Source: Prochlorococcus sp. AG-402-L09 (GTDB lineage Bacteria; Cyanobacteriota; Cyanobacteriia; PCC-6307; Cyanobiaceae). Taken from it: 64,000 nucleotides of DNA. Positions 1-64,000 of this stretch are shown piece after piece (positions within the stretch are counted from its first letter, which is position 1; each line of letters opens with the position of its first letter). Below the pieces are notes generated by a model. That model worked only from the letters and a program-made list of their open reading frames with translations, was not told the DNA's origin and did not search any database. A program made the position numbers and the translations under genes. The stretch covers positions 1 to 64,000 of the forward strand of contig QCIK01000007.1 of the NCBI GenBank assembly GCA_003216715.1, given 5' to 3'.

Positions 1-1
1 G

Positions 2-250
2 GCGGAAAAGAAAGCGTTAGCTGATAAAAAAGCAGCTAACGAAAGGAAAGCAGTTGCAGATAGAAAATCTCGAGCAAGTAAGGAAGTTAATTCTCGACCT
101 CAAATTGATTCTCAAATGAAACGAGACTCAAGAACTGAATTGTTGACGGTATCAGTATCCTTAAATACTGGGAAGATAGTTTCAATAGCTTCTGTGGGAA
201 TTTTGGCTGCGGCTATTCTTGTCTCTGCAATGGTCTTTATTGCTGGGTAA
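2..250 (+). CDS. Partial CDS, C-terminal end of a single-span membrane protein
   Basis: The reading frame is open from the window edge to the TAA at 248-250, so the N terminus lies outside. The first ~40 residues are very rich in Lys, Ala and Glu (AEKKALADKKAANERKA), like a charged linker or coiled coil. A single hydrophobic helix (about the last 27 residues, ending AMVFIAG) follows. The segment TVSVSLNTGKI just before the helix resembles ISVYLNTPII in the 44-residue protein at 1020-1154, so the two may be related. I do not recognise the family. Confidence 0.6.
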   Translation, partial: AEKKALADKKAANERKAVADRKSRASKEVNSRPQIDSQMKRDSRTELLTVSVSLNTGKIVSIASVGILAAAILVSAMVFIAG

Positions 251-340
251 TTCAATTTCACGAATATCTATGAGAATGCAAATTTTTTATTCTGACTTTC
301 TGCTATGTTTTCGTTTTGATAGTTTTGGAAAACTTAAGCT

Positions 341-895
341 GTGATTAAAGAAAGAATCCAAGAGATTTTTGAGTTCTCTAGAGGTGAGTCTCCCTATCGG
401 AAGGCTAATAAAGGTTGGATTAACCAAGATGTATTTTTAGATTTAAGTCCGTCTTCTAATACTCTTAAAGAAAAGAATGAAGCGGCTAAAGTAACAGTAT
501 TATGGTCTCCAATAAATACCTTATTATCTAACATTTTTTTAATTCTTATTATAGGTTCTATAATAGTATTTACTTCATTGTCTTTTGCAAGAGGTAGATT
601 TGATTTTAATTTATTTGATAAATCTGTTCCTAATGAGATAGTAAAAGCTGATGCTGATAAAGATCAAGAGACTAGTTATAGAGAGGATCAAGATTCAATT
701 AATTCAACAATCCAAAAAAATATTGATTTAAGTCAACTAGATAGCTCCAGTATAATAAATTCGTTTGATGATAATCAAAATAATTCGGATCAGAAAATAA
801 AGATTGATAAAAAAGAGATTTTACAAAAAGATATTGAAAGTCAAAAAGATATTAAAATTTTACAAAATAAGAAAACTAAATCAAACTTTATTTGA
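341..895 (+). CDS. Hypothetical single-span membrane protein, 184 aa
   Basis: The start is GTG at 341, 90 bases after the preceding gene on the same strand. The N-terminal ~60 residues contain a conserved-looking stretch (FSRGESPYRKANKGWINQD). One transmembrane helix follows (LLSNIFLILIIGSIIVFTSL, about residues 61-80). The last ~100 residues are low-complexity Asp, Gln, Ser, Asn and Lys. The topology suggests a bitopic membrane protein with a disordered tail. No catalytic motif is visible and I do not recognise the family. Confidence 0.6.
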   Translation: MIKERIQEIFEFSRGESPYRKANKGWINQDVFLDLSPSSNTLKEKNEAAKVTVLWSPINTLLSNIFLILIIGSIIVFTSLSFARGRFDFNLFDKSVPNEIVKADADKDQETSYREDQDSINSTIQKNIDLSQLDSSSIINSFDDNQNNSDQKIKIDKKEILQKDIESQKDIKILQNKKTKSNFI

Positions 896-1019
896 ACTAG
901 TTCTTTGATATAAATAAATAATCGTTTCATTTTTTAAAAATTGTTTTATCAGTGAATTTTTTTTGTTTTATGGCATAGTTAGATGCTTTAATCAAAAATG
1001 AATTTTATGAGTTTTAAAG

Positions 1020-1154
1020 GTGTCTGAAGCAAAGGGTAATCAACTCGCAACAATATCTGTTTATTTAAATACACCAATAATTGCGGTGCTTTTAGCCGTT
1101 GGATTTATATTGGGTTCTATTTTATTCGCTGGGATATTGCTTGTTGTTAAATAG
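1020..1154 (+). CDS. Small hydrophobic protein, 44 aa
   Basis: A GTG at 1020 opens a 44-codon frame ending with TAG at 1152-1154. The protein is a short polar N terminus followed by one long hydrophobic helix (residues ~19-43). The ISVYLNTP segment before the helix parallels SVSLNTGK in the partial protein at the window start. It resembles the one-helix proteins common in picocyanobacteria, but lacks the HLIP chlorophyll-binding signature. Its 3' end overlaps the convergent hydrolase by 8 bases. The function is unknown. Confidence 0.5.
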   Translation: MSEAKGNQLATISVYLNTPIIAVLLAVGFILGSILFAGILLVVK

Positions 1155-2040
1155 CTAATTTGTTTAATTCACTGCTAATCGCAGGAAGTAAAAATTGATC
1201 TTTGACTAACTCCTTTCCAGTTGTAAAAACAACTGCAAGCATAGGATTCTTATTTGGAGATTGCCACCAAGCAACATCATGGCGAACTTCACTCATTAGT
1301 CCTGCTTTACTCCAAATCTTAGAAGCCAAAGGAAGACCTTCGCCTAAAAAACCATCTATTTGATTCTCTAAATCTTGTTTGCGGCTTACCGGATCTAGTG
1401 AGCGTTTAAATACACTTATTAACTGCTCACTTGCTAATTTTGGAATCATTTCAAAAGTCATTAATGATTCAAATATCCTGGCACTGCCATCTGTTGTCAT
1501 ACTGTTTCGATTCTCATTGTTTTTTCCATAAAAATCTTTTTCTCTTCCAAAAGGTCCTTCATTCCAGGTTTTTTGACTGCAGTTCCAATTTTTTATTTCA
1601 GGCCATTTAAGATTATTTAGCCAGCGGTTGATTAATTCTCTTTGAATTTTCCAAGCTTGATAGTTTGAGTAATTAAGAGATGGACCACTTGTTGAGCCTG
1701 TTAAAAGATCTAAAATATAACTCGTAGCATCGTTATTGGAATTTGCGATCATTTCATGTAATGCTCTTCTAAGTTCATCTGACTCAACAATTAAGTCTTT
1801 TTCTAGCCATACCTGAGTTGCTAATGCATAAACGATTTTTACTACACTTGCAGGATAAAAATTTTTGTTTGAATTCCATCCTGTTCCAAAACCAGTAGAT
1901 GGTGATGGACTGTGCTTGTCATAACGAATGCATGTTATTGCAATATTTTCTTGAAGGTTTGGACGACCTTCTTTTTCAAATCTATCAAGAAGACCTTTTA
2001 GGCAAAATGCCATCTCAGGGTCTTGTCGGTAGAACGCCAT
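1147..2040 (-). CDS. Class A beta-lactamase-like serine hydrolase
   Basis: The 297-residue protein has the order of motifs of class A penicillin-recognising enzymes. These are SxxK as PASVVKI (~residue 84), an SDN-like loop as SNNDATS (~residue 115) and a KTG-like triad as KAGL near the C terminus. There is no obvious signal peptide from the ATG at 2040. The KTG position reads KAG, so a role other than antibiotic hydrolysis, for example cell-wall peptide hydrolysis, is plausible. It is divergent from the NlpC/P60 gene that starts 21 bases away, consistent with a peptidoglycan theme. Confidence 0.75.
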   Translation of the reverse strand: MAFYRQDPEMAFCLKGLLDRFEKEGRPNLQENIAITCIRYDKHSPSPSTGFGTGWNSNKNFYPASVVKIVYALATQVWLEKDLIVESDELRRALHEMIANSNNDATSYILDLLTGSTSGPSLNYSNYQAWKIQRELINRWLNNLKWPEIKNWNCSQKTWNEGPFGREKDFYGKNNENRNSMTTDGSARIFESLMTFEMIPKLASEQLISVFKRSLDPVSRKQDLENQIDGFLGEGLPLASKIWSKAGLMSEVRHDVAWWQSPNKNPMLAVVFTTGKELVKDQFLLPAISSELNKLAI

Positions 2041-2061
2041 AGCGCTCGATAAGTATTCACT

Positions 2062-2814
2062 ATGACCATAGAGGTTTTGCTAACTAATGCTTCATTTGTT
2101 TTGGGAAGTTTGTGGAAACTTCGAAAAAATATAAATGGATTTAAAACTCAAAATAGCGATGAACTTGTTACCCAAGCAAGTATTGGTAGAAGTTTTCAAT
2201 TGCTTGATTGTGTGAAATTTGATTTTAAAAATAAGCAAACCATAGATAAAGTTAAAGTGCGTCTTTTGGAAGATGACTATATTTGTTGGTTTAAATTTTC
2301 CGAATTAACTCATAATGCTAAAAAAATAGTTCACTGGGAGTCCGAATTCCTAACTGAAGAGAAAATTATTTCTAGGATTCCAAATGTATTGGCTTGGGCT
2401 CAGACTGCGAAAAAAAGGAGAAATGAATATTTGTGGGGTGGAACTATAGGTCCCAATTTTGATTGCTCTGGCTTGGTTCAATCTGCTTTTGCAAGTTCAG
2501 GTATTTGGATACCAAGAGATGCTTATCAGCAGGAGAAATTCTGCAAATATGTTGCATTGGATATTGAATCTTTACATGGCAAATTAATAGCTGGCGATTT
2601 GTTTTTCTTTGGATCATCTGAAAAGTGTACTCATGTGGGGTTGCATATTGAGAATGGTTTTTATATTCATAGTTCTGGGGTAAGTAATGGGCATAATGGA
2701 ATAGAGATTGACTGTTTATTTCACCCTAACCTTGGAAACGTGGCTTCTTTTTACAGATCTCAATTTAGATCTGTTGGGAGAGTGATCTCTTGTTATCAGA
2801 GTGAAAAACTCTAA
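2062..2814 (+). CDS. NlpC/P60 family cell-wall endopeptidase
   Basis: The 250-residue protein has an N-terminal part (~1-95) that fits the bacterial SH3-like domain of cyanobacterial gamma-D-glutamyl-diamino acid endopeptidases. A C-terminal NlpC/P60 cysteine peptidase follows. The catalytic Cys lies in FDCSGLVQSAF, the His in CTHVGLHI, and a third polar residue in YIHSSG. The family cleaves murein stem peptides during turnover or recycling. No signal peptide is evident, as is usual for the cyanobacterial members. The GT2 gene follows 29 bases downstream on the same strand. Confidence 0.85.
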   Translation: MTIEVLLTNASFVLGSLWKLRKNINGFKTQNSDELVTQASIGRSFQLLDCVKFDFKNKQTIDKVKVRLLEDDYICWFKFSELTHNAKKIVHWESEFLTEEKIISRIPNVLAWAQTAKKRRNEYLWGGTIGPNFDCSGLVQSAFASSGIWIPRDAYQQEKFCKYVALDIESLHGKLIAGDLFFFGSSEKCTHVGLHIENGFYIHSSGVSNGHNGIEIDCLFHPNLGNVASFYRSQFRSVGRVISCYQSEKL

Positions 2815-2843
2815 GAAGATTTTTACCTTTATGAGGAGTTTTA

Positions 2844-3806
2844 ATGAATTCTAATGTCGCACTATCAATAGTTGTTCCTATCTATAACGAAGAAGAAAGT
2901 CTTCCTTTTTTGGTGAATCAGCTATTAAAAGTTTTACGGCCTATGGAGGAAACTTTTGAATTAGTTTTGGTGAATGATGGTTCATCAGATAAAAGTGCAG
3001 AAGTAATTAAAGAACTAAGCTTTGATGTGCCCCAATTAGTAGGTGTTCTTCTACGTAAAAATTATGGACAGACTGCAGCAATGGCAGCAGGATTCGATAT
3101 CTCTTCTGGTGAGATAGTGGTAACACTTGATGGTGATTTGCAAAATGATCCTGAGGATATTCCTTTATTAGTTAAGAAGATAAGGGATGGTTTTGATCTG
3201 GTAAGTGGATGGAGATATAGAAGGCAAGATGCTGCGATTAGTAGGAAAATCCCATCAAAAATTGCTAATCGATTGATTGGGAAAGTGACTGGAGTTCGAC
3301 TTAATGATTATGGATGTTCTTTAAAGGCTTACAGGAAAGAGGTATTAACAGATATGAGATTATATGGAGAATTACACAGATTTTTGCCTGTTTTAGCAAA
3401 TATTGAAGGAGCTAGAATTACTGAAGTAAAAGTAAATCATAGAGCTCGTCAATTTGGATCAAGTAAGTATGGAATAGATAGAACTTTTAGAGTCTTGATG
3501 GACTTATTGACAGTTTGGTTTATGAATAGATTTTTAACAAGACCTATGTACGTTTTTGGTTTTGGTGGAATTCTTGCAATCATTGGGAGTTTAATAACAA
3601 GTTTTTACTTATTAAGTATCAAACTTTTAGGAGAAGATATAGGCAATAGACCATTACTTATTTTTGCTTTACTTCTTGCAGTGACTGGAGTTCAACTTTT
3701 TGGTTTTGGATTGCTTGGAGAGTTGCAAATCCGCACTTATCATGAAAGTCAAAATAGACCAATTTATCGCATTAGAGATACATTTCGGGGGGGACGAGAA
3801 GCTTGA
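2844..3806 (+). CDS. GT2 glycosyltransferase, polyprenyl-phosphate (DPM1/GtrB) type
   Basis: The 320-residue protein has a GT-A domain: LSIVVPIYNEEESLP at the N terminus, DGSSDKS, and the DxD-like TLDGDLQNDPEDIP (~residue 95). Two C-terminal transmembrane helices follow (~230-255 and ~270-290). This is the layout of enzymes that move a sugar from a nucleotide donor to dolichyl or undecaprenyl phosphate at the cytoplasmic face for envelope glycan synthesis. The last 43 bases overlap the convergent HEAT gene. Confidence 0.88.
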   Translation: MNSNVALSIVVPIYNEEESLPFLVNQLLKVLRPMEETFELVLVNDGSSDKSAEVIKELSFDVPQLVGVLLRKNYGQTAAMAAGFDISSGEIVVTLDGDLQNDPEDIPLLVKKIRDGFDLVSGWRYRRQDAAISRKIPSKIANRLIGKVTGVRLNDYGCSLKAYRKEVLTDMRLYGELHRFLPVLANIEGARITEVKVNHRARQFGSSKYGIDRTFRVLMDLLTVWFMNRFLTRPMYVFGFGGILAIIGSLITSFYLLSIKLLGEDIGNRPLLIFALLLAVTGVQLFGFGLLGELQIRTYHESQNRPIYRIRDTFRGGREA

Positions 3807-4246
3807 GATTTTTTATATAAATCAATAGTTTTCCCTTTGTAAGATGCAATGCCAGCAGCAGAAGCAATAACAACTCTACTGTCAGAATCCTTTAATCCTC
3901 TTCTTAAAAAAGGTAATGCTTTATTGTTGTCCCATTGACTAGCAATTTTTATAGCTAATAAACGATCATTGGGGTTGCTAGAGATTAATTTAGTTAAGTT
4001 TTTCTTTGTCTCTATTGAATTAAGAGAAGTTGTCCGTGAAAAAGGCTTGGCGTTTTTGTTATTCAGTTTTGTTGGTTTTTGATTTTGTAAACTCTTATCG
4101 ATTATTAATTCGGATGATGTTACCTCAGCCTTTAAAAAGGAACCCTTTTGAGATTTGAAAAAAGCTGATGCCTTGGATTGTTTTTTTGAACTCCAAAGGA
4201 TTAAAGCAATAATTAGAGCTAAACCACCTGCAAAAACTTGATTCAT
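3764..4246 (-). CDS. Membrane-anchored HEAT-repeat protein
   Basis: The 160-residue protein starts with a hydrophobic helix (VFAGGLALIIALILW, residues 4-18). A basic low-complexity linker follows, then a C-terminal all-helical part with HEAT or PBS-lyase-like character (KNLTKLISSNPNDRLLAIKI, ALPFLRRGLKDSDSRVVIAS). Such repeats usually mediate protein contacts, often with phycobilisome or photosystem partners in cyanobacteria. No partner can be named here. It converges on the GT2 gene with a 43-base overlap and stands apart from psaI, which starts 134 bases away. Confidence 0.65.
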   Translation of the reverse strand: MNQVFAGGLALIIALILWSSKKQSKASAFFKSQKGSFLKAEVTSSELIIDKSLQNQKPTKLNNKNAKPFSRTTSLNSIETKKNLTKLISSNPNDRLLAIKIASQWDNNKALPFLRRGLKDSDSRVVIASAAGIASYKGKTIDLYKKSQASRPPRNVSLMR

Positions 4247-4379
4247 GATGAGAAAATTTTGTTAGTAGTGCATCTTTAAAGAAGATATACGGATTGAACT
4301 TTTATGTCATCAATGGTTTCTATTTGGTTTAATTAGATCATAATTCTATAAAATAAAGTTGGATTTATTGAAATAAGTA

Positions 4380-4496
4380 ATGACTAGTGAACTAGCTTCA
4401 AGTTTGCTTCCCTCTATTCTGATTCCATTAGTTGGAATAATGGGTCCAGCCGTTTTCATTGTTTTGATTGGTAGGTACATAACCGCTACTGAGTAA
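4380..4496 (+). CDS. psaI: Photosystem I subunit VIII, PsaI
   Basis: A 38-codon frame starts at ATG 4380. The peptide is one hydrophobic helix with the sequence LPSILIPLVGIMGPAVFIVL and ends with the typical IGRYITATE. PsaI is a 35-40 residue single-span subunit that helps hold PsaL and the PSI trimer. It lies 38 bases upstream of psaL on the same strand, the usual psaI-psaL arrangement, so the two are probably cotranscribed. Confidence 0.92.
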   Translation: MTSELASSLLPSILIPLVGIMGPAVFIVLIGRYITATE

Positions 4497-4534
4497 TTTC
4501 AAAAAATTTAATTTACTACCAATTCTTTTAGCTC

Positions 4535-5062
4535 ATGACTAAATCTCAAGAAACACTTATGCAAAAGTGGGCTGTGAAAACAGTCTCAGACCCGACTGTT
4601 GGCAATCTTCAAACCCCAGTTAATAGCGGTTGGTTTACAAAGATGGTTATAAATAATCTTCCTGTCTATAGAGAGGGCCTATCTCCAAACTTCAGAGGTC
4701 TAGAAACAGGCGCGATTTTTGGGTATTTACTTTTTGGTCCTTTCTCTATGACAGGGCCTCTTAGGAATACAGATTTTGCTTTAACTGCAGGTTTGCTTGG
4801 CGGTGTAGGAGCTATTCAAATATTGACTGCTCTTTTTATTCTTTACAATGCTGCTGGTAAGGAGCCTAATGTCCAACCTCCTGATGCAACAGTAGCTAAT
4901 CCTCCTTCTGATTTATTTACTAGAGCAGGATGGAGTGATTTTACAAATGGTTTTTGGTTAGGAGGCACGGGAGGTGTCGTTTTTGCTTGGTTGCTAATTG
5001 GTACTTTGCATCTAGATACTGTTCTTCCTTTGATTAAGGAATATCATTTACTTGGCGCTTAA
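4535..5062 (+). CDS. psaL: Photosystem I subunit XI, PsaL
   Basis: The 175-residue protein has the PsaL core, including [20 protein letters not shown] and three hydrophobic helices (~60-85, ~90-110 and ~140-165). PsaL forms the trimerisation domain of cyanobacterial PSI in the thylakoid membrane. ATG 4535 is accepted because it is the first start downstream of psaI. A strong terminator follows 25 bases after the stop codon. It lies tail to tail with psaB. Confidence 0.95.
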
Positions 5063-5087
5063 TATCTTTATTTAGAAGAAGTTTAAT

Positions 5088-5115
5088 AAAAAGCCCCTTA
5101 TTAAAGGGGCTTTTT
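5088..5115 (+). terminator. Rho-independent terminator of psaI-psaL
   Basis: A perfect 12-bp stem (AAAAAGCCCCTT / AAGGGGCTTTTT) closes a 4-base loop and ends in a T run. It starts 25 bases after the psaL stop codon. Confidence 0.93.
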
Positions 5116-5286
5116 AATTCTCTAAATTATTGACTTCAATTTTCTCATGTTTTTTTAAAAGCTTTAACTGAGATTAATTTATTTGGTTTTTTATTTTCCA
5201 AGTCCAATTTTTTGATATTACATTTATCTATTTTGCTTATAAATATCAATAGACAATCTAATAAATATGAGATTAGTACCCATAAA

Positions 5287-5320
5287 AAAAGAACACTGCT
5301 TTTGAAGACAGTGTTCTTTT
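5287..5320 (-). terminator. Rho-independent terminator of psaA-psaB
   Basis: A perfect 12-bp stem (AAAAGAACACTG / CAGTGTTCTTTT) closes a 10-base loop. Read on the minus strand it lies 22 bases after the psaB stop codon and ends in a T run. The symmetry would also let it act on the plus strand as a backstop for psaL. Confidence 0.9.
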
Positions 5321-5342
5321 GATTGGAAGCTTGGTTATAGAT

Positions 5343-7571
5343 TTATCCGAACTTACCTGAAGTAGATGCGATAACAAATGCACCAAAGGTTACAAAGTTT
5401 CCAACTGTGAAATGGGTTAAACCAACTAATCGTGCTTGGACAATGGATAATGCAACAGGCTTATCTCTCCAACCAACTAAATTAGCTATTGGTGTTCTTT
5501 GATGAGCCCAAACAAGAGTTTCGATAAGTTCTTGCCAATATCCTCTCCAAGAGATGAGGAACATAAATCCAGTCGCCCAAATGAGGTGACCAAATAAGAA
5601 CATCCAAGCCCATGGAGATAAAGCATTTACACCAAATGGGTTATATCCATTGATTAGCTGAGAACTATTTAGCCATAGATAATCTCTAAACCAACCCATT
5701 AAATAGGTACCAGATTCATTGAATTGAGCGGTATTACCCATCCAAATTGCTAGATGTTTCCAATGCCAATAGAAGGTAATCCAAGCAATAGTATTTAAGG
5801 CCCAGAACATTGCTAAATAAGTAGCGTCCCAAGAAGAACTATCACAAGTACCACCACGACCTGGTCCATCACATGGGAAAGCAAATCCTAAATCCTTTTT
5901 ATCTGGAATTAGTTTTGTTCCTCTAGCATCAAGAGCACCCTTTATAAGAATCAAAGCAGTTGTATGTAGTCCTAGTGCAATCGCATGGTGAACTAAGAAA
6001 TCTGCAGGTCCAATAGGTAAGAAATTGGTTAGTGCATCTGGTCTATTGATCATGTCCATCCAGTAGTGATTACCTGGCATGGAATTAGCAGCTATAGATG
6101 CAGAACTTGATGCATTTGCTAGCAACGCATTAAATCCATACATCATTTTTCCACTAGCAGCCTGTGCGAACTGTGCAAATACTGGTTCTATAAGAATCTG
6201 CTTTTCAGGTGTACCAAAGGCTACAACTACATCGTTGTGAACATAAATTCCAAGAGTATGGAAGCCTAGAAGCATTGTTACCCAACTTAAGTGGCTAATT
6301 AGTGCTTCTTTTGTACTAAGGATTCTTGCTAATACATTATCTTTATTCAGCTCCGGATCATAATCTCTTACAAAGAAAATTGCTCCGTGAGAGAAAGCAC
6401 CAACCATCAAGAACATTGCTATGTATTGATGATGAGTGTATAGAGCTGACTGAGTTGTGTAATCCCTTGCGATAAATGCATATGAAGGAAGTGCACCCAT
6501 ATGTTGGGCGACCAAACTACAAGCTACACCTAAAGAAGCGAGTGCAAGTCCAAGCTGAAAATGGAGAGAATTGTTAACTGTCTCGAACAGTCCATTGTGC
6601 TTTATGCCGAAATAACCCTTATGTGGATCTTTTGGGTGACTTGTATTATGTGCTTCAACAATTTCTTTAAGGCTATGACCAATCCCAAAGTTAGTCCTAT
6701 ACATATGACCTGCAATTATAAATACAACTCCAATAGCCAAATGATGGTGAGCAATATCTGTTAGCCAAAGTGATTCACTTTGAGGGTGAAGTCCACCTAG
6801 GAATGTAAATATCGCTGTACCAGCTCCTTGAGTAGTTCCAAAAACTGCATCAAGTGAATCAGGGTTTTGAGCATAAGCTCCCCAGTTTCCTGAGAAAAAT
6901 GGAGTTAGACCTTCTGGATGAGGCATAACAGTTAACCAGTTATCCCAGCCAACATGAATTCCTCTTGATTCAGGGATGGCTACGTGAATTAAATGACCAG
7001 TCCAAGCAATACTGCTGAATCCAAAAAGGACAGCTAGGTGATGATTTAATTGAGATTCTGCATTTTTAAACCATGCTAATGATGGTCTGTATTTAGGTTG
7101 AAGATGAAGCCATCCAGCAAACAATAACCAGCAGACAAGAATGTTGATAAATATTGCACCTTGGAAAAGCTGCTCATTAGTTCTCATGCCAATCGTGTAC
7201 CACCAGTGGTACAAGCCTGAGTAAGCAATATTGACTGGAGAAGTTGCTCCTGCCTGGGTCAGGGCATCAGTAAGACCTTGTCCAAAATGAGGATCCCAAA
7301 TTGCATGAGCAATTGGACGAGTATGAGTTGGATCTAGAACCCATTGCTCAAAGTTTCCTTGCCAAGCAATGTGAAAAAGATTTCCTGCCACCCAAAGGCC
7401 AATGATGGCTAAGTGACCAAAATGTGTAGAGAAGAGTTTTTGATATAACTGTTCCTCTGTCATGCCGTCATGACTTTCGAAATCATGAGCGGTAGCTATG
7501 CCGTACCAGATTCTTCTGGTTGTAGGGTCTTGAGCAAGACCCTGACTAAAAGATGGAAATTTAGTTGCCAT
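5343..7571 (-). CDS. psaB: Photosystem I P700 apoprotein A2, PsaB
   Basis: The 742-residue protein is full length. It carries the FX iron-sulfur motif [20 protein letters not shown] (~residues 555-575), numerous His ligands for chlorophyll, and the conserved ends (N-terminal [21 protein letters not shown]-terminal [13 protein letters not shown]-like segment). With PsaA it forms the PSI reaction-centre heterodimer that binds P700, A0, A1 and FX in the thylakoid. It follows psaA by 21 bases on the same strand, and both end at the shared terminator at 5287-5320. Confidence 0.98.
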
Positions 7572-7592
7572 TTTATAAAAGATCAGAGAGGG

Positions 7593-9899
7593 TCAGCCGA
7601 GACCGATTAAGCGAGCGTGGAAGAAGGCCCAAGTTGTAGCAATTCCTCCTAGAAGGAAATGAGCTGCTCCTACTGCACGACCTTGAGTGATAGATAGAGC
7701 TCTTGGTTGAATAGTTGGAGCCAACTTAAGTTTATTATGAGCCCAAATAATTGACTCAAATAATTCTTGCCAGTAACCACGGCCACTGAATAGGAACATA
7801 AGACTAAATGCCCAAACGAAATGTGCTCCCAAGAACATCAAACCGTACATACTTATGGGTTGGCCATAACTTGTAAGGACCTGCGATGACTGAGCCCAGA
7901 GGAAATCTCTAAGCCATCCGTTAATAGTTATGGAGCTTTGAGCAAAGTTTCCTCCGGTAAGACCCCATACATCACTTTGCATTTTCCATGAGAAGTGGAA
8001 GATAACTACTGATAAGCCGTTATACATCCAGAACAATCCAAGGAAAACATGATCCCAAGATGAAACTTGGCATGTACCTCCTCTTCCTGGGCCATCACAT
8101 GGGAATCTAAATCCAAGATTCGCTTTATCAGGAATAAGTCTGGAGCTCCTTGCAAATAAAACTCCTTTTAGAAGAATAAGAAGGGTTACGTGGATGGTAA
8201 AAGCATGAATATGGTGAATCATGAAATCAGCAGTTCCTAGAGGTATAGGAGCGATTCCAATTTTTCCTCCAACTTGACTTACTGAACCATTAAAAACTTC
8301 ACTAACTAATCCAGGTTGAAGGTTTACGTTTGCACCAGCAAGAGTGGTAGAACCAGCTGCTGAATTATGAATATTTTGAATCCATTGAGCAAAAACAGGT
8401 TGAAGTTGGATTCCTGTATCACTGAACATATCTGCAGGTCTTCCTAACGCACGCATTACATCGTTATGAATATAAAGACCAAAACTATGGAAACCTAAGA
8501 ACATGCAAGCCCAATTCAGATGACTAATTAATGCATCTCTTGCTTTCAAGATTCTGTCTAGAACGTTATCAATATGAACAGCTGGGTCATAATCTCTAAT
8601 CATTGCAATACCAGCATGAGCTGCTGCACCAACAATGAATAATCCTCCTATCCACATGTGGTGTGTAAATAGACCTAGGACAGTTGGGTAATCAATCGAC
8701 AAGTAAGGATATGGAGGCATCGCATACATGTGATGGGAAATGATGATGCTCAAGGAGCCAATCATTGCAAGGTTTAAGCCAAGCTGAGCATGCCAACTAT
8801 TAGCTAAAAACTCATAAATCCCTTTATGGCCATTTGGAGCAGGGAAAAGAATTGGATCTCCAGCATGATTATCTAGTATTTCTTTAAGGCTATGGCCAAT
8901 GCCAAACATTGTTCTATATAGATGACCGCCCAATACAGCTAGTACTCCAAAAGCTAAATGATGATGAGAAATATCTGTCATCCATAAGCTACCAGTAACT
9001 GGATTTAGACCACCTTTGAAAGTTAGGAAATCACTAAACGCCCACCAATTAGTCGTAAAGAAATTTTCAACTGTTCTTCCAGCGAGGCCAGGGAATATTT
9101 GACTAGCAATAGCAGGATTGCAAAGCTCGTGGGGCAGAGGCATGTCCGCAATCGAAGCAATTGGAATTCCATCAATAATTAGAGGCTTTCCTGCATCAAT
9201 TGCATCCATGAGTGCTGCTGTAGGTGCACCAATGTGAATGCAATGTCCAGCCCAAGCAATCGAACCCAATCCCACTAGACCAGCTATGTGGTGATTGAGC
9301 ATAGACTCGAGATTTCTAAACCAATCAAGCTTGGGAGCAGCTTTGTGATAGTGATAAATGCCACCGTGCAACATTATGGCTGCCATTAGTAGTGCACCAA
9401 TAGCTAAAGCCATGAGCTCGGTTTCATTGGTAATTCCCCAGCCTCTCCACATCTGAAAAATTCCAGAAGTGATCTGAATACCGTGATAATTACCGCCTAA
9501 ATCCGCATTAAGCATCTCTTGACCAACTATTGGCCAAACAACTTGTGCTCCTGGCTTGACATGAGTTGGATCAGAGAGCCATCCAGAATAATTAGAAAAG
9601 CGAGCTCCATGGAAAAAAGCTGCACTCATCCAAATAAAGATGACTGCTAGATGTCCAAAATGAGCAGAAAATACTTTTCTACTGGTTTCTTGGAGATCTC
9701 CAACATGAGTATCAAAATCATGCGCATCAGCATGAAGATTCCATATCCATGTAGTAGTCTTTGGCCCTTTAGCAAGGGATTTTGACCAAAAACCAGGCTT
9801 ATCAAGCTTGGAAAAATCTACAGGGATTGCATCAGTTTCGATAGGTTTATCGAGAACCGGTTCTTTTTTTTGTTCTTTTTCTGGTGGGCTAATGGTCAT
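7593..9899 (-). CDS. psaA: Photosystem I P700 apoprotein A1, PsaA
   Basis: The 768-residue protein is full length. It has the FX-binding motif [20 protein letters not shown] and the eleven-helix PsaA pattern. It is the partner of PsaB in the PSI core and the first gene of a psaA-psaB transcript. The ATG at 9899 gives the usual N terminus [20 protein letters not shown] long hairpin lies in the leader about 60-120 bases upstream (see 9961-10019) and could influence message stability or light-dependent expression. Confidence 0.98.
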
Positions 9900-10535
9900 C
9901 GAGTGATTCCTTCAGGAATGTGATCGAGGTTTGGGGGGCCTAATCTTGGAAAGACTAGGGTGAAATCTTTAGTAAGTAATTTTACTTATGAAGTGAAATT
10001 ACTTTGGTGAAAGATTTCAGGCATTCAAGACCTACCTTTGAAGTTACTTGAAAACCTATATAAGGGTTATGCGTTAAGCATAAAGTAGACAGTCAGTTAC
10101 TACGGAAGCATGTAACAAATGTTCTACACTTTTATTCTTAAGCTGTCATTGAATCCACGGTTTTTCTTAATTAGTAAATCTTTGCCTTTCGTGGAGTGCA
10201 GGCAAGAAAGTTTTTTAGGCCTAGGGGCTTTACTTCTTATAGATATTAATTAGGGAAAAAAGTTGTTATGTAAGGCTTTCTTGGCTTTGCAAAGTTTAAT
10301 TGGATGCTAATAGCTAGGTAAAAATACCATTGGTTTTCTTTTTAAGAGCTTTTAATTGATTTCAATAAATTTGTTGAAAGACTATTTCACGGTTTTTGCT
10401 TTTTGATTTTTACTAAAGCTTTCTTTAAGAGGCTACCTTATATAAATAAATAAAAAATTTATTTTATCTCTCGTTCTGGAAAAAACATTAGTAAAAACTC
10501 CAAAAAGGATTGCATTTGGATTTTCTTTAAGCACT
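9900..10535. other. psaA / cobJ divergent intergenic region
   Basis: This 636-base spacer is long for this compact genome. It holds the psaA leader hairpin (9961-10019), a small hairpin TTATGC-GTTAA-GCATAA (10068-10084) and a TTGCCT/AGGCAA inverted repeat around 10180-10207. A 44-codon plus-strand ORF at 10119-10253 has no family resemblance and I do not call it. The rest is A+T-rich promoter-like sequence, and a small RNA is possible. Confidence 0.5.
9961..10019 (-). promoter_or_regulatory. Long nested hairpin in the psaA 5' leader
   Basis: Two perfect inverted repeats are nested. The outer arm TGAAATCTTT (9961-9970) pairs with AAAGATTTCA (10010-10019). The inner arm AAGTAATTT (9974-9982) pairs with AAATTACTT (9996-10004). 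Together they form a 19-bp stem with a small asymmetric internal loop and a 13-base apical loop. It lies 62 bases upstream of the psaA start codon, most likely within the transcribed leader. A role in mRNA stability or translation is inferred. Confidence 0.6.
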
Positions 10536-12317
10536 TTGCCTTTGCTTGAGAGATTACAAGCAAGCAAACACGTAGATCAAATTTTTATATCTAATGGTTC
10601 ATCTCTTTCCTTAGAAAAAAAAATTGAAGGTTTAGTTGACTCCTCACCAATTGATTTTTTAAAAGATCATTGGCAGAACAATAATAAATTAATTTTTTTA
10701 GGTTCAATTGGCGCTGTAGTAAGGCTCATATCTCCTTTCGTTAGATCTAAAGAAAATGATCCAGCAATACTGGTAATGGATTCAAAAGCTAAAAATGTTA
10801 TTACTCTTTTAGGAGGCCATAAGCAAGGAGGAGATAGATTTGCTAGTGAATTAGCAGCTGCTTTAGAAGCAGAAGTAATTTGCACCTCAGATTCATTTAC
10901 AGAAAGAAGAATCCCGTTGGATTCTTTTGGTGAAGGATGGGGTTGGAAAAGAGGAGGAAAGAATGTCGATTGGCGAAAGTTAATGATTAGTCAGTCTAAA
11001 GAACAAAAAAATATTGTTTTTCAAGCCAAAGGATCAAAACTGTGGAAGAAATTAAAGGGTTGTTCCAATTTCTCTTTTTTAGAGAAAAATGATCCAATAT
11101 CTTTCAAAAATATCGACTTATACATAGGTCATGAAAATAGGAATATATGTTCATGGCATCCACCGACAATAATCATTGGAATTGGCTGTGAGAGAAATAC
11201 AGATGAAAAGGTCCTTCAAAGAGCAATTGATGAGTCTTTGAATCAAAATGGCTTGTCTATTCTTTCAATCTCTGGTTTAGCAACTATTGATCAAAAAAAT
11301 GATGAAATAGGTTTATTGAATTTGTCAAAAAAAAATGAATGGCCAATTTATTTTTTTAGTGCCCTTCAACTTTCACAAGTCAATGTGCCAACTCCTTCAA
11401 ATGTAGTTTTGAATGAAATGGGAACTGCCTCAGTAGCTGAAGCTGCGGCAATTTTGTTAGGAGGTCAGTCTGGAAGATTAATACAAGAAAAAAAAATCTA
11501 TTATTCCCACGAGGATGAGTTTGGTGCCGCAACAATTGCATTGGTCGAGTTATCAATTCCCTTTGCACCTCATAAAGGTGAATTGCATTTGATTGGCAGT
11601 GGACCTGGAGACCTGGAAATGCTTACCTCTGACTCACGTCGAGCTTTAACTAGATGCTCTGCTTGGATCGGTTATACCCCTTACTTAAATTATTTGGATT
11701 CAATTCGTCGTCCTGATCAGGTTCGTATTGATTCTGAATTAACTTTTGAAAAAGATCGATGTCAATACGCTCTTGATCTTGCAAAAGAGGGAGTAAAAGT
11801 TGCTCTTATTTCATCTGGCGACAGTGGAATTTATGGAATGGCAGGGTTGGCTCTTGAACTTTGGCTAAATGAAAAGATTGATTCAATGCCTTTATTTCAA
11901 GTGCATCCAGGCATTAGCTCTTTTCAGTTGGCTGCTGCAAAACTAGGAGCTCCTTTTATGCATGATTTTTGTTCGATCTCCTTAAGTGATCTTTTGACTC
12001 CGTGGGATCAAATTGAGAGGAGAATCAAAAGTGCAGCGATAGGTGACTTTGTTATTGCAATATTTAATCCAAAATCAAAAAGACGTGATTGGCAGTTAAA
12101 AAAGACAGTTGATTTGCTAATCGAATTTCGCAAACCTTGCACACCTGTTGCTATTGCTAGAGAGATTGGGAGGCCAGATGAAAGTATTGAAGTTCATACA
12201 CTCGAAACCTTGCCATTTGATAAGGTCGATATGCTTACGATTCTGGTTATTGGAAATAGTCAGAGTTTTATTAAAAAAAATAGATTTTTAACTCCAAGAG
12301 GCTATTTCTCTAATTAA
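10536..12317 (+). CDS. cobJ: CbiG-CobJ fusion: cobalt-precorrin-5A hydrolase-like / precorrin-3B C17-methyltransferase
   Basis: Residues ~1-340 are CbiG-like, with LLGGHKQGGDRFASELA and the CbiG C domain IIIGIGCERNTDEKVLQRAI (~212-230) through NEMGTASVAEAAAIL. Residues ~348-593 are the SAM-dependent tetrapyrrole methylase CobJ/CbiH (HLIGSGPGDLEMLT, LISSGDSGIYGMAGL). The fusion does ring contraction-stage steps of cobalamin synthesis; picocyanobacteria make pseudocobalamin. The start given is a TTG. The frame continues upstream without a stop and encodes VKTPKRIAFGFSLSTLPLLE, which looks like the true start of a CbiG domain. The real start is therefore probably 15-25 codons upstream at a rare codon (CTG 10476 or ATT 10461). 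Confidence 0.9.
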   Translation: MPLLERLQASKHVDQIFISNGSSLSLEKKIEGLVDSSPIDFLKDHWQNNNKLIFLGSIGAVVRLISPFVRSKENDPAILVMDSKAKNVITLLGGHKQGGDRFASELAAALEAEVICTSDSFTERRIPLDSFGEGWGWKRGGKNVDWRKLMISQSKEQKNIVFQAKGSKLWKKLKGCSNFSFLEKNDPISFKNIDLYIGHENRNICSWHPPTIIIGIGCERNTDEKVLQRAIDESLNQNGLSILSISGLATIDQKNDEIGLLNLSKKNEWPIYFFSALQLSQVNVPTPSNVVLNEMGTASVAEAAAILLGGQSGRLIQEKKIYYSHEDEFGAATIALVELSIPFAPHKGELHLIGSGPGDLEMLTSDSRRALTRCSAWIGYTPYLNYLDSIRRPDQVRIDSELTFEKDRCQYALDLAKEGVKVALISSGDSGIYGMAGLALELWLNEKIDSMPLFQVHPGISSFQLAAAKLGAPFMHDFCSISLSDLLTPWDQIERRIKSAAIGDFVIAIFNPKSKRRDWQLKKTVDLLIEFRKPCTPVAIAREIGRPDESIEVHTLETLPFDKVDMLTILVIGNSQSFIKKNRFLTPRGYFSN

Positions 12318-12453
12318 TTTTTTTTGATTACTACGAACGAAAAAATCGAATACTTATTTTTAAGCTTGTTTTTTGTTATCAAATTGAGAAGAAGTTAAAA
12401 AATCAAGTCAATCTGTAAATTCTTTCTAGAGTTAGTTTGTTATTAAAAGAGCT

Positions 12454-13323
12454 TTGCTTAAACCAGACTGGTTACGTGTTAAGGCACCACAGCAAGAGAG
12501 GATTGGCAATGTTGCTGATCTATTAGTTGATTTAAAACTCAATACAGTTTGTCAGGAAGCAAGTTGTCCAAATATTGGAGAATGTTTTGCAGGAGGAACT
12601 GCTACTTTTTTAATAATGGGACCTGCCTGCACTCGGAAATGCCCTTATTGCGATATTTCATTTGATAATTCGAAAAGGCTATTAGACCCATCAGAACCTG
12701 ATCGTTTAGGTGAAGCTGTTTACAGGATGGGCTTAACTCATGTCGTTATAACTTCCGTCAATCGTGATGATTTAGAAGATGGTGGCGCTAGTCAATTTTT
12801 GAAATGTATTAAGGCTGTTCAAAGCAGATCACCTTTTACTTCTATTGAGGTTTTGATTCCAGATCTTTGCGGTAATTGGGATGCTTTGAAAGTTATTTTG
12901 GATGCCGCTCCAAATGTACTAAATCACAATATCGAAACTGTTCCAAGGCTATATCCAAGAGTCAGACCTCAAGGAAAATATGAAAGGTCTTTGGAATTAT
13001 TAAAAAGAGTTCGTGAAGGTTGGCCAAGAGTTTATACGAAATCTGGCTTAATGGCTGGATTAGGTGAAACAGATGAAGAGATTTTGACTGTTCTTTCTGA
13101 TCTGCATCTAAATAAAGTTGATATAGTAACTATTGGCCAATATTTATCACCAGGACCAAAACATTTACCTGTTAATCGATTTGTATCTCCTTCTCAATTT
13201 GATAGTTACCGTATTGAGGGAGAAAATAAATTAGGATTTTTGCAGGTCATTAGTTCACCATTAACCAGAAGTAGTTATCACGCAGGAGAAGTTAAAAAAT
13301 TAATGATTTCTCATCCAAGATGA
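12454..13323 (+). CDS. lipA: Lipoyl synthase
   Basis: The 289-residue radical SAM enzyme inserts two sulfurs into octanoyl groups on carrier proteins such as pyruvate dehydrogenase E2. The auxiliary cluster motif is [12 protein letters not shown] (~residues 28-39). The radical SAM motif is [12 protein letters not shown] (~residues 55-66). The C-terminal RSSYHAGE is diagnostic. The start is TTG 12454; an in-frame TAG at 12433 limits any upstream extension to about six codons. The 3' end overlaps the convergent YciI-like gene by 13 bases. Cyanobacteria often have two lipA copies, and which one this is cannot be told here. Confidence 0.95.
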
Positions 13324-13637
13324 TTTGAAAACATTGGTTGACTTCCATCAATTGATATCCATTCATGAAGATCCCAGATAACTAAATTGTTTTTAATCAT
13401 GGGATCATTTTCTATGATCTTTTTTGCTGTTAAATAATCCTTCGCCTCAAGAATTAATAAACCTCCACCGCCTGGCATATTTTTTTCATTTGTTAAATAT
13501 CCACTATGGATGTAATGACCGGAGTTACTAATATTTCTAACCCATTCTTTATGCATTAATAAGAATTTTTTCCTTTCAATATTAGATAATTCTAAGGTTT
13601 TGTCTTTAAACTTCTCTGTCTTAATAAATATAGGCAT
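13311..13637 (-). CDS. YciI-like protein (YCII-related domain)
   Basis: I place the start at ATG 13637 ([10 protein letters not shown]). The longer frame would run into the gltB coding end and adds only a basic tail. The resulting 108 residues match the small ferredoxin-like alpha/beta YciI fold: MHKEWV with a candidate active-site His, [20 protein letters not shown], and [17 protein letters not shown]. The biochemical role of this family is poorly known. It lies 10 bases after gltB on the same strand, so it may be cotranscribed with it. Confidence 0.75.
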
Positions 13638-13647
13638 TCTTGTATGT

Positions 13648-16600
13648 CTATATTGTCGCTTTCTCAAGCGCTTCCTCAATACCTAATTTATTCTTTTCGC
13701 TTGGAGGAACTACAATCTTAAATACCTTTTTCCACGAAGACCAGTCTGAAAGAATCTTTTGCGCTAAAGGACTTTTCGTTTTCTGATGATATTCAATAAT
13801 TAAGTCATTTAAGAATTGTTCTTGGTTAGTTGCAGTTAGGTGATGTACCTCAACAATTTCTTTATTCATTCTTAAGTCAAGTTCATTTTTTTTGTCAAGA
13901 ATAAAAGCCATGCCTCCAGTCATTCCTGCGCCGATGTTTCTTCCAGTTTTTCCAAGCACAACAACTACTCCTCCAGTCATATATTCGCAACAATGGTCTC
14001 CTGCTCCTTCAATAACAGCATGAGCTCCACTATTTCGAACACCAAAACGTTCACCGGCTATTCCAAGGGCAAATAATTTTCCACCAGTTGCTCCATATAG
14101 ACATGTGTTCCCAAGTATTACCTGAGTGTTAGATGTGTCATTAATAACTCCAGGAACAATCGTAATGCATCCTCCGTTAATACCTTTCCCTACATAATCA
14201 TTAGCTTCTCCAATCAAAGATATATTCATTCCTTTTAAAATAAATGCACCAAAACTTTGGCCAGCTGAACCTTTAAAGATCAAATTTAAATTCCCATTAA
14301 AACCTTTATTGCCATATTTTTTAGCTATTTCTCCAGAGATTCGTGCACAAACACTTCTATCTGTATTAACAATTGGAATTTCTTTAGTTATGCTTCCTTG
14401 AGCTTGAATTGCATTAGAAAATTCTTCATCCTTCAGCAGGGCATTTTCAAGAACTTCTCCATTGCTATGAGCTTTGATTTCGTGGTTTAACCATGAACGA
14501 TCTGTTGAGTTGCCTATAGGTTTGAGAAGGCTAGATAGGTCAACTTCTTTTGTTTTTGCTAAGTCTAGATTTCGTGGGATTAATAGATCTATTCTTCCAA
14601 TAAGATCCTCGAATTTTGCTACTCCAACTTGACTCATCAATTGTCTGACTTCCTCAGCTACGAAGATAAAAAAGTTAACGACATGTTCAGGTAATCCTGG
14701 GAATCTTTTTCTTAAGCCTTCTTGCTGAGTTGCCACACCGACCGGACATTTGTTTGTATGGCAAATCCTCGCCATTATGCAACCTTCGGCAATCATTGCG
14801 ACTGTTCCAAAACCATATTCTTCTGCTCCAAGTAAAGCTGCAATCAGTACATCCCACCCTGTCTTGAGACCTCCATCTGCTCTTAATAAAACCCTTTCGC
14901 GAAGACCATTTTCTAATAAAGAGCGATGAACTTCCGTTAATCCTAGTTCCCATGGCAAACCAGCATGTTTAATTGAACTAAGTGGAGATGCACCTGTCCC
15001 TCCATCATGCCCTGAAATTTGGATGACATCAGCATTGGCTTTGGCTACTCCCCCTGCAATTGTTCCAATCCCTATCTCAGCAACTAATTTCACACTAACT
15101 TTTGCAGTTGGATTTATTTGATGTAGGTCATGAATAAGTTGGGCAAGATCTTCTATAGAATAGATATCATGATGAGGAGGAGGAGAAATCAGAGCTACTC
15201 CAGGCTTGCTATTACGAAGCTTTGCAATATATTCATCAACTTTTGGCCCAGGCAGTTGTCCTCCTTCTCCAGGCTTTGCACCTTGAGCTACTTTAATTTC
15301 TAATTGCTTGCCGCTAGTTAAATATTCAGGGGTTACACCAAATCGGCCAGAGGCAATTTGTTTAATTGCGGAACATGCTGTATCTCCATTTAAAAGTCCT
15401 TTGAGATTAGGTAATGTTTTTGATTGATTATTTTCATCAACATCCTCTAGGACATTGAATCTCGCAGGATCCTCTCCTCCTTCACCACTATTACTTTTGC
15501 CTCCAATCCTATTCATTGCTATTGCAAGAACTTCATGTGCTTCCCTAGATAGGGCACCTAGACTCATTCCGCCGGTGCAAAATCTTTGACAAATACTCTC
15601 AACACCCTCTATTTGCTCAATGGGTAAAGGCTGGGGAGCTGTTTTAAATGTAAGGAGATCTCTGAGGGTAGTCGCAGGGCGACTTTCTAGAAGTTTTTGA
15701 TAAGTTTTGAAGTGGTCATATCCAGGCCCAGCTTTCACGGCAGCATGAAGAATTTTTGACATTTCTGGATTATTTAAATGAAATTCTCCATTATTTCGAT
15801 ATTGAACAAATCCATTAAAATCAAGTTTTTTTTGCTCGAGTTCTGGGAAAGCTTTTTTATGAAATGAAACTGTCTCGATTGATAATTCGCTTAAAGTTAG
15901 TCCTGCTATACGACTTGTTGTTCCCTTGAAAGCTAAATCAATTAAATCTGCACCGATACCTACAGCTTCAAATATTTGTGCTCCGTGATAACTGGCTAAT
16001 ACAGAGATTCCTATTTTCGAAAGTATTTTTCTTAATCCATCTTCCATTGCTTTCTTAACATTATCTTGAGCAATCTCTATAGATAAATTAGATAACTTCC
16101 CACCGGAAATGAGTTTTTGAGTTTTAGGTAATTGCCACCAATGGCGAGTAGTTTCCCATGTCAACCAAGGACAAATTGCACTTGCTCCAAATCCAATCAG
16201 ACAAGCTATGTGATGAGTACTCCAGCATTGAGCAGTATCTACAATTATCGAAGTTTTTAGTCTTAGTCCTTTTCTAAGTAAGTGATGATGAACTGCACCA
16301 ACAGCAAGAAGAGGTGGAATATAGGAATTTTCTCGATTAATACCTCTATCAGTAATGATTAGTATTTCTCCACCTTTAATTACACTATTTTCTGCTTCCT
16401 GGCATAGATTTTTGAGACCTTTTTCTAGGTTAATTTTATCATCATTAATAGGAATTAAAGTCGATATCTGACTGCATGAAAGTTCTGATTTTGTTATTGA
16501 ATTTAATTCTTTTTCATTAAGTATTGGTGATTTAATATGAATTAGTCTTGCAGACTCTGCGTTAGGTCTTAACGGTGCTTTTCTAACCCCAAGATTCATC

Positions 16601-18237
16601 TCTAAGCTAGTGACTAGCTTTTCTCTAAGAGGATCAATTGGTGGATTGGTAACTTGTGCAAATCTCTGTTTGAAATAGTCGTAAAGAATATGTGATTTAT
16701 TAGAAAGTATTGCTAGTGGTATATCGTCTCCCATGCAATAAGTTGGTTCTTTTGCATTTGCTGCCATGCTATTAATTATGTAATCAAAATCTTCTGCACT
16801 AAAGCCAAATGCAATTTGTTGCTGAAGCAATTTTTGCTTATCAAATTTATTATTGATTTCCCAACTTTGGTTATTAAGGTTTATACGATTTGCTTTTAAC
16901 CAATCTAAGTATGGGTATCTATTTGCTGACTCTTCTTTAACATCCCAGTTTCGTAAAATTCTCTTACTTTCTAAATCTACCGCAAGCATTTGACCAGGAC
17001 CTAGACGACCTTTTTCTTGGATTAGATCTTCTTCTAATTCAACAACACCTGTTTCAGATCCCATAACAACATATCCATTTTTAGTGATGCAATAGCGAGC
17101 TGGTCTTAAACCATTTCTATCAAGAGTTGCGCCTATGTTTCTTCCGTCAGTAAAGACTATTAAAGCTGGCCCATCCCAAGGCTCTTGGGTTCCTGCAGCA
17201 TATTCATAAAAAGCAGTTATTTCAGGTTTATTTATTAATTCTGGTTGGTCTCTAAAAGCTTCGGGAATAAGTGTTAATAAACTATCAGTTATAGGCCTTC
17301 CACTTCGAACTAATAGTTCAAGGTTTAAATCAAGATTTGCTGAATCACTATACAAATTATTGACTATTGGTTTTAGATCATTTGCATTGTCTTTCCATAC
17401 TGAACTTATATCGGTTTCTGTTGCTTTAGCCCAGTTTATATTTCCTAGTAATGTATTTATTTCTCCATTATGACCTAAAAGTCTCATTGGTTGAGCTAAA
17501 GGCCATTTAGGTAATGTATTTGTACTAAATCTTCTATGGTAAACCGCATATGAAACTTCAAATCTATCGTCCTTTAAATCATTATAAAAAGGAGCCAATA
17601 TTTCAGATCTAACCATTCCTTTATAAACAATAGTTTTGCAACTCAAAGAGCAAATATAGAGACCTAATTCATCTTCTTTTAATTCTATATTTGCTCGATT
17701 AGATATCCTTTGCCTCAATCTGAAAAGTAAAGCCTCAAGGTTGATTTCTTTATCCTTAACATTAACTATCCATTGTGTAATAAAGGGTTCATTTTCCCGT
17801 GCAAGTTTGCCTAAAACTTCTTCATTAACAGGAACATCTCTCCACCCTTCTGAGGTTAACCCTACCAACTCAGCTTCCTGCTCACATATCTTCTTCGCTA
17901 TTTCTCTATTCTTCGAGTCTTTAGGCATGAAGATCATACCTATTCCTGATAATTGGGGATCGCATTGTTTAGCCGTGCCCCAAACTTGCCTTAAATATGA
18001 CCATGGAATTTCACATAAAATCCCAGCACCATCACCTGAGTCGCCATCTCCGCCGCATCCACCTCTGTGCTCCATGCAGCTAAGACCACGTAATGCCTGA
18101 GATAAGACCCAATGATTTCGGTTGCCTTCAACGCTAGCTATAAAGCCAACTCCACAAGAATCTTTTTCCCCAGAAAAGGCATCTGGATTGGTGCTATCGC
18201 AGTAGGGCCAATTTGATCTTGAGGGTCGTTGATGCAT
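13648..18237 (-). CDS. gltB: Ferredoxin-dependent glutamate synthase
   Basis: The 1529-residue protein makes two glutamates from 2-oxoglutarate and glutamine using reduced ferredoxin, the second step of cyanobacterial ammonium assimilation. The N-terminal Ntn amidotransferase nucleophile is Cys28 in DSCGVGFIAS, so a ~27-residue propeptide should be removed. The FMN/synthase domain contains GEGGEDPARF and the 3Fe-4S ligands in CIMARICHTNKCPVG (C-x5-C-x4-C). The C-terminal GXGXG beta-helix follows (AGQSFGAFILKG, GGVVVVLGKTGRNIGAGMTG). The length and absence of a small-subunit gene fit the ferredoxin (glsF) type. It is divergent from rpsL. Confidence 0.95.
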   Translation of the reverse strand: MHQRPSRSNWPYCDSTNPDAFSGEKDSCGVGFIASVEGNRNHWVLSQALRGLSCMEHRGGCGGDGDSGDGAGILCEIPWSYLRQVWGTAKQCDPQLSGIGMIFMPKDSKNREIAKKICEQEAELVGLTSEGWRDVPVNEEVLGKLARENEPFITQWIVNVKDKEINLEALLFRLRQRISNRANIELKEDELGLYICSLSCKTIVYKGMVRSEILAPFYNDLKDDRFEVSYAVYHRRFSTNTLPKWPLAQPMRLLGHNGEINTLLGNINWAKATETDISSVWKDNANDLKPIVNNLYSDSANLDLNLELLVRSGRPITDSLLTLIPEAFRDQPELINKPEITAFYEYAAGTQEPWDGPALIVFTDGRNIGATLDRNGLRPARYCITKNGYVVMGSETGVVELEEDLIQEKGRLGPGQMLAVDLESKRILRNWDVKEESANRYPYLDWLKANRINLNNQSWEINNKFDKQKLLQQQIAFGFSAEDFDYIINSMAANAKEPTYCMGDDIPLAILSNKSHILYDYFKQRFAQVTNPPIDPLREKLVTSLEMNLGVRKAPLRPNAESARLIHIKSPILNEKELNSITKSELSCSQISTLIPINDDKINLEKGLKNLCQEAENSVIKGGEILIITDRGINRENSYIPPLLAVGAVHHHLLRKGLRLKTSIIVDTAQCWSTHHIACLIGFGASAICPWLTWETTRHWWQLPKTQKLISGGKLSNLSIEIAQDNVKKAMEDGLRKILSKIGISVLASYHGAQIFEAVGIGADLIDLAFKGTTSRIAGLTLSELSIETVSFHKKAFPELEQKKLDFNGFVQYRNNGEFHLNNPEMSKILHAAVKAGPGYDHFKTYQKLLESRPATTLRDLLTFKTAPQPLPIEQIEGVESICQRFCTGGMSLGALSREAHEVLAIAMNRIGGKSNSGEGGEDPARFNVLEDVDENNQSKTLPNLKGLLNGDTACSAIKQIASGRFGVTPEYLTSGKQLEIKVAQGAKPGEGGQLPGPKVDEYIAKLRNSKPGVALISPPPHHDIYSIEDLAQLIHDLHQINPTAKVSVKLVAEIGIGTIAGGVAKANADVIQISGHDGGTGASPLSSIKHAGLPWELGLTEVHRSLLENGLRERVLLRADGGLKTGWDVLIAALLGAEEYGFGTVAMIAEGCIMARICHTNKCPVGVATQQEGLRKRFPGLPEHVVNFFIFVAEEVRQLMSQVGVAKFEDLIGRIDLLIPRNLDLAKTKEVDLSSLLKPIGNSTDRSWLNHEIKAHSNGEVLENALLKDEEFSNAIQAQGSITKEIPIVNTDRSVCARISGEIAKKYGNKGFNGNLNLIFKGSAGQSFGAFILKGMNISLIGEANDYVGKGINGGCITIVPGVINDTSNTQVILGNTCLYGATGGKLFALGIAGERFGVRNSGAHAVIEGAGDHCCEYMTGGVVVVLGKTGRNIGAGMTGGMAFILDKKNELDLRMNKEIVEVHHLTATNQEQFLNDLIIEYHQKTKSPLAQKILSDWSSWKKVFKIVVPPSEKNKLGIEEALEKATI

Positions 18238-18515
18238 GTTTTTAACTTACTATTTTTTCTTTTCTTACAAAAGTGCTATCGACAAAAGCTTGAAAAAGCT
18301 GATGAGAATAATTTGATAGATCCTAGGGTTACATCTTAAACATTTTTGTCTACTAAGAAGTTTTTTATTCAATACTTTCTTGAAAATATTTGTACTTATG
18401 CTTAAACCTGAATAAAAAAAATATTAATTGAAAAAAAAACTATGAATTTGGGTGGTTGACCAAGTAATCTGATGAATTGTTGAATCTGGTCGAACTTAGA
18501 CCAAATATTAAATTA

Positions 18516-18890
18516 ATGCCAACCATTCAACAGTTGATAAGAAGAGAGCGAAAGACTCTTAAAACAAAGACAAAATCTCCTGCTTTGCGAGGTTGCCCAG
18601 AAAGGAGAGGAGTCTGTACAAGGGTTTATACCTCAACTCCCAAAAAACCTAATTCGGCTCTTAGGAAAGTAGCTCGTGTCAGATTGACTTCAGGTTTTGA
18701 GGTTACTGCATACATTGGTGGTATTGGTCACAACCTTCAAGAACACTCTGTCGTTTTGCTCAGAGGTGGAAGAGTTAAAGATCTACCAGGAGTTAGATAT
18801 CATATAGTCAGAGGAACTCTTGATACCGCTGGGGTGAAAGATCGTAGACAGTCAAGATCAAAATATGGAGCTAAATCTCCTAAAGAATAA
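18516..18890 (+). CDS. rpsL: 30S ribosomal protein S12
   Basis: I take ATG 18516 ([20 protein letters not shown]), giving the standard 124 residues; the 13 residues upstream in the open frame are not S12-like. The decoding-centre loops [17 protein letters not shown] and GVRYHIVRG are intact. Lys43 in TPKKPNS is wild type for streptomycin sensitivity. It is the first gene of the str operon. Confidence 0.97.
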
Positions 18891-18938
18891 AAATTTAGTT
18901 TAATTTATTGAATTTCCCACCTTATAAAATTTAATTTC

Positions 18939-19409
18939 ATGTCAAGAAGAAACGCAGCAGAAAAAAGACCTGTTCTCCCAGATCCTCAGTTCAATAATCG
19001 CTTGGCGAGTATGATGGTTCATCGCTTGATGAAGCATGGCAAGAAATCAACAGCTCAAAAAATTCTTTCTGATGCGTTTGGTTTGATTAACGAACGAACT
19101 GGTTCAGATCCGATTGAGTTATTCGAAACTGCTGTGAAAAATGTCACACCTCTTGTTGAAGTTAGAGCAAGAAGAGTAGGTGGAGCAACATATCAGGTCC
19201 CAATGGAGGTTCGCCAAGAAAGAGGGATTGCAATGGCACTCAGATGGTTAGTAAATTTCTCAAGATCAAGAAATGGTAGAAGCATGTCTCAAAAACTTGC
19301 TGGGGAGCTTATGGATGCAGCCAATGAAGCCGGAAATGCAGTGAGGAAGAGGGAAGAGACCCATAAGATGGCCGAAGCAAATAAAGCTTTTGCTCACTAT
19401 CGTTATTGA
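18939..19409 (+). CDS. rpsG: 30S ribosomal protein S7
   Basis: The 156-residue protein matches S7 from end to end ([51 protein letters not shown]). It nucleates assembly of the 30S head and contacts E-site tRNA. It lies 48 bases after rpsL and 105 bases before fusA in the str operon. Confidence 0.97.
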
Positions 19410-19514
19410 TTTAGGTCAAATTTTTCTATTTAAATCCTCAAAATATTTCTTTTTTAGCATGCTGAGTTGTAGAGTCCATGCGCATTTTAAAGCCCTTTAG
19501 TCGGAGTATTTTCT

Positions 19515-21590
19515 GTGGCACGCGCCTTTCCTTTGGAACGAGTAAGAAATATCGGAATTGCTGCACATATTGATGCTGGTAAGACAACTTGTACTGAAAG
19601 AATTCTTTTCTATTCAGGTGTCGTTCATAAAATGGGAGAGGTGCATGATGGTGCAGCTGTCACTGATTGGATGGCCCAAGAGAGAGAAAGAGGAATAACC
19701 ATTACTGCGGCGGCGATTTCAACTACATGGGACGATCACCGTATCAACATCATCGATACCCCTGGACACGTTGACTTCACTATTGAGGTTGAACGCTCGA
19801 TGAGAGTTCTTGATGGTGTTATTGCAGTTTTTTGTGCAGTTGGTGGAGTTCAGCCTCAATCTGAAACAGTTTGGCGTCAGGCAGATAGGTACTCAGTACC
19901 AAGGATGGTATTTGTAAATAAAATGGATAGAACTGGTGCAGATTTTCTGAAAGTTCATGGTCAAATTAAAGACAGATTAAAAGCTAATGCAGTTCCAATT
20001 CAGTTGCCAATAGGGGCTGAAAATGATTTAAAGGGAATTATTGATCTTGTAGAAAACAAGGCATATATATACAAAGATGATCTTGGTAAAGATATTGAGC
20101 AGACTGAGGTTCCCTCAGACATGGTTGATCTGGTTTCTGATTGGCGATCAAAATTAATGGAGTCCATAGCAGAAACTGAGGAGGATTTACTTGAAGCGTT
20201 TCTTGAAAATGGCGAGTTGACCATTGAACAACTCAAATCTGGAATCAGGGAGGGAGTTCTTAAACATGGTTTGGTCCCAATGTTATGTGGCTCAGCTTTT
20301 AAAAATAAAGGAGTTCAATTACTTTTAGATGCTGTAGTTAATTATCTCCCAGCTCCTGTTGATGTTCCTCCTATTCAAGGTTTGCTTCCTAATGGAAAAG
20401 AGGCTGTCAGGCCTTCAGATGATGGTGCTCCATTTAGTGCACTTGCATTCAAGGTAATGGCTGATCCATACGGGAAATTGACTTTTGTTCGTATGTATTC
20501 TGGTGTCCTAGAAAAAGGAAGTTATGTTCTCAATTCGACCAAGGATGCAAAAGAAAGAATATCTAGGCTGATAATTTTGAAAGCAGATGATCGAGAGGAA
20601 GTAGATGAGTTAAGAGCTGGTGATCTTGGGGCGGTGCTTGGCCTTAAAAACACTACTACTGGAGACACCTTATGCGCTTCTGAAGAGGCAATTGTTCTTG
20701 AAACCCTTTATATCCCTGAGCCTGTTATTTCTGTCGCTGTAGAACCAAAGACTAAAAGTGATATGGAGAAATTAGGCAAAGCTCTTACATCTTTGTCTGA
20801 AGAAGATCCAACATTCAGGGTTAGTACTGATCAAGAGACAAATCAAACTGTAATTGCAGGTATGGGTGAACTTCACCTAGAGATTCTTGTGGATCGTATG
20901 TTGAGAGAATTTAAGGTAGAAGCAAATATTGGCGCACCTCAAGTTTCCTATCGAGAAACCATTAGAGCTAGTTCTTCAGGCGAAGGTAAGTTTGCGAGAC
21001 AAACAGGTGGTAAAGGTCAGTATGGTCATGTTGTTATTGAAGTTGAGCCAGGTGAACCAGGAACTGGTTTTGAGTTTGTCAATAAAATTGTCGGTGGATC
21101 TGTTCCAAAAGAATATATAAAGCCTGCTGAATCAGGAATGAAGGAAACATGTGAGTCTGGGGTAATTGCTGGCTATCCTTTAATTGATGTAAAAGTTACA
21201 TTAGTTGATGGCTCCTATCATGATGTTGACTCATCAGAGATGGCTTTCAAAATTGCCGGCTCAATGGCTTTCAAAGATGGAATCAAGAAGTGCAATCCTG
21301 TCCTTCTAGAACCTATGATGAAAGTTGAGGTAGAAGTGCCTGAGGACTTCCTAGGATCTATAATTGGAGATCTGTCCTCTAGACGAGGTCAGGTTGAAGG
21401 TCAATCCATCGAAGATGGACAATCCAAAGTCCAGGCAAAAGTGCCATTAGCCGAAATGTTTGGCTATGCCACTCAACTCCGATCAATGACTCAAGGTCGG
21501 GGTATTTTCTCAATGGAGTTCAGCACCTACGAGGAAGTTCCTCGTAATGTTGCTGAGGCAATTATCTCCAAGAATCAGGGCAATTCCTGA
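19515..21590 (+). CDS. fusA: Elongation factor G
   Basis: The 691-residue translocation GTPase starts at GTG 19515 ([20 protein letters not shown]). The G motifs are visible: AHIDAGKTT (G1), the switch region [17 protein letters not shown] (G3) and NKMDRTGAD (G4). Domains II to V follow, with the conserved GQYGHV and [20 protein letters not shown] segments. Length and ends are normal. It is followed by tuf after 42 bases. Confidence 0.98.
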
Positions 21591-21632
21591 TCTCTAACAA
21601 TTTACTAACCACCCCCCGATTCTTTAAAAAAA

Positions 21633-22832
21633 ATGGCTCGCGAGAAGTTTGAGAGGAACAAACCTCACGTCAACATAGGTACTATTGGCCACGTTGACCA
21701 TGGCAAAACAACCCTTACAGCTGCAATTACGAAGGTTTTAGCTAAAAAAGGTCAAGCCCAAGCACAAAATTATGCTGATATTGATGGTGCTCCAGAGGAG
21801 CGTGAAAGGGGTATTACCATAAATACTGCCCACGTTGAATATGAAACTGATGGCAGGCATTACGCCCACGTTGATTGCCCAGGTCACGCTGATTATGTGA
21901 AAAACATGATCACAGGTGCTGCTCAAATGGATGGTGCAATTCTTGTGGTAGCAGCTACAGATGGAGCAATGGCACAAACCAAAGAACATATTCTTTTAGC
22001 TAAGCAGGTTGGTGTCCCAGCATTGGTCGTTGCACTAAACAAATGTGACATGGTCGATGATGAAGAAATGATCGAACTTGTTGAAATGGAGATCCGCGAA
22101 CTTCTCACAAGTTATGACTTCCCTGGAGATGATATCCCTGTCATTCAAGTTTCAGGATTAAAAGCTATTGAAGGTGAATCAGATTGGGAGACAAAAATAG
22201 ATGAATTGATGACAGCTGTTGATGCTTCAATTCCTGAGCCTGAACGTGAAGTTGATAAGCCATTCTTAATGGCTATTGAAGATGTTTTCTCAATTACTGG
22301 CCGTGGAACAGTTGCTACTGGACGAATTGAAAGAGGTAAAGTAAAAGTCGGAGAAGAAGTTGAAATTGTAGGAATTAGAGAGACAAGACTTACAACCGTT
22401 ACTGGTGTTGAGATGTTCAGAAAGCTTCTTGATGAAGGTATGGCTGGAGATAACGTTGGACTTCTATTACGTGGTCTTCAGAAGGAAGATATTGAAAGAG
22501 GCATGGTGCTTGTTAAAAAAGGATCTATTACACCCCATACTAAATTTGAAGGCGAGGTTTATGTATTGAAAAAAGAAGAGGGTGGTCGTCATACCCCTTT
22601 CTTTGCTGGATATCGCCCACAGTTTTACATTCGTACTACTGATGTAACAGGTCAAATTACAGCTTTCACATCTGATGATGGCAGTAATGTTGAAATGGTT
22701 ATGCCCGGTGACAGAATAAAAATGACCGGAGAATTAATAGCTCCTGTTGCTATTGAACAAGGAATGAGATTCGCAATTCGTGAAGGTGGTCGTACTATTG
22801 GAGCAGGAGTGGTCTCAAAAATTATTGCCTAA
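21633..22832 (+). CDS. tuf: Elongation factor Tu
   Basis: The 399-residue GTPase delivers aminoacyl-tRNA to the ribosome. Visible motifs are [15 protein letters not shown] (G1), the switch region [36 protein letters not shown] (G3) and [10 protein letters not shown] (G4), followed by the beta-barrel domains II and III. It is the only tuf gene in the window. A hairpin lies 18 bases after the stop codon, ahead of rpsJ. Confidence 0.98.
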
Positions 22833-22849
22833 TATTGCCTAATTGTCCT

Positions 22850-22882
22850 GAGGATGACTTGTAATTTATTCAGGTCATCCTC
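22850..22882 (+). terminator. Hairpin between tuf and rpsJ
   Basis: GAGGATGAC (22850-22858) pairs perfectly with GTCATCCTC (22874-22882) around a 15-base loop. No clear T run follows, so it may be a weak terminator, an attenuator or an RNA-processing site that sets the tuf/rpsJ ratio. Confidence 0.55.
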
Positions 22883-22962
22883 TAAATTGGATAAAAAATT
22901 GAACTAATTAGTTCATCCTTACAAGAACCTCGAAAACTTAATTAGCTTTTGGTACCCCCATC

Positions 22963-23283
22963 ATGTCAACTGCAATTGCACAGCAAAAAATACGCATTCG
23001 CCTAAAGGCTTTTGATAGAAGAATGCTTGATTTATCTTGCGATAAAATAATTGAGACAGCAGATACAACAGCAGCTTCAGCAATAGGTCCTATTCCTCTT
23101 CCTACAAAAAGAAAAATTTATTGTGTCCTGCGTTCGCCTCATGTTGACAAAGATTCAAGAGAGCATTTTGAAACAAGAACACATAGAAGAATTATTGATA
23201 TTTATAGTCCTTCCGCAAAGACTATTGACGCTCTTATGAAGTTGGATCTTCCAAGTGGAGTTGATATAGAAGTTAAGCTCTAG
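22963..23283 (+). CDS. rpsJ: 30S ribosomal protein S10
   Basis: The 106-residue protein matches S10 ([57 protein letters not shown]). It is part of the 30S head and, with NusB, of antitermination complexes. Its place after tuf at the end of the str operon is the cyanobacterial order. It is 130 bases from tuf, with a hairpin between. Confidence 0.97.
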
Positions 23284-23343
23284 ATCTTTTTCTCTCAAAC
23301 CAGAGATTGATTATCTAGGATATGTTTAATTAGGAATACCCTT

Positions 23344-24006
23344 TTGAGCGAACTTTCAGTTAGGGAGCTACCACTTTTCCCATTGCCTGAGGTTGTTCTT
23401 TTTCCTCAGGAGTACTTGCCGCTTCATATTTTTGAAACTCGTTATAGGGTCATGCTTCAATCTGCTTTGAAGTCCGATAGTCGTTTTGGAGTTGTTAGAT
23501 GGGATCCAATTGCAAAGAAAATGGCAGATGTTGGATGTTGTGCTGAAATAATTAAGCATCAAACTTCACAAGATGGTAGAAGCAATATTGTTACTATCGG
23601 ACAGCAAAGATTTCGAATCCTAGAAATTATTAGTGAAACTCCTTTTATCAATGCTCTAGTTAGCTGGGTTGATGATGATCAAATTTCAGATCAAACAAAA
23701 CTATTGAAACTCAGGGACGACGTTGCTATCGCTCTTAAAGATGTAGTTTCCCTTACTTCAAAGTTAACTGAATCTGAGAAGGAACTACCTGATTCTTTGC
23801 CAGATATCCCCAGAGAATTGTCTTTTTGGATAGCTGCTCATCTTGGAGGACCAGTAGCAAGTGAGCAGCAAAATTTACTAGAATTGACAGATACTTATCA
23901 CCGCTTGGAAAGAGAATATGAACTTCTTGATCACACAAGAAGACAATTAGCGGCTAGAACTGCTTTAAAAGATACATTTTCAAACGCTGATCAAGCCAAT
24001 AATTAA
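23344..24006 (+). CDS. LON N-terminal substrate-binding domain protein
   Basis: The 220-residue protein is a stand-alone LON substrate-binding (PUA-like) domain: ELPLFPLPEVVLFPQEYLPL, HIFETRYRVMLQSAL, FGVVRWDP. A helical C-terminal part follows. No AAA+ or protease domain is present, so it is not the Lon protease itself. It may bind proteins or RNA in quality control. The start is TTG 23344. It lies 60 bases after rpsJ and 2 bases before the methyltransferase gene. Confidence 0.85.
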   Translation: MSELSVRELPLFPLPEVVLFPQEYLPLHIFETRYRVMLQSALKSDSRFGVVRWDPIAKKMADVGCCAEIIKHQTSQDGRSNIVTIGQQRFRILEIISETPFINALVSWVDDDQISDQTKLLKLRDDVAIALKDVVSLTSKLTESEKELPDSLPDIPRELSFWIAAHLGGPVASEQQNLLELTDTYHRLEREYELLDHTRRQLAARTALKDTFSNADQANN

Positions 24007-24008
24007 CT

Positions 24009-24941
24009 ATGCAATGGATATTAATTTTTATAATTAGTGCTTTTTTTCTATTAACTTTAAGTACTCAATGGCTCAGGAAAAATCGTAAATATGAGTCTAT
24101 TAATAGCGTTGCATCCTCATATGATTCATGGACAAATGACCGTTTACTAGAAAATCTTTGGGGCGAACATATTCATCTTGGCTTTTACGAAAAACCAAGA
24201 ATAAAAAAAGACTTTAGAAAAGCTAAGGTTGATTTTGTTCATGAGTTAGTTCGTTGGAGCGGTTTTGATAAGTTACCAAAAGGATCGAGGATATTAGATG
24301 TAGGATGTGGTATTGGGGGAAGTTCAAGAATATTATCTAATTATTATGGATTTGACGTTATTGGTATTTCCATAAGTCAAGAACAAATTAAAAGAGCAAA
24401 TGAATTAACAGCTAACAAGGATTTTTGTCGGTTTGAGGTGATGAATGCACTTGATTTGAAGTTTGATAAAGGCAGCTTTGATGGGGTTTGGAGTGTGGAA
24501 GCTGGGCCACATATCGCTGACAAACAAACCTTTGCAGATGAGATGCTCAGAGTCCTAAGACCTGGAGGATTTTTAGCAATTGCAGATTGGAATCAAAGAG
24601 ATTCGACAAAGCATCCTTTAAATTTATTGGAAAAGTTCATTATGAATCAATTACTAATTCAATGGACCCATCCTGAATTTTCAAGTATTGAAGGATTTCA
24701 AAATAACTTGTTAAATAGTCCTTATTGTGGGAGCGCCGTAGAGTCTTCCAATTGGACAAAATATACAATTCAATCTTGGAATGAATCAATATATGAAGGA
24801 TTTAGAAGACCTTCATCTATCTTCAAACTAGGATTTAGAGCTCTTCTAAAGGCATTTAGAGAAATACCAACCATACTAATGATGAGATGGTCTTTTTCAA
24901 TAGGTTTAATGAGGTTTGGAGTATTTAAATCAAGAGGATAA
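24009..24941 (+). CDS. 2-methyl-6-phytyl-1,4-benzoquinone (MPBQ/MSBQ) methyltransferase
   Basis: The 310-residue SAM methyltransferase has an N-terminal membrane anchor (~residues 3-18) and then SVASSYDSWTNDRLLENLWG and EHIHLGFYEKP. Motif I is ILDVGCGIGGSSRIL (~95-109), followed by VWSVEAGPHIADK and IADWNQRDSTKHPLN. The C-terminal REIPTILMMRWSFSIGLMRF closely resembles what I remember of the Synechocystis Sll0418 enzyme. The family methylates MPBQ/MSBQ in tocopherol and plastoquinone synthesis at the membrane. It starts 2 bases after the LON-domain gene and ends 1 base from convergent pheA. Confidence 0.88.
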   Translation: MQWILIFIISAFFLLTLSTQWLRKNRKYESINSVASSYDSWTNDRLLENLWGEHIHLGFYEKPRIKKDFRKAKVDFVHELVRWSGFDKLPKGSRILDVGCGIGGSSRILSNYYGFDVIGISISQEQIKRANELTANKDFCRFEVMNALDLKFDKGSFDGVWSVEAGPHIADKQTFADEMLRVLRPGGFLAIADWNQRDSTKHPLNLLEKFIMNQLLIQWTHPEFSSIEGFQNNLLNSPYCGSAVESSNWTKYTIQSWNESIYEGFRRPSSIFKLGFRALLKAFREIPTILMMRWSFSIGLMRFGVFKSRG

Positions 24942-24942
24942 A

Positions 24943-25773
24943 TCACTCAGTTTCCGATGCGAAATAACATCCAAAATTAATGATTTGATTGCAAAGTGGA
25001 GATAACTCTTTAGTGATGTTTTCAAAGTCTTTTTTGTTGGAATGATTTAAATCAAGATCTATGAAAAATACATATTCTCCTAGTTCTCTTTTGGAGGGAC
25101 GAGATTCAATTCTACTCATATTCAGACCAAGATTAGCAATGCAATTCAATGCTTTTAGTAATGCACCTGGACTATTTGACTTAAGGGAAAACGCCACACT
25201 TGCTTTGTTTCCATCTACTTTATTATCGTTTTTACTTAGAAGAATGAATCTAGTGCAATTGCCTTGAATATCATTAATAGGATAAGCCAGAACATTCAGT
25301 TCTTCACTTGCATCTTTTGATCCTATCGCAGCTCTAAATGAGCTGCCTTTTACCATCCTTATCGCTTCTGCTGTTGAATTCGTTGGCAAATGAACTGCAT
25401 TTGGAATGTTATCGTTTAACCATTGGCTACATTGAGCTATTGCCTGAGGATGGGACAGGACCTCTGAAATAGTTGATATTGATCCGCTACTCATTAATGA
25501 GTGTTGAATAGGGAGGACTAGGGCTCTGTGAATATATAGATTTTTATTTCTCCATAAAGAATCTAAAGTTGTAGTAACGCCACCTTCTACTGAATTTTCA
25601 ATTGGGACTACGGCTGCTTCACAAAGATTTTTTGCAAGATTATCTACCACAGACCTTAACCCTTTACATGGTGTAAACTCTGGCGAATCAAGCTTTTCTA
25701 AGGCTGCTAGGGCTTTTGCAGCCTTCTCAGCGTATGTTCCTTTCGGCCCAAGGTAGGCCACTCGAGTTGACAT
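24943..25773 (-). CDS. pheA: Prephenate dehydratase
   Basis: The 276-residue enzyme converts prephenate to phenylpyruvate for phenylalanine synthesis. The catalytic domain shows VAYLGPKGTYAEKAA, VPIENSVEGGVTTTLDSLW (with the conserved T-type motif) and a GSKDASEEL segment. The C-terminal ACT regulatory domain contains NSPGALLKALNCIANLGLNM and ESRPSK, the phenylalanine-binding region. No chorismate mutase domain is fused. The gene is divergent from the DUF1997 gene and converges on the methyltransferase. Confidence 0.95.
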   Translation of the reverse strand: MSTRVAYLGPKGTYAEKAAKALAALEKLDSPEFTPCKGLRSVVDNLAKNLCEAAVVPIENSVEGGVTTTLDSLWRNKNLYIHRALVLPIQHSLMSSGSISTISEVLSHPQAIAQCSQWLNDNIPNAVHLPTNSTAEAIRMVKGSSFRAAIGSKDASEELNVLAYPINDIQGNCTRFILLSKNDNKVDGNKASVAFSLKSNSPGALLKALNCIANLGLNMSRIESRPSKRELGEYVFFIDLDLNHSNKKDFENITKELSPLCNQIINFGCYFASETE

Positions 25774-25811
25774 TAGATAAAAAAAATGGGGTGGATGCCG
25801 ATAAGATCAAG

Positions 25812-26342
25812 ATGAGCAAGTTTTTGATAATGCCTCTTGCCTTTACAGCACGACAAAAAATTGATCTAGTTGTTCAAGATAATGCGGGACAACTACCTGA
25901 TTATCTCCTACAACAGGAAAGAGTTGTTGGAGCAATGCTTGATCCTGAAAAATTGACTTCTTTGGGCCCTGGTAGCTTTAAGTATGAAGTCACAAGTTTT
26001 AAGGTTTTTCAACTTCAAATAAATCCAGTTGTATCAATAGGGGTAAAAAATACTGATAGACAAATAAGAATGTTTGTTACTGAAAGCCATCTAGATGGTT
26101 TAGGATTCGTTGAAGACTTTGATTTAACTTTAGATGCAATTCTTGAGGCAAAGCCATCAGGTCTTGAAGGTGAAGCTCTTTTGGGTGTAACAGTCAGTCA
26201 GCCGCAGCTATTAAGATTAATACCTCCCAAAATACTTGAGTCGACTGGTCAATCAATATTAAATGGAATTTTGTTAGGAATTAAGGCAAGGGTTGGAAAG
26301 CAGCTAATAGTTGACTTTAATAATTGGTGTAAAGGAAATTAG
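25812..26342 (+). CDS. DUF1997 family protein
   Basis: I place the start at ATG 25812 (MSKFLIMPLAFTARQK), 38 bases beyond the divergent pheA start. The longer open frame overlaps pheA and carries no conserved sequence. The 176-residue beta-rich protein resembles DUF1997, widespread in cyanobacteria and plastids: YLLQQERVVGAMLDP, SFKYEVTSFKVFQLQINPVV, LEGEALLGVTVSQPQLLRLI. The function is unknown. The second Met (25830) is a possible alternative start. Confidence 0.75.
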   Translation: MSKFLIMPLAFTARQKIDLVVQDNAGQLPDYLLQQERVVGAMLDPEKLTSLGPGSFKYEVTSFKVFQLQINPVVSIGVKNTDRQIRMFVTESHLDGLGFVEDFDLTLDAILEAKPSGLEGEALLGVTVSQPQLLRLIPPKILESTGQSILNGILLGIKARVGKQLIVDFNNWCKGN

Positions 26343-26356
26343 AAACTATCTAAATA

Positions 26357-26944
26357 TCAATCTATTTCCAATCTGGAAAGAAAACTTTTTCGGTGGAGTT
26401 TTGATGCGCCTGCTTTGATTAAGTTTTTTCTATGGATTTCAGTTCCATACCCTTTGTTTTTCTCCAGTCCATAAATACTGAATTTGTGGGCTAGTCGTTT
26501 AATTAATTCATCTCTGGCTTCTTTAGCTAAAACACTCGCAGCAGCAATTGAGGGGAAGTGACTTTCACCCCGAACTTGTGTTTTTTGTTTTCCTGACCAC
26601 AAGCGAATTGGTAATATTCCATCCACAAGAAGTAGGTCTGGTGGAGATGAAAATTTTTCTAATGCTCTTAGCATTGCTTTTTCAGTAGCCTTTCGGATAC
26701 CGATACTGTCAATTTCTCTTGCTGAAGCCTGGCCTATTGACCAAGCTATTGAGTTTTTTTTTATTAAAGGGACTAAGTTATGTCTTTGATTGTGACTTAA
26801 TTTTTTACTGTCCTTCAATCCTTTGCTTAAGAGTTCTGTTTCGTTCGCTTTGCTCAATATTACAGCTCCAGCAAAAACAGGGCCAAATAAAGAACCTTTC
26901 CCTACTTCATCAATTCCTGCAATCAGAGATTCTTTAGCTTCCAT
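26357..26944 (-). CDS. rnhB: Ribonuclease HII
   Basis: The 195-residue enzyme cleaves RNA in RNA-DNA hybrids and single ribonucleotides. The N-terminal catalytic motif is GIDEVGKGSLFGPVFAGAV (usually DEAGRG or DEVGRG; here Lys replaces the Arg). LLVDG and the C-terminal ASVLAKEARDELI and GYGTEIH give the other acidic and His residues. It follows rne by 2 bases on the same strand, a frequent bacterial pairing. Confidence 0.93.
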   Translation of the reverse strand: MEAKESLIAGIDEVGKGSLFGPVFAGAVILSKANETELLSKGLKDSKKLSHNQRHNLVPLIKKNSIAWSIGQASAREIDSIGIRKATEKAMLRALEKFSSPPDLLLVDGILPIRLWSGKQKTQVRGESHFPSIAAASVLAKEARDELIKRLAHKFSIYGLEKNKGYGTEIHRKNLIKAGASKLHRKSFLSRLEID

Positions 26945-26946
26945 GT

Positions 26947-28863
26947 TTAAGAAGAAGCTGAAGAGCGTCTTCTTTTTCGTCTTGGATCCTCATTAATTTC
27001 TTGTGAATCGGTTGAATTTAATTCTTTATTTTCATTTATTGAAATATTATCAGTACTAATTAATTCATTTGTTTCTTCATCTAGATCTACATTAATATCG
27101 CCTTCCTTGATATTTTCTGTCTCCTCAGTATAGGTTGAATTTTGTTCGACCTTGTTGTTGCTTTTTAGACGAACAATATTCTTACTGTTTTTGTTGGATT
27201 TGGTATTTGAATTCTTTATTATGTTTTGCTGTGCTTTCTTAGGAACTTCACTTTGTTCTTCTGCTGAGTTATCTCCAGGCCTAATTACTTTAACAGTGTA
27301 GTTTTCAGTTAGGGGAGGTTCTTCTAAAAGTAGTATAGGGTCTAATCCCATTAAACTGTATACTAACTCTTCGTTCTTATTCATATTTATATGAATTATA
27401 GTCTTTTCTTTTTTGTTGTTATTATCTAAAGAAGTATCTTCTCCGACTGTATCTGGGGAGACAGATATTAAATTATTAGTTGTTGATTTATTTTCTTCAT
27501 TTATTAAGCTTGTTTCTATTTCCTTTACTTTATTTATACGCTTTTTTTTGATATTATTTTCTTGTGAAGACTGTGTTTCATTGCCTACCATTAAAGTTGA
27601 ATTGATTACTCCTGCCTCAGAAGATATTGTTAGATTTTTTTCTTGAATATTTATATTTGGAAGATGACCTTGTCCCTGGCAGCTAGTACAAGTTTTCCCA
27701 AACAATTCATATATATTTTGCCCTTGTCTTTTTCTAGTTAACTCAACCAGCCCAAGTTCTGTAAGTTGAGCAATTTGTGGTCGAGCTGAGTCTCCATTAA
27801 TAGCAGATGTAAAATGTTCTAATAATTGAAGTTGATCTCTCCTTGTATCCATATCTATAAAATCAATGATAATAACCCCACCAATATTCCTTAATTTTAA
27901 TTGTCTTGCTATTTCAATTGCTGCTTCACAATTAGTCCATAAAACTGTTTCTCTGGAATTTGCAGAACGAGTAAATGAGCCTGAATTAACATCAATAACT
28001 GTTAAAGCCTCGGTTGGTTCTATTATTATATATCCACCAGAGGGAAGATCAACTCTAGGTTTTAACGCATCAATAATTGCAGAGATTACTCTATATTTTT
28101 CTAAGATATTTTGCGATTCACTATGTAATTCTATCACTAATTCTTTAGCATCCTTGCCAAGGAAATTTTTAATACGACCAACTGCTTCAGGATTATCAAC
28201 GACTATGTTGTTAATATTTTGGCCTGTATGATCTCTAAGAATTCTATGAATAAAATCTTCATCTCTATTTAAAAGAATTGGAGGGGTGCAACTGTCAGAT
28301 GCTTGCTGAATAAGCTCCCATTGTTTAAGAAGATTTTCCAGGTCATCTATTAAAAATTCTTCAGAAATATCTTGCGCTTCTGTTCTTATTAGAAGGCCTG
28401 TGCTTGGAGGCTTGACTAGGACTCCTAATGCTCTAAGTCGATTTCTTTCACTTTCGGTGTTTATTCTTCTCGAAATATTTACACCTTGTCCATAAGGTTG
28501 AAGTACAAGATATCTACCTGGAAGAGCTAAGTTCCCAGTTAATCTGGGACCTTTTGTTCCAGTGGGCTCTTTCATTACTTGAACTAAAACCTTTTGCCTT
28601 GGTTCTAATAACTCTGTTATTCCTGCAGTAGCTTTTTTTAATCTCAGTGGTCCAAGATCATTTACGTGAATAAAGCCATTTTTTTCACTTTCTCCAATAT
28701 TGACAAAAGCTGCATCTATTCCTGGGAGAACATTTTCAACTGTTCCTAAGAAAACATCTCCAATCTGATAGCTACCTTGAGCTACGATTAATTCATCTAT
28801 TCTCTCATCAGTGAGCAAAGCGGCAATTCGTAATTGCTCAGCAATGACAATTTGCTGGGGCAT
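26947..28863 (-). CDS. rne: Ribonuclease E/G
   Basis: The 638-residue endoribonuclease initiates mRNA decay and processes rRNA and tRNA. An S1 domain (~35-120) contains the 5' sensor region. The DNase I-like catalytic part has DVNSGSFT and IIDFIDMDTRRDQ. The Zn-link is CTSCQGQGH (~residues 395-403). The C-terminal ~230 residues are low-complexity Asn, Glu and Lys and end in RRKRRRSSASS; the basic end is conserved in cyanobacteria. It is the first gene of an rne-rnhB pair with a long upstream region. Confidence 0.95.
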   Translation of the reverse strand: MPQQIVIAEQLRIAALLTDERIDELIVAQGSYQIGDVFLGTVENVLPGIDAAFVNIGESEKNGFIHVNDLGPLRLKKATAGITELLEPRQKVLVQVMKEPTGTKGPRLTGNLALPGRYLVLQPYGQGVNISRRINTESERNRLRALGVLVKPPSTGLLIRTEAQDISEEFLIDDLENLLKQWELIQQASDSCTPPILLNRDEDFIHRILRDHTGQNINNIVVDNPEAVGRIKNFLGKDAKELVIELHSESQNILEKYRVISAIIDALKPRVDLPSGGYIIIEPTEALTVIDVNSGSFTRSANSRETVLWTNCEAAIEIARQLKLRNIGGVIIIDFIDMDTRRDQLQLLEHFTSAINGDSARPQIAQLTELGLVELTRKRQGQNIYELFGKTCTSCQGQGHLPNINIQEKNLTISSEAGVINSTLMVGNETQSSQENNIKKKRINKVKEIETSLINEENKSTTNNLISVSPDTVGEDTSLDNNNKKEKTIIHINMNKNEELVYSLMGLDPILLLEEPPLTENYTVKVIRPGDNSAEEQSEVPKKAQQNIIKNSNTKSNKNSKNIVRLKSNNKVEQNSTYTEETENIKEGDINVDLDEETNELISTDNISINENKELNSTDSQEINEDPRRKRRRSSASS

Positions 28864-29254
28864 ATATAAGTTTGAGCTTTTTCAAGCTATAAAAATTTGA
28901 TCAGCAGAAAACTGCAAATAAATAGGTTGTAAATTTTTGATCGCCAAACAAACTTAAAGAGATTTTTGATTTCTGTTCGAATTTGGAATTAAATATATTC
29001 CGGTGTAAATTTCCGGAGTTGCCAGAGTTTAATCTAGGTGTCTCTTTAAGAATAACTGACGTTAACTAAGTCAATAAGGTCTTTAACCTTTTGGCTTAAT
29101 TATAAAAGCATGATAACACAGGATCACTTTTTTAAAATTATTGATTTGAGTCTGAGGTCCATAAGATAATTTGGTCTTAATTATCAATCGTCTACCTTTG
29201 AATATATGAAGGTGTGTAAGGGATTATCCTTAAATAAATCTGGGTGATTTTCAA
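28864..29254. other. rne / dapL divergent intergenic region
   Basis: This 391-base spacer contains no ORF I would call. The rne side is U-rich when transcribed, with a short AGCTT/AAGCT hairpin just upstream of the rne start. Long, U-rich rne leaders that RNase E itself cleaves are known for cyanobacteria, which would explain the length. I see no riboswitch consensus. Confidence 0.45.
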
Positions 29255-30478
29255 GTGGTTCAAGTTAATGCTGATTACCTGAAATTAAAAGCAGGTTATC
29301 TTTTTCCAGAGATTTCTAGAAGAATTAAGGATTTTAGCGCTAATAATCTAGCTGCAGATTTGATCCGCTTAGGAATTGGTGATGTCACGGAGCCTTTGCC
29401 AATGGCTTGCCGTGAAGCAATGAAGTTAGCTATTGACGAGATGGGAACAGAGCAGGGTTTTAGGGGTTATGGCCCTGAGCAGGGCTATCAATGGCTTCGC
29501 GAGGCTATCTCGGAAAATGATTATGTATCTCATGGTTGTGAAATTGCACCAGAAGAAATCTTTGTTTCAGATGGGTCAAAATGCGACAGCAGTAATATTT
29601 TAGATATTCTTGGAAAGGAAAATAAAATAGCAGTCACTGATCCTGTTTATCCAGTGTATGTTGATACTAATGTGATGGCGGGGAGGACAGGAGAAGCAAA
29701 CTCAAAAGGAGAATATAAAGGTTTAAGTTATATTCCGATCAATTCCGAAAATGGTTTTGAGGCACAAATACCAAAAGAAAGATTTGATTTAATTTATCTT
29801 TGTTTTCCTAATAATCCCACTGGAGCAGTAGCAACTAAAGAACAATTAGCATCCTGGGTTGAGTATGCTAAGGAAAAAAATTCTTTGATTCTTTTTGATG
29901 CGGCTTATGAGGCTTTCATTAAAGATGATTCAATTCCTCATTCGATTTATGAAATTAAAGGAGCTAGGGATTGTGCGATTGAGTTTCGTTCTTTTTCAAA
30001 AAATGCAGGCTTCACTGGAACAAGATGTGCTTTTACAGTTATTCCTAAGTCTTTAAAAGGTAAAGCAGGTAAACAGGAAATTGACTTGTGGTCTTTATGG
30101 AATCGTCGTCAAAGTACTAAATTCAATGGCGTAAGTTATATAGTTCAGAGGGGGGCTGAGGCTGCTTACTCTAAAGAAGGTAAAGCCCAAATTAAAAGAT
30201 TGGTAAATTTTTATATGGATAATGCTCAAATTATTAAAGCAAATTTAACTTCTGCTGGATTTGAAGTTTTTGGAGCGATTAATGCCCCTTATGCATGGAT
30301 AAAAACTCCAAAAAACATGAGTTCCTGGGATTTCTTTGATTTCTTACTTGAAAAAGCAAATGTGGTTGGAACACCTGGAAGCGGCTTTGGTGCTGCGGGA
30401 GAAGGCTATTTCAGATTGTCTGCATTTAACAGTAGAGAAAATGTCGAAAAAGCTATGGAAAGGATCGTAAAATTGTGA
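29255..30478 (+). CDS. dapL: LL-diaminopimelate aminotransferase
   Basis: The 407-residue PLP enzyme turns tetrahydrodipicolinate directly into LL-diaminopimelate, the lysine/peptidoglycan route of cyanobacteria and plants. N-terminal [20 protein letters not shown] and [10 protein letters not shown] are typical. PLP-binding features are [28 protein letters not shown] and the Schiff-base Lys in [13 protein letters not shown]. The start is GTG 29255. The reading frame overlaps the long-form clpS ORF but not the clpS start I prefer. Confidence 0.96.
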
Positions 30479-30537
30479 TGCATATTCTCATGGTAAGTTC
30501 TTTCTCGAAAAGAGTTATTTATGCTGGTAGTTTAATT

Positions 30538-30849
30538 ATGGTTGACTGTGCAAAACAAACTGAGGGAGACACTGCTGTTATTGATCGCGAAGTTCAGCGA
30601 GTACGAAAAGTATCTCCTAAGTACAAGGTTTTACTTCATAATGATCCAGTAAATACAATGGATTATGTAGTTGAAACTTTAAGACAAGTAGTTCCTCAAC
30701 TAAGTGAACAGGATGCTCTTAATATTATGTTGGAAACACATAATAATGGTATTGGACTTGTTATCGTTTGCGACTTAGAACCAGCTGAATTTTATTCTGA
30801 ATCTTTAAAGGCAAAAGGTCTAACAAGCACAATAGAAATAGAAAGCTGA
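30538..30849 (+). CDS. clpS: ATP-dependent Clp protease adaptor ClpS
   Basis: I place the start at ATG 30538 (MVDCAKQTEGDT), giving 103 residues. The core is intact: YKVLLHNDPVNTMDYVVETL, ALNIMLETHNNGIGLVIVCD and AEFYSESLKAKGLTSTIE. ClpS binds N-degron substrates and delivers them to ClpA/ClpC-ClpP. An upstream ATG at 30475 overlaps dapL by 4 bases and would add 21 non-conserved residues. It is 59 bases from the dapL stop codon. Confidence 0.9.
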   Translation: MVDCAKQTEGDTAVIDREVQRVRKVSPKYKVLLHNDPVNTMDYVVETLRQVVPQLSEQDALNIMLETHNNGIGLVIVCDLEPAEFYSESLKAKGLTSTIEIES

Positions 30850-30881
30850 AATTCTCAATAAATAAATTTTGGAATAGATGG

Positions 30882-31745
30882 TTGCATCAAAAAATGCAAT
30901 GGCTGCCTACCTTTAGCTTATTTTTATTTCTATATCCTGCAGGATGGTTCATTAGTCATTTATTTTACCTAATTAATCAGGATATTAGTGCAAATGATTT
31001 AAGTATTATTGGCACTATAATCACATTTTCTTTGTTTTTGATTCTTCTGCCTAGTTGGGGTAAAATTAGATGGAAAACTAATCACCTATGGCTATCAATA
31101 GGCTTAGATTTTAAAAATAAATTTAGAGCAATAAAAATATTTTTTAGTGGATTTATATTTTCATTTCTTCTGTTATTAATTTTTTCTCTATTTATTTTCT
31201 TATGCGGTTGGATTGAAAGTATTGGGTATATAAAAGTTGGTGCATTAATCAACGCAATATTATTGATATTTGGTATTGTTTTTGCTGAAGAGCTAGTTTT
31301 TCGAGCATGGTTATTGGAGGAAATGGTCCTTTTGTTTGGTTTGAGGAGAGGAATTATTTTCCAATCTGCAATTTTCAGTCTCGCCCACTATAGATCTGAT
31401 ATTGGGTTACTAGCTTTAATTCCTTTTTTGACTGGTCTTTTTCTGTTTGGAATAGTTTTAACTTTAAGACGAACTATTGATAATGGATCATTATTTGGTT
31501 GTATCGGTTTGCATGGTGGATTGGTTGGAATTTGGCATCTATTTGATTCGGGAATGGTTGTTTTTTCTATGCATACTCCTTATTTTTTACTTGGACCAAG
31601 CAAAGATATGATGAATCCCATTGGTAGCGTTGTTGGTATAACAATTTTATTGATAATTATATTTTTTCAACGAAGGCTTTTTTTAAGAACTGGGCGATTT
31701 TTAGCCTCGACAGTTAATGCTTCCTCTAAAGATGAAACTCCATAA
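30882..31745 (+). CDS. CPBP family intramembrane metalloprotease
   Basis: The 287-residue multi-span protein carries the Abi/CPBP signature: EELVFRAWLLEE (~residues 136-147), then FSLAHY (~165-170) with the second His, and GLHGG further on. These residues form a zinc site within the membrane in Rce1-like proteases. About seven hydrophobic segments are visible. The TTG at 30882 is the first common start codon, but the frame is open back towards clpS, so the start is uncertain. The 3' end overlaps the convergent radical SAM gene by 79 bases. Confidence 0.8.
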   Translation: MHQKMQWLPTFSLFLFLYPAGWFISHLFYLINQDISANDLSIIGTIITFSLFLILLPSWGKIRWKTNHLWLSIGLDFKNKFRAIKIFFSGFIFSFLLLLIFSLFIFLCGWIESIGYIKVGALINAILLIFGIVFAEELVFRAWLLEEMVLLFGLRRGIIFQSAIFSLAHYRSDIGLLALIPFLTGLFLFGIVLTLRRTIDNGSLFGCIGLHGGLVGIWHLFDSGMVVFSMHTPYFLLGPSKDMMNPIGSVVGITILLIIIFFQRRLFLRTGRFLASTVNASSKDETP

Positions 31746-33280
31746 TCTCTCTCTAATAAGTTCATGACTGTTCTACCGAAATCATTTGGATTTGTGTCAA
31801 ATGCCTCTAAACAAATCCTTCCAAACTCTTTACCCATTGGCTCTGGATTCCATAGGAGTTTTCTAGCAGTCCAAGGCATTAAACTCATAGGGTTATAACC
31901 AGGCTTTAATAAACCATTTTTCAATCCATACTCTTCTAGTAATGTGTGAGGTTGCAGTCCTATAAAAAATATAGAAGGCTCAACAATATCAGCTCCAAAA
32001 ATCTTCTCTAATTCTCTATGATATGCAACTGTTTGTCTTATTGTTTCTGGACGCTCGTCAATAACATTAAATGAATAATTTACTGAAACTTGTGCTTTGA
32101 AACCTGCTTTTGCTAAAAGTTCGCAATTTTTCAAAACGGTTTTTAAGTTATACCCCATCCTCATTTTTCTAACAAGTTCTTGAGAGCCAGAGGTTATTCC
32201 AATTTCGAAATAGCTCATGCCTGTTCGAACCATTAATTCAGCTAATTCTTTATCTAAATTGTCAGCTCTGATATATGCGGCCCAATGAATATCATGCAAT
32301 CCTTCATCATAAATAGATTGAAGAATATCTTTAGCATTTTGAATGTGTCCTCTGGAAGGTATAAATTGGGCATCAGTAAACCAAAAGCCACGAACCCCAT
32401 AGTTGTATAATTCTTTAATTTCTTTAATAACTTCACTTACAGGATTAATCCTTACTTTTTTACCTTCAATGACAGTATAAATGCAATAACAGCAGTTATG
32501 AGGACAACCCCTCTTGGTTTGTACTCCAATATAGAAATCTCCACCATCTAAATACCATTTAAATTCAGGCCAGATAGATTGAATGTAGCTATAATTACAT
32601 GCAGTTTTAACAATATTATTTGGCTTCTCATGAATAAGCTTATTCCTAGGTGATTCGCCAACTATAAAACATCTTTCATCAGTAATTGATTCATTTCTTA
32701 TTAATTTTTCTATTAATAACTCTCCCTCTCCTAATGAGATAATAGTGCCTTTTGGTAGTGATTTTTTTAGTTGATTATAAAAAACACTTACAGCACCTCC
32801 GCCTAATATTGCAGTTGCATTTTGCTTGAATCTCTTTGCATATTTTAATCCCTTTTTAATTAATCTTTGGTTTCTCCATATTTCTCCATAATGAGTTTTC
32901 ATTAGTTGAAAACCACCGAAAGCACCTCGAATTTTTTTTAGAGGATTTCTAGCATAAAAAACCTCAAATGAATTCTGTAATGGGTTTCCTCCTCTTCCAT
33001 CTACAGGAGCATAAATTTGTATGTCTCTCCATGAAAAAATGATTAATGTAGGGTGAAAATTTTTAATACTATTTATTAATATTCTTTCGACATCTAATAT
33101 TGGTAAGGATGCTAAATCTACGATTAATTGTTGAATTTCTGGAAAACATTTGTGAACATGATCAGCTAAATAAATTGGTCCAATTGGGAAAATTGGATTA
33201 CAAGGCAATCTGACATACAAGACCTTAACCTCTGATTTGGGTCCATGAATTTTTAATTCAGAAGTCAAATTTGCTTTCAT
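31667..33280 (-). CDS. B12-binding-domain radical SAM protein
   Basis: I place the start at ATG 33280 (MKANLTSELKIHG), giving 537 residues. The N-terminal ~200 residues resemble a cobalamin-binding-like fold (VLYVRLPCNPIFPIGPIYLA, ILGGGAVSVFY, SLGEGELLIEKLI). The radical SAM triad is RGCPHNCCYC (C-x3-C-x2-C) near residue 260, followed by GVRGFWFTDAQFIPSRGH and FEIGITSGSQELVRKMRMGY. The substrate is unknown; members are conserved in cyanobacteria. It converges with the CPBP gene and the two coding ends overlap by 79 bases. Confidence 0.85.
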   Translation of the reverse strand: MKANLTSELKIHGPKSEVKVLYVRLPCNPIFPIGPIYLADHVHKCFPEIQQLIVDLASLPILDVERILINSIKNFHPTLIIFSWRDIQIYAPVDGRGGNPLQNSFEVFYARNPLKKIRGAFGGFQLMKTHYGEIWRNQRLIKKGLKYAKRFKQNATAILGGGAVSVFYNQLKKSLPKGTIISLGEGELLIEKLIRNESITDERCFIVGESPRNKLIHEKPNNIVKTACNYSYIQSIWPEFKWYLDGGDFYIGVQTKRGCPHNCCYCIYTVIEGKKVRINPVSEVIKEIKELYNYGVRGFWFTDAQFIPSRGHIQNAKDILQSIYDEGLHDIHWAAYIRADNLDKELAELMVRTGMSYFEIGITSGSQELVRKMRMGYNLKTVLKNCELLAKAGFKAQVSVNYSFNVIDERPETIRQTVAYHRELEKIFGADIVEPSIFFIGLQPHTLLEEYGLKNGLLKPGYNPMSLMPWTARKLLWNPEPMGKEFGRICLEAFDTNPNDFGRTVMNLLERDYGVSSLEEALTVEAKNRPVLKKSLR

Positions 33281-33571
33281 CGAGACATCTTTTGATAGCA
33301 AAAACAATCAGTTAGAGATAAACACTAACAATTTGTTGACCTTTTTGATTGAAAATTAGATTAATGGTAAAAAGGTAGAAACTTCAAGTTCATTCAAAAT
33401 CTAGTCAAAACATAGTTGTAGAAGTCATTTTCACATTTTTCTGCTAGTAGAAGAATAAAAATATAATTGCAAGGAAAAGTTTTTTCCATAGGTTTTTTAA
33501 TTGATATTGATCAATTGCTTTAAAAAGCAAAAAATAGATCAGACTAAAGATATTGATTTAATGCTTGGATT

Positions 33572-34090
33572 ATGAATCCACCAATGACTTTGATTATATA
33601 CATTCTCAGCGGCGCTGCTCTAGGAAGTTTGATGCTGCTTAGTGGTATTCCTGCGGCTCCCCTTCTTGGCTCGATTTTAGCTGCAGGATGCTTAAGTATA
33701 ACTGGTCAATTTGAACCCGCTCAATGGCCTATAGGTACCAAAACTTTGCTTGGAATTGGAGTCGGGACTGTTATTGGAACAGGTATTAACCGAGATACAC
33801 TTTCAGAGTTACAAACGCTTTGGAAGCCAGCCATTCTAATTACTATTACTTTGATTCTTACAGGTCTGTTTATTGGATTTCTAGTAGTTCGTTTATTTGG
33901 AATTGATCCTTTAATCGCTTTGTTAGGTTCTGCGCCGGGCGGAACACTTGGTATGAGTCTGGTTGGAGCTGAGCTTGGAGTGGGAGCTGCAGTAGCGGCA
34001 ATTCATGCATTTAGATTGATAACTGTTTTATTAATTACTCCAGCTATCGTTAAGTATTTAGCACCTATTGTTAATGTGAATGTAAATTAG
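33572..34090 (+). CDS. AbrB-family (duplicated-domain) membrane protein, half length
   Basis: The 172-residue hydrophobic protein resembles one copy of the AbrB duplication membrane domain: GSLMLLSGIPAAPLLGSILA, GIGVGTVIGTGINRDTL, and GSAPGGTLGMSLVGAELG followed by AAIHAFRLITVLL. Full-length members have two such copies (~350 residues); picocyanobacteria often carry the half-length form. It is unrelated to the DNA-binding AbrB regulator. Possible transport function is not established. Confidence 0.75.
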   Translation: MNPPMTLIIYILSGAALGSLMLLSGIPAAPLLGSILAAGCLSITGQFEPAQWPIGTKTLLGIGVGTVIGTGINRDTLSELQTLWKPAILITITLILTGLFIGFLVVRLFGIDPLIALLGSAPGGTLGMSLVGAELGVGAAVAAIHAFRLITVLLITPAIVKYLAPIVNVNVN

Positions 34091-34141
34091 ATATTTAAGA
34101 ATAAAAAGTTAATAAAAATGATTTAATAGTTGTTTTTAGGA

Positions 34142-34366
34142 TTATAAAATTTTCCAAACAGGGTTTTCTGGAATATTAGGTCCTTTATATTTATCCAATG
34201 GTTCTGTAGTACTTATGCGCCAATCAGGAACGCGACATTGGACATAAGATGGATTGCAAATAAGTACGCCTGGACTCTCATCTTTCTTGTATGTAAAACC
34301 TCCTTTCCATACTCCTCCATCTTGGAGTGAACCTTTAAACCAAACCCAGCAATTTTCTTTTTCCAT
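34142..34366 (-). CDS. Conserved-looking hypothetical protein, 74 aa
   Basis: The protein has an aromatic-rich pattern (ENCWVWFKGSLQDGGVWKGG, NPSYVQCRVPDWRISTTEPL) and no membrane segment. It ends with PENPVWKIL. The composition and clean start support a real gene, but I do not recognise the family. It lies 58 bases from the rpsU stop codon on the same strand, possibly cotranscribed after rpsU. Confidence 0.6.
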   Translation of the reverse strand: MEKENCWVWFKGSLQDGGVWKGGFTYKKDESPGVLICNPSYVQCRVPDWRISTTEPLDKYKGPNIPENPVWKIL

Positions 34367-34424
34367 TAGATAAAGCTAATAAGCACGAATTATTTAAATG
34401 TTTTGACCCTTTTTTAGATATTGT

Positions 34425-34601
34425 TTACCTTCTTCTGCTTCTCCGCCTTTGTTGCAATTTCCGCTTATATTTTTCAACAGGGGTTTCATGGTGACGCAAT
34501 CGCTTTAATTCTCCAAAGATGCCGGCTTTGGAAACTTGACGTTTAAAACGGCGAAGTGCTGATTCAATGCCTTCGTTTTCTCCAACAGTTACTTGAGTCA
34601 A
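34425..34601 (-). CDS. rpsU: 30S ribosomal protein S21
   Basis: A TTG start at 34601 opens a 58-codon frame: [40 protein letters not shown], then [17 protein letters not shown]. This is a full S21, which helps pair the 30S subunit with mRNA. No ATG or GTG lies in a suitable position, so TTG initiation is supported by homology. Confidence 0.93.
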
Positions 34602-34796
34602 AAAGATAAAAAATTCTATTGGATAATTTTACAGGACGATAAAGCATATTTTTGTTTTGACCTTTTTGGGACAAAAAGATCTAGTATGTTTTCTGAATTA
34701 TCCAAATAGCTTTCTTCAAGTTTTGCTTATTAGCCAAATCATTGAGGTTTTCTCCTTTTCGGACCATTCATTATTACTTCTAAGGTCCGTTAGCCA

Positions 34797-35045
34797 ATGA
34801 CTATTTACATAGGGAATCTCTCTTTTGATGCTGAGGTCGAAGATATTGTTGGTGTTTTTACCAGTTATGGTGAAGTTACTAATTGTAAGCTGCCATTAGA
34901 AAGAGAAACTGGAAGGAAAAGAGGCTTCGCTTTTGTTGATATGGGTGACGATGCACAAGAACAAAAAGCAATAGATGATCTTCAAGATGTTGAATGGATG
35001 GGTAGAGCTATCAGGGTTACAAAAGCTAGACCGAAAAATAATTGA
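34797..35045 (+). CDS. RNA-recognition-motif (RRM) protein
   Basis: The 82-residue protein is a single RRM. RNP2 is IYIGNLSF (residues 3-10) and RNP1 is KRGFAFVDM (~residues 41-49). It is the short cyanobacterial Rbp form, without a Gly-rich tail. Such proteins bind RNA, and some are cold-induced or help localise thylakoid-protein mRNAs. The ~195-base upstream region contains no other gene. Confidence 0.92.
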   Translation: MTIYIGNLSFDAEVEDIVGVFTSYGEVTNCKLPLERETGRKRGFAFVDMGDDAQEQKAIDDLQDVEWMGRAIRVTKARPKNN

Positions 35046-35202
35046 TTGGATTCGGAAATTTTTTCACTAGCAAAACTGAAATGAGCTCGATATGAAGGTT
35101 TTTTTAAATCTTCATTAATTTTAGATTTCAGTCTATTAGCGATTAAAGCATTTTCTCGAATTAATGCTGTAATGATTAGAAGTTAAGAGCGATGCTTTTT
35201 TA

Positions 35203-35475
35203 ATGCTTTACTCAACAATCCCTTTCTCTACAATCACGTTTGGTGGATTTAATCCTTTAGCTGCAATTGCTGGTTTAGTGATCTTTTTTCAGATCTCTCA
35301 AATTTACTATTATGGATTACCGGAGAATGAACCATCAGTTGAGCTTTCTGAGACAGGCTCTTATAAGTACCTTCAAAAACAATTTATAGGTGTTCAAGTA
35401 GTTACTGCTCTAATTGCTGCTTCAGTTATGCTTGCAGGCCCTGACAAGATATTTTTCCCTTTTAAATATTTTTAA
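35203..35475 (+). CDS. Hypothetical two-span membrane protein, 90 aa
   Basis: The protein has two hydrophobic segments: FGGFNPLAAIAGLVIFFQIS (~13-32) and VVTALIAASVMLAGP (~66-80). Between them is a polar loop (LPENEPSVELSETGSYKYLQ). I do not recognise the family. A strong terminator 27 bases after the stop codon shows that it is a transcription unit end. Confidence 0.65.
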   Translation: MLYSTIPFSTITFGGFNPLAAIAGLVIFFQISQIYYYGLPENEPSVELSETGSYKYLQKQFIGVQVVTALIAASVMLAGPDKIFFPFKYF

Positions 35476-35502
35476 ACTCTAAATAAAATAGATTTTATTT
35501 TC

Positions 35503-35529
35503 AAGGCAGCTCATTGAGCTGCCTTTTTT
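35503..35529 (+). terminator. Rho-independent terminator
   Basis: AAGGCAGCTC (35503-35512) pairs perfectly with GAGCTGCCTT (35516-35525) around a 3-base loop and runs into TTTTTT. It ends the 90-residue membrane protein gene. Confidence 0.9.
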
Positions 35530-35689
35530 AAGTGTTTGACAATTAGCTTGAATTAATAATTAATTTTTAAAATAAATTTATGTACTTAATCTTTTATTTG
35601 ACTATTTCGTTTTGGAATCGCCACTATGTTCATAATGAACGCCAATTCATGGATTAGATGTTTTTAATAGTGTATATAGTTTATCTATT

Positions 35690-35866
35690 ATGAAATCAAA
35701 TCAACGTAGTTCTGGTAATTTTCAAGAAATAGTTAATAGAAATAAAAAGGTGGTTTCAACTGAAAACCTTAATTACTTGTATCCCAATGGTCATCGTATG
35801 ACTAATCAAATGAGATGGTTTAAAGGTAGTCGAGATAGGGGTTTGAGCTCTGATATTGCAGCATGA
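35690..35866 (+). CDS. Small basic hypothetical protein, 58 aa
   Basis: An ATG at 35690 opens a 58-codon frame ending with TGA at 35864-35866. The peptide is basic and polar (MKSNQRSSGNFQEIVNRNKK, then NGHRMTNQMRWFKGSRDRGL). The codon pattern is coding-like, and it stands in the same run as the next small ORF. The family is not recognised. Confidence 0.45.
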   Translation: MKSNQRSSGNFQEIVNRNKKVVSTENLNYLYPNGHRMTNQMRWFKGSRDRGLSSDIAA

Positions 35867-35907
35867 AAAAGAGAATAAAAAACTAATTATTTATTAACAA
35901 AAAAGAA

Positions 35908-36045
35908 ATGAGAAAAACAAAAAAAAATCATAAAAGTAATCCTGATCCCTATGAAGATATGATTAGATCAGAGCAGCTTGATCCTTATGAATCTCTAATC
36001 AAATCAAATCATCTTCTCAAAAAAAATAACAAATTAATTAAATAA
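35908..36045 (+). CDS. Small protein with internal tandem DPYE motif, 45 aa
   Basis: An ATG at 35908 opens a 45-codon frame ending with TAA at 36043-36045. The centre is a near-exact duplication: DPYEDMIRS followed by DPYESLIKS, separated by EQL. The ends are Lys- and Asn-rich. It lies 41 bases after the 58-residue ORF. The duplicated amphipathic unit suggests a binding motif. The family is not recognised. Confidence 0.45.
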   Translation: MRKTKKNHKSNPDPYEDMIRSEQLDPYESLIKSNHLLKKNNKLIK

Positions 36046-36093
36046 TACGTATTATCGATAACAATTAAAAGTTTAAGATTAGTTTTGTATTAA

Positions 36094-36123
36094 AAAAGCC
36101 TCCTATTAAGATAGGAGGCTTTT
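36094..36123 (-). terminator. Rho-independent terminator of the porin gene
   Basis: A perfect 13-bp stem (AAAAGCCTCCTAT / ATAGGAGGCTTTT) with a 4-base loop lies 17 bases after the porin stop codon. The T run is on the minus strand; the element is nearly symmetric and may also work on the plus strand. Confidence 0.92.
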
Positions 36124-36140
36124 GATTTTAACTTTTAGAC

Positions 36141-37148
36141 TTAGAAGCTGAAATAAGTTTCAGCAACTACACCAGTGTCATCATCGCCAGTACTTGTGTC
36201 TTCTACTGTGAAGAATCCTGCTGTGAGAGAGACATAGTCATTAAGTCCATAGGTATAAGAGACTTCAAATCCTGTTGAATCTAAAGAATCACTACCATCA
36301 ACATCAGTTGAATTGTAAGCAGCACTTAATGTTCCTGGACCAACTTCGTAGTCAACACCAACGAACAAGTCAGTTGCATCAGCACCTGTTTCTGGATCTG
36401 TTGTGTCATAAGCAACGCTGAATGTTGCATCAAGTGACTCTGGGCTGTAGTAGATACCACCACCAAATGTGTCATAGCCTTCACCCGCTTCGCCGTCGTT
36501 AGTCGCGAGTACTAAACCGCCACCAAATCCATCGCCGTCATAGCCAAGAGTGAAAGTAGATACATCATCACCATCATCAGCACCGATTCCTACTGTTGAA
36601 TCAGAGCCGCCAACAGAAACGAAGCTAACAGATCCGACGAATCCATTGTCTCCAGAGTAAGCAACACCAACTCCAGGACCAGTTTCATTGCCGGCTAAAG
36701 AATAAGGCATGCTGCCTAATCTGAAGGCATCTGAGTAAGCAGATGTTGTTGCAGCAACAACATCATCTTGGTCAAGCAAAGGACCAGCTGTTACTTCTAG
36801 ATCGCCAACTGGGAAGGAATAAAATAATGAATGCAAAGTAATAGCACCAGTTCCACCGACTGAGCTATCCATACTTGCTAATGGACCACTAGCATTACCA
36901 GTTTCCATGCCCATGTAAAGCATGTCTTCCCCAGTAAAACTTGAAGTTACATCAAGTCCATAGCCGTATTGCATATAGAGTTCTTCTTCCGTATCACTTG
37001 TTCCGCCATCGGCAACAGAGCCGATAGTAAAAACAGCACCACCAGAAAGAGATGTCGTAGATGAAAATGCAGTATCTGCATTAACTGCAACAGGAGCCAT
37101 TAGGCCCAATGCAGCAGGAGCTACAAGCAAACGCTGAAAAAGCTTCAT
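36141..37148 (-). CDS. Outer-membrane porin, SLH-less type
   Basis: The start is ATG 37148. The signal peptide MKLFQRLLVAPAALGLMAPV-AVNA is the one typical of picocyanobacterial Som-like porins. The mature part of ~311 residues is acidic and Gly/Asp/Ser-rich. It shows alternating beta-strand periodicity and ends in an aromatic residue (VAETYFSF), as expected for a beta-barrel recognised by BamA. The SLH peptidoglycan-anchoring domain seen in classic Som porins is absent. A related porin is at 60550-61749. Confidence 0.82.
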   Translation of the reverse strand: MKLFQRLLVAPAALGLMAPVAVNADTAFSSTTSLSGGAVFTIGSVADGGTSDTEEELYMQYGYGLDVTSSFTGEDMLYMGMETGNASGPLASMDSSVGGTGAITLHSLFYSFPVGDLEVTAGPLLDQDDVVAATTSAYSDAFRLGSMPYSLAGNETGPGVGVAYSGDNGFVGSVSFVSVGGSDSTVGIGADDGDDVSTFTLGYDGDGFGGGLVLATNDGEAGEGYDTFGGGIYYSPESLDATFSVAYDTTDPETGADATDLFVGVDYEVGPGTLSAAYNSTDVDGSDSLDSTGFEVSYTYGLNDYVSLTAGFFTVEDTSTGDDDTGVVAETYFSF

Positions 37149-37375
37149 TGTGTCCTCACACAAATTAAGAGCAATTTATTGTGACAATGAGTATTCAAAT
37201 CTGGTGTATTAGTTGTTACATTGCTAGACAATTTTTTGTATCTTCAAATACATTCTGAAATTGATTCAATCTATTGTTTTGATAGATTTGTAGTTTAATT
37301 AATTATTTTTGATTAAGGATATCTTTGATTAACTTTGAACTATCTAATTAAATTGAGTTCCAAAGACTTTAATAA

Positions 37376-37555
37376 TTATTCGTTGTCGATAGAACTTGCC
37401 TCAGAACCTAAGGCAGATGAAACCCATGTCGATACTATGGGAGAAACATTTGATAATTTATTAAGGAAAATTCTTTCTTCTAGGGTAACTAATTGATTAG
37501 TTTCTAATCGATTGAGTATATTTTTTATTCTTATTCTTGTTGCTGTGGAGATCAT
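37376..37555 (-). CDS. Small hypothetical protein, 59 aa
   Basis: An ATG at 37555 opens a 59-codon frame ending with TAA at 37376-37378. The peptide is helical (ISTATRIRIKNILNRLETNQ, LVTLEERIFLNKLSNVSPIV) and ends in an acidic tail (SEASSIDNE). The pattern of spaced Leu and Ile suggests a folded helical protein. The family is not recognised. Confidence 0.5.
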   Translation of the reverse strand: MISTATRIRIKNILNRLETNQLVTLEERIFLNKLSNVSPIVSTWVSSALGSEASSIDNE

Positions 37556-37712
37556 TAAATTTTTAATTTTTTTATAACTAATTGGTCTTGAAGGAGATGT
37601 TCATATTGGACATATTAAGAAAAATTTTATATTTTTGCTTACACCTTTTGTATAAAAAATTACAAATAGTTTTTTATTTATTTGTTTTAATTTCAACAAA
37701 TAATTGAAAGTT

Positions 37713-37940
37713 ATGGTCGATTTCTCTTATAGAAACATCACTTCTAGTATGGTCGTACTGAAATGTATTGGACCTAATAGATTTTTTCTAGAACGAGCTA
37801 TTTTCCCCCAAGAAGTCTTCTCATCTATGGCACCAGAGGGGTCGCAGTTAGAAATTTGGGGCATAGAGTCTTATGGCCCAAACTTAGAGCAACGTCTAAG
37901 AATATCGGCTTCAAATGCAGAAGATTCACTTGTGGCTTAA
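37713..37940 (+). CDS. DUF1830 family protein
   Basis: I take ATG 37713 (MVDFSYRNITSSMVVLKCIG), giving 75 residues. The sequence GPNRFFLERAIFPQEVFSSM, then APEGSQLEIWG, matches DUF1830, a short cyanobacterial family of unknown function. It converges on ureC, 24 bases away. Confidence 0.75.
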   Translation: MVDFSYRNITSSMVVLKCIGPNRFFLERAIFPQEVFSSMAPEGSQLEIWGIESYGPNLEQRLRISASNAEDSLVA

Positions 37941-37963
37941 CATCTTTTGCAATTTAGGATCAA

Positions 37964-39673
37964 TTAAAGCAATAGATATCTTTGCGTAAGTGGTAGTGAT
38001 TCAGCTGGTTCACAAGTCAAAAGTTCTCCGTTTGCAAAAACTTCATATGTTTGAGGGTCTACTTCGATTTTTGGTCTTGCATCATTTAGTTTCATTGATT
38101 GTTTAGATATTTTTCTTGTGTCTTTAACAGGAGCATAAGATCGTTCTAATTTGAGTCGTACAGGAATATCAGCGTCTATTGCGCTCTCACTTAAGAAAGT
38201 CAGACATGTATGATTTATCGCTTTTCCAAAGGAAGAAAACATTGGACGACCATGGACAGGTTGTGGTGTGGGAATAGAGGCATTTGCATCTCCCATTTGA
38301 GCCCATGCGATAGATCCTCCTTTGACTACTAAGTCAGGTTTTATTCCAAAAAAGCCAGGCTTCCAAAGTACTAAATCTGCGAGTTTGCCAATTTCTACCG
38401 ATCCAACATGGTCACTGATTCCATGTGCTATCGCTGGGTTAATGGTTACCTTTGAGATATATCTTTTCAGGCGATGATTATCATTCCTTTGATTATCCTC
38501 TGGTAAGGCTCCTCTTTGAACTTTCATTTTATGAGCAGTTTGAAAAGTCCGACTAATAACCTCCCCAACTCTACCCATAGCCTGGGAGTCACTAGCAATA
38601 ATAGAAAAGGCTCCTAAATCGTGGAGTATGTCTTCAGCAGCAATAGTTTCACGACGTATTCTTGACTCGGCGAATGCGACATCCTCTGGAATTTTGGGAT
38701 CCAAATGATGACAAACCATCAACATGTCTAAATGCTCCTCAAGAGTATTTAGAGTGAAAGGTCTGGTGGGATTTGTACTGCTAGGGATCACATTAGATTC
38801 CCCACAAATTTTTATAATGTCGGGAGCATGACCACCTCCAGCTCCTTCAGTATGGAAAGTATGAATTGTTCTTCCTTTTATTGCACGAATTGTATCTTCA
38901 ACAAAACCAGCTTCGTTTAGGGTATCTGTATGAATACAAACTTGTACGTCTAATTGATCTGCAACACTTAGGCAAGAATCAATACAGGCCGGTGTCGTTC
39001 CCCAGTCTTCATGAAGTTTTAACCCACAAGCACCTGCTCTTACTTGTTCCTCTAATGCTGCTTTGTTAGTTGCATTGCCTTTTCCAAAGAATCCCAGATT
39101 AATAGGAAATCCCTCTGCTGATTGCAACATTCTTGAGATATGAAATGCTCCAGGCGTACATGTAGTTGCATTAGTACCAGTTGCTGGACCTGTCCCCCCT
39201 CCGAGCATTGTGGTGATCCCACTAGCTAAAGCAGTTTCTATTTGTTGTGGACAGATAAAGTGAATATGACTATCAATGGCTCCCGCAGTAATAATGTTTC
39301 CTTCTCCTGCGATTGCTTCTGTACTGGCTCCTACAATAATGTTGACACCTTCTTGAGTATCAGGATTACCAGCTTTGCCGATGCCTGAAATTTTCCCGTC
39401 TTTAATCCCAATATCTGCTTTAACAATTCCCCACCAATCCAGAATGAGTGCATTCGTAATGACTGTATCTACTACTCCATTGTCTCTACTTTGTTGTGAT
39501 TGTCCCATTCCATCACGAATAACTTTACCGCCACCAAATTTAACTTCGTCTCCATAGTGAGTATGGTCCTCTTCGACTTCAAGGATTAAGTCTGTATCGG
39601 CAAGTCTAATACGATCCCCTTTTGTAGGACCATAAGTCTCTGCATAAGCTTGGCGAGAAATTTTGAAAGGCAT
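37964..39673 (-). CDS. ureC: Urease subunit alpha
   Basis: The 569-residue catalytic subunit hydrolyses urea to ammonia and carbamate at a dinickel site. Visible features are [11 protein letters not shown] (His ligands), [16 protein letters not shown] with the Lys that becomes carbamylated, [23 protein letters not shown], the flap [22 protein letters not shown] with Cys and His, and [12 protein letters not shown] with the Asp ligand. It is last in the minus-strand unit ureD-ureA-ureB-ureC and follows ureB by 1 base. Confidence 0.98.
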
Positions 39674-39674
39674 T

Positions 39675-39995
39675 TTATTTTTGAAGTGAATCGTTTATGA
39701 GTCCATTAAATCCAAAAACTTTACGGTCTCCTGCATAGGGCACAAGACTAACTTCTCTTTGGTCACCTGGCTCAAATCTAATAGCTGTCCCAGCTGGGAT
39801 GTCTAGTCTTTTGCCAAGAGATTTTTGACGATCAAATTCTAAACCTTTGTTTGATTCAAAGAAATGATAATGAGAGCCGATCTGAATTGGACGATCAGAA
39901 ATGTTAGCGACTTTTAGAGTCGTTACTTCTCTTCCCTTATTGAGTTCAATAAAACCATCTTCGGGCAAAAGTTCTCCAGGAATTAAATAAGACAT
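39675..39995 (-). CDS. ureB: Urease subunit beta
   Basis: The 106-residue protein matches the urease beta subunit ([60 protein letters not shown]). It packs with UreA and UreC in the holoenzyme. It lies 7 bases after ureA and 1 base before ureC. Confidence 0.97.
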
Positions 39996-40002
39996 AATTT
40001 AG

Positions 40003-40305
40003 TTACCTAATTGGATTGTGAAGTGTTACCAGCTTCGTTCCATCTGGAAAAACAGCTTCTATTTGAACTTCATGAATGAGTTCAGGCACACCTTCCATGA
40101 CTTGCTCTTTTGTTAACCATGCGGTTCCTTCGTTCATTAGGGTTGAGACACTCTTTCCATCTCTAGCACCTTCAAGTACTTGAAAGCTAAGCCAAGCAAT
40201 GGCTTCAGGATGATTTAATTTCAAACCTCTTTTTAATCTTCGCTCTGCCAATAGAGCAGCGGTAACTACAAGTAATTTGTCTTTTTCTTGAGGGCTTAAG
40301 TACAT
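40003..40305 (-). CDS. ureA: Urease subunit gamma
   Basis: The 100-residue protein matches the gamma subunit ([60 protein letters not shown]). It lies 49 bases after ureD and 7 bases before ureB. Confidence 0.97.
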
Positions 40306-40354
40306 TTTTTAATAGTTAGAAGTTCATTTTACTAGCAAAAAAATGCTTAAAAGT

Positions 40355-41278
40355 TCATGATGGACATTTTGTATCTGTTGATGGATTTTCTTGCATTGGC
40401 CAAATCCTCATGTATTCAGGCATGCTTGATTTCCTAAAAATTCTAGTAAGACTCCAAATTCTATAAAACCAAAACCTAGCTGATTGAGTGGATGAGCCTG
40501 TATACCTTGCTGATATTCCATTCTCAAGAAGACTGCAAGTCATAAAGCCTTCAAGTCCATCTCTTTTTTGTCTGCATTTTACTAATAAATCAGATAGATC
40601 TTTTTGATTTACTCCTATGGGTGTTATCCAAGTTAAAGATCCAAATACTGGTTGCTCTTCTAAACCATGAATTGATTTTAGAGCTTCTCCAGAAAGTTCT
40701 AAGCGATCACTAAATTCATAATGTTTCCCTAGAGGATTATCCCTAAAGATTTCCAAAGATGATCTCCATACTCCACGGCCCAGTTCTTCTCCTGCGGCAG
40801 TTCGACCTAAGCGAACCAAATCAACACATAAAAAGCTTGATGAAGGATCAAGATTAACAGTCATATTTTGTTCAAAAAGACCTCCTTTATAAATAATTAA
40901 TTCTTGAGGGATCCACTCAAAGTCAGAATTTTTTTTAATCTGAAAAAAACATTTTTGATTCGCCCATCTCCCTTGCGGAGTTAATTTGGACCTGCCTCTG
41001 CTTCCATATACTTTTTGAGCTGCTACAGAAGAACATATTGCACTGGTATTTTCTTCAGCATTTATATTTATAGTAAGTTGATCACCTCCAACAATTCCGC
41101 CTGCGCTATGAAGAATTGGTATTTCACATCTCCCATCTTTTTTGTTGTTGAATACTCTCATTAATTTTAATGGAGCAGTGCATTTTGCCTGATGAATTGT
41201 TTTGAGACTATCGATCTCCTTCGGACTTGATTTCTTAAAGAGCCTTAGATCACAAGTCCCATGCCATTGAGATGTCAT
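40355..41278 (-). CDS. ureD: Urease accessory protein UreD
   Basis: The 307-residue protein forms the UreDFG(E) complex that loads nickel and CO2 into apo-urease. Recognisable features are LRLFKKSSPKEID, IPILHSAGGIVGGDQLTINI, AAQKVYGS, WIPQELIIYKGGLFEQ and LGRTAAGEELGRGVW. It is the first gene of the minus-strand unit, 101 bases from the divergent ureE start, so the two urease units share one control region. Confidence 0.95.
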   Translation of the reverse strand: MTSQWHGTCDLRLFKKSSPKEIDSLKTIHQAKCTAPLKLMRVFNNKKDGRCEIPILHSAGGIVGGDQLTININAEENTSAICSSVAAQKVYGSRGRSKLTPQGRWANQKCFFQIKKNSDFEWIPQELIIYKGGLFEQNMTVNLDPSSSFLCVDLVRLGRTAAGEELGRGVWRSSLEIFRDNPLGKHYEFSDRLELSGEALKSIHGLEEQPVFGSLTWITPIGVNQKDLSDLLVKCRQKRDGLEGFMTCSLLENGISARYTGSSTQSARFWFYRIWSLTRIFRKSSMPEYMRIWPMQENPSTDTKCPS

Positions 41279-41379
41279 TTCATAGTTGTATCGATTTTGC
41301 TAGTTAAGTATTGAGAAAATAATAAATGTTTAACCTGGTAGATATAACCTTTAAAATCTAGATCTATAAATATTTAAGC

Positions 41380-41820
41380 TTGTCACACGAATTAATCTAT
41401 CTCACCGAGAGAATTAGTGGTCAATTGATAGAAAATTCTCTTTTACTTCCCTTGACTGCAAAAGAAAGGACTCAGCTTCGGGGAAAGAGATCAACCTTAG
41501 ATGGGGTCGATGTCATTTTAAATTTGCCTAGAGGAGGGGGTAGGTTGATACCTGGAGAGGTATTGAAAAGTGAGAATTCAAAAGTTTTTGTAAGCATAGA
41601 GGCTGCGCAGGAAGATGTAATAAGAGTTAGCTCAGAAAATAGATTGAAATTGTTAAAAGCTGCTTATCATTTAGGTAATAGACATGTTGAAATTGAGTTA
41701 CATGATAAAGAGTTATATTTACTCAAGGATGTAGTGATGAAAAAGATGTTAGAAAAGAAAGGTTTTTCAATAGAAAGTTTCAAAAGACCTTTTTCTCCCG
41801 AGATTGGTGCTTATGAGTAG
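41380..41820 (+). CDS. ureE: Urease accessory protein UreE
   Basis: The 146-residue nickel metallochaperone starts at TTG 41380. It shows LLPLTAKERTQLRGKRSTLD, LPRGGGRLIPGEVL and the metal-binding HLGNRHVEIELHDKELYLL. The His-rich C-terminal tail of some UreE proteins is absent; the protein ends FKRPFSPEIGAYE. ureF follows after 20 bases. Confidence 0.93.
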   Translation: MSHELIYLTERISGQLIENSLLLPLTAKERTQLRGKRSTLDGVDVILNLPRGGGRLIPGEVLKSENSKVFVSIEAAQEDVIRVSSENRLKLLKAAYHLGNRHVEIELHDKELYLLKDVVMKKMLEKKGFSIESFKRPFSPEIGAYE

Positions 41821-41840
41821 AGTTTTGATTAACTTCATTT

Positions 41841-42512
41841 ATGAAACTTGAATTTTTACAATTAATAAGCCCGTCTTTACCAGTTGGAGCTTTTAGTTAT
41901 TCAGAAGGATTGGAGTGGCTTGTTCAGAATAAAAGAGTTCATGACGAGATAAGTCTATTCAGTTGGATTGAAAGTGAACTTTTTCGAGGTCAAATAACAA
42001 TTGAGGCAAGCTCAATTGCATACATCATGGAAGATTTAGTGGAGTGGAAGGATAAGAAAGATGATCAATATAAGTCAGTTATTGAAGAATGGAATTCTTG
42101 GCTTAGTTCACTAAGAGATTCTCCAGAGGTTAGATCTCAACAAGCACAAATGGGTGAATCTCTTTTACAGCTTCTTATTGATCTTGATCATCCTCTTCCT
42201 GATAATGAAAAGAAATTCATATGGCCGATAGCTTGGGCTTGGGCTGGAGTCTGCTGGGATATACCTCAAATTGATTTAGTGGAGGGTTTCTTATATAGTT
42301 GGGTGGCTAATCAATTAAGTGCAGCGTTAAGACTTTTGTCATTAGGCCCAACAAAAGTTCAACAGCTTCAAAAGAAATCTTTAATACTTATTAAGTCTCA
42401 AGCAAGTTACTTTTTGGAACAGAATCCCAAAGAAATGTGGGTTAGCGATGTCGGAGCTATTATGGCACAACAGTCTCATATCGAACTTTATTCAAAATTA
42501 TTTAGAAGCTAA
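41841..42512 (+). CDS. ureF: Urease accessory protein UreF
   Basis: The 223-residue helical protein shows [38 protein letters not shown] and [20 protein letters not shown]. UreF gates the UreG GTPase during urease activation. Its stop codon overlaps the ureG start by 1 base, indicating translational coupling. Confidence 0.95.
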
Positions 42513-43120
42513 TGGAAAGTAAATTAAGAGTTGGGATAGCTGGTCCAGTAGGCTCTGGTAAAACGGCTATTATTCAGAGACTATGTGAAAATCTTAAAGA
42601 TCAATTTGAAATTGCAGTAGTAACAAATGATATCTATACGCAGGAAGATGCAAAATTTTTAACGAATTCCAAGGCATTAGCACCTGAACGTATCAAAGGA
42701 GTTGAAACCGGAGGATGCCCTCATACAGCTATACGGGAAGATTGTTCTATAAATCGCATTGCTGTTGAAGAGTTAGAAAATAAATTTACAGCTTTAGATT
42801 TAGTATTTGTTGAAAGTGGTGGCGATAATCTTGCTGCGAGTTTTAGTCCTGAGTTGGTAGATATATGTATATATATAATTGATGTTGCTGCTGGAGACAA
42901 GATCCCCAGGAAAGGAGGCCCAGGAATAACACGCTCAGATTTATTAGTGATCAATAAGATTGACCTTGCTGAAATGGTTGGAGCAAGCTTGAAGATAATG
43001 GAGAGAGATACTCTATTGATGAGAGAAAACCTTCCATGGTGTTTTACTAACACTAAATCAGGGGAAGGGATAGAAATCATTGAAGAATTTTTGTGTAATC
43101 AGATACCTTCCAATCGATGA
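42512..43120 (+). CDS. ureG: Urease accessory GTPase UreG
   Basis: The 202-residue SIMIBI GTPase carries the P-loop [14 protein letters not shown], the nickel motif [17 protein letters not shown] (CPH), the switch region [15 protein letters not shown] and [10 protein letters not shown]. It delivers nickel for urease maturation. It is the last gene of ureEFG, and an NtcA box begins 4 bases after its stop codon. Confidence 0.97.
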
Positions 43121-43123
43121 ATG

Positions 43124-43137
43124 GTAATGGTTGATAC
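43124..43137 (+). promoter_or_regulatory. NtcA-binding site upstream of urtA
   Basis: The sequence GTA-ATGGTTGA-TAC is an exact match to the NtcA consensus GTA-N8-TAC. It lies 124 bases upstream of the urtA start. For a class II activated promoter the box centre would sit near -41.5, placing transcription start near 43172; an A+T-rich AATAGCTA lies at the expected -10 distance (43161-43168). This implies induction of urea uptake under nitrogen limitation. Confidence 0.8.
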
Positions 43138-43260
43138 GAAAACTTATCTTCGTTTACTGAAATAGCTAAAACAGTTTCATTTGATACAAAAAGAGGGTGT
43201 TCAGTTGGATACTTTCCATAAACCCCAAGGTGGGCAAACAACTAATTTAGTTAGTAATTC

Positions 43261-44538
43261 ATGAAGCTTTCAAAGCGCATTTTTGCAGGTTTAGCTACTG
43301 CCTCATTAGCCGTAACTGTTACTGCTTGTGGTGGATCAGATTCCTCAGGTAACTTTGATGACACCGTAACTGTTGGAATTCTCCATTCTCTATCAGGGAC
43401 AATGGCAATCTCCGAATCAACTCTTGTTGATACAGAGAAAATGGCTATTGAGGAGATTAATGCAGCTGGTGGTGTAACAGTCGACGGTAAAAGCTATAAA
43501 ATCGAGTACATCGTTGAAGATGGTGCCTCAGATTGGCCTACCTTTGCTGAGAAATCTAAGAAGTTAATTGATCAGGATGGAGTACCAGTTGTATTTGGTG
43601 GCTGGACATCTGCAAGTCGTAAGGCAATGCTTCCGGTTTATGAATCTAAAGATGCATTCCTTTATTATCCAATTCAATATGAAGCCCAAGAGTGTTCAAA
43701 TAACATTTTCTATACCGGAGCTACTCCTAATCAGCAATCAGAGCCTGCTACAGATTTCATGTACAAACGCTCACCAGCTGCTGGAGGAGATTTCTTCTTA
43801 GTTGGTTCTGATTATGTTTTCCCTAGGACTTCTAACACAATTACTAAAGCTCAAGTTAAACAACTTGGTGGTAAGGTCGTCGGAGAAGACTATCTTCCTT
43901 TAGGTAATACAGAGGTAGCTCCAATTATCTCGAAGATCAAAGTTGCTCTTCCTGACGGTGGAATCATAGTTAACACTTTGAATGGCGACCAAAACGTTGC
44001 TTTCTTCAAACAAATCCAGGACGCAGGAATAACTCCTTCTAATGGTTATTACGTAATGAATTACTCCATTGCGGAAGAAGAGATTAGTACCATTGGACCT
44101 GAGTTCCTAGAGGGCCATTATGGTGCTTGGAACTACATGATGTCTATTGATACGCCAGCATCTAAGAAATTTGCTAAGAGCTTTAAGAAGAGATGGGGTA
44201 GTGATCGTGTTGTGGCTGATCCTCAAGAATCTGCTTATAACATGGTTTATCTTTGGAAGCAGGCAGTTGAAGATGCAGGTACATTTGATGACAATGCAGT
44301 TAGAGAAGCATTGGTTGGCCAGACATTCGATGCTCCTCAAGGGCCAGTAGAAGTTATGCCAAATCATCACCTATCTCAAACCGTGAGAATCGGTGAAATT
44401 AACGCAGAGGGTGGGTTTACAATCCTTGAAGAAACTGGAGTAGTTGAACCACAAGCATGGAACCAAAAACATCCAAGTTCAAAAGGTTTCGCTTGTGATT
44501 GGACTGATCCTAAGAAAGGTGAAAAATATAGAATGTGA
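43261..44538 (+). CDS. urtA: Urea ABC transporter, substrate-binding protein
   Basis: The 425-residue protein has a lipoprotein signal with lipobox VTAC (Cys23: MKLSKRIFAGLATASLAVTV then TACGG). It belongs to the branched-chain amino-acid/amide type of binding proteins: TVGILHSLSGTMAISES, WTSASRKAMLPV, YYPIQYEAQECSNNIFYTGA. UrtA captures urea in the periplasm. It leads the urtABCDE operon, has an NtcA box upstream and a strong hairpin downstream. Confidence 0.97.
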   Translation: MKLSKRIFAGLATASLAVTVTACGGSDSSGNFDDTVTVGILHSLSGTMAISESTLVDTEKMAIEEINAAGGVTVDGKSYKIEYIVEDGASDWPTFAEKSKKLIDQDGVPVVFGGWTSASRKAMLPVYESKDAFLYYPIQYEAQECSNNIFYTGATPNQQSEPATDFMYKRSPAAGGDFFLVGSDYVFPRTSNTITKAQVKQLGGKVVGEDYLPLGNTEVAPIISKIKVALPDGGIIVNTLNGDQNVAFFKQIQDAGITPSNGYYVMNYSIAEEEISTIGPEFLEGHYGAWNYMMSIDTPASKKFAKSFKKRWGSDRVVADPQESAYNMVYLWKQAVEDAGTFDDNAVREALVGQTFDAPQGPVEVMPNHHLSQTVRIGEINAEGGFTILEETGVVEPQAWNQKHPSSKGFACDWTDPKKGEKYRM

Positions 44539-44565
44539 TTCAATTCTGACCTATAAATAGATTCT

Positions 44566-44591
44566 AATAAGGAGCCTTCGGGCTCCTTATT
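44566..44591 (+). terminator. UUCG-loop hairpin between urtA and urtB
   Basis: AATAAGGAGCC (44566-44576) and GGCTCCTTATT (44581-44591) form a perfect 11-bp stem closed by the stable tetraloop TTCG. The T run after it is weak (TTATTTCATT). It probably causes partial termination or 3'-end protection, so that urtA is expressed above the rest of the operon, as is common for binding-protein genes. Confidence 0.8.
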
Positions 44592-44615
44592 TCATTAAAA
44601 ATATCAACCAAGCTA

Positions 44616-45773
44616 GTGCAACTTATTCTTGAAAGCCTTTTTAATGGCGTTGCTATTGGCTCAGTTTTGCTTGTCGCAGCACTGGGACTAGCAATTGTCT
44701 TTGGATTAATGGGTGTCATCAATCTTGCTCATGGTGAATTGATGATGCTTGGAGCATATTCAACATACATAACCCAATTAATTTTCAAACAAGTTTCTTT
44801 TTTAAAACCTTTTTATGATTCGTATGTCATTGTTGCTATTGGAATTGCTTTCTTAGTTAGTGGCACAGTTGGCATTCTTTTAGAACGAACGGTTATTAGA
44901 CGTCTCTATGGAAGTCCGCTCGAAACTCTTTTAGCGACATGGGGAGTAAGCCTTATACTTCAACAATTTGTGAGAAGTGTTCCACTGGCCTATGGCAGTG
45001 GACTAGTAATAGCACTTTTCTTTGGCTTATTTTCACCGCTATTTATTTCGGATGACTTACTTCTTGGTGCAAAAGGTAAATTAATAAGGGCATGTACGTG
45101 GGGTTTTTCTGCATTACTAGGTGTCGCAACTGGAGGCATTTTATCTTCTTTAGTAAGCAAACTTAGTCGTGCTAGTGCAAGGAATGTTGATGTTACAGCT
45201 CCTGCTTGGATGAGAGGTGGAATTGATTTTGTTGGAATTACTTTTCCTAAAACTCGTCTTTTAATAATCCTTATTACCGTAATATCTGTTTTAGTAGTAA
45301 TTTTCTTTCTTGATAAAACAGCTTGGGGAATAAGAATTAGAGCTGTCACTCAAAATAGACCTATGAGTGATTGTTTAGGTATATCAACAGAAACAGTAGA
45401 TATTATTACTTTTGGAATTGGATCAGGTTTGGCTGGTGTCGCAGGAGTTGCGGTTTCACTTCTTGGCTCAGTGGGGCCAAATGTTGGTGGAAATTACATC
45501 GTGGGATGTTTTATGGTTGTCGTTCTTGGTGGCGTGGGCAATTTATTAGGAACAATTCTTGCTTCTTTCTCGATTGGAATTATGACCGATTTGATAGGAG
45601 CAGGAAGACTGCTTACCATTTGGCCAGATATGCCAACACCTCTTTATTCAACAATAGATTTTTTTGCGACAACAAGCATGGCTAGAGTAATGATATTTGC
45701 TCTAATAGTCATATTCCTTCAATTTAGACCAACTGGGATGTTTCCTCAAAAAGGAAGAATGGTGGAGTCTTGA
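44616..45773 (+). CDS. urtB: Urea ABC transporter, permease UrtB
   Basis: The 385-residue LivH-type permease starts at GTG 44616. It has ~8 membrane spans, with ALGLAIVFGLMGVINLAHGE near the N terminus and GVAGVAVSLLGSVGPNVGGN and VVLGGVGNLLGTILASFSIG in the second half. It pairs with UrtC to form the inner-membrane channel. urtC follows after 3 bases. Confidence 0.96.
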   Translation: MQLILESLFNGVAIGSVLLVAALGLAIVFGLMGVINLAHGELMMLGAYSTYITQLIFKQVSFLKPFYDSYVIVAIGIAFLVSGTVGILLERTVIRRLYGSPLETLLATWGVSLILQQFVRSVPLAYGSGLVIALFFGLFSPLFISDDLLLGAKGKLIRACTWGFSALLGVATGGILSSLVSKLSRASARNVDVTAPAWMRGGIDFVGITFPKTRLLIILITVISVLVVIFFLDKTAWGIRIRAVTQNRPMSDCLGISTETVDIITFGIGSGLAGVAGVAVSLLGSVGPNVGGNYIVGCFMVVVLGGVGNLLGTILASFSIGIMTDLIGAGRLLTIWPDMPTPLYSTIDFFATTSMARVMIFALIVIFLQFRPTGMFPQKGRMVES

Positions 45774-45776
45774 TTT

Positions 45777-46904
45777 ATGAGTATTTTTTCTACAAAAAAA
45801 AGTTGGATTAACTTAACTATTTGGGTGTTAATTATTGCTTTAATCATTGCTGCACCCTCAGTGCTTCCTGTTTTTAGATTAAATCTCTTAGGAAGATATT
45901 TATCTCTTGCAATAGTTGCTCTTGGGGTTGATTTGATTTGGGGATTCACAGGGATGTTGAGTTTAGGTCAAGGAATTTTCTTTGCTATTGGTGGATATTG
46001 TGCAGCGATGTTCCTCCAACTGAATAGTGCAGGAGAATTCCCAAATGCTATCCCCGAGTTTTTTGGTTTATATGGTGTCGAAAAACTTCCATTCTTCTGG
46101 GAACCATTTAAAAGTTCAATTTTCACTCTTATTTCCATTTGGTTGTTACCGGCAATAATTGCTGGTCTTCTTGGGTATTTAGTTTTTAGAAATAGAATTA
46201 AAGGTGTTTATTTTTCAATTCTTACACAAGCGGCTCTTTTAGTTTTCTTCAATTTCTTTAATGGGCAACAGAAATTGATTAATGGAACAAATGGTCTAAA
46301 AACAGACGTGACTCAACTTTTTGGACAAATGGTTGGTTCAGAAATAATGCAAAGATGGTTTTTCTGGATATCAGCTATTTTAGTAATACTTGCATGGTTT
46401 TTTGCGCGGTGGATTGTTCGAGATAGATTTGGAAATATCCTTATTGGAATTAGAGACGATGAAGCTCGAGTTCGTTTCACTGGATATAATCCAGTAATAT
46501 TTAAAACAATAATTTTTTCAATAGCAGGAGGATTAGCAGGTGTTTCAGGGGCTTTGTATACAGTTCAATCTGGAATAGTGTCTCCTCAATTTATGACAGT
46601 CCCTTTCTCCATAGAAATGGTTATTTGGGTTGCCGTGGGTGGTAGAGGAACATTATTAGGCGCAATCCTTGGAGCTGTTTTAATAAATTATGCAAAAAGT
46701 TTGGTGAGTGAAGCATTACCAGCAAGCTGGATGTTTATTCAAGGTGGATTATTTATTCTTGTAGTAACAGCGCTTCCAGAAGGAGTCCTAGGATGGATTA
46801 GAAAAGGCGGTCCAAAAAAATTACTCTTTTTAATAGGGATTAATAAAAAACTAGAGACATATCCAAGTCTTGAGGTCAATGAACAGGGTGAGGTGAAATC
46901 ATGA
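45777..46904 (+). CDS. urtC: Urea ABC transporter, permease UrtC
   Basis: The 375-residue LivM-type permease shows LIWGFTGMLSLGQGIFFAIG, GLLGYLVFRNRIKGVYFSIL, GIRDDEARVRFTGYNPVIFK and WVAVGGRGTLLGAILGAVLI. The last codons overlap the urtD start by 4 bases (ATGA). Confidence 0.96.
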   Translation: MSIFSTKKSWINLTIWVLIIALIIAAPSVLPVFRLNLLGRYLSLAIVALGVDLIWGFTGMLSLGQGIFFAIGGYCAAMFLQLNSAGEFPNAIPEFFGLYGVEKLPFFWEPFKSSIFTLISIWLLPAIIAGLLGYLVFRNRIKGVYFSILTQAALLVFFNFFNGQQKLINGTNGLKTDVTQLFGQMVGSEIMQRWFFWISAILVILAWFFARWIVRDRFGNILIGIRDDEARVRFTGYNPVIFKTIIFSIAGGLAGVSGALYTVQSGIVSPQFMTVPFSIEMVIWVAVGGRGTLLGAILGAVLINYAKSLVSEALPASWMFIQGGLFILVVTALPEGVLGWIRKGGPKKLLFLIGINKKLETYPSLEVNEQGEVKS

Positions 46905-47656
46905 ATTCTCCACTGCTAGAACTTAAACAAATTTCAGTTAGTTTTGAAGGATTTCTTGCTCTCAGAGATCTTAATCTGATTTTGAATCAAGGTGATCTTA
47001 GAGCAGTTATTGGTCCCAATGGTGCAGGTAAAACTACATTTTTAGATGTCATTACTGGGAAAGTAGCACCGTCAAAGGGTGATGTGATGTTTAAAGGAAA
47101 ATCGTTGATTGGTCAAACAGAGTTTCGTATAGCGCGTAAAGGGATTGGAAGGAAATTTCAAAGTCCTAGGATATTTGAGAATTTATCTGTACAAGAAAAT
47201 TTAGCTCTATCAGTTAGCAGACCTAAAACTCCTTTTTCATTGTTAATTAATAGTTTAAAGGTTAAGCATTTAGATCAAATTCAACATTTGATGAGTATTG
47301 TCAACCTTCAATCAAAAGCCAATATCAGGGCTGGAGCGCTTTCTCATGGTCAAAAACAATGGCTTGAGATAGCGATGCTAGTTGGACAAGATCCTGATCT
47401 TTTACTTGTTGATGAGCCTGTAGCTGGTTTGACTGATGAAGAAACAGATTTAACTGCTGATCTTCTTAAATCTTTAGCTGGCGATCATACTGTCTTAGTC
47501 ATTGATCATGATATGGAATTTATACGTAGACTTGATTGTCCTGTTAGTGTTTTACATCAAGGGCATGTATTGAAAGAGGGATCTATGAGTGAAATACAAA
47601 AAGATCCCTTAGTGATAGAAGTTTATCTAGGGAAATCTGAGGAGGAAGAAGAATGA
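46901..47656 (+). CDS. urtD: Urea ABC transporter, ATPase UrtD
   Basis: The 251-residue ATPase has Walker A GPNGAGKTTFLDVI, a signature region ALSHGQKQWLEIAMLVGQDP (LSHGQ in place of LSGGQ, typical of UrtD/LivG) and Walker B LLLVDEPVAGL, with the switch His in VLVIDHDMEF. It overlaps both neighbours by 4 bases (ATGA), so translation is coupled. Confidence 0.96.
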   Translation: MNSPLLELKQISVSFEGFLALRDLNLILNQGDLRAVIGPNGAGKTTFLDVITGKVAPSKGDVMFKGKSLIGQTEFRIARKGIGRKFQSPRIFENLSVQENLALSVSRPKTPFSLLINSLKVKHLDQIQHLMSIVNLQSKANIRAGALSHGQKQWLEIAMLVGQDPDLLLVDEPVAGLTDEETDLTADLLKSLAGDHTVLVIDHDMEFIRRLDCPVSVLHQGHVLKEGSMSEIQKDPLVIEVYLGKSEEEEE

Positions 47657-48360
47657 CTATGCTTCAGATAAAAGGCTTGAACACCTACTATGGTGAGAGT
47701 CATATTCTTCGAGATGTTGATATGAATATCAATCAAGGTGAGATGATTTGTCTTATTGGTCGAAATGGAGTAGGTAAAACAACTTTGCTTAAATCTTTAA
47801 TAGGTTTATTAACTCCACGGAGTGGAGAGATTATTTTTAATGGAGATTTAGTAAATAGAAAGCCGCCTCATCAAAGGGCACGTTCCGGAATTGCATATGT
47901 TCCTCAAGGAAGAGAAATAATACCTTATCTAACCGTAGAGGAAAATCTTCAACTTGGATTGGAAGCTTTGCCTGGAGGGTTGGCAAAGCATAAAAAAATT
48001 GATGAACTTGTATATGAACTTTTTCCTGTTTTAAAACAATTTCTAGATCGTAAAGGAGGCGACTTAAGCGGAGGACAACAGCAACAACTTGCAATTGCGC
48101 GAGCATTACTTGGAAAACCTAAGTTGCTTTTACTTGATGAACCAACCGAAGGAATACAACCGAATATCGTTCAAGATATTGAGACAGCAGTTAAAAGGAT
48201 TATTAGTGAAACTGGTGTTGGAGTTTTATTGGTAGAGCAACATCTGCATTTTGTGAGGCAAGCAGACCGTTATTATGCAATGCAACGCGGAGGAATAGTG
48301 GCCAATGGCCCAACGAGTGAATTAAGTAAATCTGTAGTAGAGAAATTCCTTAGTGTTTAA
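47653..48360 (+). CDS. urtE: Urea ABC transporter, ATPase UrtE
   Basis: The 235-residue LivF-type ATPase has Walker A GRNGVGKTTLLKSL, the signature LSGGQQQQLAIARALLGKP, Walker B LLLLDEPTEG and the switch His LLVEQHLHF. A second Met two codons later is an alternative start. It is the last gene of the urt operon; the convergent zinc-ribbon protein overlaps its stop codon. Confidence 0.96.
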   Translation: MTMLQIKGLNTYYGESHILRDVDMNINQGEMICLIGRNGVGKTTLLKSLIGLLTPRSGEIIFNGDLVNRKPPHQRARSGIAYVPQGREIIPYLTVEENLQLGLEALPGGLAKHKKIDELVYELFPVLKQFLDRKGGDLSGGQQQQLAIARALLGKPKLLLLDEPTEGIQPNIVQDIETAVKRIISETGVGVLLVEQHLHFVRQADRYYAMQRGGIVANGPTSELSKSVVEKFLSV

Positions 48361-48506
48361 GTCTTTTTTGTTTGAGTAAAAGCAGTTTCTCGCTCAATTT
48401 TGTCTTGGCAAGTAGAGCAAATAATATGACCTTTCTTTTTCCAAAAAGTCTTTGTTGACCTTTCGATATTTTGTCCACAGCCAAGGCATTTAAAGAGTGG
48501 ACTCAT
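48357..48506 (-). CDS. Small zinc-ribbon-like protein, 49 aa
   Basis: An ATG at 48506 opens a 49-codon frame ending with TAA at 48357-48359, overlapping the urtE stop codon by 3 bases. The peptide has two CxxC knuckles, KCLGCGQN (Cys7, Cys10) and ICSTCQDK (Cys30, Cys33), spaced by ~20 basic and aromatic residues. That is the pattern of a small zinc ribbon. The family is not recognised. Confidence 0.6.
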   Translation of the reverse strand: MSPLFKCLGCGQNIERSTKTFWKKKGHIICSTCQDKIERETAFTQTKKT

Positions 48507-48861
48507 TGATTACTCTATCTTAATTACATAATTATTTATCATACTATTTTAGTCTGCCTTAATAGATACAAAAACTTTTGGACTGGATTCTTTTGTTTTT
48601 ACAAATAAAATTTAATAATTTAATTAACATTAAAAAGTATTTATTGTTACTTGCTCTTTTTATTTAATTTGTTATGAATCAAGCAGCTTATTTTTTAGTA
48701 AATGTCTTTCTAAAGGCTAAGTAAAACTGAGATAGTTCATGGAAGGATTGCAATGTCGGGAGTATTATTTCTTTTATTTCTAGAAATAGTATCTAAGATA
48801 AATATTTCTTAGATACTATATTTATATTAAATTAATTTGATTTTAATAGAACTTACTTCAG
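48507..48861. other. Intergenic region with a long hairpin
   Basis: This 355-base A+T-rich spacer contains only trivial ORFs of fewer than 20 codons. The one clear structure is the 13-bp hairpin at 48786-48819. Confidence 0.5.
48786..48819 (-). terminator. Hairpin downstream of the cupin gene
   Basis: ATAGTATCTAAGA (48786-48798) pairs perfectly with TCTTAGATACTAT (48807-48819) around an 8-base loop. It lies 43 bases after the stop codon of the minus-strand cupin gene. The T run is weak on the minus strand, so it could be a terminator, a 3' stabiliser or part of a small RNA. Confidence 0.5.
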
Positions 48862-49374
48862 TTAAGCTATTTTTAAAAATAGAGAATCTTTTATTCTCTT
48901 GATTTCTCCATCTTTCCATAACCAGATAATAGGCTCTGTAGATTTTGCTTGTTGTAGATCAATTCTGTTTTCAATACTTATAGGATTAAATTCTGTATTC
49001 GCTTTAAATTGTTTGTCTCTAATTGCCTGATTAATAACAACACTTCCATCCTTTCCAGATATTGATCTATGAAATGTACCGGTAGGTATATTAAGTGCAC
49101 CCATGAATCTATGGAGATAAATTATGTGATGAGGTTCATCCCAAAGAGGATTCAATAGTGTGAAAGTTCTCTCTCCCTCAAGTACAAGATTATTATCTAT
49201 TTGATGATGGTGTACATAATATTGCTCAAAGCCATTTAAATCAGGAGGTGAAGTTGCCCCTCCTCTATGAATAACAACATCAGTACCATTTGAGGCTTCA
49301 ATACTGGCATCTAAAAAAGTTACTTCAGGAGTTTCTCGAAAAATATTAACCGGTACAAAATTGAGGTTCATCAA
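48862..49374 (-). CDS. Cupin-like hypothetical protein
   Basis: The 170-residue protein has a cupin-like centre: YYVHHHQIDNNLVLEGERTF (His and Glu as possible metal ligands), then a jelly-roll second motif HRFMGALNIPTGTFHRSISG with a further His. This fits an RmlC-like barrel. No substrate can be assigned. It is flanked by gene-poor sequence and a hairpin on its 3' side. Confidence 0.6.
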   Translation of the reverse strand: MMNLNFVPVNIFRETPEVTFLDASIEASNGTDVVIHRGGATSPPDLNGFEQYYVHHHQIDNNLVLEGERTFTLLNPLWDEPHHIIYLHRFMGALNIPTGTFHRSISGKDGSVVINQAIRDKQFKANTEFNPISIENRIDLQQAKSTEPIIWLWKDGEIKRIKDSLFLKIA

Positions 49375-49459
49375 AAATTTTATTTTTTAAAACATTACTA
49401 GAATAAATATATCTAACTGTATTAATTAATTCATTCCTGGAGAATTAATTCGATTTAGT

Positions 49460-49561
49460 ATGAGAGTAAAAGTATTTATATATACAGAATGTATGAAAAA
49501 TGGTTTGTTTTATTTAGCTCATAAAGCAATTAATGATACACATGATTATAAAAAATATTAA
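49460..49561 (+). CDS. Possible small protein, 33 aa
   Basis: An ATG at 49460 opens a 33-codon frame ending with TAA at 49559-49561. The peptide (MRVKVFIYTECMKNGLFYLA, then HKAINDTHDYKKY) has a strand-like start and could fold, but it is very short. The only support is coding-like composition; no family resemblance. Confidence 0.3.
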   Translation: MRVKVFIYTECMKNGLFYLAHKAINDTHDYKKY

Positions 49562-49592
49562 TAAATTGATTTATATAAAATTTTGCTAAGCC

Positions 49593-49703
49593 ATGGCTAA
49601 ATTAAGCATTAAACATCAAAAACTTTTGGTTGATGCAATGGTTAAAACCTTTAAATCTATCCCCGCAACAGCGATAACTTTTTCGAACATAAAAAAAAAT
49701 TAA
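49593..49703 (+). CDS. Possible small protein, 36 aa
   Basis: An ATG at 49593 opens a 36-codon frame ending with TAA at 49701-49703. The peptide begins MAKLSIKHQKLLVDAMVKTF, an amphipathic helix, and continues KSIPATAITFSNIKKN. Only its composition supports it. Confidence 0.3.
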   Translation: MAKLSIKHQKLLVDAMVKTFKSIPATAITFSNIKKN

Positions 49704-49746
49704 ACTCATAACTTACGATACACTTCTGAGATATTTTGCTAGCGGA

Positions 49747-49935
49747 TTGTTTTTATTATCCCATGGCCTTTTGGTTTTGGATCACCTAGGAATAGGAGCA
49801 GCTCTTCACGGGATCGGTGAGGTATTTTTTGCTCCATGGGCTATTAAACAGAAAGCATGGGACTTGGTTTTTATAGCTTTTTTGTTTGGTGCATTTGATC
49901 TTTGGGGAACTTTGAAGCTAGGATTTAATTACTAA
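49747..49935 (+). CDS. Small hydrophobic hypothetical protein, 62 aa
   Basis: From TTG 49747 the protein has two hydrophobic segments (LFLLSHGLLVLDHLGIGAAL and WDLVFIAFLFGAFDLWG) joined by HGIGEVFFAPWAIKQKA. The frame is open upstream to 49693, so the start may be a few codons earlier (LITYDTLLRYFASG). Clustered His and Trp suggest a small membrane protein. The family is not recognised. Confidence 0.5.
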   Translation: MFLLSHGLLVLDHLGIGAALHGIGEVFFAPWAIKQKAWDLVFIAFLFGAFDLWGTLKLGFNY

Positions 49936-49962
49936 ATTTATTTTTTATCTTTAAAATTAGGG

Positions 49963-50028
49963 AGGGAGGTCAAAACCCTTCCCAGTAGTACTGACCTCCC
50001 TACAGAAAACTTTGGAACGGGTTTTCTG
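49963..50028. ncRNA. Candidate structured RNA, two consecutive perfect hairpins
   Basis: Hairpin 1 pairs AGGGAGGTCA (49963-49972) with TGACCTCCCT (49992-50001), a perfect 10-bp G+C-rich stem with a 19-base loop. Hairpin 2 starts two bases later and pairs CAGAAAAC (50003-50010) with GTTTTCTG (50021-50028) around a 10-base loop. The G+C content is far above the surrounding sequence. Neither strand shows a good T run, so it is not a plain terminator. Strand and identity are unknown. Confidence 0.45.
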
Positions 50029-50119
50029 ATAAAACAGTTATAGGTAATTTAGTTGAATAAGTTAAGACTTAATTGATACAAAATTAAAAATCTATCAATA
50101 ATTAGAGTAAGTTTTGATT

Positions 50120-50368
50120 TTATTTACTTAAGGCTTGATTAGAAAAAATCTTTTTTCGTTTAATTTTTTTTAACTCGTGCATTCCTTCTATTTGTTGATA
50201 AACAGATTGCAATTGATCGCAAATATGCTCAGTATTTTCTATTTTGTATAATCTAAGTAGCATTTTCTCTATTTGCTCTTTGCAGTCTAAGAAGACATGG
50301 CAATCTATTGTCCCTGGCTCGTATTGCATGTTGAACTTGAAATAATCTATCTTTAAGATATTAATCAA
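50120..50368 (-). CDS. Hypothetical protein, up to 82 aa
   Basis: The frame runs from 50368, but the more likely start is ATG 50329 (MQYEPGTIDCHVFLDCKEQI), giving 69 residues. The centre is helical (EQIEKMLLRLYKIENTEHIC, DQLQSVYQQIEGMHELKKIK) with a basic C terminus. It has no membrane segment. The family is not recognised. Confidence 0.5.
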   Translation of the reverse strand: MINILKIDYFKFNMQYEPGTIDCHVFLDCKEQIEKMLLRLYKIENTEHICDQLQSVYQQIEGMHELKKIKRKKIFSNQALSK

Positions 50369-50498
50369 ATTAAATCTGTAGTTAATGATTCAGTATTCTA
50401 AGAACTACTTTATTATTTATTTTGAAAATAATAAAGTAAAAACATATAACTTCCAATTATATTGAATTGGAGGAAATAAATTTTTTTCGATGTAATTT

Positions 50499-50639
50499 TC
50501 AACCCATTTCAGCTTTCATAGCTTCATGGATTCTCTTACTCATGATTTCATGACCACAATATTGTAAGTATAACTCTTGTGAGCCTTTAGTAGATTTAGT
50601 TTGAGTGTACTTAAGTCCTCTGTAAGTTAGCTCAGCCAT
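50499..50639 (-). CDS. DUF4278-like small protein, 46 aa
   Basis: An ATG at 50639 opens a 46-codon frame ending with TGA (50499-50501). The N-terminal MAELTYRGLKYTQ is the LxYRGxxY motif of cyanobacterial DUF4278 proteins. The rest is QELYLQYCGHEIMSKRIHEA followed by MKAEMG. The function is unknown. Confidence 0.65.
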   Translation of the reverse strand: MAELTYRGLKYTQTKSTKGSQELYLQYCGHEIMSKRIHEAMKAEMG

Positions 50640-50868
50640 TAGAATGTTTTCAATGTTCAAGTCCCCGTTCCATGGCTTGAATCTGACTGCGACTCAAATT
50701 GAGCTGAACGTCTGTAAATAATACACAATACATTCTCAATCTGTTGATGTTTCTTCAAAAATTATTATCAATCTAGATCTGAATTCCCGATTCATTAAAG
50801 AATTCAGAGAGAATCAAATTGAATATTCTTAATTAGAGGTCGTTTTAAATGAATAAAAAAGTAATTAA

Positions 50869-51498
50869 CTATTGAGCCAGTCTAGAAATGTATGAATCTC
50901 TTGAACCGGCATTGATCCATCCGGTCGCAATTGTTTTTGGATGAGTCTTGTTGACGCGGCCTTTATGAATGTGTGTAAGACCAGCGGGAAAAATAACTAG
51001 TTTTCCTCGTTCAGCTGTCTCATGATATTCCTGCCAATGAAACTCTGTTCCTCCTGAATCGACATTATTACAATACAAAATCCAAGCTAAGACTCTGTGC
51101 ACTGGTTCGGTCGCTTCTTCGCTAATAGTCCAGTCACAGTGCCATTTCTTAAAACCTTCCCCAGGAGCATAACGTTGTAAGTTGAAAATGGGATTAACAA
51201 AGAGAGATTTCTCTGGAGCACATTCACTAAAAAGTGGTCGTTCTTGAAGGTATTTTTGAAGACCAGCGTTAACTCCTCTTATTATCACTTCAGATAAAGC
51301 AAATGATTCTGGATCAGTTCGATCTATAGCTACAAGGCTGATATCAGTTGAAATTTTTGCAGGATCTGAATCATTATTTGCCCCATTACTGAAGGCGATT
51401 CCATTGCGATGAAGGTCTGTGCGACGATCGAAAAACGACATCACACCATCTGCAACAGATTCAAAGCCTTCATTTCTATAACTAGCTATTAAATTCAT
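50869..51498 (-). CDS. 2-oxoglutarate/Fe(II)-dependent oxygenase (prolyl 4-hydroxylase-like)
   Basis: The 209-residue protein shows the double-stranded beta-helix iron site: KKWHCDW (His120, Asp122) and FPAGLTHIHKGRV with the distal His, then HPKTIATGWIN at the 2-oxoglutarate end. CNNVDSGGTEF is also typical. It is close to P4H-type oxygenases found in cyanobacteria and their phages, so a phage origin is possible. The substrate is unknown. Confidence 0.82.
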   Translation of the reverse strand: MNLIASYRNEGFESVADGVMSFFDRRTDLHRNGIAFSNGANNDSDPAKISTDISLVAIDRTDPESFALSEVIIRGVNAGLQKYLQERPLFSECAPEKSLFVNPIFNLQRYAPGEGFKKWHCDWTISEEATEPVHRVLAWILYCNNVDSGGTEFHWQEYHETAERGKLVIFPAGLTHIHKGRVNKTHPKTIATGWINAGSRDSYISRLAQ

Positions 51499-51647
51499 AG
51501 AAACTTTTTAGGTTTTGTGATCTCTGGATACTTTAAATCGCTTGAAAGTATCAGTTCAAAAAATCCTAGATGGACTTTTGCCCTCTCTTGGTTTGCTAGC
51601 GGTAATGTTTAATTTTGATGAAGTTGTTTTAATTAAAAGGCTATAAA

Positions 51648-51803
51648 TTAAGCTAGAGCCTTTTCTTTAAGAGATCTTAAATACCTCTTTCTTTGACCGC
51701 TTCCTTCTACTTCAAAATGCCAAGAAGGTTTTTTGTTGTCGGTTTTTTTTAAGTTAACGCCAGGATTGCTCGTGCTTAACTTCTTCTTAATCTTTGTATT
51801 CAT
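51648..51803 (-). CDS. Small basic hypothetical protein, 51 aa
   Basis: An ATG at 51803 opens a 51-codon frame ending with TAA at 51648-51650. The peptide is highly basic (MNTKIKKKLSTSNPGVNLKK, then SWHFEVEGSGQRKRYLRSLK). The WHFEVEGSG core looks like a conserved strand-turn, so a nucleic-acid-binding or phage-like origin is possible. The family is not recognised. Confidence 0.5.
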   Translation of the reverse strand: MNTKIKKKLSTSNPGVNLKKTDNKKPSWHFEVEGSGQRKRYLRSLKEKALA

Positions 51804-51877
51804 GGGATCATTAAAGCACATTCTCTAATTTTTTATGGTTCGGTCGTTACTTTTTCTTCTCGTAAATAGATAAAAAA

Positions 51878-51903
51878 AAAGAGGCCCACTTGAACCCCTC
51901 TTT
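51878..51903 (-). terminator. Rho-independent terminator
   Basis: AAAGAGG (51878-51884) pairs with CCTCTTT (51897-51903). On the minus strand a run of nine T follows (51872-51880). It terminates the 47-residue gene that ends at 51931. Confidence 0.7.
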
Positions 51904-51930
51904 GAAATTTAAAATAATTTTGACCTTAAC

Positions 51931-52074
51931 CTATGCAATTCCTCGGTTCTTATAAGGGTCATCTCTGAAAGGGTGTGCCTCAAAACTTGGAGGTGAGTTC
52001 TCTTGATAAGGATGAAATATAGCATTTCCCATTGAAATGAGTAATTCTTGAAGCCAAAGAATTGTTTTTTTCAT
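51931..52074 (-). CDS. Small hypothetical protein, 47 aa
   Basis: An ATG at 52074 opens a 47-codon frame ending with TAG at 51931-51933. After an amphipathic helix (MKKTILWLQELLISMGNAIF) comes HPYQENSPPSFEAHPFRDDP and YKNRGIA. A clear terminator after the stop codon and its position between genes support it. The family is not recognised. Confidence 0.55.
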   Translation of the reverse strand: MKKTILWLQELLISMGNAIFHPYQENSPPSFEAHPFRDDPYKNRGIA

Positions 52075-52221
52075 TGAGTCCTCTTATGGGATATAACCAT
52101 ATATAAGTTATGTGGAATATTTATACATCAGTACAAACTCCTCTTCTTGAATTTTGAATTTTCTAGGTAATAGCAATCGAGCCGCTCTCGAGTATTTATT
52201 TAGAAATAAGAAATTTTGACC

Positions 52222-53295
52222 TTATTCGAATCCTTGAGGTGACGTTCTTGTCCGAACCTTAAACTCCCAAACCGTAATTCCTCCATTTGCATTTATTGCA
52301 GCCAACGCAGTGTCATCAGGATTCCAAGCGATTTGGCTTACAAGGTCACCTGCAAATGCACCACCAACTGGATCACCCTGACCATCTTTTTGGAGAAACC
52401 AAGAAAAAACTGAACCATCTCGCGCACCAGAAGCTAAAAGCATCCCGCTATGTGAGAAAGCAAGGCATGAAATGGGTTCGGTATGAAGCATTAACTCTCC
52501 TGGCACAGTGCCTTCAGGACCATCGCCTTGAAAACTCCAAACTGTCACTCGATCACTACCTCCGGTAGCAAGGACTGTGCCGGTTTGATCAAAAGCTAGG
52601 TGGCTTGGTTTACCTGGATAGCCTGTCATCTCTGAATCTTGATCAGTTGAACGACGCCAGAAATGAACAGAATTATCCTGACTGCCGCATGCCACTATAT
52701 CTCCATCTGGACTAAGCACCATAGATACAAGTGAGCCTCTCCACTCCAACTTTTGATTGATCTTGTCGCTTACTACATCAAAAAAAGTTACTTGGCCATA
52801 GCATGCTGTTGCTAATTCATTTGAATTAGACCAAGAAATTGCGCTGACAGTGCTTGGATGCTTCTCTGATCGCCAATGTTCTTGACCTTCTTCATCAAAA
52901 ACATAGACGTATTTAGTAAAAACTACTGCTAAAAATTTTCCGTCTGGAGACCACTTGATGTGCTCAACCCATCCTTTCCCAAGTTCTAAATTTTTAGTTG
53001 ACTTACCTTCTTGGCTTTCCCATATATACACATGTCCATCCTGGCCAGCAGTTGCAAAAGTATTTCCATCTGGATGAATAGACATTGCTAGTAAGCCACC
53101 TTTGTGGATGTCTTTTATTTTCCAAATTAGCTTTCCAGAATTCCCCTCAAATGCGTAAAGTCCACCAGCGACATCACCTACTAAAAAAGTTTTACCTTGA
53201 AGTGCCCAGCCGCAGACAATGGCGTAGTCGTCAGCTTGAGCAGACCAACCTTCATGAAGCATTCCCTTGGGACTAAATGCCTCTATACCAGGCAT
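52222..53295 (-). CDS. WD40 repeat beta-propeller protein
   Basis: The 357-residue protein consists of seven WD40-type repeats. Typical ends are ATAGQDGHVYIWES, VACGSQDNSVHFWRR, LATGGSDRVTVWSF, LLASGARDGSVFSWF and the final GGITVWEFKV. It has no signal peptide, so it is cytoplasmic. The start ATG (53293-53295) lies inside the 3' end of the COG0523 GTPase gene (13-base overlap), so it is translationally coupled to it. It probably acts as a scaffold for the GTPase or its client. Its place in the zinc locus is the only clue to function. Confidence 0.88.
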   Translation of the reverse strand: MPGIEAFSPKGMLHEGWSAQADDYAIVCGWALQGKTFLVGDVAGGLYAFEGNSGKLIWKIKDIHKGGLLAMSIHPDGNTFATAGQDGHVYIWESQEGKSTKNLELGKGWVEHIKWSPDGKFLAVVFTKYVYVFDEEGQEHWRSEKHPSTVSAISWSNSNELATACYGQVTFFDVVSDKINQKLEWRGSLVSMVLSPDGDIVACGSQDNSVHFWRRSTDQDSEMTGYPGKPSHLAFDQTGTVLATGGSDRVTVWSFQGDGPEGTVPGELMLHTEPISCLAFSHSGMLLASGARDGSVFSWFLQKDGQGDPVGGAFAGDLVSQIAWNPDDTALAAINANGGITVWEFKVRTRTSPQGFE

Positions 53296-54665
53296 TTGTT
53301 AAACTCCCTGCTCATTTCTGCTTCATCAAGATTTCTACCGATAAAGACAAGTTGGTTGCGGCGAGGTTCATCGCCCCATTCTTTATCAGGTTGAGCGGTG
53401 AAGAGCATATGTACTCCTTGAAAAACTATTCGCCGGGACTCTCCCGCATAACTAATGAAACCCTTTGTACGAAATATGTCCACACCTTTTTCTGATAGGA
53501 GCCTACTTAACCACCTATTGAGTTTTTCTGGATCTACATCGCCTACTCGCTCGATAGCAAATGAACCAACTTCGTCGTCGTGTTCGTGCTCGGCTACCCA
53601 AGTCCGCTCAGCTATTGGAGAAATTATAGAGATGTTCTGATCTGTCTTTACCTCGTCCGTAGGAGGAGTATTTACTTTCGTTAATTTCATATTAAATTCT
53701 TCGGCTGTATGTTGAGTGAATAGACCTATATCCATTGCCTTATCAACATCTATGAAGAAGGACTTAGTCCCTTCGGATTGAAGTAGAAGGCTCACATGCT
53801 TGCCGACTGGAACTATATCCCCTGGATTCAAGGGTTGTTCTTGTTCTGCATAGAGTCTCACGCAAGATTCAGCACCTGTGTTGAGAGCAGTCTCGTCTTT
53901 ACCTTGGTCTGACAACAGGACTAGAGACATTGTGGGGTCTGGGCCTTCTTCGAGCGACAGTTCATAGCGACCTTCTTTAAGTGAAAAAACACCTGTCCAC
54001 TCAAATGGGTATTCTGGTTCAAGAAAAGTTGGACGACGCTGAAGTACTTGATCAAGATTAAAAGCACTTAGATTTAGCACAGTATCAATTGAGACGTCTG
54101 CTTGTTTACTGCGTATGACACGAGCCATGCGATTCATATCGCGTAGCCTTGACTCTAAGTTGTCGAGTGATTTATCTGAAACTAGATCAGTTTTATTTAG
54201 AACAAGGACGTCAGCGAAGGCAACTTGCTCCGAACTTTCATCACTTCGACCAAGTTGTTGTTCTATGTGGGCTGCGTCCACAAGTGTGACAATGCCATCG
54301 AGTGAAAACTCATCACGGATTTCATCGTCCATGAAGAATGTCTGAGCTACAGGGCCAGGATCAGCAAGGCCAGTAGTTTCAACTAATACATAGTCAAATT
54401 TGTCTCGCCTCTTCATGAGGTTTCCTAGTACACGAATTAAATCTCCACGTACGGTGCAGCAGATGCAACCATTAGACATCTCGAACACCTCTTCATCAGC
54501 ATTGATTACTAATCCTTGATCAATACCAACTTCACCATATTCATTTTCAATAACAGCTATTTTTTTACCGTGCTCTTCGCTTAGGATTCGATTGAGAAGA
54601 GTCGTTTTACCAGATCCGAGGAAACCAGTCAGTATTGTTACCGGTACTTTTTGTTTGTTGCTCAT
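53283..54665 (-). CDS. COG0523 (CobW/ZigA-type) metal-chaperone GTPase with an extra ~110-residue domain
   Basis: I take ATG 54665 (MSNKQKVPVTILTGFLGSGK), giving 460 residues. Walker A is GFLGSGKTTLLNRI (14-27), then IENEYGEVGID (~39-49), the metal motif GCICCTVRGDL (~66-76), ETTGLADPGPV (~96-106) and NKTD (157-160). The C-terminal domain (~365-460) has GDVDPEKLNRWLSRLL and KGFISYAGESRRIVFQGVHM. Residues ~219-330 are an insertion not seen in usual CobW C-terminal regions, and it aligns with an insertion in ZnuA (55048). Family members move or insert zinc or cobalt under metal limitation. The gene precedes the WD40 gene and follows an unknown small gene. Confidence 0.92.
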   Translation of the reverse strand: MSNKQKVPVTILTGFLGSGKTTLLNRILSEEHGKKIAVIENEYGEVGIDQGLVINADEEVFEMSNGCICCTVRGDLIRVLGNLMKRRDKFDYVLVETTGLADPGPVAQTFFMDDEIRDEFSLDGIVTLVDAAHIEQQLGRSDESSEQVAFADVLVLNKTDLVSDKSLDNLESRLRDMNRMARVIRSKQADVSIDTVLNLSAFNLDQVLQRRPTFLEPEYPFEWTGVFSLKEGRYELSLEEGPDPTMSLVLLSDQGKDETALNTGAESCVRLYAEQEQPLNPGDIVPVGKHVSLLLQSEGTKSFFIDVDKAMDIGLFTQHTAEEFNMKLTKVNTPPTDEVKTDQNISIISPIAERTWVAEHEHDDEVGSFAIERVGDVDPEKLNRWLSRLLSEKGVDIFRTKGFISYAGESRRIVFQGVHMLFTAQPDKEWGDEPRRNQLVFIGRNLDEAEMSREFNKCLV

Positions 54666-54673
54666 TTCATTCA

Positions 54674-54991
54674 CTAATGATGTGAACAATTGGAGTTATC
54701 AAGAGAAATGTCAGTTAGCCAATTCTCTTGTAGACCCAATAAGTCTAGCGACTTTGATTCAAAGTCATCAAGCTCATAATAATTGTATGGAACTTTTAAT
54801 CTAACTGTATTTTTTCCATTTTCTTTTTTAAGCGAGTGATTGGAAAATTGAAGTTCTTTTAAATTGTCATCAAAGTCAGTTGAGATAGTAAGTTTTAAGA
54901 TCTTATATCTATTCCATGGTGGTTTATCCATAAAACTTGCTTGATCTTCCCAATGTTTTTTATAGGCGTTGAACCCTTTAGTTGGAAACAT
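54674..54991 (-). CDS. Hypothetical protein of the zinc locus, 105 aa
   Basis: The soluble protein starts at ATG 54991 (MFPTKGFNAYKKHWEDQASF). It has beta-like segments (YKILKLTISTDF, NTVRLKVPYNYYELDDF) and ends in DISLDNSNCSHH, a Cys-Ser-His-His end that could bind metal. It lies 8 bases before the COG0523 start and just after the hairpin at 55000-55034, so it is probably cotranscribed with znuA and the GTPase. The family is not recognised. Confidence 0.65.
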   Translation of the reverse strand: MFPTKGFNAYKKHWEDQASFMDKPPWNRYKILKLTISTDFDDNLKELQFSNHSLKKENGKNTVRLKVPYNYYELDDFESKSLDLLGLQENWLTDISLDNSNCSHH

Positions 54992-54999
54992 TTTTTTTA

Positions 55000-55034
55000 A
55001 ATCCTGTCTGCATTACATAAATGTAAACAGGATT
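55000..55034 (-). promoter_or_regulatory. Long bulged hairpin between znuA and the downstream genes
   Basis: Outer arms AATCCTGT (55000-55007) and ACAGGATT (55027-55034) pair perfectly. Inner arms TTACAT (55013-55018) and ATGTAA (55021-55026) stack directly on one side with a 5-base bulge on the other, giving 14 bp. On the minus strand it lies between the znuA stop codon and the next start, with an A-rich tract, not a T run, following. It may protect the znuA 3' end or block read-through. It could also be an operator. Confidence 0.6.
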
Positions 55035-55047
55035 GTATGTGTAAAAG

Positions 55048-56565
55048 TTAAGGGTTACTTAAACTATTCCATTTACTCTCAAGTTGATCGCCCGCTTTCT
55101 CGTCACATTCACCACCAAGAGAATCAACAATTGTACATGTGTTGTGTACTGCGACTGAAACAGTATTCCCTTCTAGCATTAGACCATCAACAAAGATTTG
55201 ATTTCTTGCAATAGGAGTGGAAGTTTGTCTGCTCAGGTTTTTCAATAGCTTGGAAGGAGGCTTTTGCTCAGCGAATAATACGTTCACGTTTTCTTCTTTG
55301 AGCTCAGCTATAACCGTTGAAATAGTCTCTGGTCTAAGGCTGGAAGAATCACCAAGGAAATCTAATAGACTCAAAGTCTTCAAGCCAAATGCATCTCCGT
55401 AATATTCCATCGCTTTGTGCTTAGAAACGATTGTCCTTCGATCAGTAGGAATTGTGGCAACTTGTTTTTGAGTCCATAAGTCTAGATCTTCCAAAATAGA
55501 ATTAACGGCTTGAGTTCTTTCTTTTAAAACTTTTTTTGTTTCTCTGTCAAAGAAGGAAATTTTCTTATTGATATTTTTAGAAATTACATTTCCCATCTTG
55601 ATGATGTTATGAGGGTCATGCCAGATATGAGGATCTAGCCCACCATGATCATGGTGATGATGATGATCGCCTTCATCTGGGACTTGAGCAATCGGTTCAA
55701 CATCGTCGCCTGAAACATCCTTAAAGAAATGTTCGTCGGCTTCAAATTCAAAAGGCATATGCTCAGTAAAGAATGCATATTTACCAGCTTTTTTGATTTC
55801 TACAGTAAATGTTGTGGTATCTCTCTTTTCATTAAATGTAAGAAAATATGCTTTTTCCTGCGCAACAAGTTTGTCATTATTGCGTTTGGTCTCTGAATTC
55901 TTAGAACCTAACAATTCTTTAGCAAGCTTTTCTGATGCTTCAATATCACCAGAGTTGAGAATAACCATTTTCATTGCAGGATCAGCATAGTCTCCATCAA
56001 CTTTGGCAAAAGACCATTTGTATGTTCCTGCTGAAAGATCAAAAACACCAGCCCATTCAAATTCTCCTTCTCCGTGGCTATCGCCATGATCATCATGGTC
56101 ATCATGATCGTCATGTTTAGCCGCTGAATGATCACCGTGGTCATCATCCTTAGCAACTGAATGATCATCGTGATCGTCATGATGATCGTCTATTTCTATT
56201 GCACTTACGCCGACAACAACAGTTAAAGGATTATCTAACCATTTTTTGATAGCAGGGGTCATCTCTGAACCAAGAGTAAATACTTGGTTTGCACTTTTCA
56301 GTGTTTGGGCCTGTCTTGGAGTGATTTTGACATCATGAACATCTTGTTTTCTATCAATTAAGCAGGTTACAGGTGTTGAAGGTGGTGCAATCGCAGAAAC
56401 GACATCGCATACTAATGGCTCTACGGCAACAATTGGTTTTGAATTTGCCTGTGCACTCTGATTAATTCCCGAGAATAAAAATGCTCCAGCAAGAAAAGAG
56501 CACTTAAGGACTGTTTTATTGAATATTGTTTTACTTTTGATGTGTTGATTAATCAATTTCGACAT
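55048..56565 (-). CDS. znuA: Zinc ABC transporter, periplasmic binding protein ZnuA with an extra domain and two His-rich loops
   Basis: The 505-residue protein is ~200 residues longer than a usual ZnuA. Its layout is a signal peptide (~1-41, ending SAQANS), an N-terminal lobe, a His/Asp-rich stretch (~126-165, repeated DDHDDH units) and an extra ~110-residue domain (~168-280, FEWAGVFDLSAGTY to FFTEHMPFEFE). A second His cluster (~301-308) leads to the canonical ZnuA motif LDPHIWHDPHN (~310-320). The C-terminal lobe has RRTIVSKHKAMEYYGDAFGL and ends in a Cys-containing tail. It captures zinc for ZnuBC. A Zur-type box lies 30 bases upstream, shared with divergent znuC. Confidence 0.93.
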   Translation of the reverse strand: MSKLINQHIKSKTIFNKTVLKCSFLAGAFLFSGINQSAQANSKPIVAVEPLVCDVVSAIAPPSTPVTCLIDRKQDVHDVKITPRQAQTLKSANQVFTLGSEMTPAIKKWLDNPLTVVVGVSAIEIDDHHDDHDDHSVAKDDDHGDHSAAKHDDHDDHDDHGDSHGEGEFEWAGVFDLSAGTYKWSFAKVDGDYADPAMKMVILNSGDIEASEKLAKELLGSKNSETKRNNDKLVAQEKAYFLTFNEKRDTTTFTVEIKKAGKYAFFTEHMPFEFEADEHFFKDVSGDDVEPIAQVPDEGDHHHHHDHGGLDPHIWHDPHNIIKMGNVISKNINKKISFFDRETKKVLKERTQAVNSILEDLDLWTQKQVATIPTDRRTIVSKHKAMEYYGDAFGLKTLSLLDFLGDSSSLRPETISTVIAELKEENVNVLFAEQKPPSKLLKNLSRQTSTPIARNQIFVDGLMLEGNTVSVAVHNTCTIVDSLGGECDEKAGDQLESKWNSLSNP

Positions 56566-56594
56566 TTAAACAAAAAATTAGCTTATCCAAGAAA

Positions 56595-56609
56595 CGATAA
56601 TCATTTTCA
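56595..56609. promoter_or_regulatory. Zur box between znuA and znuC
   Basis: CGATAATCATTTTCA matches the cyanobacterial Zur palindrome TGATAAT-N-ATTATCA at 12 of 14 defined positions. It is placed 30 bases from the znuA start and 51 bases from the znuC start, so one operator would control both divergent units. With a zur gene in the same locus the assignment is strong. Confidence 0.8.
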
Positions 56610-56659
56610 TTTGAGATTGGCAAGTATATTATGTTTCTTGTCAGCAAATCCTTTAATTG

Positions 56660-57355
56660 ATGTCTAGTTTGATTGCTGAAAATGTGACATATTCCTATTC
56701 CAGCAATATCAAGCCTGCTTTAAGTAAGGTTTCTCTTGATCTTGAGCAAGGTACTTTGACTGCTCTTGTTGGTCCGAATGGCGCCGGTAAGTCTACCTTA
56801 TTAAGTCTGCTGCAAGGGAGTAGCACTCCGGATCAAGGAGAAATTACTGTTGATGGAAAACCATTGAGAAATAATAGATCTCAAGTAGCTTTAATGCCTC
56901 AGAGGGGAAAGCTGAATTGGAATTTTCCAATTACTGTTGAAGGATTAGTCTCTTTAGGTCGAGTCAATCATTCTAGATCGACTTGTTGTGAATTAGAAGC
57001 TGCCCTTCAACGTGTTGGAATATCTCATTTAGCAAAAAGGAGACTTGATACTTTGTCTGGTGGACAGCAGCAAAGAGCATTACTTGCAAAAACATTAATG
57101 AATCCAGCCAAAATTTTTCTTCTTGATGAACCTTGCTCCGCCTTTGATCCTCCCGCTAAAGAAGATTTCCTGTTAATCATTCGTCAGCTAGCTGATTCTG
57201 GATTCACTGTCTTTGTTAGTAGTCACGACTGGGGAACATCTTTAAATGCCTATGACAAGGTTGTTGCTTTAGATAAAATTGTTTTAGCTTCTGGCAGCCC
57301 TCGGGAAGTTCAAGAAAAACTTAGTTCAATTAATTATTTGAGGTGGAAGTTATAG
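56660..57355 (+). CDS. znuC: Zinc ABC transporter, ATPase ZnuC
   Basis: I take ATG 56660 (MSSLIAENVTYSYS), giving 231 residues. Walker A is GPNGAGKSTLLSLL, the signature is LSGGQQQRALLAKTLM, Walker B is IFLLDEPCSAFD and the switch His is in VSSHDWG. It powers zinc import with ZnuB. It is divergent from znuA across the Zur box and converges on zur, so znuC and znuB are not adjacent. Confidence 0.95.
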   Translation: MSSLIAENVTYSYSSNIKPALSKVSLDLEQGTLTALVGPNGAGKSTLLSLLQGSSTPDQGEITVDGKPLRNNRSQVALMPQRGKLNWNFPITVEGLVSLGRVNHSRSTCCELEAALQRVGISHLAKRRLDTLSGGQQQRALLAKTLMNPAKIFLLDEPCSAFDPPAKEDFLLIIRQLADSGFTVFVSSHDWGTSLNAYDKVVALDKIVLASGSPREVQEKLSSINYLRWKL

Positions 57356-57378
57356 GTTTGATTCATATTCAAATAATC

Positions 57379-57783
57379 TTATCCAACATTAATTTGCTGA
57401 GAACAATTTTGGCAGAGACCAAAGTACTCAAGAGTATGAAACAAAAGCTCAAATTTTTTAGAAGTTTTTTTGGACAGATCAGTGTTTTGGACCGGACATC
57501 CCTTCACGCGTGTGGTTTCTCCACAGCTTACGCAAGTTAAATGATGAATATCTCTTTCAACTGGTGCATAAAGAACCTCACCATTGGGAAGATGTCTGGA
57601 ACGAATCAAACCTTGCTTTACTAGTGCTTGCAGGTTTCTATAGACCGTGGTCAGTCCCATTGCCTTTTCACCATTATGAAGTTGTCTATGCAGTTCTTGC
57701 CCACTCAATTCATCAGTACATTTCTTGAGTTCATTGAGCAGTTGCTGTTGACGTCTAGTGATGTCAGGCTTGTTTTTACTCAT
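57379..57783 (-). CDS. zur: Fur-family regulator, probably Zur
   Basis: I take ATG 57783 (MSKNKPDITRRQQQLLNELK), giving 134 residues. The winged-helix part includes ELHRQLHNGEKAMGLTTVYR and NLQALVKQGLI. The structural zinc site is given by CVSCG and CQNCS, and the regulatory metal site by DIHHLTC and related residues. Position between znuC and znuB and a Zur-type box in the znuA-znuC region identify it as the zinc sensor rather than Fur or PerR. Confidence 0.9.
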   Translation of the reverse strand: MSKNKPDITRRQQQLLNELKKCTDELSGQELHRQLHNGEKAMGLTTVYRNLQALVKQGLIRSRHLPNGEVLYAPVERDIHHLTCVSCGETTRVKGCPVQNTDLSKKTSKKFELLFHTLEYFGLCQNCSQQINVG

Positions 57784-57836
57784 TAGCAATATCTAGATTT
57801 GATCTCTCTTACTGAACATACTGAATCATTGGCTTA

Positions 57837-58622
57837 ATGTCTTTTTTCAATACAAATTGGTGGATAATTCCTCTTTTGATAACTTCCTTTTCAGGAATAC
57901 TGTGCCCTGCCATGGGAACTGTATTGATCACTCATAAAAGGCTTCTTCAAGTTAATTTGATTTCGCATTGTGTGCTGCCAGGTCTTGCTTTGGCTATGGC
58001 GCTTGGTTTGGATCCTTCTATTGGTGGAGTCATCAGCGGCTTGGTAGGAGCTATTGCAGCAGAAAGCTTGACAAATAAAAAAAATCAAAATTATGAAGCG
58101 GTTATGAATACAATTCTTGCTGGTTCGATGGGACTCGGTGTTTTGCTTATCCCTCTACTGGGTATCAGGATTGATTTGGAGGCTGTTTTATTTGGAGATT
58201 TATTAACTGCAAATCTTAGTGATCTGCTAAGAACTTTGATCGCTTTCTCGGTATTTATTTGCTTGATGCTTTTTGGTTACGACAAGCTTGTTCATATTGG
58301 TCTTGATCCAGAAGGAGCTGCTTCAAGTGGAGTTAATGTATCTTTTTTAAATTTGGCTCTTGGTTTTACTACTGCACTTGTCATTGTGAGTTCAATGTCT
58401 GCAGTGGGAGTCATTCTTGTGATTGCATTACTTTCAACCCCAACTTTGTTGGGATTACAGAAAGCAAGATCTTTATGGATTGCGATGGTTAGATCCTCCA
58501 TATTTGGATTAATTTTATCGCTTATAGGTTTTTCTCTTGCTATGTTTTTGAATTTGCCTCCTGGACCTTTGATTAGTGTGCTTTGTGTGATTTCATTGAT
58601 TTTGCTACCAAATAATAGATAG
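57837..58622 (+). CDS. znuB: Zinc ABC transporter, permease ZnuB
   Basis: The 261-residue protein has ~8 membrane spans and the ABC-3 family pattern: FSGILCPAMGTVLITHKRLL, SHCVLPGLALAMALGLDP, and SSMSAVGVILVIALLSTPTL near the C terminus. It forms the channel energised by ZnuC. It is divergent from zur, with 53 bases between the two starts, where I see no second Zur box. Confidence 0.94.
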   Translation: MSFFNTNWWIIPLLITSFSGILCPAMGTVLITHKRLLQVNLISHCVLPGLALAMALGLDPSIGGVISGLVGAIAAESLTNKKNQNYEAVMNTILAGSMGLGVLLIPLLGIRIDLEAVLFGDLLTANLSDLLRTLIAFSVFICLMLFGYDKLVHIGLDPEGAASSGVNVSFLNLALGFTTALVIVSSMSAVGVILVIALLSTPTLLGLQKARSLWIAMVRSSIFGLILSLIGFSLAMFLNLPPGPLISVLCVISLILLPNNR

Positions 58623-58782
58623 ATTTATTTTTACTCTTATTGCTCCTAAGAGGTACTTTTTGGATGGATGAAAAGAGATAGCTTCTTAAAGATCAAGAAA
58701 TCTGAAAATGGTAACGATATGGTTTTGAATTCAATAAAATATTTATTAATTGGATATTTTCCACCCTTTCATTGATTAACTC

Positions 58783-59409
58783 ATGAAGAGAACTCAACTC
58801 AATGTAAGTATTGACCCAAAACTTTTAGAAAAGATTAAACAGAGTGCGAGGATTTCGGGGAAATCTTTGGTTAGTTATGTCTCTGATTGTTTTGTTAATC
58901 AAATAGAGAACCTGCCTGTTGAATCGATAGATTCTCGATTTCAAGTAATAGAACAAAGACTTCAATCAATAGAGAAGAAACTTGACTTTCCTGTTTATGA
59001 AACTCAAAGTACAGAACCTTTTACAGCGCATGAATTAGAGAATTTTAATGAATTTATCAAAGCTGTTTTTAGAAAAGAGTTAAAAAGAAAGGGATATAGA
59101 TCAATCAAAGAGGCATGGAATGATTTTATCAACCATATAAATTGTTTTGAACAATGGGATGAGACATGTTCTTTTAGGCTAAAAGAGTCTATTTTTATTG
59201 AACATGCTGATCCTTTAACAAGCGAAGAAATCAATCACCTTAAAGAAGGACAAGTATGTCCTCAACCAATCAGAACAGGGATCATTAATTGGATCAACAA
59301 TTCAGATAGAGGGGAATGTTGTTGCTCCGATAAACAGTTCCCTTCACAACAGCAGATTTGCGAAAAGGGTTCAAAATTAGTTGAAGATATATATTCCCAG
59401 ACTAATTAA
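58783..59409 (+). CDS. Ribbon-helix-helix-like protein with Cys cluster
   Basis: Residues ~1-45 (MKRTQLNVSIDPKLLEKIKQ, SARISGKSLVSYVSDCFVNQ) fit a ribbon-helix-helix DNA-binding fold. A short coiled coil follows (QVIEQRLQSIEKKLD, ~54-68). The ~130-residue C-terminal part is unrecognised and contains a DRGECCCSDKQ cluster and other Cys residues (CFEQW, ETCSF, QVCPQP). The gene lies 160 bases after znuB, in the zinc locus. A metal-responsive regulator is possible. No site or partner is known. Confidence 0.6.
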   Translation: MKRTQLNVSIDPKLLEKIKQSARISGKSLVSYVSDCFVNQIENLPVESIDSRFQVIEQRLQSIEKKLDFPVYETQSTEPFTAHELENFNEFIKAVFRKELKRKGYRSIKEAWNDFINHINCFEQWDETCSFRLKESIFIEHADPLTSEEINHLKEGQVCPQPIRTGIINWINNSDRGECCCSDKQFPSQQQICEKGSKLVEDIYSQTN

Positions 59410-59539
59410 AATTAAGAATACTTTTTGAAAGTTAATTAAATCCTAATTTGTTATAAAACAAGGGGGATGAATTGAATCGTTTATAGATATATTGCCAAGA
59501 ATTTTTTACCACAAATTTCAATTATTACTTACTTCAAGA

Positions 59540-59983
59540 TTAGTTAGGGTTGATATGGATTGCACAAGGCATCCATAATTTACCCATCTTGTGGACACCA
59601 TTGCATCCGATCTTTTTGGCTTCAATCTCTGCCTGAGCTTTGGTTGGATATGCATATATATTTTTTGAAGACGAAGAATTAGAACGATTGATTGACTCCT
59701 GAATAGCATTGTTTTCTGGACTCCATACCTTTAGGCCCATGGTTGTTATTCCGGCAGAAAATATTCCCATACCGACTATTGATGCATTCAATACTCCCAT
59801 GGCTACAGCGCCAATAGAAACGACACCCATGGGAACAATTCCAATGCTAACAATCCCCATGGGAACAATTCCAATGGAAATGAATCCAAGTGGTGCTATG
59901 CCAAATGCAATTTTTTTTGGTTTGCTTCCACAATGAGAAGGCCCTTCGATATCTTTTTGATTTGTACTATTTTTGATTGTCAT
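59540..59983 (-). CDS. Repeat protein with C-terminal DUF3721-like motif
   Basis: The 147-residue protein has a central array of ~6 ten-residue units (residues ~27-85), each of the type SIGIVPMGIV or SIGAVAMGVL, which could form a beta-helix or membrane-inserting sheet. The C terminus reads AYPTKAQAEIEAKKIGCNGV-HKMGKLWMPC, the DUF3721-like Cys/His/WMPC motif also found in the next gene. The DNA carries the matching near-exact repeats (59827-59847 and 59857-59877). It follows the lipoprotein gene by 15 bases on the same strand. Confidence 0.65.
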   Translation of the reverse strand: MTIKNSTNQKDIEGPSHCGSKPKKIAFGIAPLGFISIGIVPMGIVSIGIVPMGVVSIGAVAMGVLNASIVGMGIFSAGITTMGLKVWSPENNAIQESINRSNSSSSKNIYAYPTKAQAEIEAKKIGCNGVHKMGKLWMPCAIHINPN

Positions 59984-59998
59984 TTATTGTTCGAAAAT

Positions 59999-60256
59999 CT
60001 AGTGATGATGGTGATGTTCATTGTTGGACTTGTGATGTTCTTTATCCTCATGAGCAGAATGACTTTTACAAGGCATCCATTTGTCACCCATTTTATGAGC
60101 TCCAGTGCAATTGAAATTCTTGGCTGCTTTTTCGGCTTCTATTTTTGTCTCAAAAAGAGAGGGAGTACCTTTTGTTTGAGAATTCTCTGAACATCCTATT
60201 AGTGAAAATGATATAGAAAGAATAATTGTGGAGAAAATAGGCGTGAATTTGTTCAT
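59999..60256 (-). CDS. Lipoprotein with DUF3721-like motif and His tail
   Basis: The 85-residue protein has a lipoprotein signal (MNKFTPIFSTIILSISFSLI-GCS, lipobox LIGC). The mature part shows KIEAEKAAKNFNCTGAHKMG-DKWMPC, a DUF3721-like motif. The tail is His-rich (HEDKEHHKSNNEHHHHH). A periplasmic or outer-membrane-anchored metal-binding role is inferred from the ligands and the zinc-locus context. It is 15 bases upstream of the repeat protein with the same motif. Confidence 0.72.
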   Translation of the reverse strand: MNKFTPIFSTIILSISFSLIGCSENSQTKGTPSLFETKIEAEKAAKNFNCTGAHKMGDKWMPCKSHSAHEDKEHHKSNNEHHHHH

Positions 60257-60549
60257 TTATCTAGTTTTGGCTAGTACACCTAGTCTGTAGATTAATCAAG
60301 CCTAGGGCTTTGTCATTGAGTATTTCAAAAAATCTAGAACAGATAAGTAATTAAATAATCCAACTATTCTTTACCTCTTCTCGTTGAGACTGAATTTTGA
60401 TGGAAATTGGTTCTCAGTTTTTTTCTAGTAAAGACTAAAAATACAATTTCTTGTATCTAAAAGCACACATTTTATGCCTCTAATAGCCTGAGAAGCTAGC
60501 ATTTTGTGATAGGAATAGTTTTACTAGTTTTACTAGTTCTGTAAGATCT

Positions 60550-61749
60550 ATGAGACTCTTTGCTCAATTAATCTCAATCCCTGCTGTCTTAGGTTTCATG
60601 ACTCCAATTGCTGTTCAAGCAGGAGGTGAAAAGCACAAAGGTCATCATGATCACCATGGTAGTCATATGAATATGGGAGATTCATACCCCTCAACTATGT
60701 TTATGGGTAAAACGACTTTTGTTTTGGGTGGAGTAGATGGCGTGAGCGATTCTGGAATGGGTGGAATGGGTGGAATGGGTGGAATGGGTGGAATGTCTAC
60801 TGCTGACGAAAAGGATGGAACAGTTTTTCATTACGATACGAAGTTAATGTTTATGACCAGTTTCACAGGGCAAGACATGCTTAAAACTGCTGTTCGCGTA
60901 GGTAATTTCGGGATGATGGAGCCCTTCGGGATGATGGGTGAGGCAAGATTAGATACTGCTTTCAGTAGCAATGATTCTTTAGAACTTCATAAGGCTTTTT
61001 ATCAGTTTCCTGTTGGAGATGATATTCATGTAACTTTTGGTCCCAAGCTCCGCCAAGATGATTTGCTTGGAGTGTGGCCAAGTACTTACCCAGGCGATGG
61101 AGTCTTGTTTGTCTTGAATCAGGCAGGTGCAAGTGATACCTATTCCAAGAAGATGGGCGCGGGCGCTGGAATTACTTGGTCCTATGACAAATTAGTTGCT
61201 TCTGCACTTTTCGTTTCAGAAGACGCATCAAATTCTTCGATTGGCTTTTTAGCTGATGAAGGCAAAGACCACACAACCGCTCAATTGGCATGGGTTGACG
61301 AGAAATATATTTTAGCAGCTGCCTACACACAGGCTGATAACGGGAATACTGATAACTCTCCTGATAGTAATGACTACTCCTCTTTTGGTATTAGTGGTAG
61401 CTATCAATTTGGAGACGACTACAGCTTGAGTGCAGGAATGGGATGGAAAAATCCTGATAACGAGGATAGTCCTGATACTTCAATGAATAAGGTGGAGCAT
61501 GGCAAGACATGGTCTGTTGGATTCTTATGGAATAATGCTTTGATTGAAGGTAATAAGTTTGGTTTTGGTATTGGAACAGCAGAAACTCATAGAGATGACA
61601 GTGGTTATGACGATCCTTTAGCTTGGGAAGCTTTTTATGATTTTAAAGTGAACGATAGTGTCACAGTCACCCCAGCTATCTTTGTTGTCGAGAAAGATGG
61701 TAAAGAGGACGTTAATGGAGCTTTGGTGAAAACTACTTTTAATTTCTAG
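60550..61749 (+). CDS. Outer-membrane porin with His-rich N terminus
   Basis: The 399-residue protein has the same type of signal peptide as the porin at 36141 (MRLFAQLISIPAVLGFMTPI-AVQA). The mature start is His-rich (GGEKHKGHHDHHGSHMNMG, residues ~25-43), then comes a GGM repeat (~70-82), followed by a barrel-like region of alternating strands ending in VKTTFNF (aromatic C terminus). No SLH domain is present. The His-rich start and the adjacent zinc genes suggest a metal-related channel; no Zur box is evident in the 293-base upstream gap. Confidence 0.75.
   Translation: MRLFAQLISIPAVLGFMTPIAVQAGGEKHKGHHDHHGSHMNMGDSYPSTMFMGKTTFVLGGVDGVSDSGMGGMGGMGGMGGMSTADEKDGTVFHYDTKLMFMTSFTGQDMLKTAVRVGNFGMMEPFGMMGEARLDTAFSSNDSLELHKAFYQFPVGDDIHVTFGPKLRQDDLLGVWPSTYPGDGVLFVLNQAGASDTYSKKMGAGAGITWSYDKLVASALFVSEDASNSSIGFLADEGKDHTTAQLAWVDEKYILAAAYTQADNGNTDNSPDSNDYSSFGISGSYQFGDDYSLSAGMGWKNPDNEDSPDTSMNKVEHGKTWSVGFLWNNALIEGNKFGFGIGTAETHRDDSGYDDPLAWEAFYDFKVNDSVTVTPAIFVVEKDGKEDVNGALVKTTFNF
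60754..60796 (+). repeat. Tandem 9-bp repeat within the porin gene
   Basis: The unit GGAATGGGT occurs four times in a row (starting at 60754, 60763, 60772 and 60781), followed by a partial unit. It encodes GMG units. Slippage would change length in frame. Confidence 0.85.
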
Positions 61750-61812
61750 TTTTAAAGTCTAGTTAGTATTGAGGGTTGGCTTTTAGATCAGTTGATAGTT
61801 TTTTAAAACTTT

Positions 61813-62559
61813 CTAATAATTTTTACCGAAATTTGACTGTTGCTTAACAAGTTCGAAGAACTCCTGCTTCAAACTTGCATCATGACGAAAATCACCCCTA
61901 ACAATTGAATTGATCATGCTGGTTTCTGGCTCTTTTACTCCTCTCCATTTCATGCAATAATGTTGAGCTTTAACAAGAATTGCTAGGCCTTTTGGTTCAC
62001 ATAATCGCTCTATTTCATCTGCAAGAATCATTACAGCTTCTTCTTGAATGTGTGGCCTAGAAAAGACCCAATCAGCTACTCTTGCAAACTTCGATATCCC
62101 AATAACTTTTTCTCCAGGTTTTATTCCTATCCAGCAATCTCCAAGAATTGGAACAAAGTGATGAGAACATGCAGATCGGACAGTTATTGGGCCAAGTGTA
62201 TAGATCTCATCTAAATTTCTATCGTTAGGGAAATTAGTTACCTTAGGTTGAGGGTGATATCTGCCTTTAAATACTTCATTCAGATACATTCTGGAAACGC
62301 GTTCTGCAGTTTCTTGAGTGTTGTGGTCATTATCAACATCAATCAATAAAGTTTTTAGCAAATCTCTAACTCTGGTGGCAACTTCTCTCTCTAGAGTTTC
62401 TAGTTCTCCTGGCTGAATGAAATCAGAAATATTATCATTTGCATGAAATCTAGCTCCTTTTGCTTGTATACGTTCGCGAATTATTTCTGAGACTAATTTG
62501 CAAGAAATTTGATCTTTTAAATTATCCTTAATATTCTCATTGGGAGCAGTAGAAGTCAT
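61813..62559 (-). CDS. folE: GTP cyclohydrolase I
   Basis: The 248-residue zinc enzyme makes dihydroneopterin triphosphate for folate and pterin synthesis. The active-site motif ITVRSACSHHFVPILGDCWI carries the Cys and His ligands, and HYCMKWRGVKEPETSMINS the third ligand. EVIGISK-type sequence reads GEKVIGISKFARVADWVFSR. An N-terminal extension of ~60 residues is typical of cyanobacterial forms. No Zur box or paralog is seen. Confidence 0.96.
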   Translation of the reverse strand: MTSTAPNENIKDNLKDQISCKLVSEIIRERIQAKGARFHANDNISDFIQPGELETLEREVATRVRDLLKTLLIDVDNDHNTQETAERVSRMYLNEVFKGRYHPQPKVTNFPNDRNLDEIYTLGPITVRSACSHHFVPILGDCWIGIKPGEKVIGISKFARVADWVFSRPHIQEEAVMILADEIERLCEPKGLAILVKAQHYCMKWRGVKEPETSMINSIVRGDFRHDASLKQEFFELVKQQSNFGKNY

Positions 62560-62818
62560 AACCTTTGTTTGTAAGGGTAAAAACCGATGACATACATTTA
62601 GAGCGCTAAGACCCTAACATATCAAGATCACTTTCGTTATGAACAAAATACCCAAGAGCTTTTCTTAGAATCATTAGTAACAGTTGCTTTCTAAGGGAAA
62701 GGTTTAGCCATTTCAGCAGTTATCAAAGTTGTCCTAAGGGTGTATATATATAATTGCGTGCTTAATTTAAATCACCTTCTATAAGGAAAATTCTCTGCAA
62801 AGTTATTTAAAAAACTAA

Positions 62819-62890
62819 TGCCGATGAGTGGAATTGAACCACCGACCTACTGGTTACGAATCAGTTGCTCTACCCCTGAGCTACACCGGC
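62819..62890 (-). tRNA. tRNA-Thr (anticodon CGT)
   Basis: The 72-base sequence folds as a cloverleaf: acceptor GCCGGTG / CATCGGC with one G-T pair, D stem GCTC/GAGC, anticodon stem ACTGA/CCAGT (one A-C mismatch) with loop TTCGTAA giving anticodon CGT, and T arm GGTGG-TTCAATT-CCACT. The discriminator base is A, and CCA is not encoded. CGT reads the ACG Thr codon. Confidence 0.93.
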
Positions 62891-62923
62891 ACTAGAATAA
62901 ATTTATCATCTTTAATTTTATTT

Positions 62924-63190
62924 TTGATCAACTCTAATAAGCCTGATTCTAATCTGGATCCTAATTTAAGAGCTCGACTGTTGAAGGAGACTAAAAACCC
63001 TTATCGGGGCTTGAGAAGAGCTGTTTGGATTGCTCTTTTTGGATCAGCTGCTCTAGGCTTATTTATTATGCTCACCAATATTATTGCGGGAGATAATGTG
63101 TCTATCAATGATCTTGCAATCCAAACCTCAGCATTAGTGATTCTTGGCTTTTTGTTATTTAAAGATAGGAGTAAAGAAGACTCAAATTAG
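62924..63190 (+). CDS. DUF3493 family small membrane protein
   Basis: The open frame upstream runs into the tRNA, so the start must be downstream; TTG 62924 gives 88 residues (LINSNKPDSNLDPNLRARLL). The motif LLKETKNPYRGLRRAVWIAL followed by two hydrophobic segments (FGSAALGLFIMLTNIIAG, IQTSALVILGFLLF) matches DUF3493, conserved in cyanobacteria and plastids. The function is not well defined. Confidence 0.7.
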   Translation: MINSNKPDSNLDPNLRARLLKETKNPYRGLRRAVWIALFGSAALGLFIMLTNIIAGDNVSINDLAIQTSALVILGFLLFKDRSKEDSN

Positions 63191-63247
63191 TTCTCTAGTT
63201 TTTATTGATTATAATTATTAAACAAAGGGCAAAAATAATAAGGGAAG

Positions 63248-64000
63248 CTAATTAGTTAATTTTCTTCTTTGAGTAACAAGCTTGAAGGCTTCTATTTGAT
63301 CTCCTTCTTCCCAGTTTGCGAATCGATCACAACCTATTCCGCATTCGAAACCAGTTGATACGTCTTTAACATCGTCTTTATTTCTCTTTAATGAATCTAG
63401 ATCACCTTCAAAAACAATTTGGTTTCCTCGTTTGACTCTGGCTCGGCAATTCCGTTGTATTTTTCCAGTTGTTACATAGCAACCAGCAACGGCACTTTTG
63501 CCAATTGAGAATATTGCTCTAACTTCAGCAACCCCTAGGGCTTCTTCTATCATTTCAGGTTCAAGAAGACCCTCCATTGCTAATTGGATATCTTCTAAAA
63601 GTTTATAAATAACCTCATAATCTCTTACGTCAACACCATTTGCATCAGCTGCGCGTTTGGCACCCGATGCCATTGAAGTGTTGAATCCAACTATGACTGC
63701 ACCAGAGGCAGCTGCTAAGTCAACATCAGTCTCAGTAATTTCACCAGGAGCTGATAGTAAAACTCTTACTTGGACTTCGTCTTTAGGTAGTTGTTCTAGA
63801 GAACCAAGTATTGCTTCTAAACTTCCTTGAACATCTGCTTTGAGGATGATATTTAATTCTTTAAGTTCACCTTCACTTGCTTGGCCAGACATTGATGAAA
63901 GGGATACTCGTCTAGAAGCCATTTGCTGAGCAAGTCGTGCTGCCCGAGCATCTGTGGCTCGTTCTCCAACCACTGCTCTTGCGGCCTTTTCATCTGGATA
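63248..64000 (-). CDS. infB: Translation initiation factor IF-2, 3' part
   Basis: The frame is open to the window edge, so only the C-terminal ~250 residues are present. They cover domains IF2-III and [62 protein letters not shown], and the tRNA-fMet-binding C-terminal barrel with GSFGTIAGCYV-like [20 protein letters not shown]. The protein ends VTQRRKLTN. Confidence 0.96.

Follow-up and report, generated by a model that had tools for sequence, protein, structure and literature searches.

The prokaryotic genes of COG0523 subfamily 5 are described as clustering with WD40, znuABC and creatinase genes, several of them located downstream of a predicted Zur site, and Prochlorococcus marinus is reported to have COG0523 genes that carry putative Zur sites as well (excerpts of Haas et al., 2009; PMC2770081). 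The stretch of Prochlorococcus sp. AG-402-L09 DNA analysed here (contig QCIK01000007.1, 64,000 nucleotides, hereafter the window) holds a locus that agrees with this description in its neighbourhood, with WD40 and znuABC genes accompanying a COG0523 GTPase gene, and by neighbourhood only the GTPase was assigned to subfamily 5. The COG0523/WD40/ZnuABC neighbourhood has itself been known since 2009, while the same excerpts mention neither an inserted domain nor a segment shared with ZnuA (PMC2770081).

The ZnuA protein of the window belongs to the same family as the ZnuA-type proteins of ABC importers (PF01297) and has the His-rich loop before DPHxW; the best-matching stretches of its solved relatives in the PDB fall on one or the other side of an insert. 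Among additional zinc proteins, ZinT is extracytoplasmic and AztD is a propeller. AztD genes are often found near ZnuA-family and CobW genes, and structural matches of AztD include WD40 proteins (excerpts of PMC6689063), while the exoprotein ZepA, of the PEP-CTERM type, has an H-F/Y-H motif (excerpts of PMC10957091). Like the domain reported here, AztD, ZepA and ZinT have a link to zinc uptake, but they are separate proteins.

Results

The znuA gene (55048..56565, minus strand, 505 aa) and the COG0523/G3E GTPase gene (53283..54689, minus strand, 468 aa, with a likely start at MSNKQ, residue 9, position 54665) are separated by a small ORF (54674..54991, minus strand, 105 aa) which is conserved in several relatives and matches no Pfam or NCBIfam model. 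The GTPase gene is overlapped at its end by a gene for a WD40 repeat protein (52222..53295, minus strand), a conserved neighbour of domain-bearing COG0523 genes. On the other side of znuA lie znuC (ABC ATPase, 56657..57355, plus strand) and znuB (ABC permease, 57837..58622, plus strand), both named from sequence and position, and a gene for a FUR-family regulator, probably zur (57379..57789, minus strand; Pfam match). The candidate Zur box CGATAATCATTTTCA (56595..56609, plus strand), located between znuA and znuC, has one mismatch to the Zur-box palindrome TGANAATNATTNTCA. The motif was found 15 times in the window against 13.2 expected, a second pattern derived from the 56595 site itself 7 times against 6.25 expected, and the genome count equalled that of a reversed control (6 vs 6). 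As the motif is not above chance, the 56595 site is listed as a candidate only.

Both host proteins match their families outside the segment of interest. ZnuA matched PF01297 (E 3.1e-46) in two stretches that cover both parts of the protein, and profile positions 1-98 and 81-260 flank the insert. The GTPase has the P-loop GTPase domain with the GCxCC signature and the CobW_C domain of the COG0523/CobW family: PF02492 (cobW) at residues 16-192 (E 2.1e-61), GCICC at residue 74, and PF07683 (CobW_C) at residues 375-467 (E 9.6e-26, profile 2-94 of 94). The best stretch of its match to solved YjiA ends at residue 222. The segment therefore sits between the cobW domain and an intact CobW_C, and does not split the C-terminal domain as the original prediction had it. 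ZnuA-type proteins are periplasmic, the N-terminus of the window protein is, judged by eye, a signal-like stretch, and no membrane segment is predicted for the GTPase; with such hosts, the segment would be used on both sides of the membrane, as proposed.

The core of the first copy spans ZnuA residues 169-283 (55717..56061, minus strand; modelled stretch 55666-56076) and that of the second COG0523 residues 229-335 (53685..54005, minus strand; modelled stretch 53577-54017), and the two are homologous. E-W, D-P-x-M and T-x-H-x-P-x-E-F follow each other in both copies, as FEWAGVF (169), ADPAM (194-198) and FTEHMPFEF (266) in ZnuA, and as FEWTGVF (229), PDPTM (250-254) and FTQHTAEEF (324) in the GTPase, which has A for the P of the last motif. 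A chance or convergent likeness of two low-complexity inserts could be argued from the mere ~25% identity of the window copies and from a BLASTP alignment that extends into a His/Asp-rich tail. This BLASTP of whole ZnuA against whole GTPase gave E=1e-7, in the organism's own genome the ZnuA segment hit nothing besides itself and the GTPase (E=1.9e-5), and the profile-to-profile comparison by hhalign yielded 99.4% probability and E=1.5e-21 over 102 columns, which already counts as refuting chance. Moreover, the conserved residues are collinear in 65 representatives, with the three motifs in the same order and single positions varying, intermediates are known from many phyla, and the main structural elements are predicted in the same order in both copies. 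Coincidence can thus practically be dismissed, and the shared segment is confirmed. A recent duplication within the genome was rejected because the domain tree groups the window copies by host type, placing the GTPase copy with cyanobacterial GTPase copies and the ZnuA copy with ZnuA copies.

AlphaFold2 models of both copies were confident (pLDDT 90.1 and 91.1) and showed the main elements in the same order, which supports the predicted common fold, with the qualification that the two input alignments have rows in common. According to these models, the segment would be an independently folding, beta-rich domain of ~115-140 residues. As anticipated, it corresponds to no named domain: neither Pfam nor NCBIfam had a model over the segment at curated cut-offs in the window pair or in the eight other proteins with the domain scanned per library, PHROGs gave no match at cut-off, and none of the papers listed in literature searches showed it. 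A sub-threshold match of PF04655 to GTPase residues 250-306 (14.6 bits) was taken as chance. PDB profile searches found no solved relative, with best E values of 0.018 and 0.74, the former to the chain sc-CC-7-LI over a helical stretch; the hits of that search were rejected as chance. Of the 1028 and 1091 Foldseek matches to the two models, none reached E<=0.001 (lowest E values 0.047 and 0.055), and the 50 matches listed per model all had E>0.04 and a TM to the query of at most 0.42; these haemagglutinins, picornavirus capsids, Epa adhesins, CBM35 and other proteins were regarded as noise from common beta folds. Since no Foldseek relative was significant, function cannot be taken over from structure. 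A phage origin was considered and dropped after one scan of viral contigs with eight pattern matches and no confirmed relative. The HMA (heavy-metal-associated) domain, which has a ferredoxin-like fold and holds metal at a CxxC site, is a small metal-binding unit reused in transporters and chaperones, and the kind of use is the same here. The new domain, however, is beta-rich and has a candidate E-D-H-E set instead of CxxC; there is no conserved Cys across the domain alignments and no HMA match in Pfam.

The domain was found in COG0523 GTPases of eight phyla and in ZnuA proteins of cyanobacteria, Verrucomicrobia and haloarchaea, and further in a CDF exporter (L069, PF01545), a membrane protein (L055/L067) and small lipoproteins, so that most of its hosts are metal proteins. 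Such a range of unrelated architectures in bacteria and archaea strongly supports the proposed mobility. The accompanying claim that neither host family normally has the segment was half right: other ZnuA-like and CobW-family genes of the same genome are free of it, but it is present in a broad subfamily of COG0523, which makes the window GTPase an ordinary member and the ZnuA insertion the rarer form. Within the window's family, the ZnuA form is accompanied by the GTPase form in 30 of 30 genomes, and the two also occur together in one Verrucomicrobial gene row, while the two domain-bearing genes of one genome (G065) are not adjacent and the haloarchaeal ZnuA copies (L058, L064) adjoin COG0523 genes devoid of the domain. 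In the membrane host, the domain follows a His-rich stretch, and the L055 surroundings comprise a metal-sensitive regulator and cation transporters; a NicO/RcnA-like name for this host was a by-eye impression with no Pfam match above cut-off and was discarded. Two of the four lipoproteins adjoin nickel or cobalt genes (urease for L063, genes read as cbiM/cbiQ for L164), and around L056 and L062 no metal gene could be recognised up to ~5 kb in each direction. One cyanobacterial ZnuA (G067) contains two tandem domain copies ~140 residues apart; a second two-copy ZnuA (G078, 873 aa) resembles a partly duplicated gene instead and was not accepted as tandem domains.

Conservation singled out four polar residues as candidate metal-site residues: E170, D195, H269 and E273 in copy 1 (55747..56058, minus strand) and E230, D251, H327 and E331 in copy 2 (53697..54002, minus strand). 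They are kept in 64, 64, 64 and 65 of 65 representatives, respectively. Because the motif used to find loci, [LF][FV]T[EQA]Hx[PA][EDF]EF (FTxH..EF), enforces the H and E, the 31 representatives found outside it were counted apart, and here the residues are kept in 30, 30, 30 and 31 cases. In the sole exception (L196), E, D and H are all missing and W, G and L are retained; as DPxM has also lost its P and M there, and EF its F, it is possibly just a decayed copy. In a variant group of Verrucomicrobial GTPases, 18 of 18 have a stretch containing 9-24 His at the D loop and keep E, the H position is His in 6 and Cys in 12, and 2 of the 18 retain GPD at the D loop.

The domain of ZnuA lies between two His-rich stretches, as noticed at the outset: a His/Asp-rich one upstream (residues 127-168; 56062..56187, minus strand) and HHHHHDHGG downstream (residues 301-309; 55639..55665, minus strand). 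All 42 non-GTPase hosts counted, each single-copy and full-length and many closely related to one another, have at least three His in one flank; by this count only 5 of 120 GTPases do, so that a general rule of His-rich flanks fails for the commonest host. The GTPases have an H-x-H after the domain (residues 368 and 370 in the window; 53580..53588, minus strand). An earlier impression that this motif is invariant was partly by construction, as rows had been cut at it; recounted without that cut, H-x-H is present in 120 of 120 full-length GTPase copies.

The domain might also be a structural spacer or lid, a stable unit which keeps the His-rich loop in order or shuts the site of the host and holds no metal of its own. 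Its position at the His-rich loop of ZnuA, its placement between or after the host Pfam domains in COG0523 and the CDF exporter, and the tandem copies of the cyanobacterial ZnuA would all suit this reading. However, it does not explain why four polar residues hardly vary between host types, nor does it account for the His-rich insert with Cys or His in one branch or for the stand-alone lipoproteins, and I consider it quite improbable.

The gene neighbourhood would be compatible with a protein partner. Of 78 COG0523 genes with the domain, 75 are followed by a WD40 gene, and in 38 of 38 genomes with a close WD40 orthologue (151 genomes in the window's family) the domain is present in COG0523, although these genomes are related and not independent, and a Fisher value was disregarded for that reason. 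Both linkages, together with a WD40 gene in the short flank examined for only 2 of the 18 His-rich Verrucomicrobial variants, would favour a docking module that binds a protein and no metal, namely the WD40 propeller in the cytosol and another partner outside, with E-D-H-E as the binding face. Against this, the domain also occurs extracytosolically in ZnuA and lipoproteins, archaea and Bacilli carry it with no WD40 gene seen adjoining, the GTPase lacking E, D and H (L196/L242) retains its WD40 neighbour, and where the H position varies, a residue of metal-ligand type is retained. Docking is thus an unlikely sole function. Next to the forms found in haloarchaea, transporters and lipoproteins no WD40 gene was seen, and the WD40 protein therefore cannot belong to a universal mechanism.

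Discussion

Taking the observed homology, predicted fold, host range, conservation and gene neighbourhood together, I infer with a probability of roughly 0.58 that the domain is a metal-binding relay, which would bind one divalent transition metal through E-D-H-E and link a His-rich stretch to the metal site of its host. The original prediction of a mobile metal-handling or docking domain therefore stands in part: mobility and a common fold are supported, and metal handling is supported indirectly by the identity of the hosts, the His-rich flanks of non-GTPase hosts, the E-D-H-E set and the His insert of one branch.

In the proposed mechanism, the domain would be lodged within, or next to, the His-rich stretches with which unrelated metal carriers capture their metal. 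The floppy His-rich stretch would gather the metal and the domain would act as an ordered relay, with transfer presumably directed towards the host's own site. The metal would be zinc in the window locus and probably nickel or cobalt in some other hosts. In ZnuA, the domain may hand periplasmic zinc to the substrate-binding cleft, while in the COG0523 GTPase, with its H-x-H after the domain, it may hold zinc, or gate it, ahead of a delivery driven by GTP; the WD40 protein encoded next to the GTPase would be a likely partner.

Put more broadly, it is an even bet that this is a new, independently folding metal-relay domain which has repeatedly been inserted at His-rich stretches across bacteria and archaea, a common hand-over part wherever zinc, nickel and cobalt are imported, exported or chaperoned, be it inside or outside the membrane. 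In marine cyanobacteria, a single zinc locus would then have it in two places, the binding protein of the importer and the GTPase of the cytosol.

Zinc is scarce for marine picocyanobacteria, and how COG0523 GTPases receive and deliver it, as well as the role of the His-rich loops of ZnuA, is still debated. A domain common to ZnuA and COG0523 with four candidate ligands makes direct binding and transfer experiments feasible, and its natural stand-alone versions are small enough for purification. For annotators, it would add a new domain that ties together several kinds of metal proteins, including lipoproteins of unknown function, two of which adjoin nickel or cobalt genes.

A segment common to ZnuA and the COG0523 GTPase

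Both hosts are encoded on the minus strand of the window, znuA at 55048-56565 with the first copy of the domain (residues 169-283) and the COG0523 GTPase at 53283-54689 with the second (residues 229-335). The Pfam match of ZnuA falls into two pieces, one on each side of the segment, and in the GTPase the segment lies between two domains that are both intact, the GTPase domain at residues 16-192 and CobW_C at 375-467; it precedes the C-terminal domain and does not split it, which corrects the original prediction on this point. No Pfam model covered the segment in either protein at its cut-off, and NCBIfam added nothing over it.

The central claim, that the two proteins share this segment, stands, as three comparisons agreed. 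BLASTP of ZnuA against the GTPase gave E = 1e-7 with identity at 45 of 181 columns, the tail of the alignment being rich in His and Asp. Searching the 1.62 Mb genome with the ZnuA segment matched only that segment itself and the one in the GTPase (E = 1.9e-5), the second ZnuA-like gene and the other CobW-family genes being absent from the matches. Profile-profile comparison of 14 cyanobacterial ZnuA segments with 41 GTPase segments found significant similarity (99.4%, E = 1.5e-21).

Predicted fold and novelty

AlphaFold2 was run on each segment, using alignments of the window copies and relatives from the genome-contig survey, and returned models with a mean pLDDT of 90.1 and pTM of 0.84 for ZnuA, and of 91.1 and 0.86 for the GTPase. 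Both start with three strands, followed by a long helix and further strands at 62-64, 76-80, 87-94, and 98-104 in the ZnuA model and at 60-63, 75-79, 85-91, and 95-101 in the GTPase model. A short strand (69-71) and a short helix (108-111) were assigned in the ZnuA model alone, and two C-terminal strands in the GTPase model alone. The order of the main elements was alike, as expected of a common fold, with the agreement not being a fully independent test since the two alignments have rows in common. Foldseek against 350,542 PDB chains yielded 0/1028 for the ZnuA model and 0/1091 for the GTPase model at E ≤ 0.001, and profile searches of PDB sequences found none.

Judged by title and start of abstract, no paper describing the domain was found among the open-literature matches listed, a literature in which subscription journals are mostly missing, and the domain itself appears to be undescribed. 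Its gene neighbourhood is already known: clustering of COG0523 subfamily 5 genes with WD40 and znuABC genes is reported by Haas et al. (2009; PMC2770081).

Hosts and spread

In translated searches of 72,556 plasmid records, the two window copies matched 11 and 9 of them, and a copy from Poribacteria matched 11. Four haloarchaeal hosts (L057, L058, L064, L065) were ZnuA-like and carried the domain within a His-rich loop before DPHFW, while three (L056, L062, L063) were small proteins that begin like lipoproteins and end in His-rich stretches, of which L063 adjoins a urease cluster and the other two had no recognisable metal gene within ~5 kb. Paraburkholderia and Pantoea plasmids contributed COG0523 GTPases, and Alicyclobacillus a membrane protein. 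On the Haloarcula halophila plasmid (L058 and L059), a block of GTPase, molybdenum-cofactor, and cobalt genes occurs twice, and the ZnuA-like gene in the second copy is broken.

The contigs of 84,980 species contained at least 590 candidate stretches, at least 541 of them encoding a relative. Among the best 80, which were retained, 78 were COG0523 GTPases (some truncated at contig ends) from Poribacteria, Acidobacteriota, Planctomycetota, Chloroflexota, Actinomycetota, Verrucomicrobiota, Pseudomonadota, and Cyanobacteriota. The other two of the 80 were a Paenibacillus CDF exporter (L069; PF01545), in which the domain follows the C-terminal domain and is flanked by His-containing stretches, and an Alicyclobacillus protein with six helices by simple hydropathy scan (L067), whose third helix is followed by a His-rich loop containing the domain. 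In addition, one Bacilli genome encodes the domain as a lipoprotein, next to genes interpreted as cbiM and cbiQ. Two copies occur in the ZnuA of two genomes, in tandem ~140 residues apart in G067 (L030/L049) and through repetition of a 323-residue unit in G078 (L015/L053).

Counting search centres and other genomes already known as carriers, matches were found in 36/151 genomes of the window's family (single-sequence query), 23/292 of Cyanobacteria, 23/301 of Chloroflexota, 21/240 of Verrucomicrobiota (many being partial matches to a variant form), 3/299 of Bacilli, and 2/398 of Pseudomonadota. Together with the host surveys, these counts indicate a widespread yet uncommon domain.

Gene neighbourhood

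One side of a divergent promoter in the window carries znuC, a FUR-family gene, and znuB; the other carries znuA, a small ORF, the GTPase gene, and a WD40 gene that overlaps it. According to PMC9337993, the znu cluster synw0968-synw0973 of Synechococcus WH8102, uncharacterised neighbours included, is Zur-repressed. A relative of the WD40 gene follows the GTPase in 75 of the 78 GTPase loci among the best 80, the exceptions being L068 (where the contig ends), L079, and L135. Within the family, a close WD40 orthologue (E ≤ 1.1e-114) was present in 38 of 151 genomes, and only distant WD40 proteins in 13 more; all 38 carry the domain, 36 by search with the ZnuA segment, and G066 and G112 by inspection of the locus, while the ZnuA segment was the sole query for the remaining 113. 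The main rival explanation of the domain is that it would be a docking module, above all for this WD40 protein. Next to the variant Verrucomicrobial GTPases described below, a WD40 gene was found in only 2/18 cases, in the roughly 1 kb of flank covered.

All 30 family genomes with the domain in ZnuA also have it in the GTPase, the two genes lying far apart on one contig in G065. One Verrucomicrobial contig encodes, in one row, a GTPase with the domain, WD40, a ZnuA with the domain, and an ABC ATPase, then a permease match.

Other genes in and near the zinc locus were also noted. The 105-residue ORF between znuA and the GTPase gene (54674-54991, minus strand) is 58-90% identical in several relatives and had no Pfam or NCBIfam match. 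Two adjacent DUF3721 proteins (PF12518; E = 9e-18 and 5e-19) are encoded at 59540-59983 and 59999-60256 on the minus strand; by eye, the latter starts with a lipobox-like stretch and its tail is rich in His, and the former has GLTT repeats besides. An iron-uptake-porin-like protein (60550-61749, plus strand), which scored 96.5 bits with NF033921 where the cut-off is 100, is rich in His and Met in its N-terminal part.

Origin

The 166 full-length copies were thinned to 65 domain sequences, and the tree built from these was poorly resolved (111 columns, 22/62 inner branches starred). It joined the ZnuA copies of Cyanobacteria to those of Verrucomicrobia (100/99), which had a long branch, and haloarchaeal ZnuA copies to haloarchaeal lipoproteins (96/80), and it grouped the Bacillota transporter copies (95/87). 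All others were GTPase copies except the Bacilli lipoprotein, which had a very long branch and could not be placed. The ZnuA label required two changes, forced by supported branches. The domain may have entered the His-rich loop of ZnuA twice, in separate events, or it may have been inserted once and later released as a lipoprotein; both scenarios fit. Neither window copy is a recent duplicate of the other.

Conserved residues and putative function

Four polar residues were kept almost throughout the 65 representatives: E of FEW (64), D of DP (64), H of FTxH (64), and E of EF (65). As the FTxH..EF motif was itself used to search the genome contigs, most weight falls on the 31 representatives that came from outside that survey; these, belonging to GTPase, ZnuA, lipoprotein, and membrane-protein hosts, kept the residues in 30/31, 30/31, 30/31, and 31/31 cases. 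Candidate metal-site residues are E170, D195, H269, and E273 in the window ZnuA and E230, D251, H327, and E331 in its GTPase. The sole exception, a Verrucomicrobial copy (L196), lacks E, D, and H, as well as P and M of DPxM and F of EF, and keeps the W, G, and L positions.

Another 18 variant Verrucomicrobial GTPases (L197-L214) were excluded from the 65 because the profile saw their domain as split. They have a stretch of 9-24 His at the D loop, with 2/18 still reading GPD, and keep the first E in 18/18; the H position, matched by motif and not by structure, is His in 6/18 and Cys in 12/18, the H motif having changed to Cys-Gly or another His form. This is as expected, without being proof, if D and H were part of a putative metal site rebuilt with other ligands.

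At least three His in one flank were found in 42/42 single-copy, full-length non-GTPase hosts counted, compared with only 5/120 GTPases, and all 120 GTPases have H-x-H after the domain. Metal is the factor common to most hosts, and a His-rich linker or tail is the shared place. HMA domains are a precedent for a small metal domain common to several carriers; the present domain is like them in this respect and unrelated to them. Docking may occur alongside metal binding in the GTPase. The most likely reading, to which I assign a probability of about 0.58, is that the domain is a putative relay that binds metal and links a His-rich collector to the site of the host itself; this value was slightly lowered by the two lipoproteins lacking metal neighbours and by the conservation of H and E being partly set by the search motif. 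In such a relay, the His-rich stretch would collect metal and the domain would pass it toward the host's own site.
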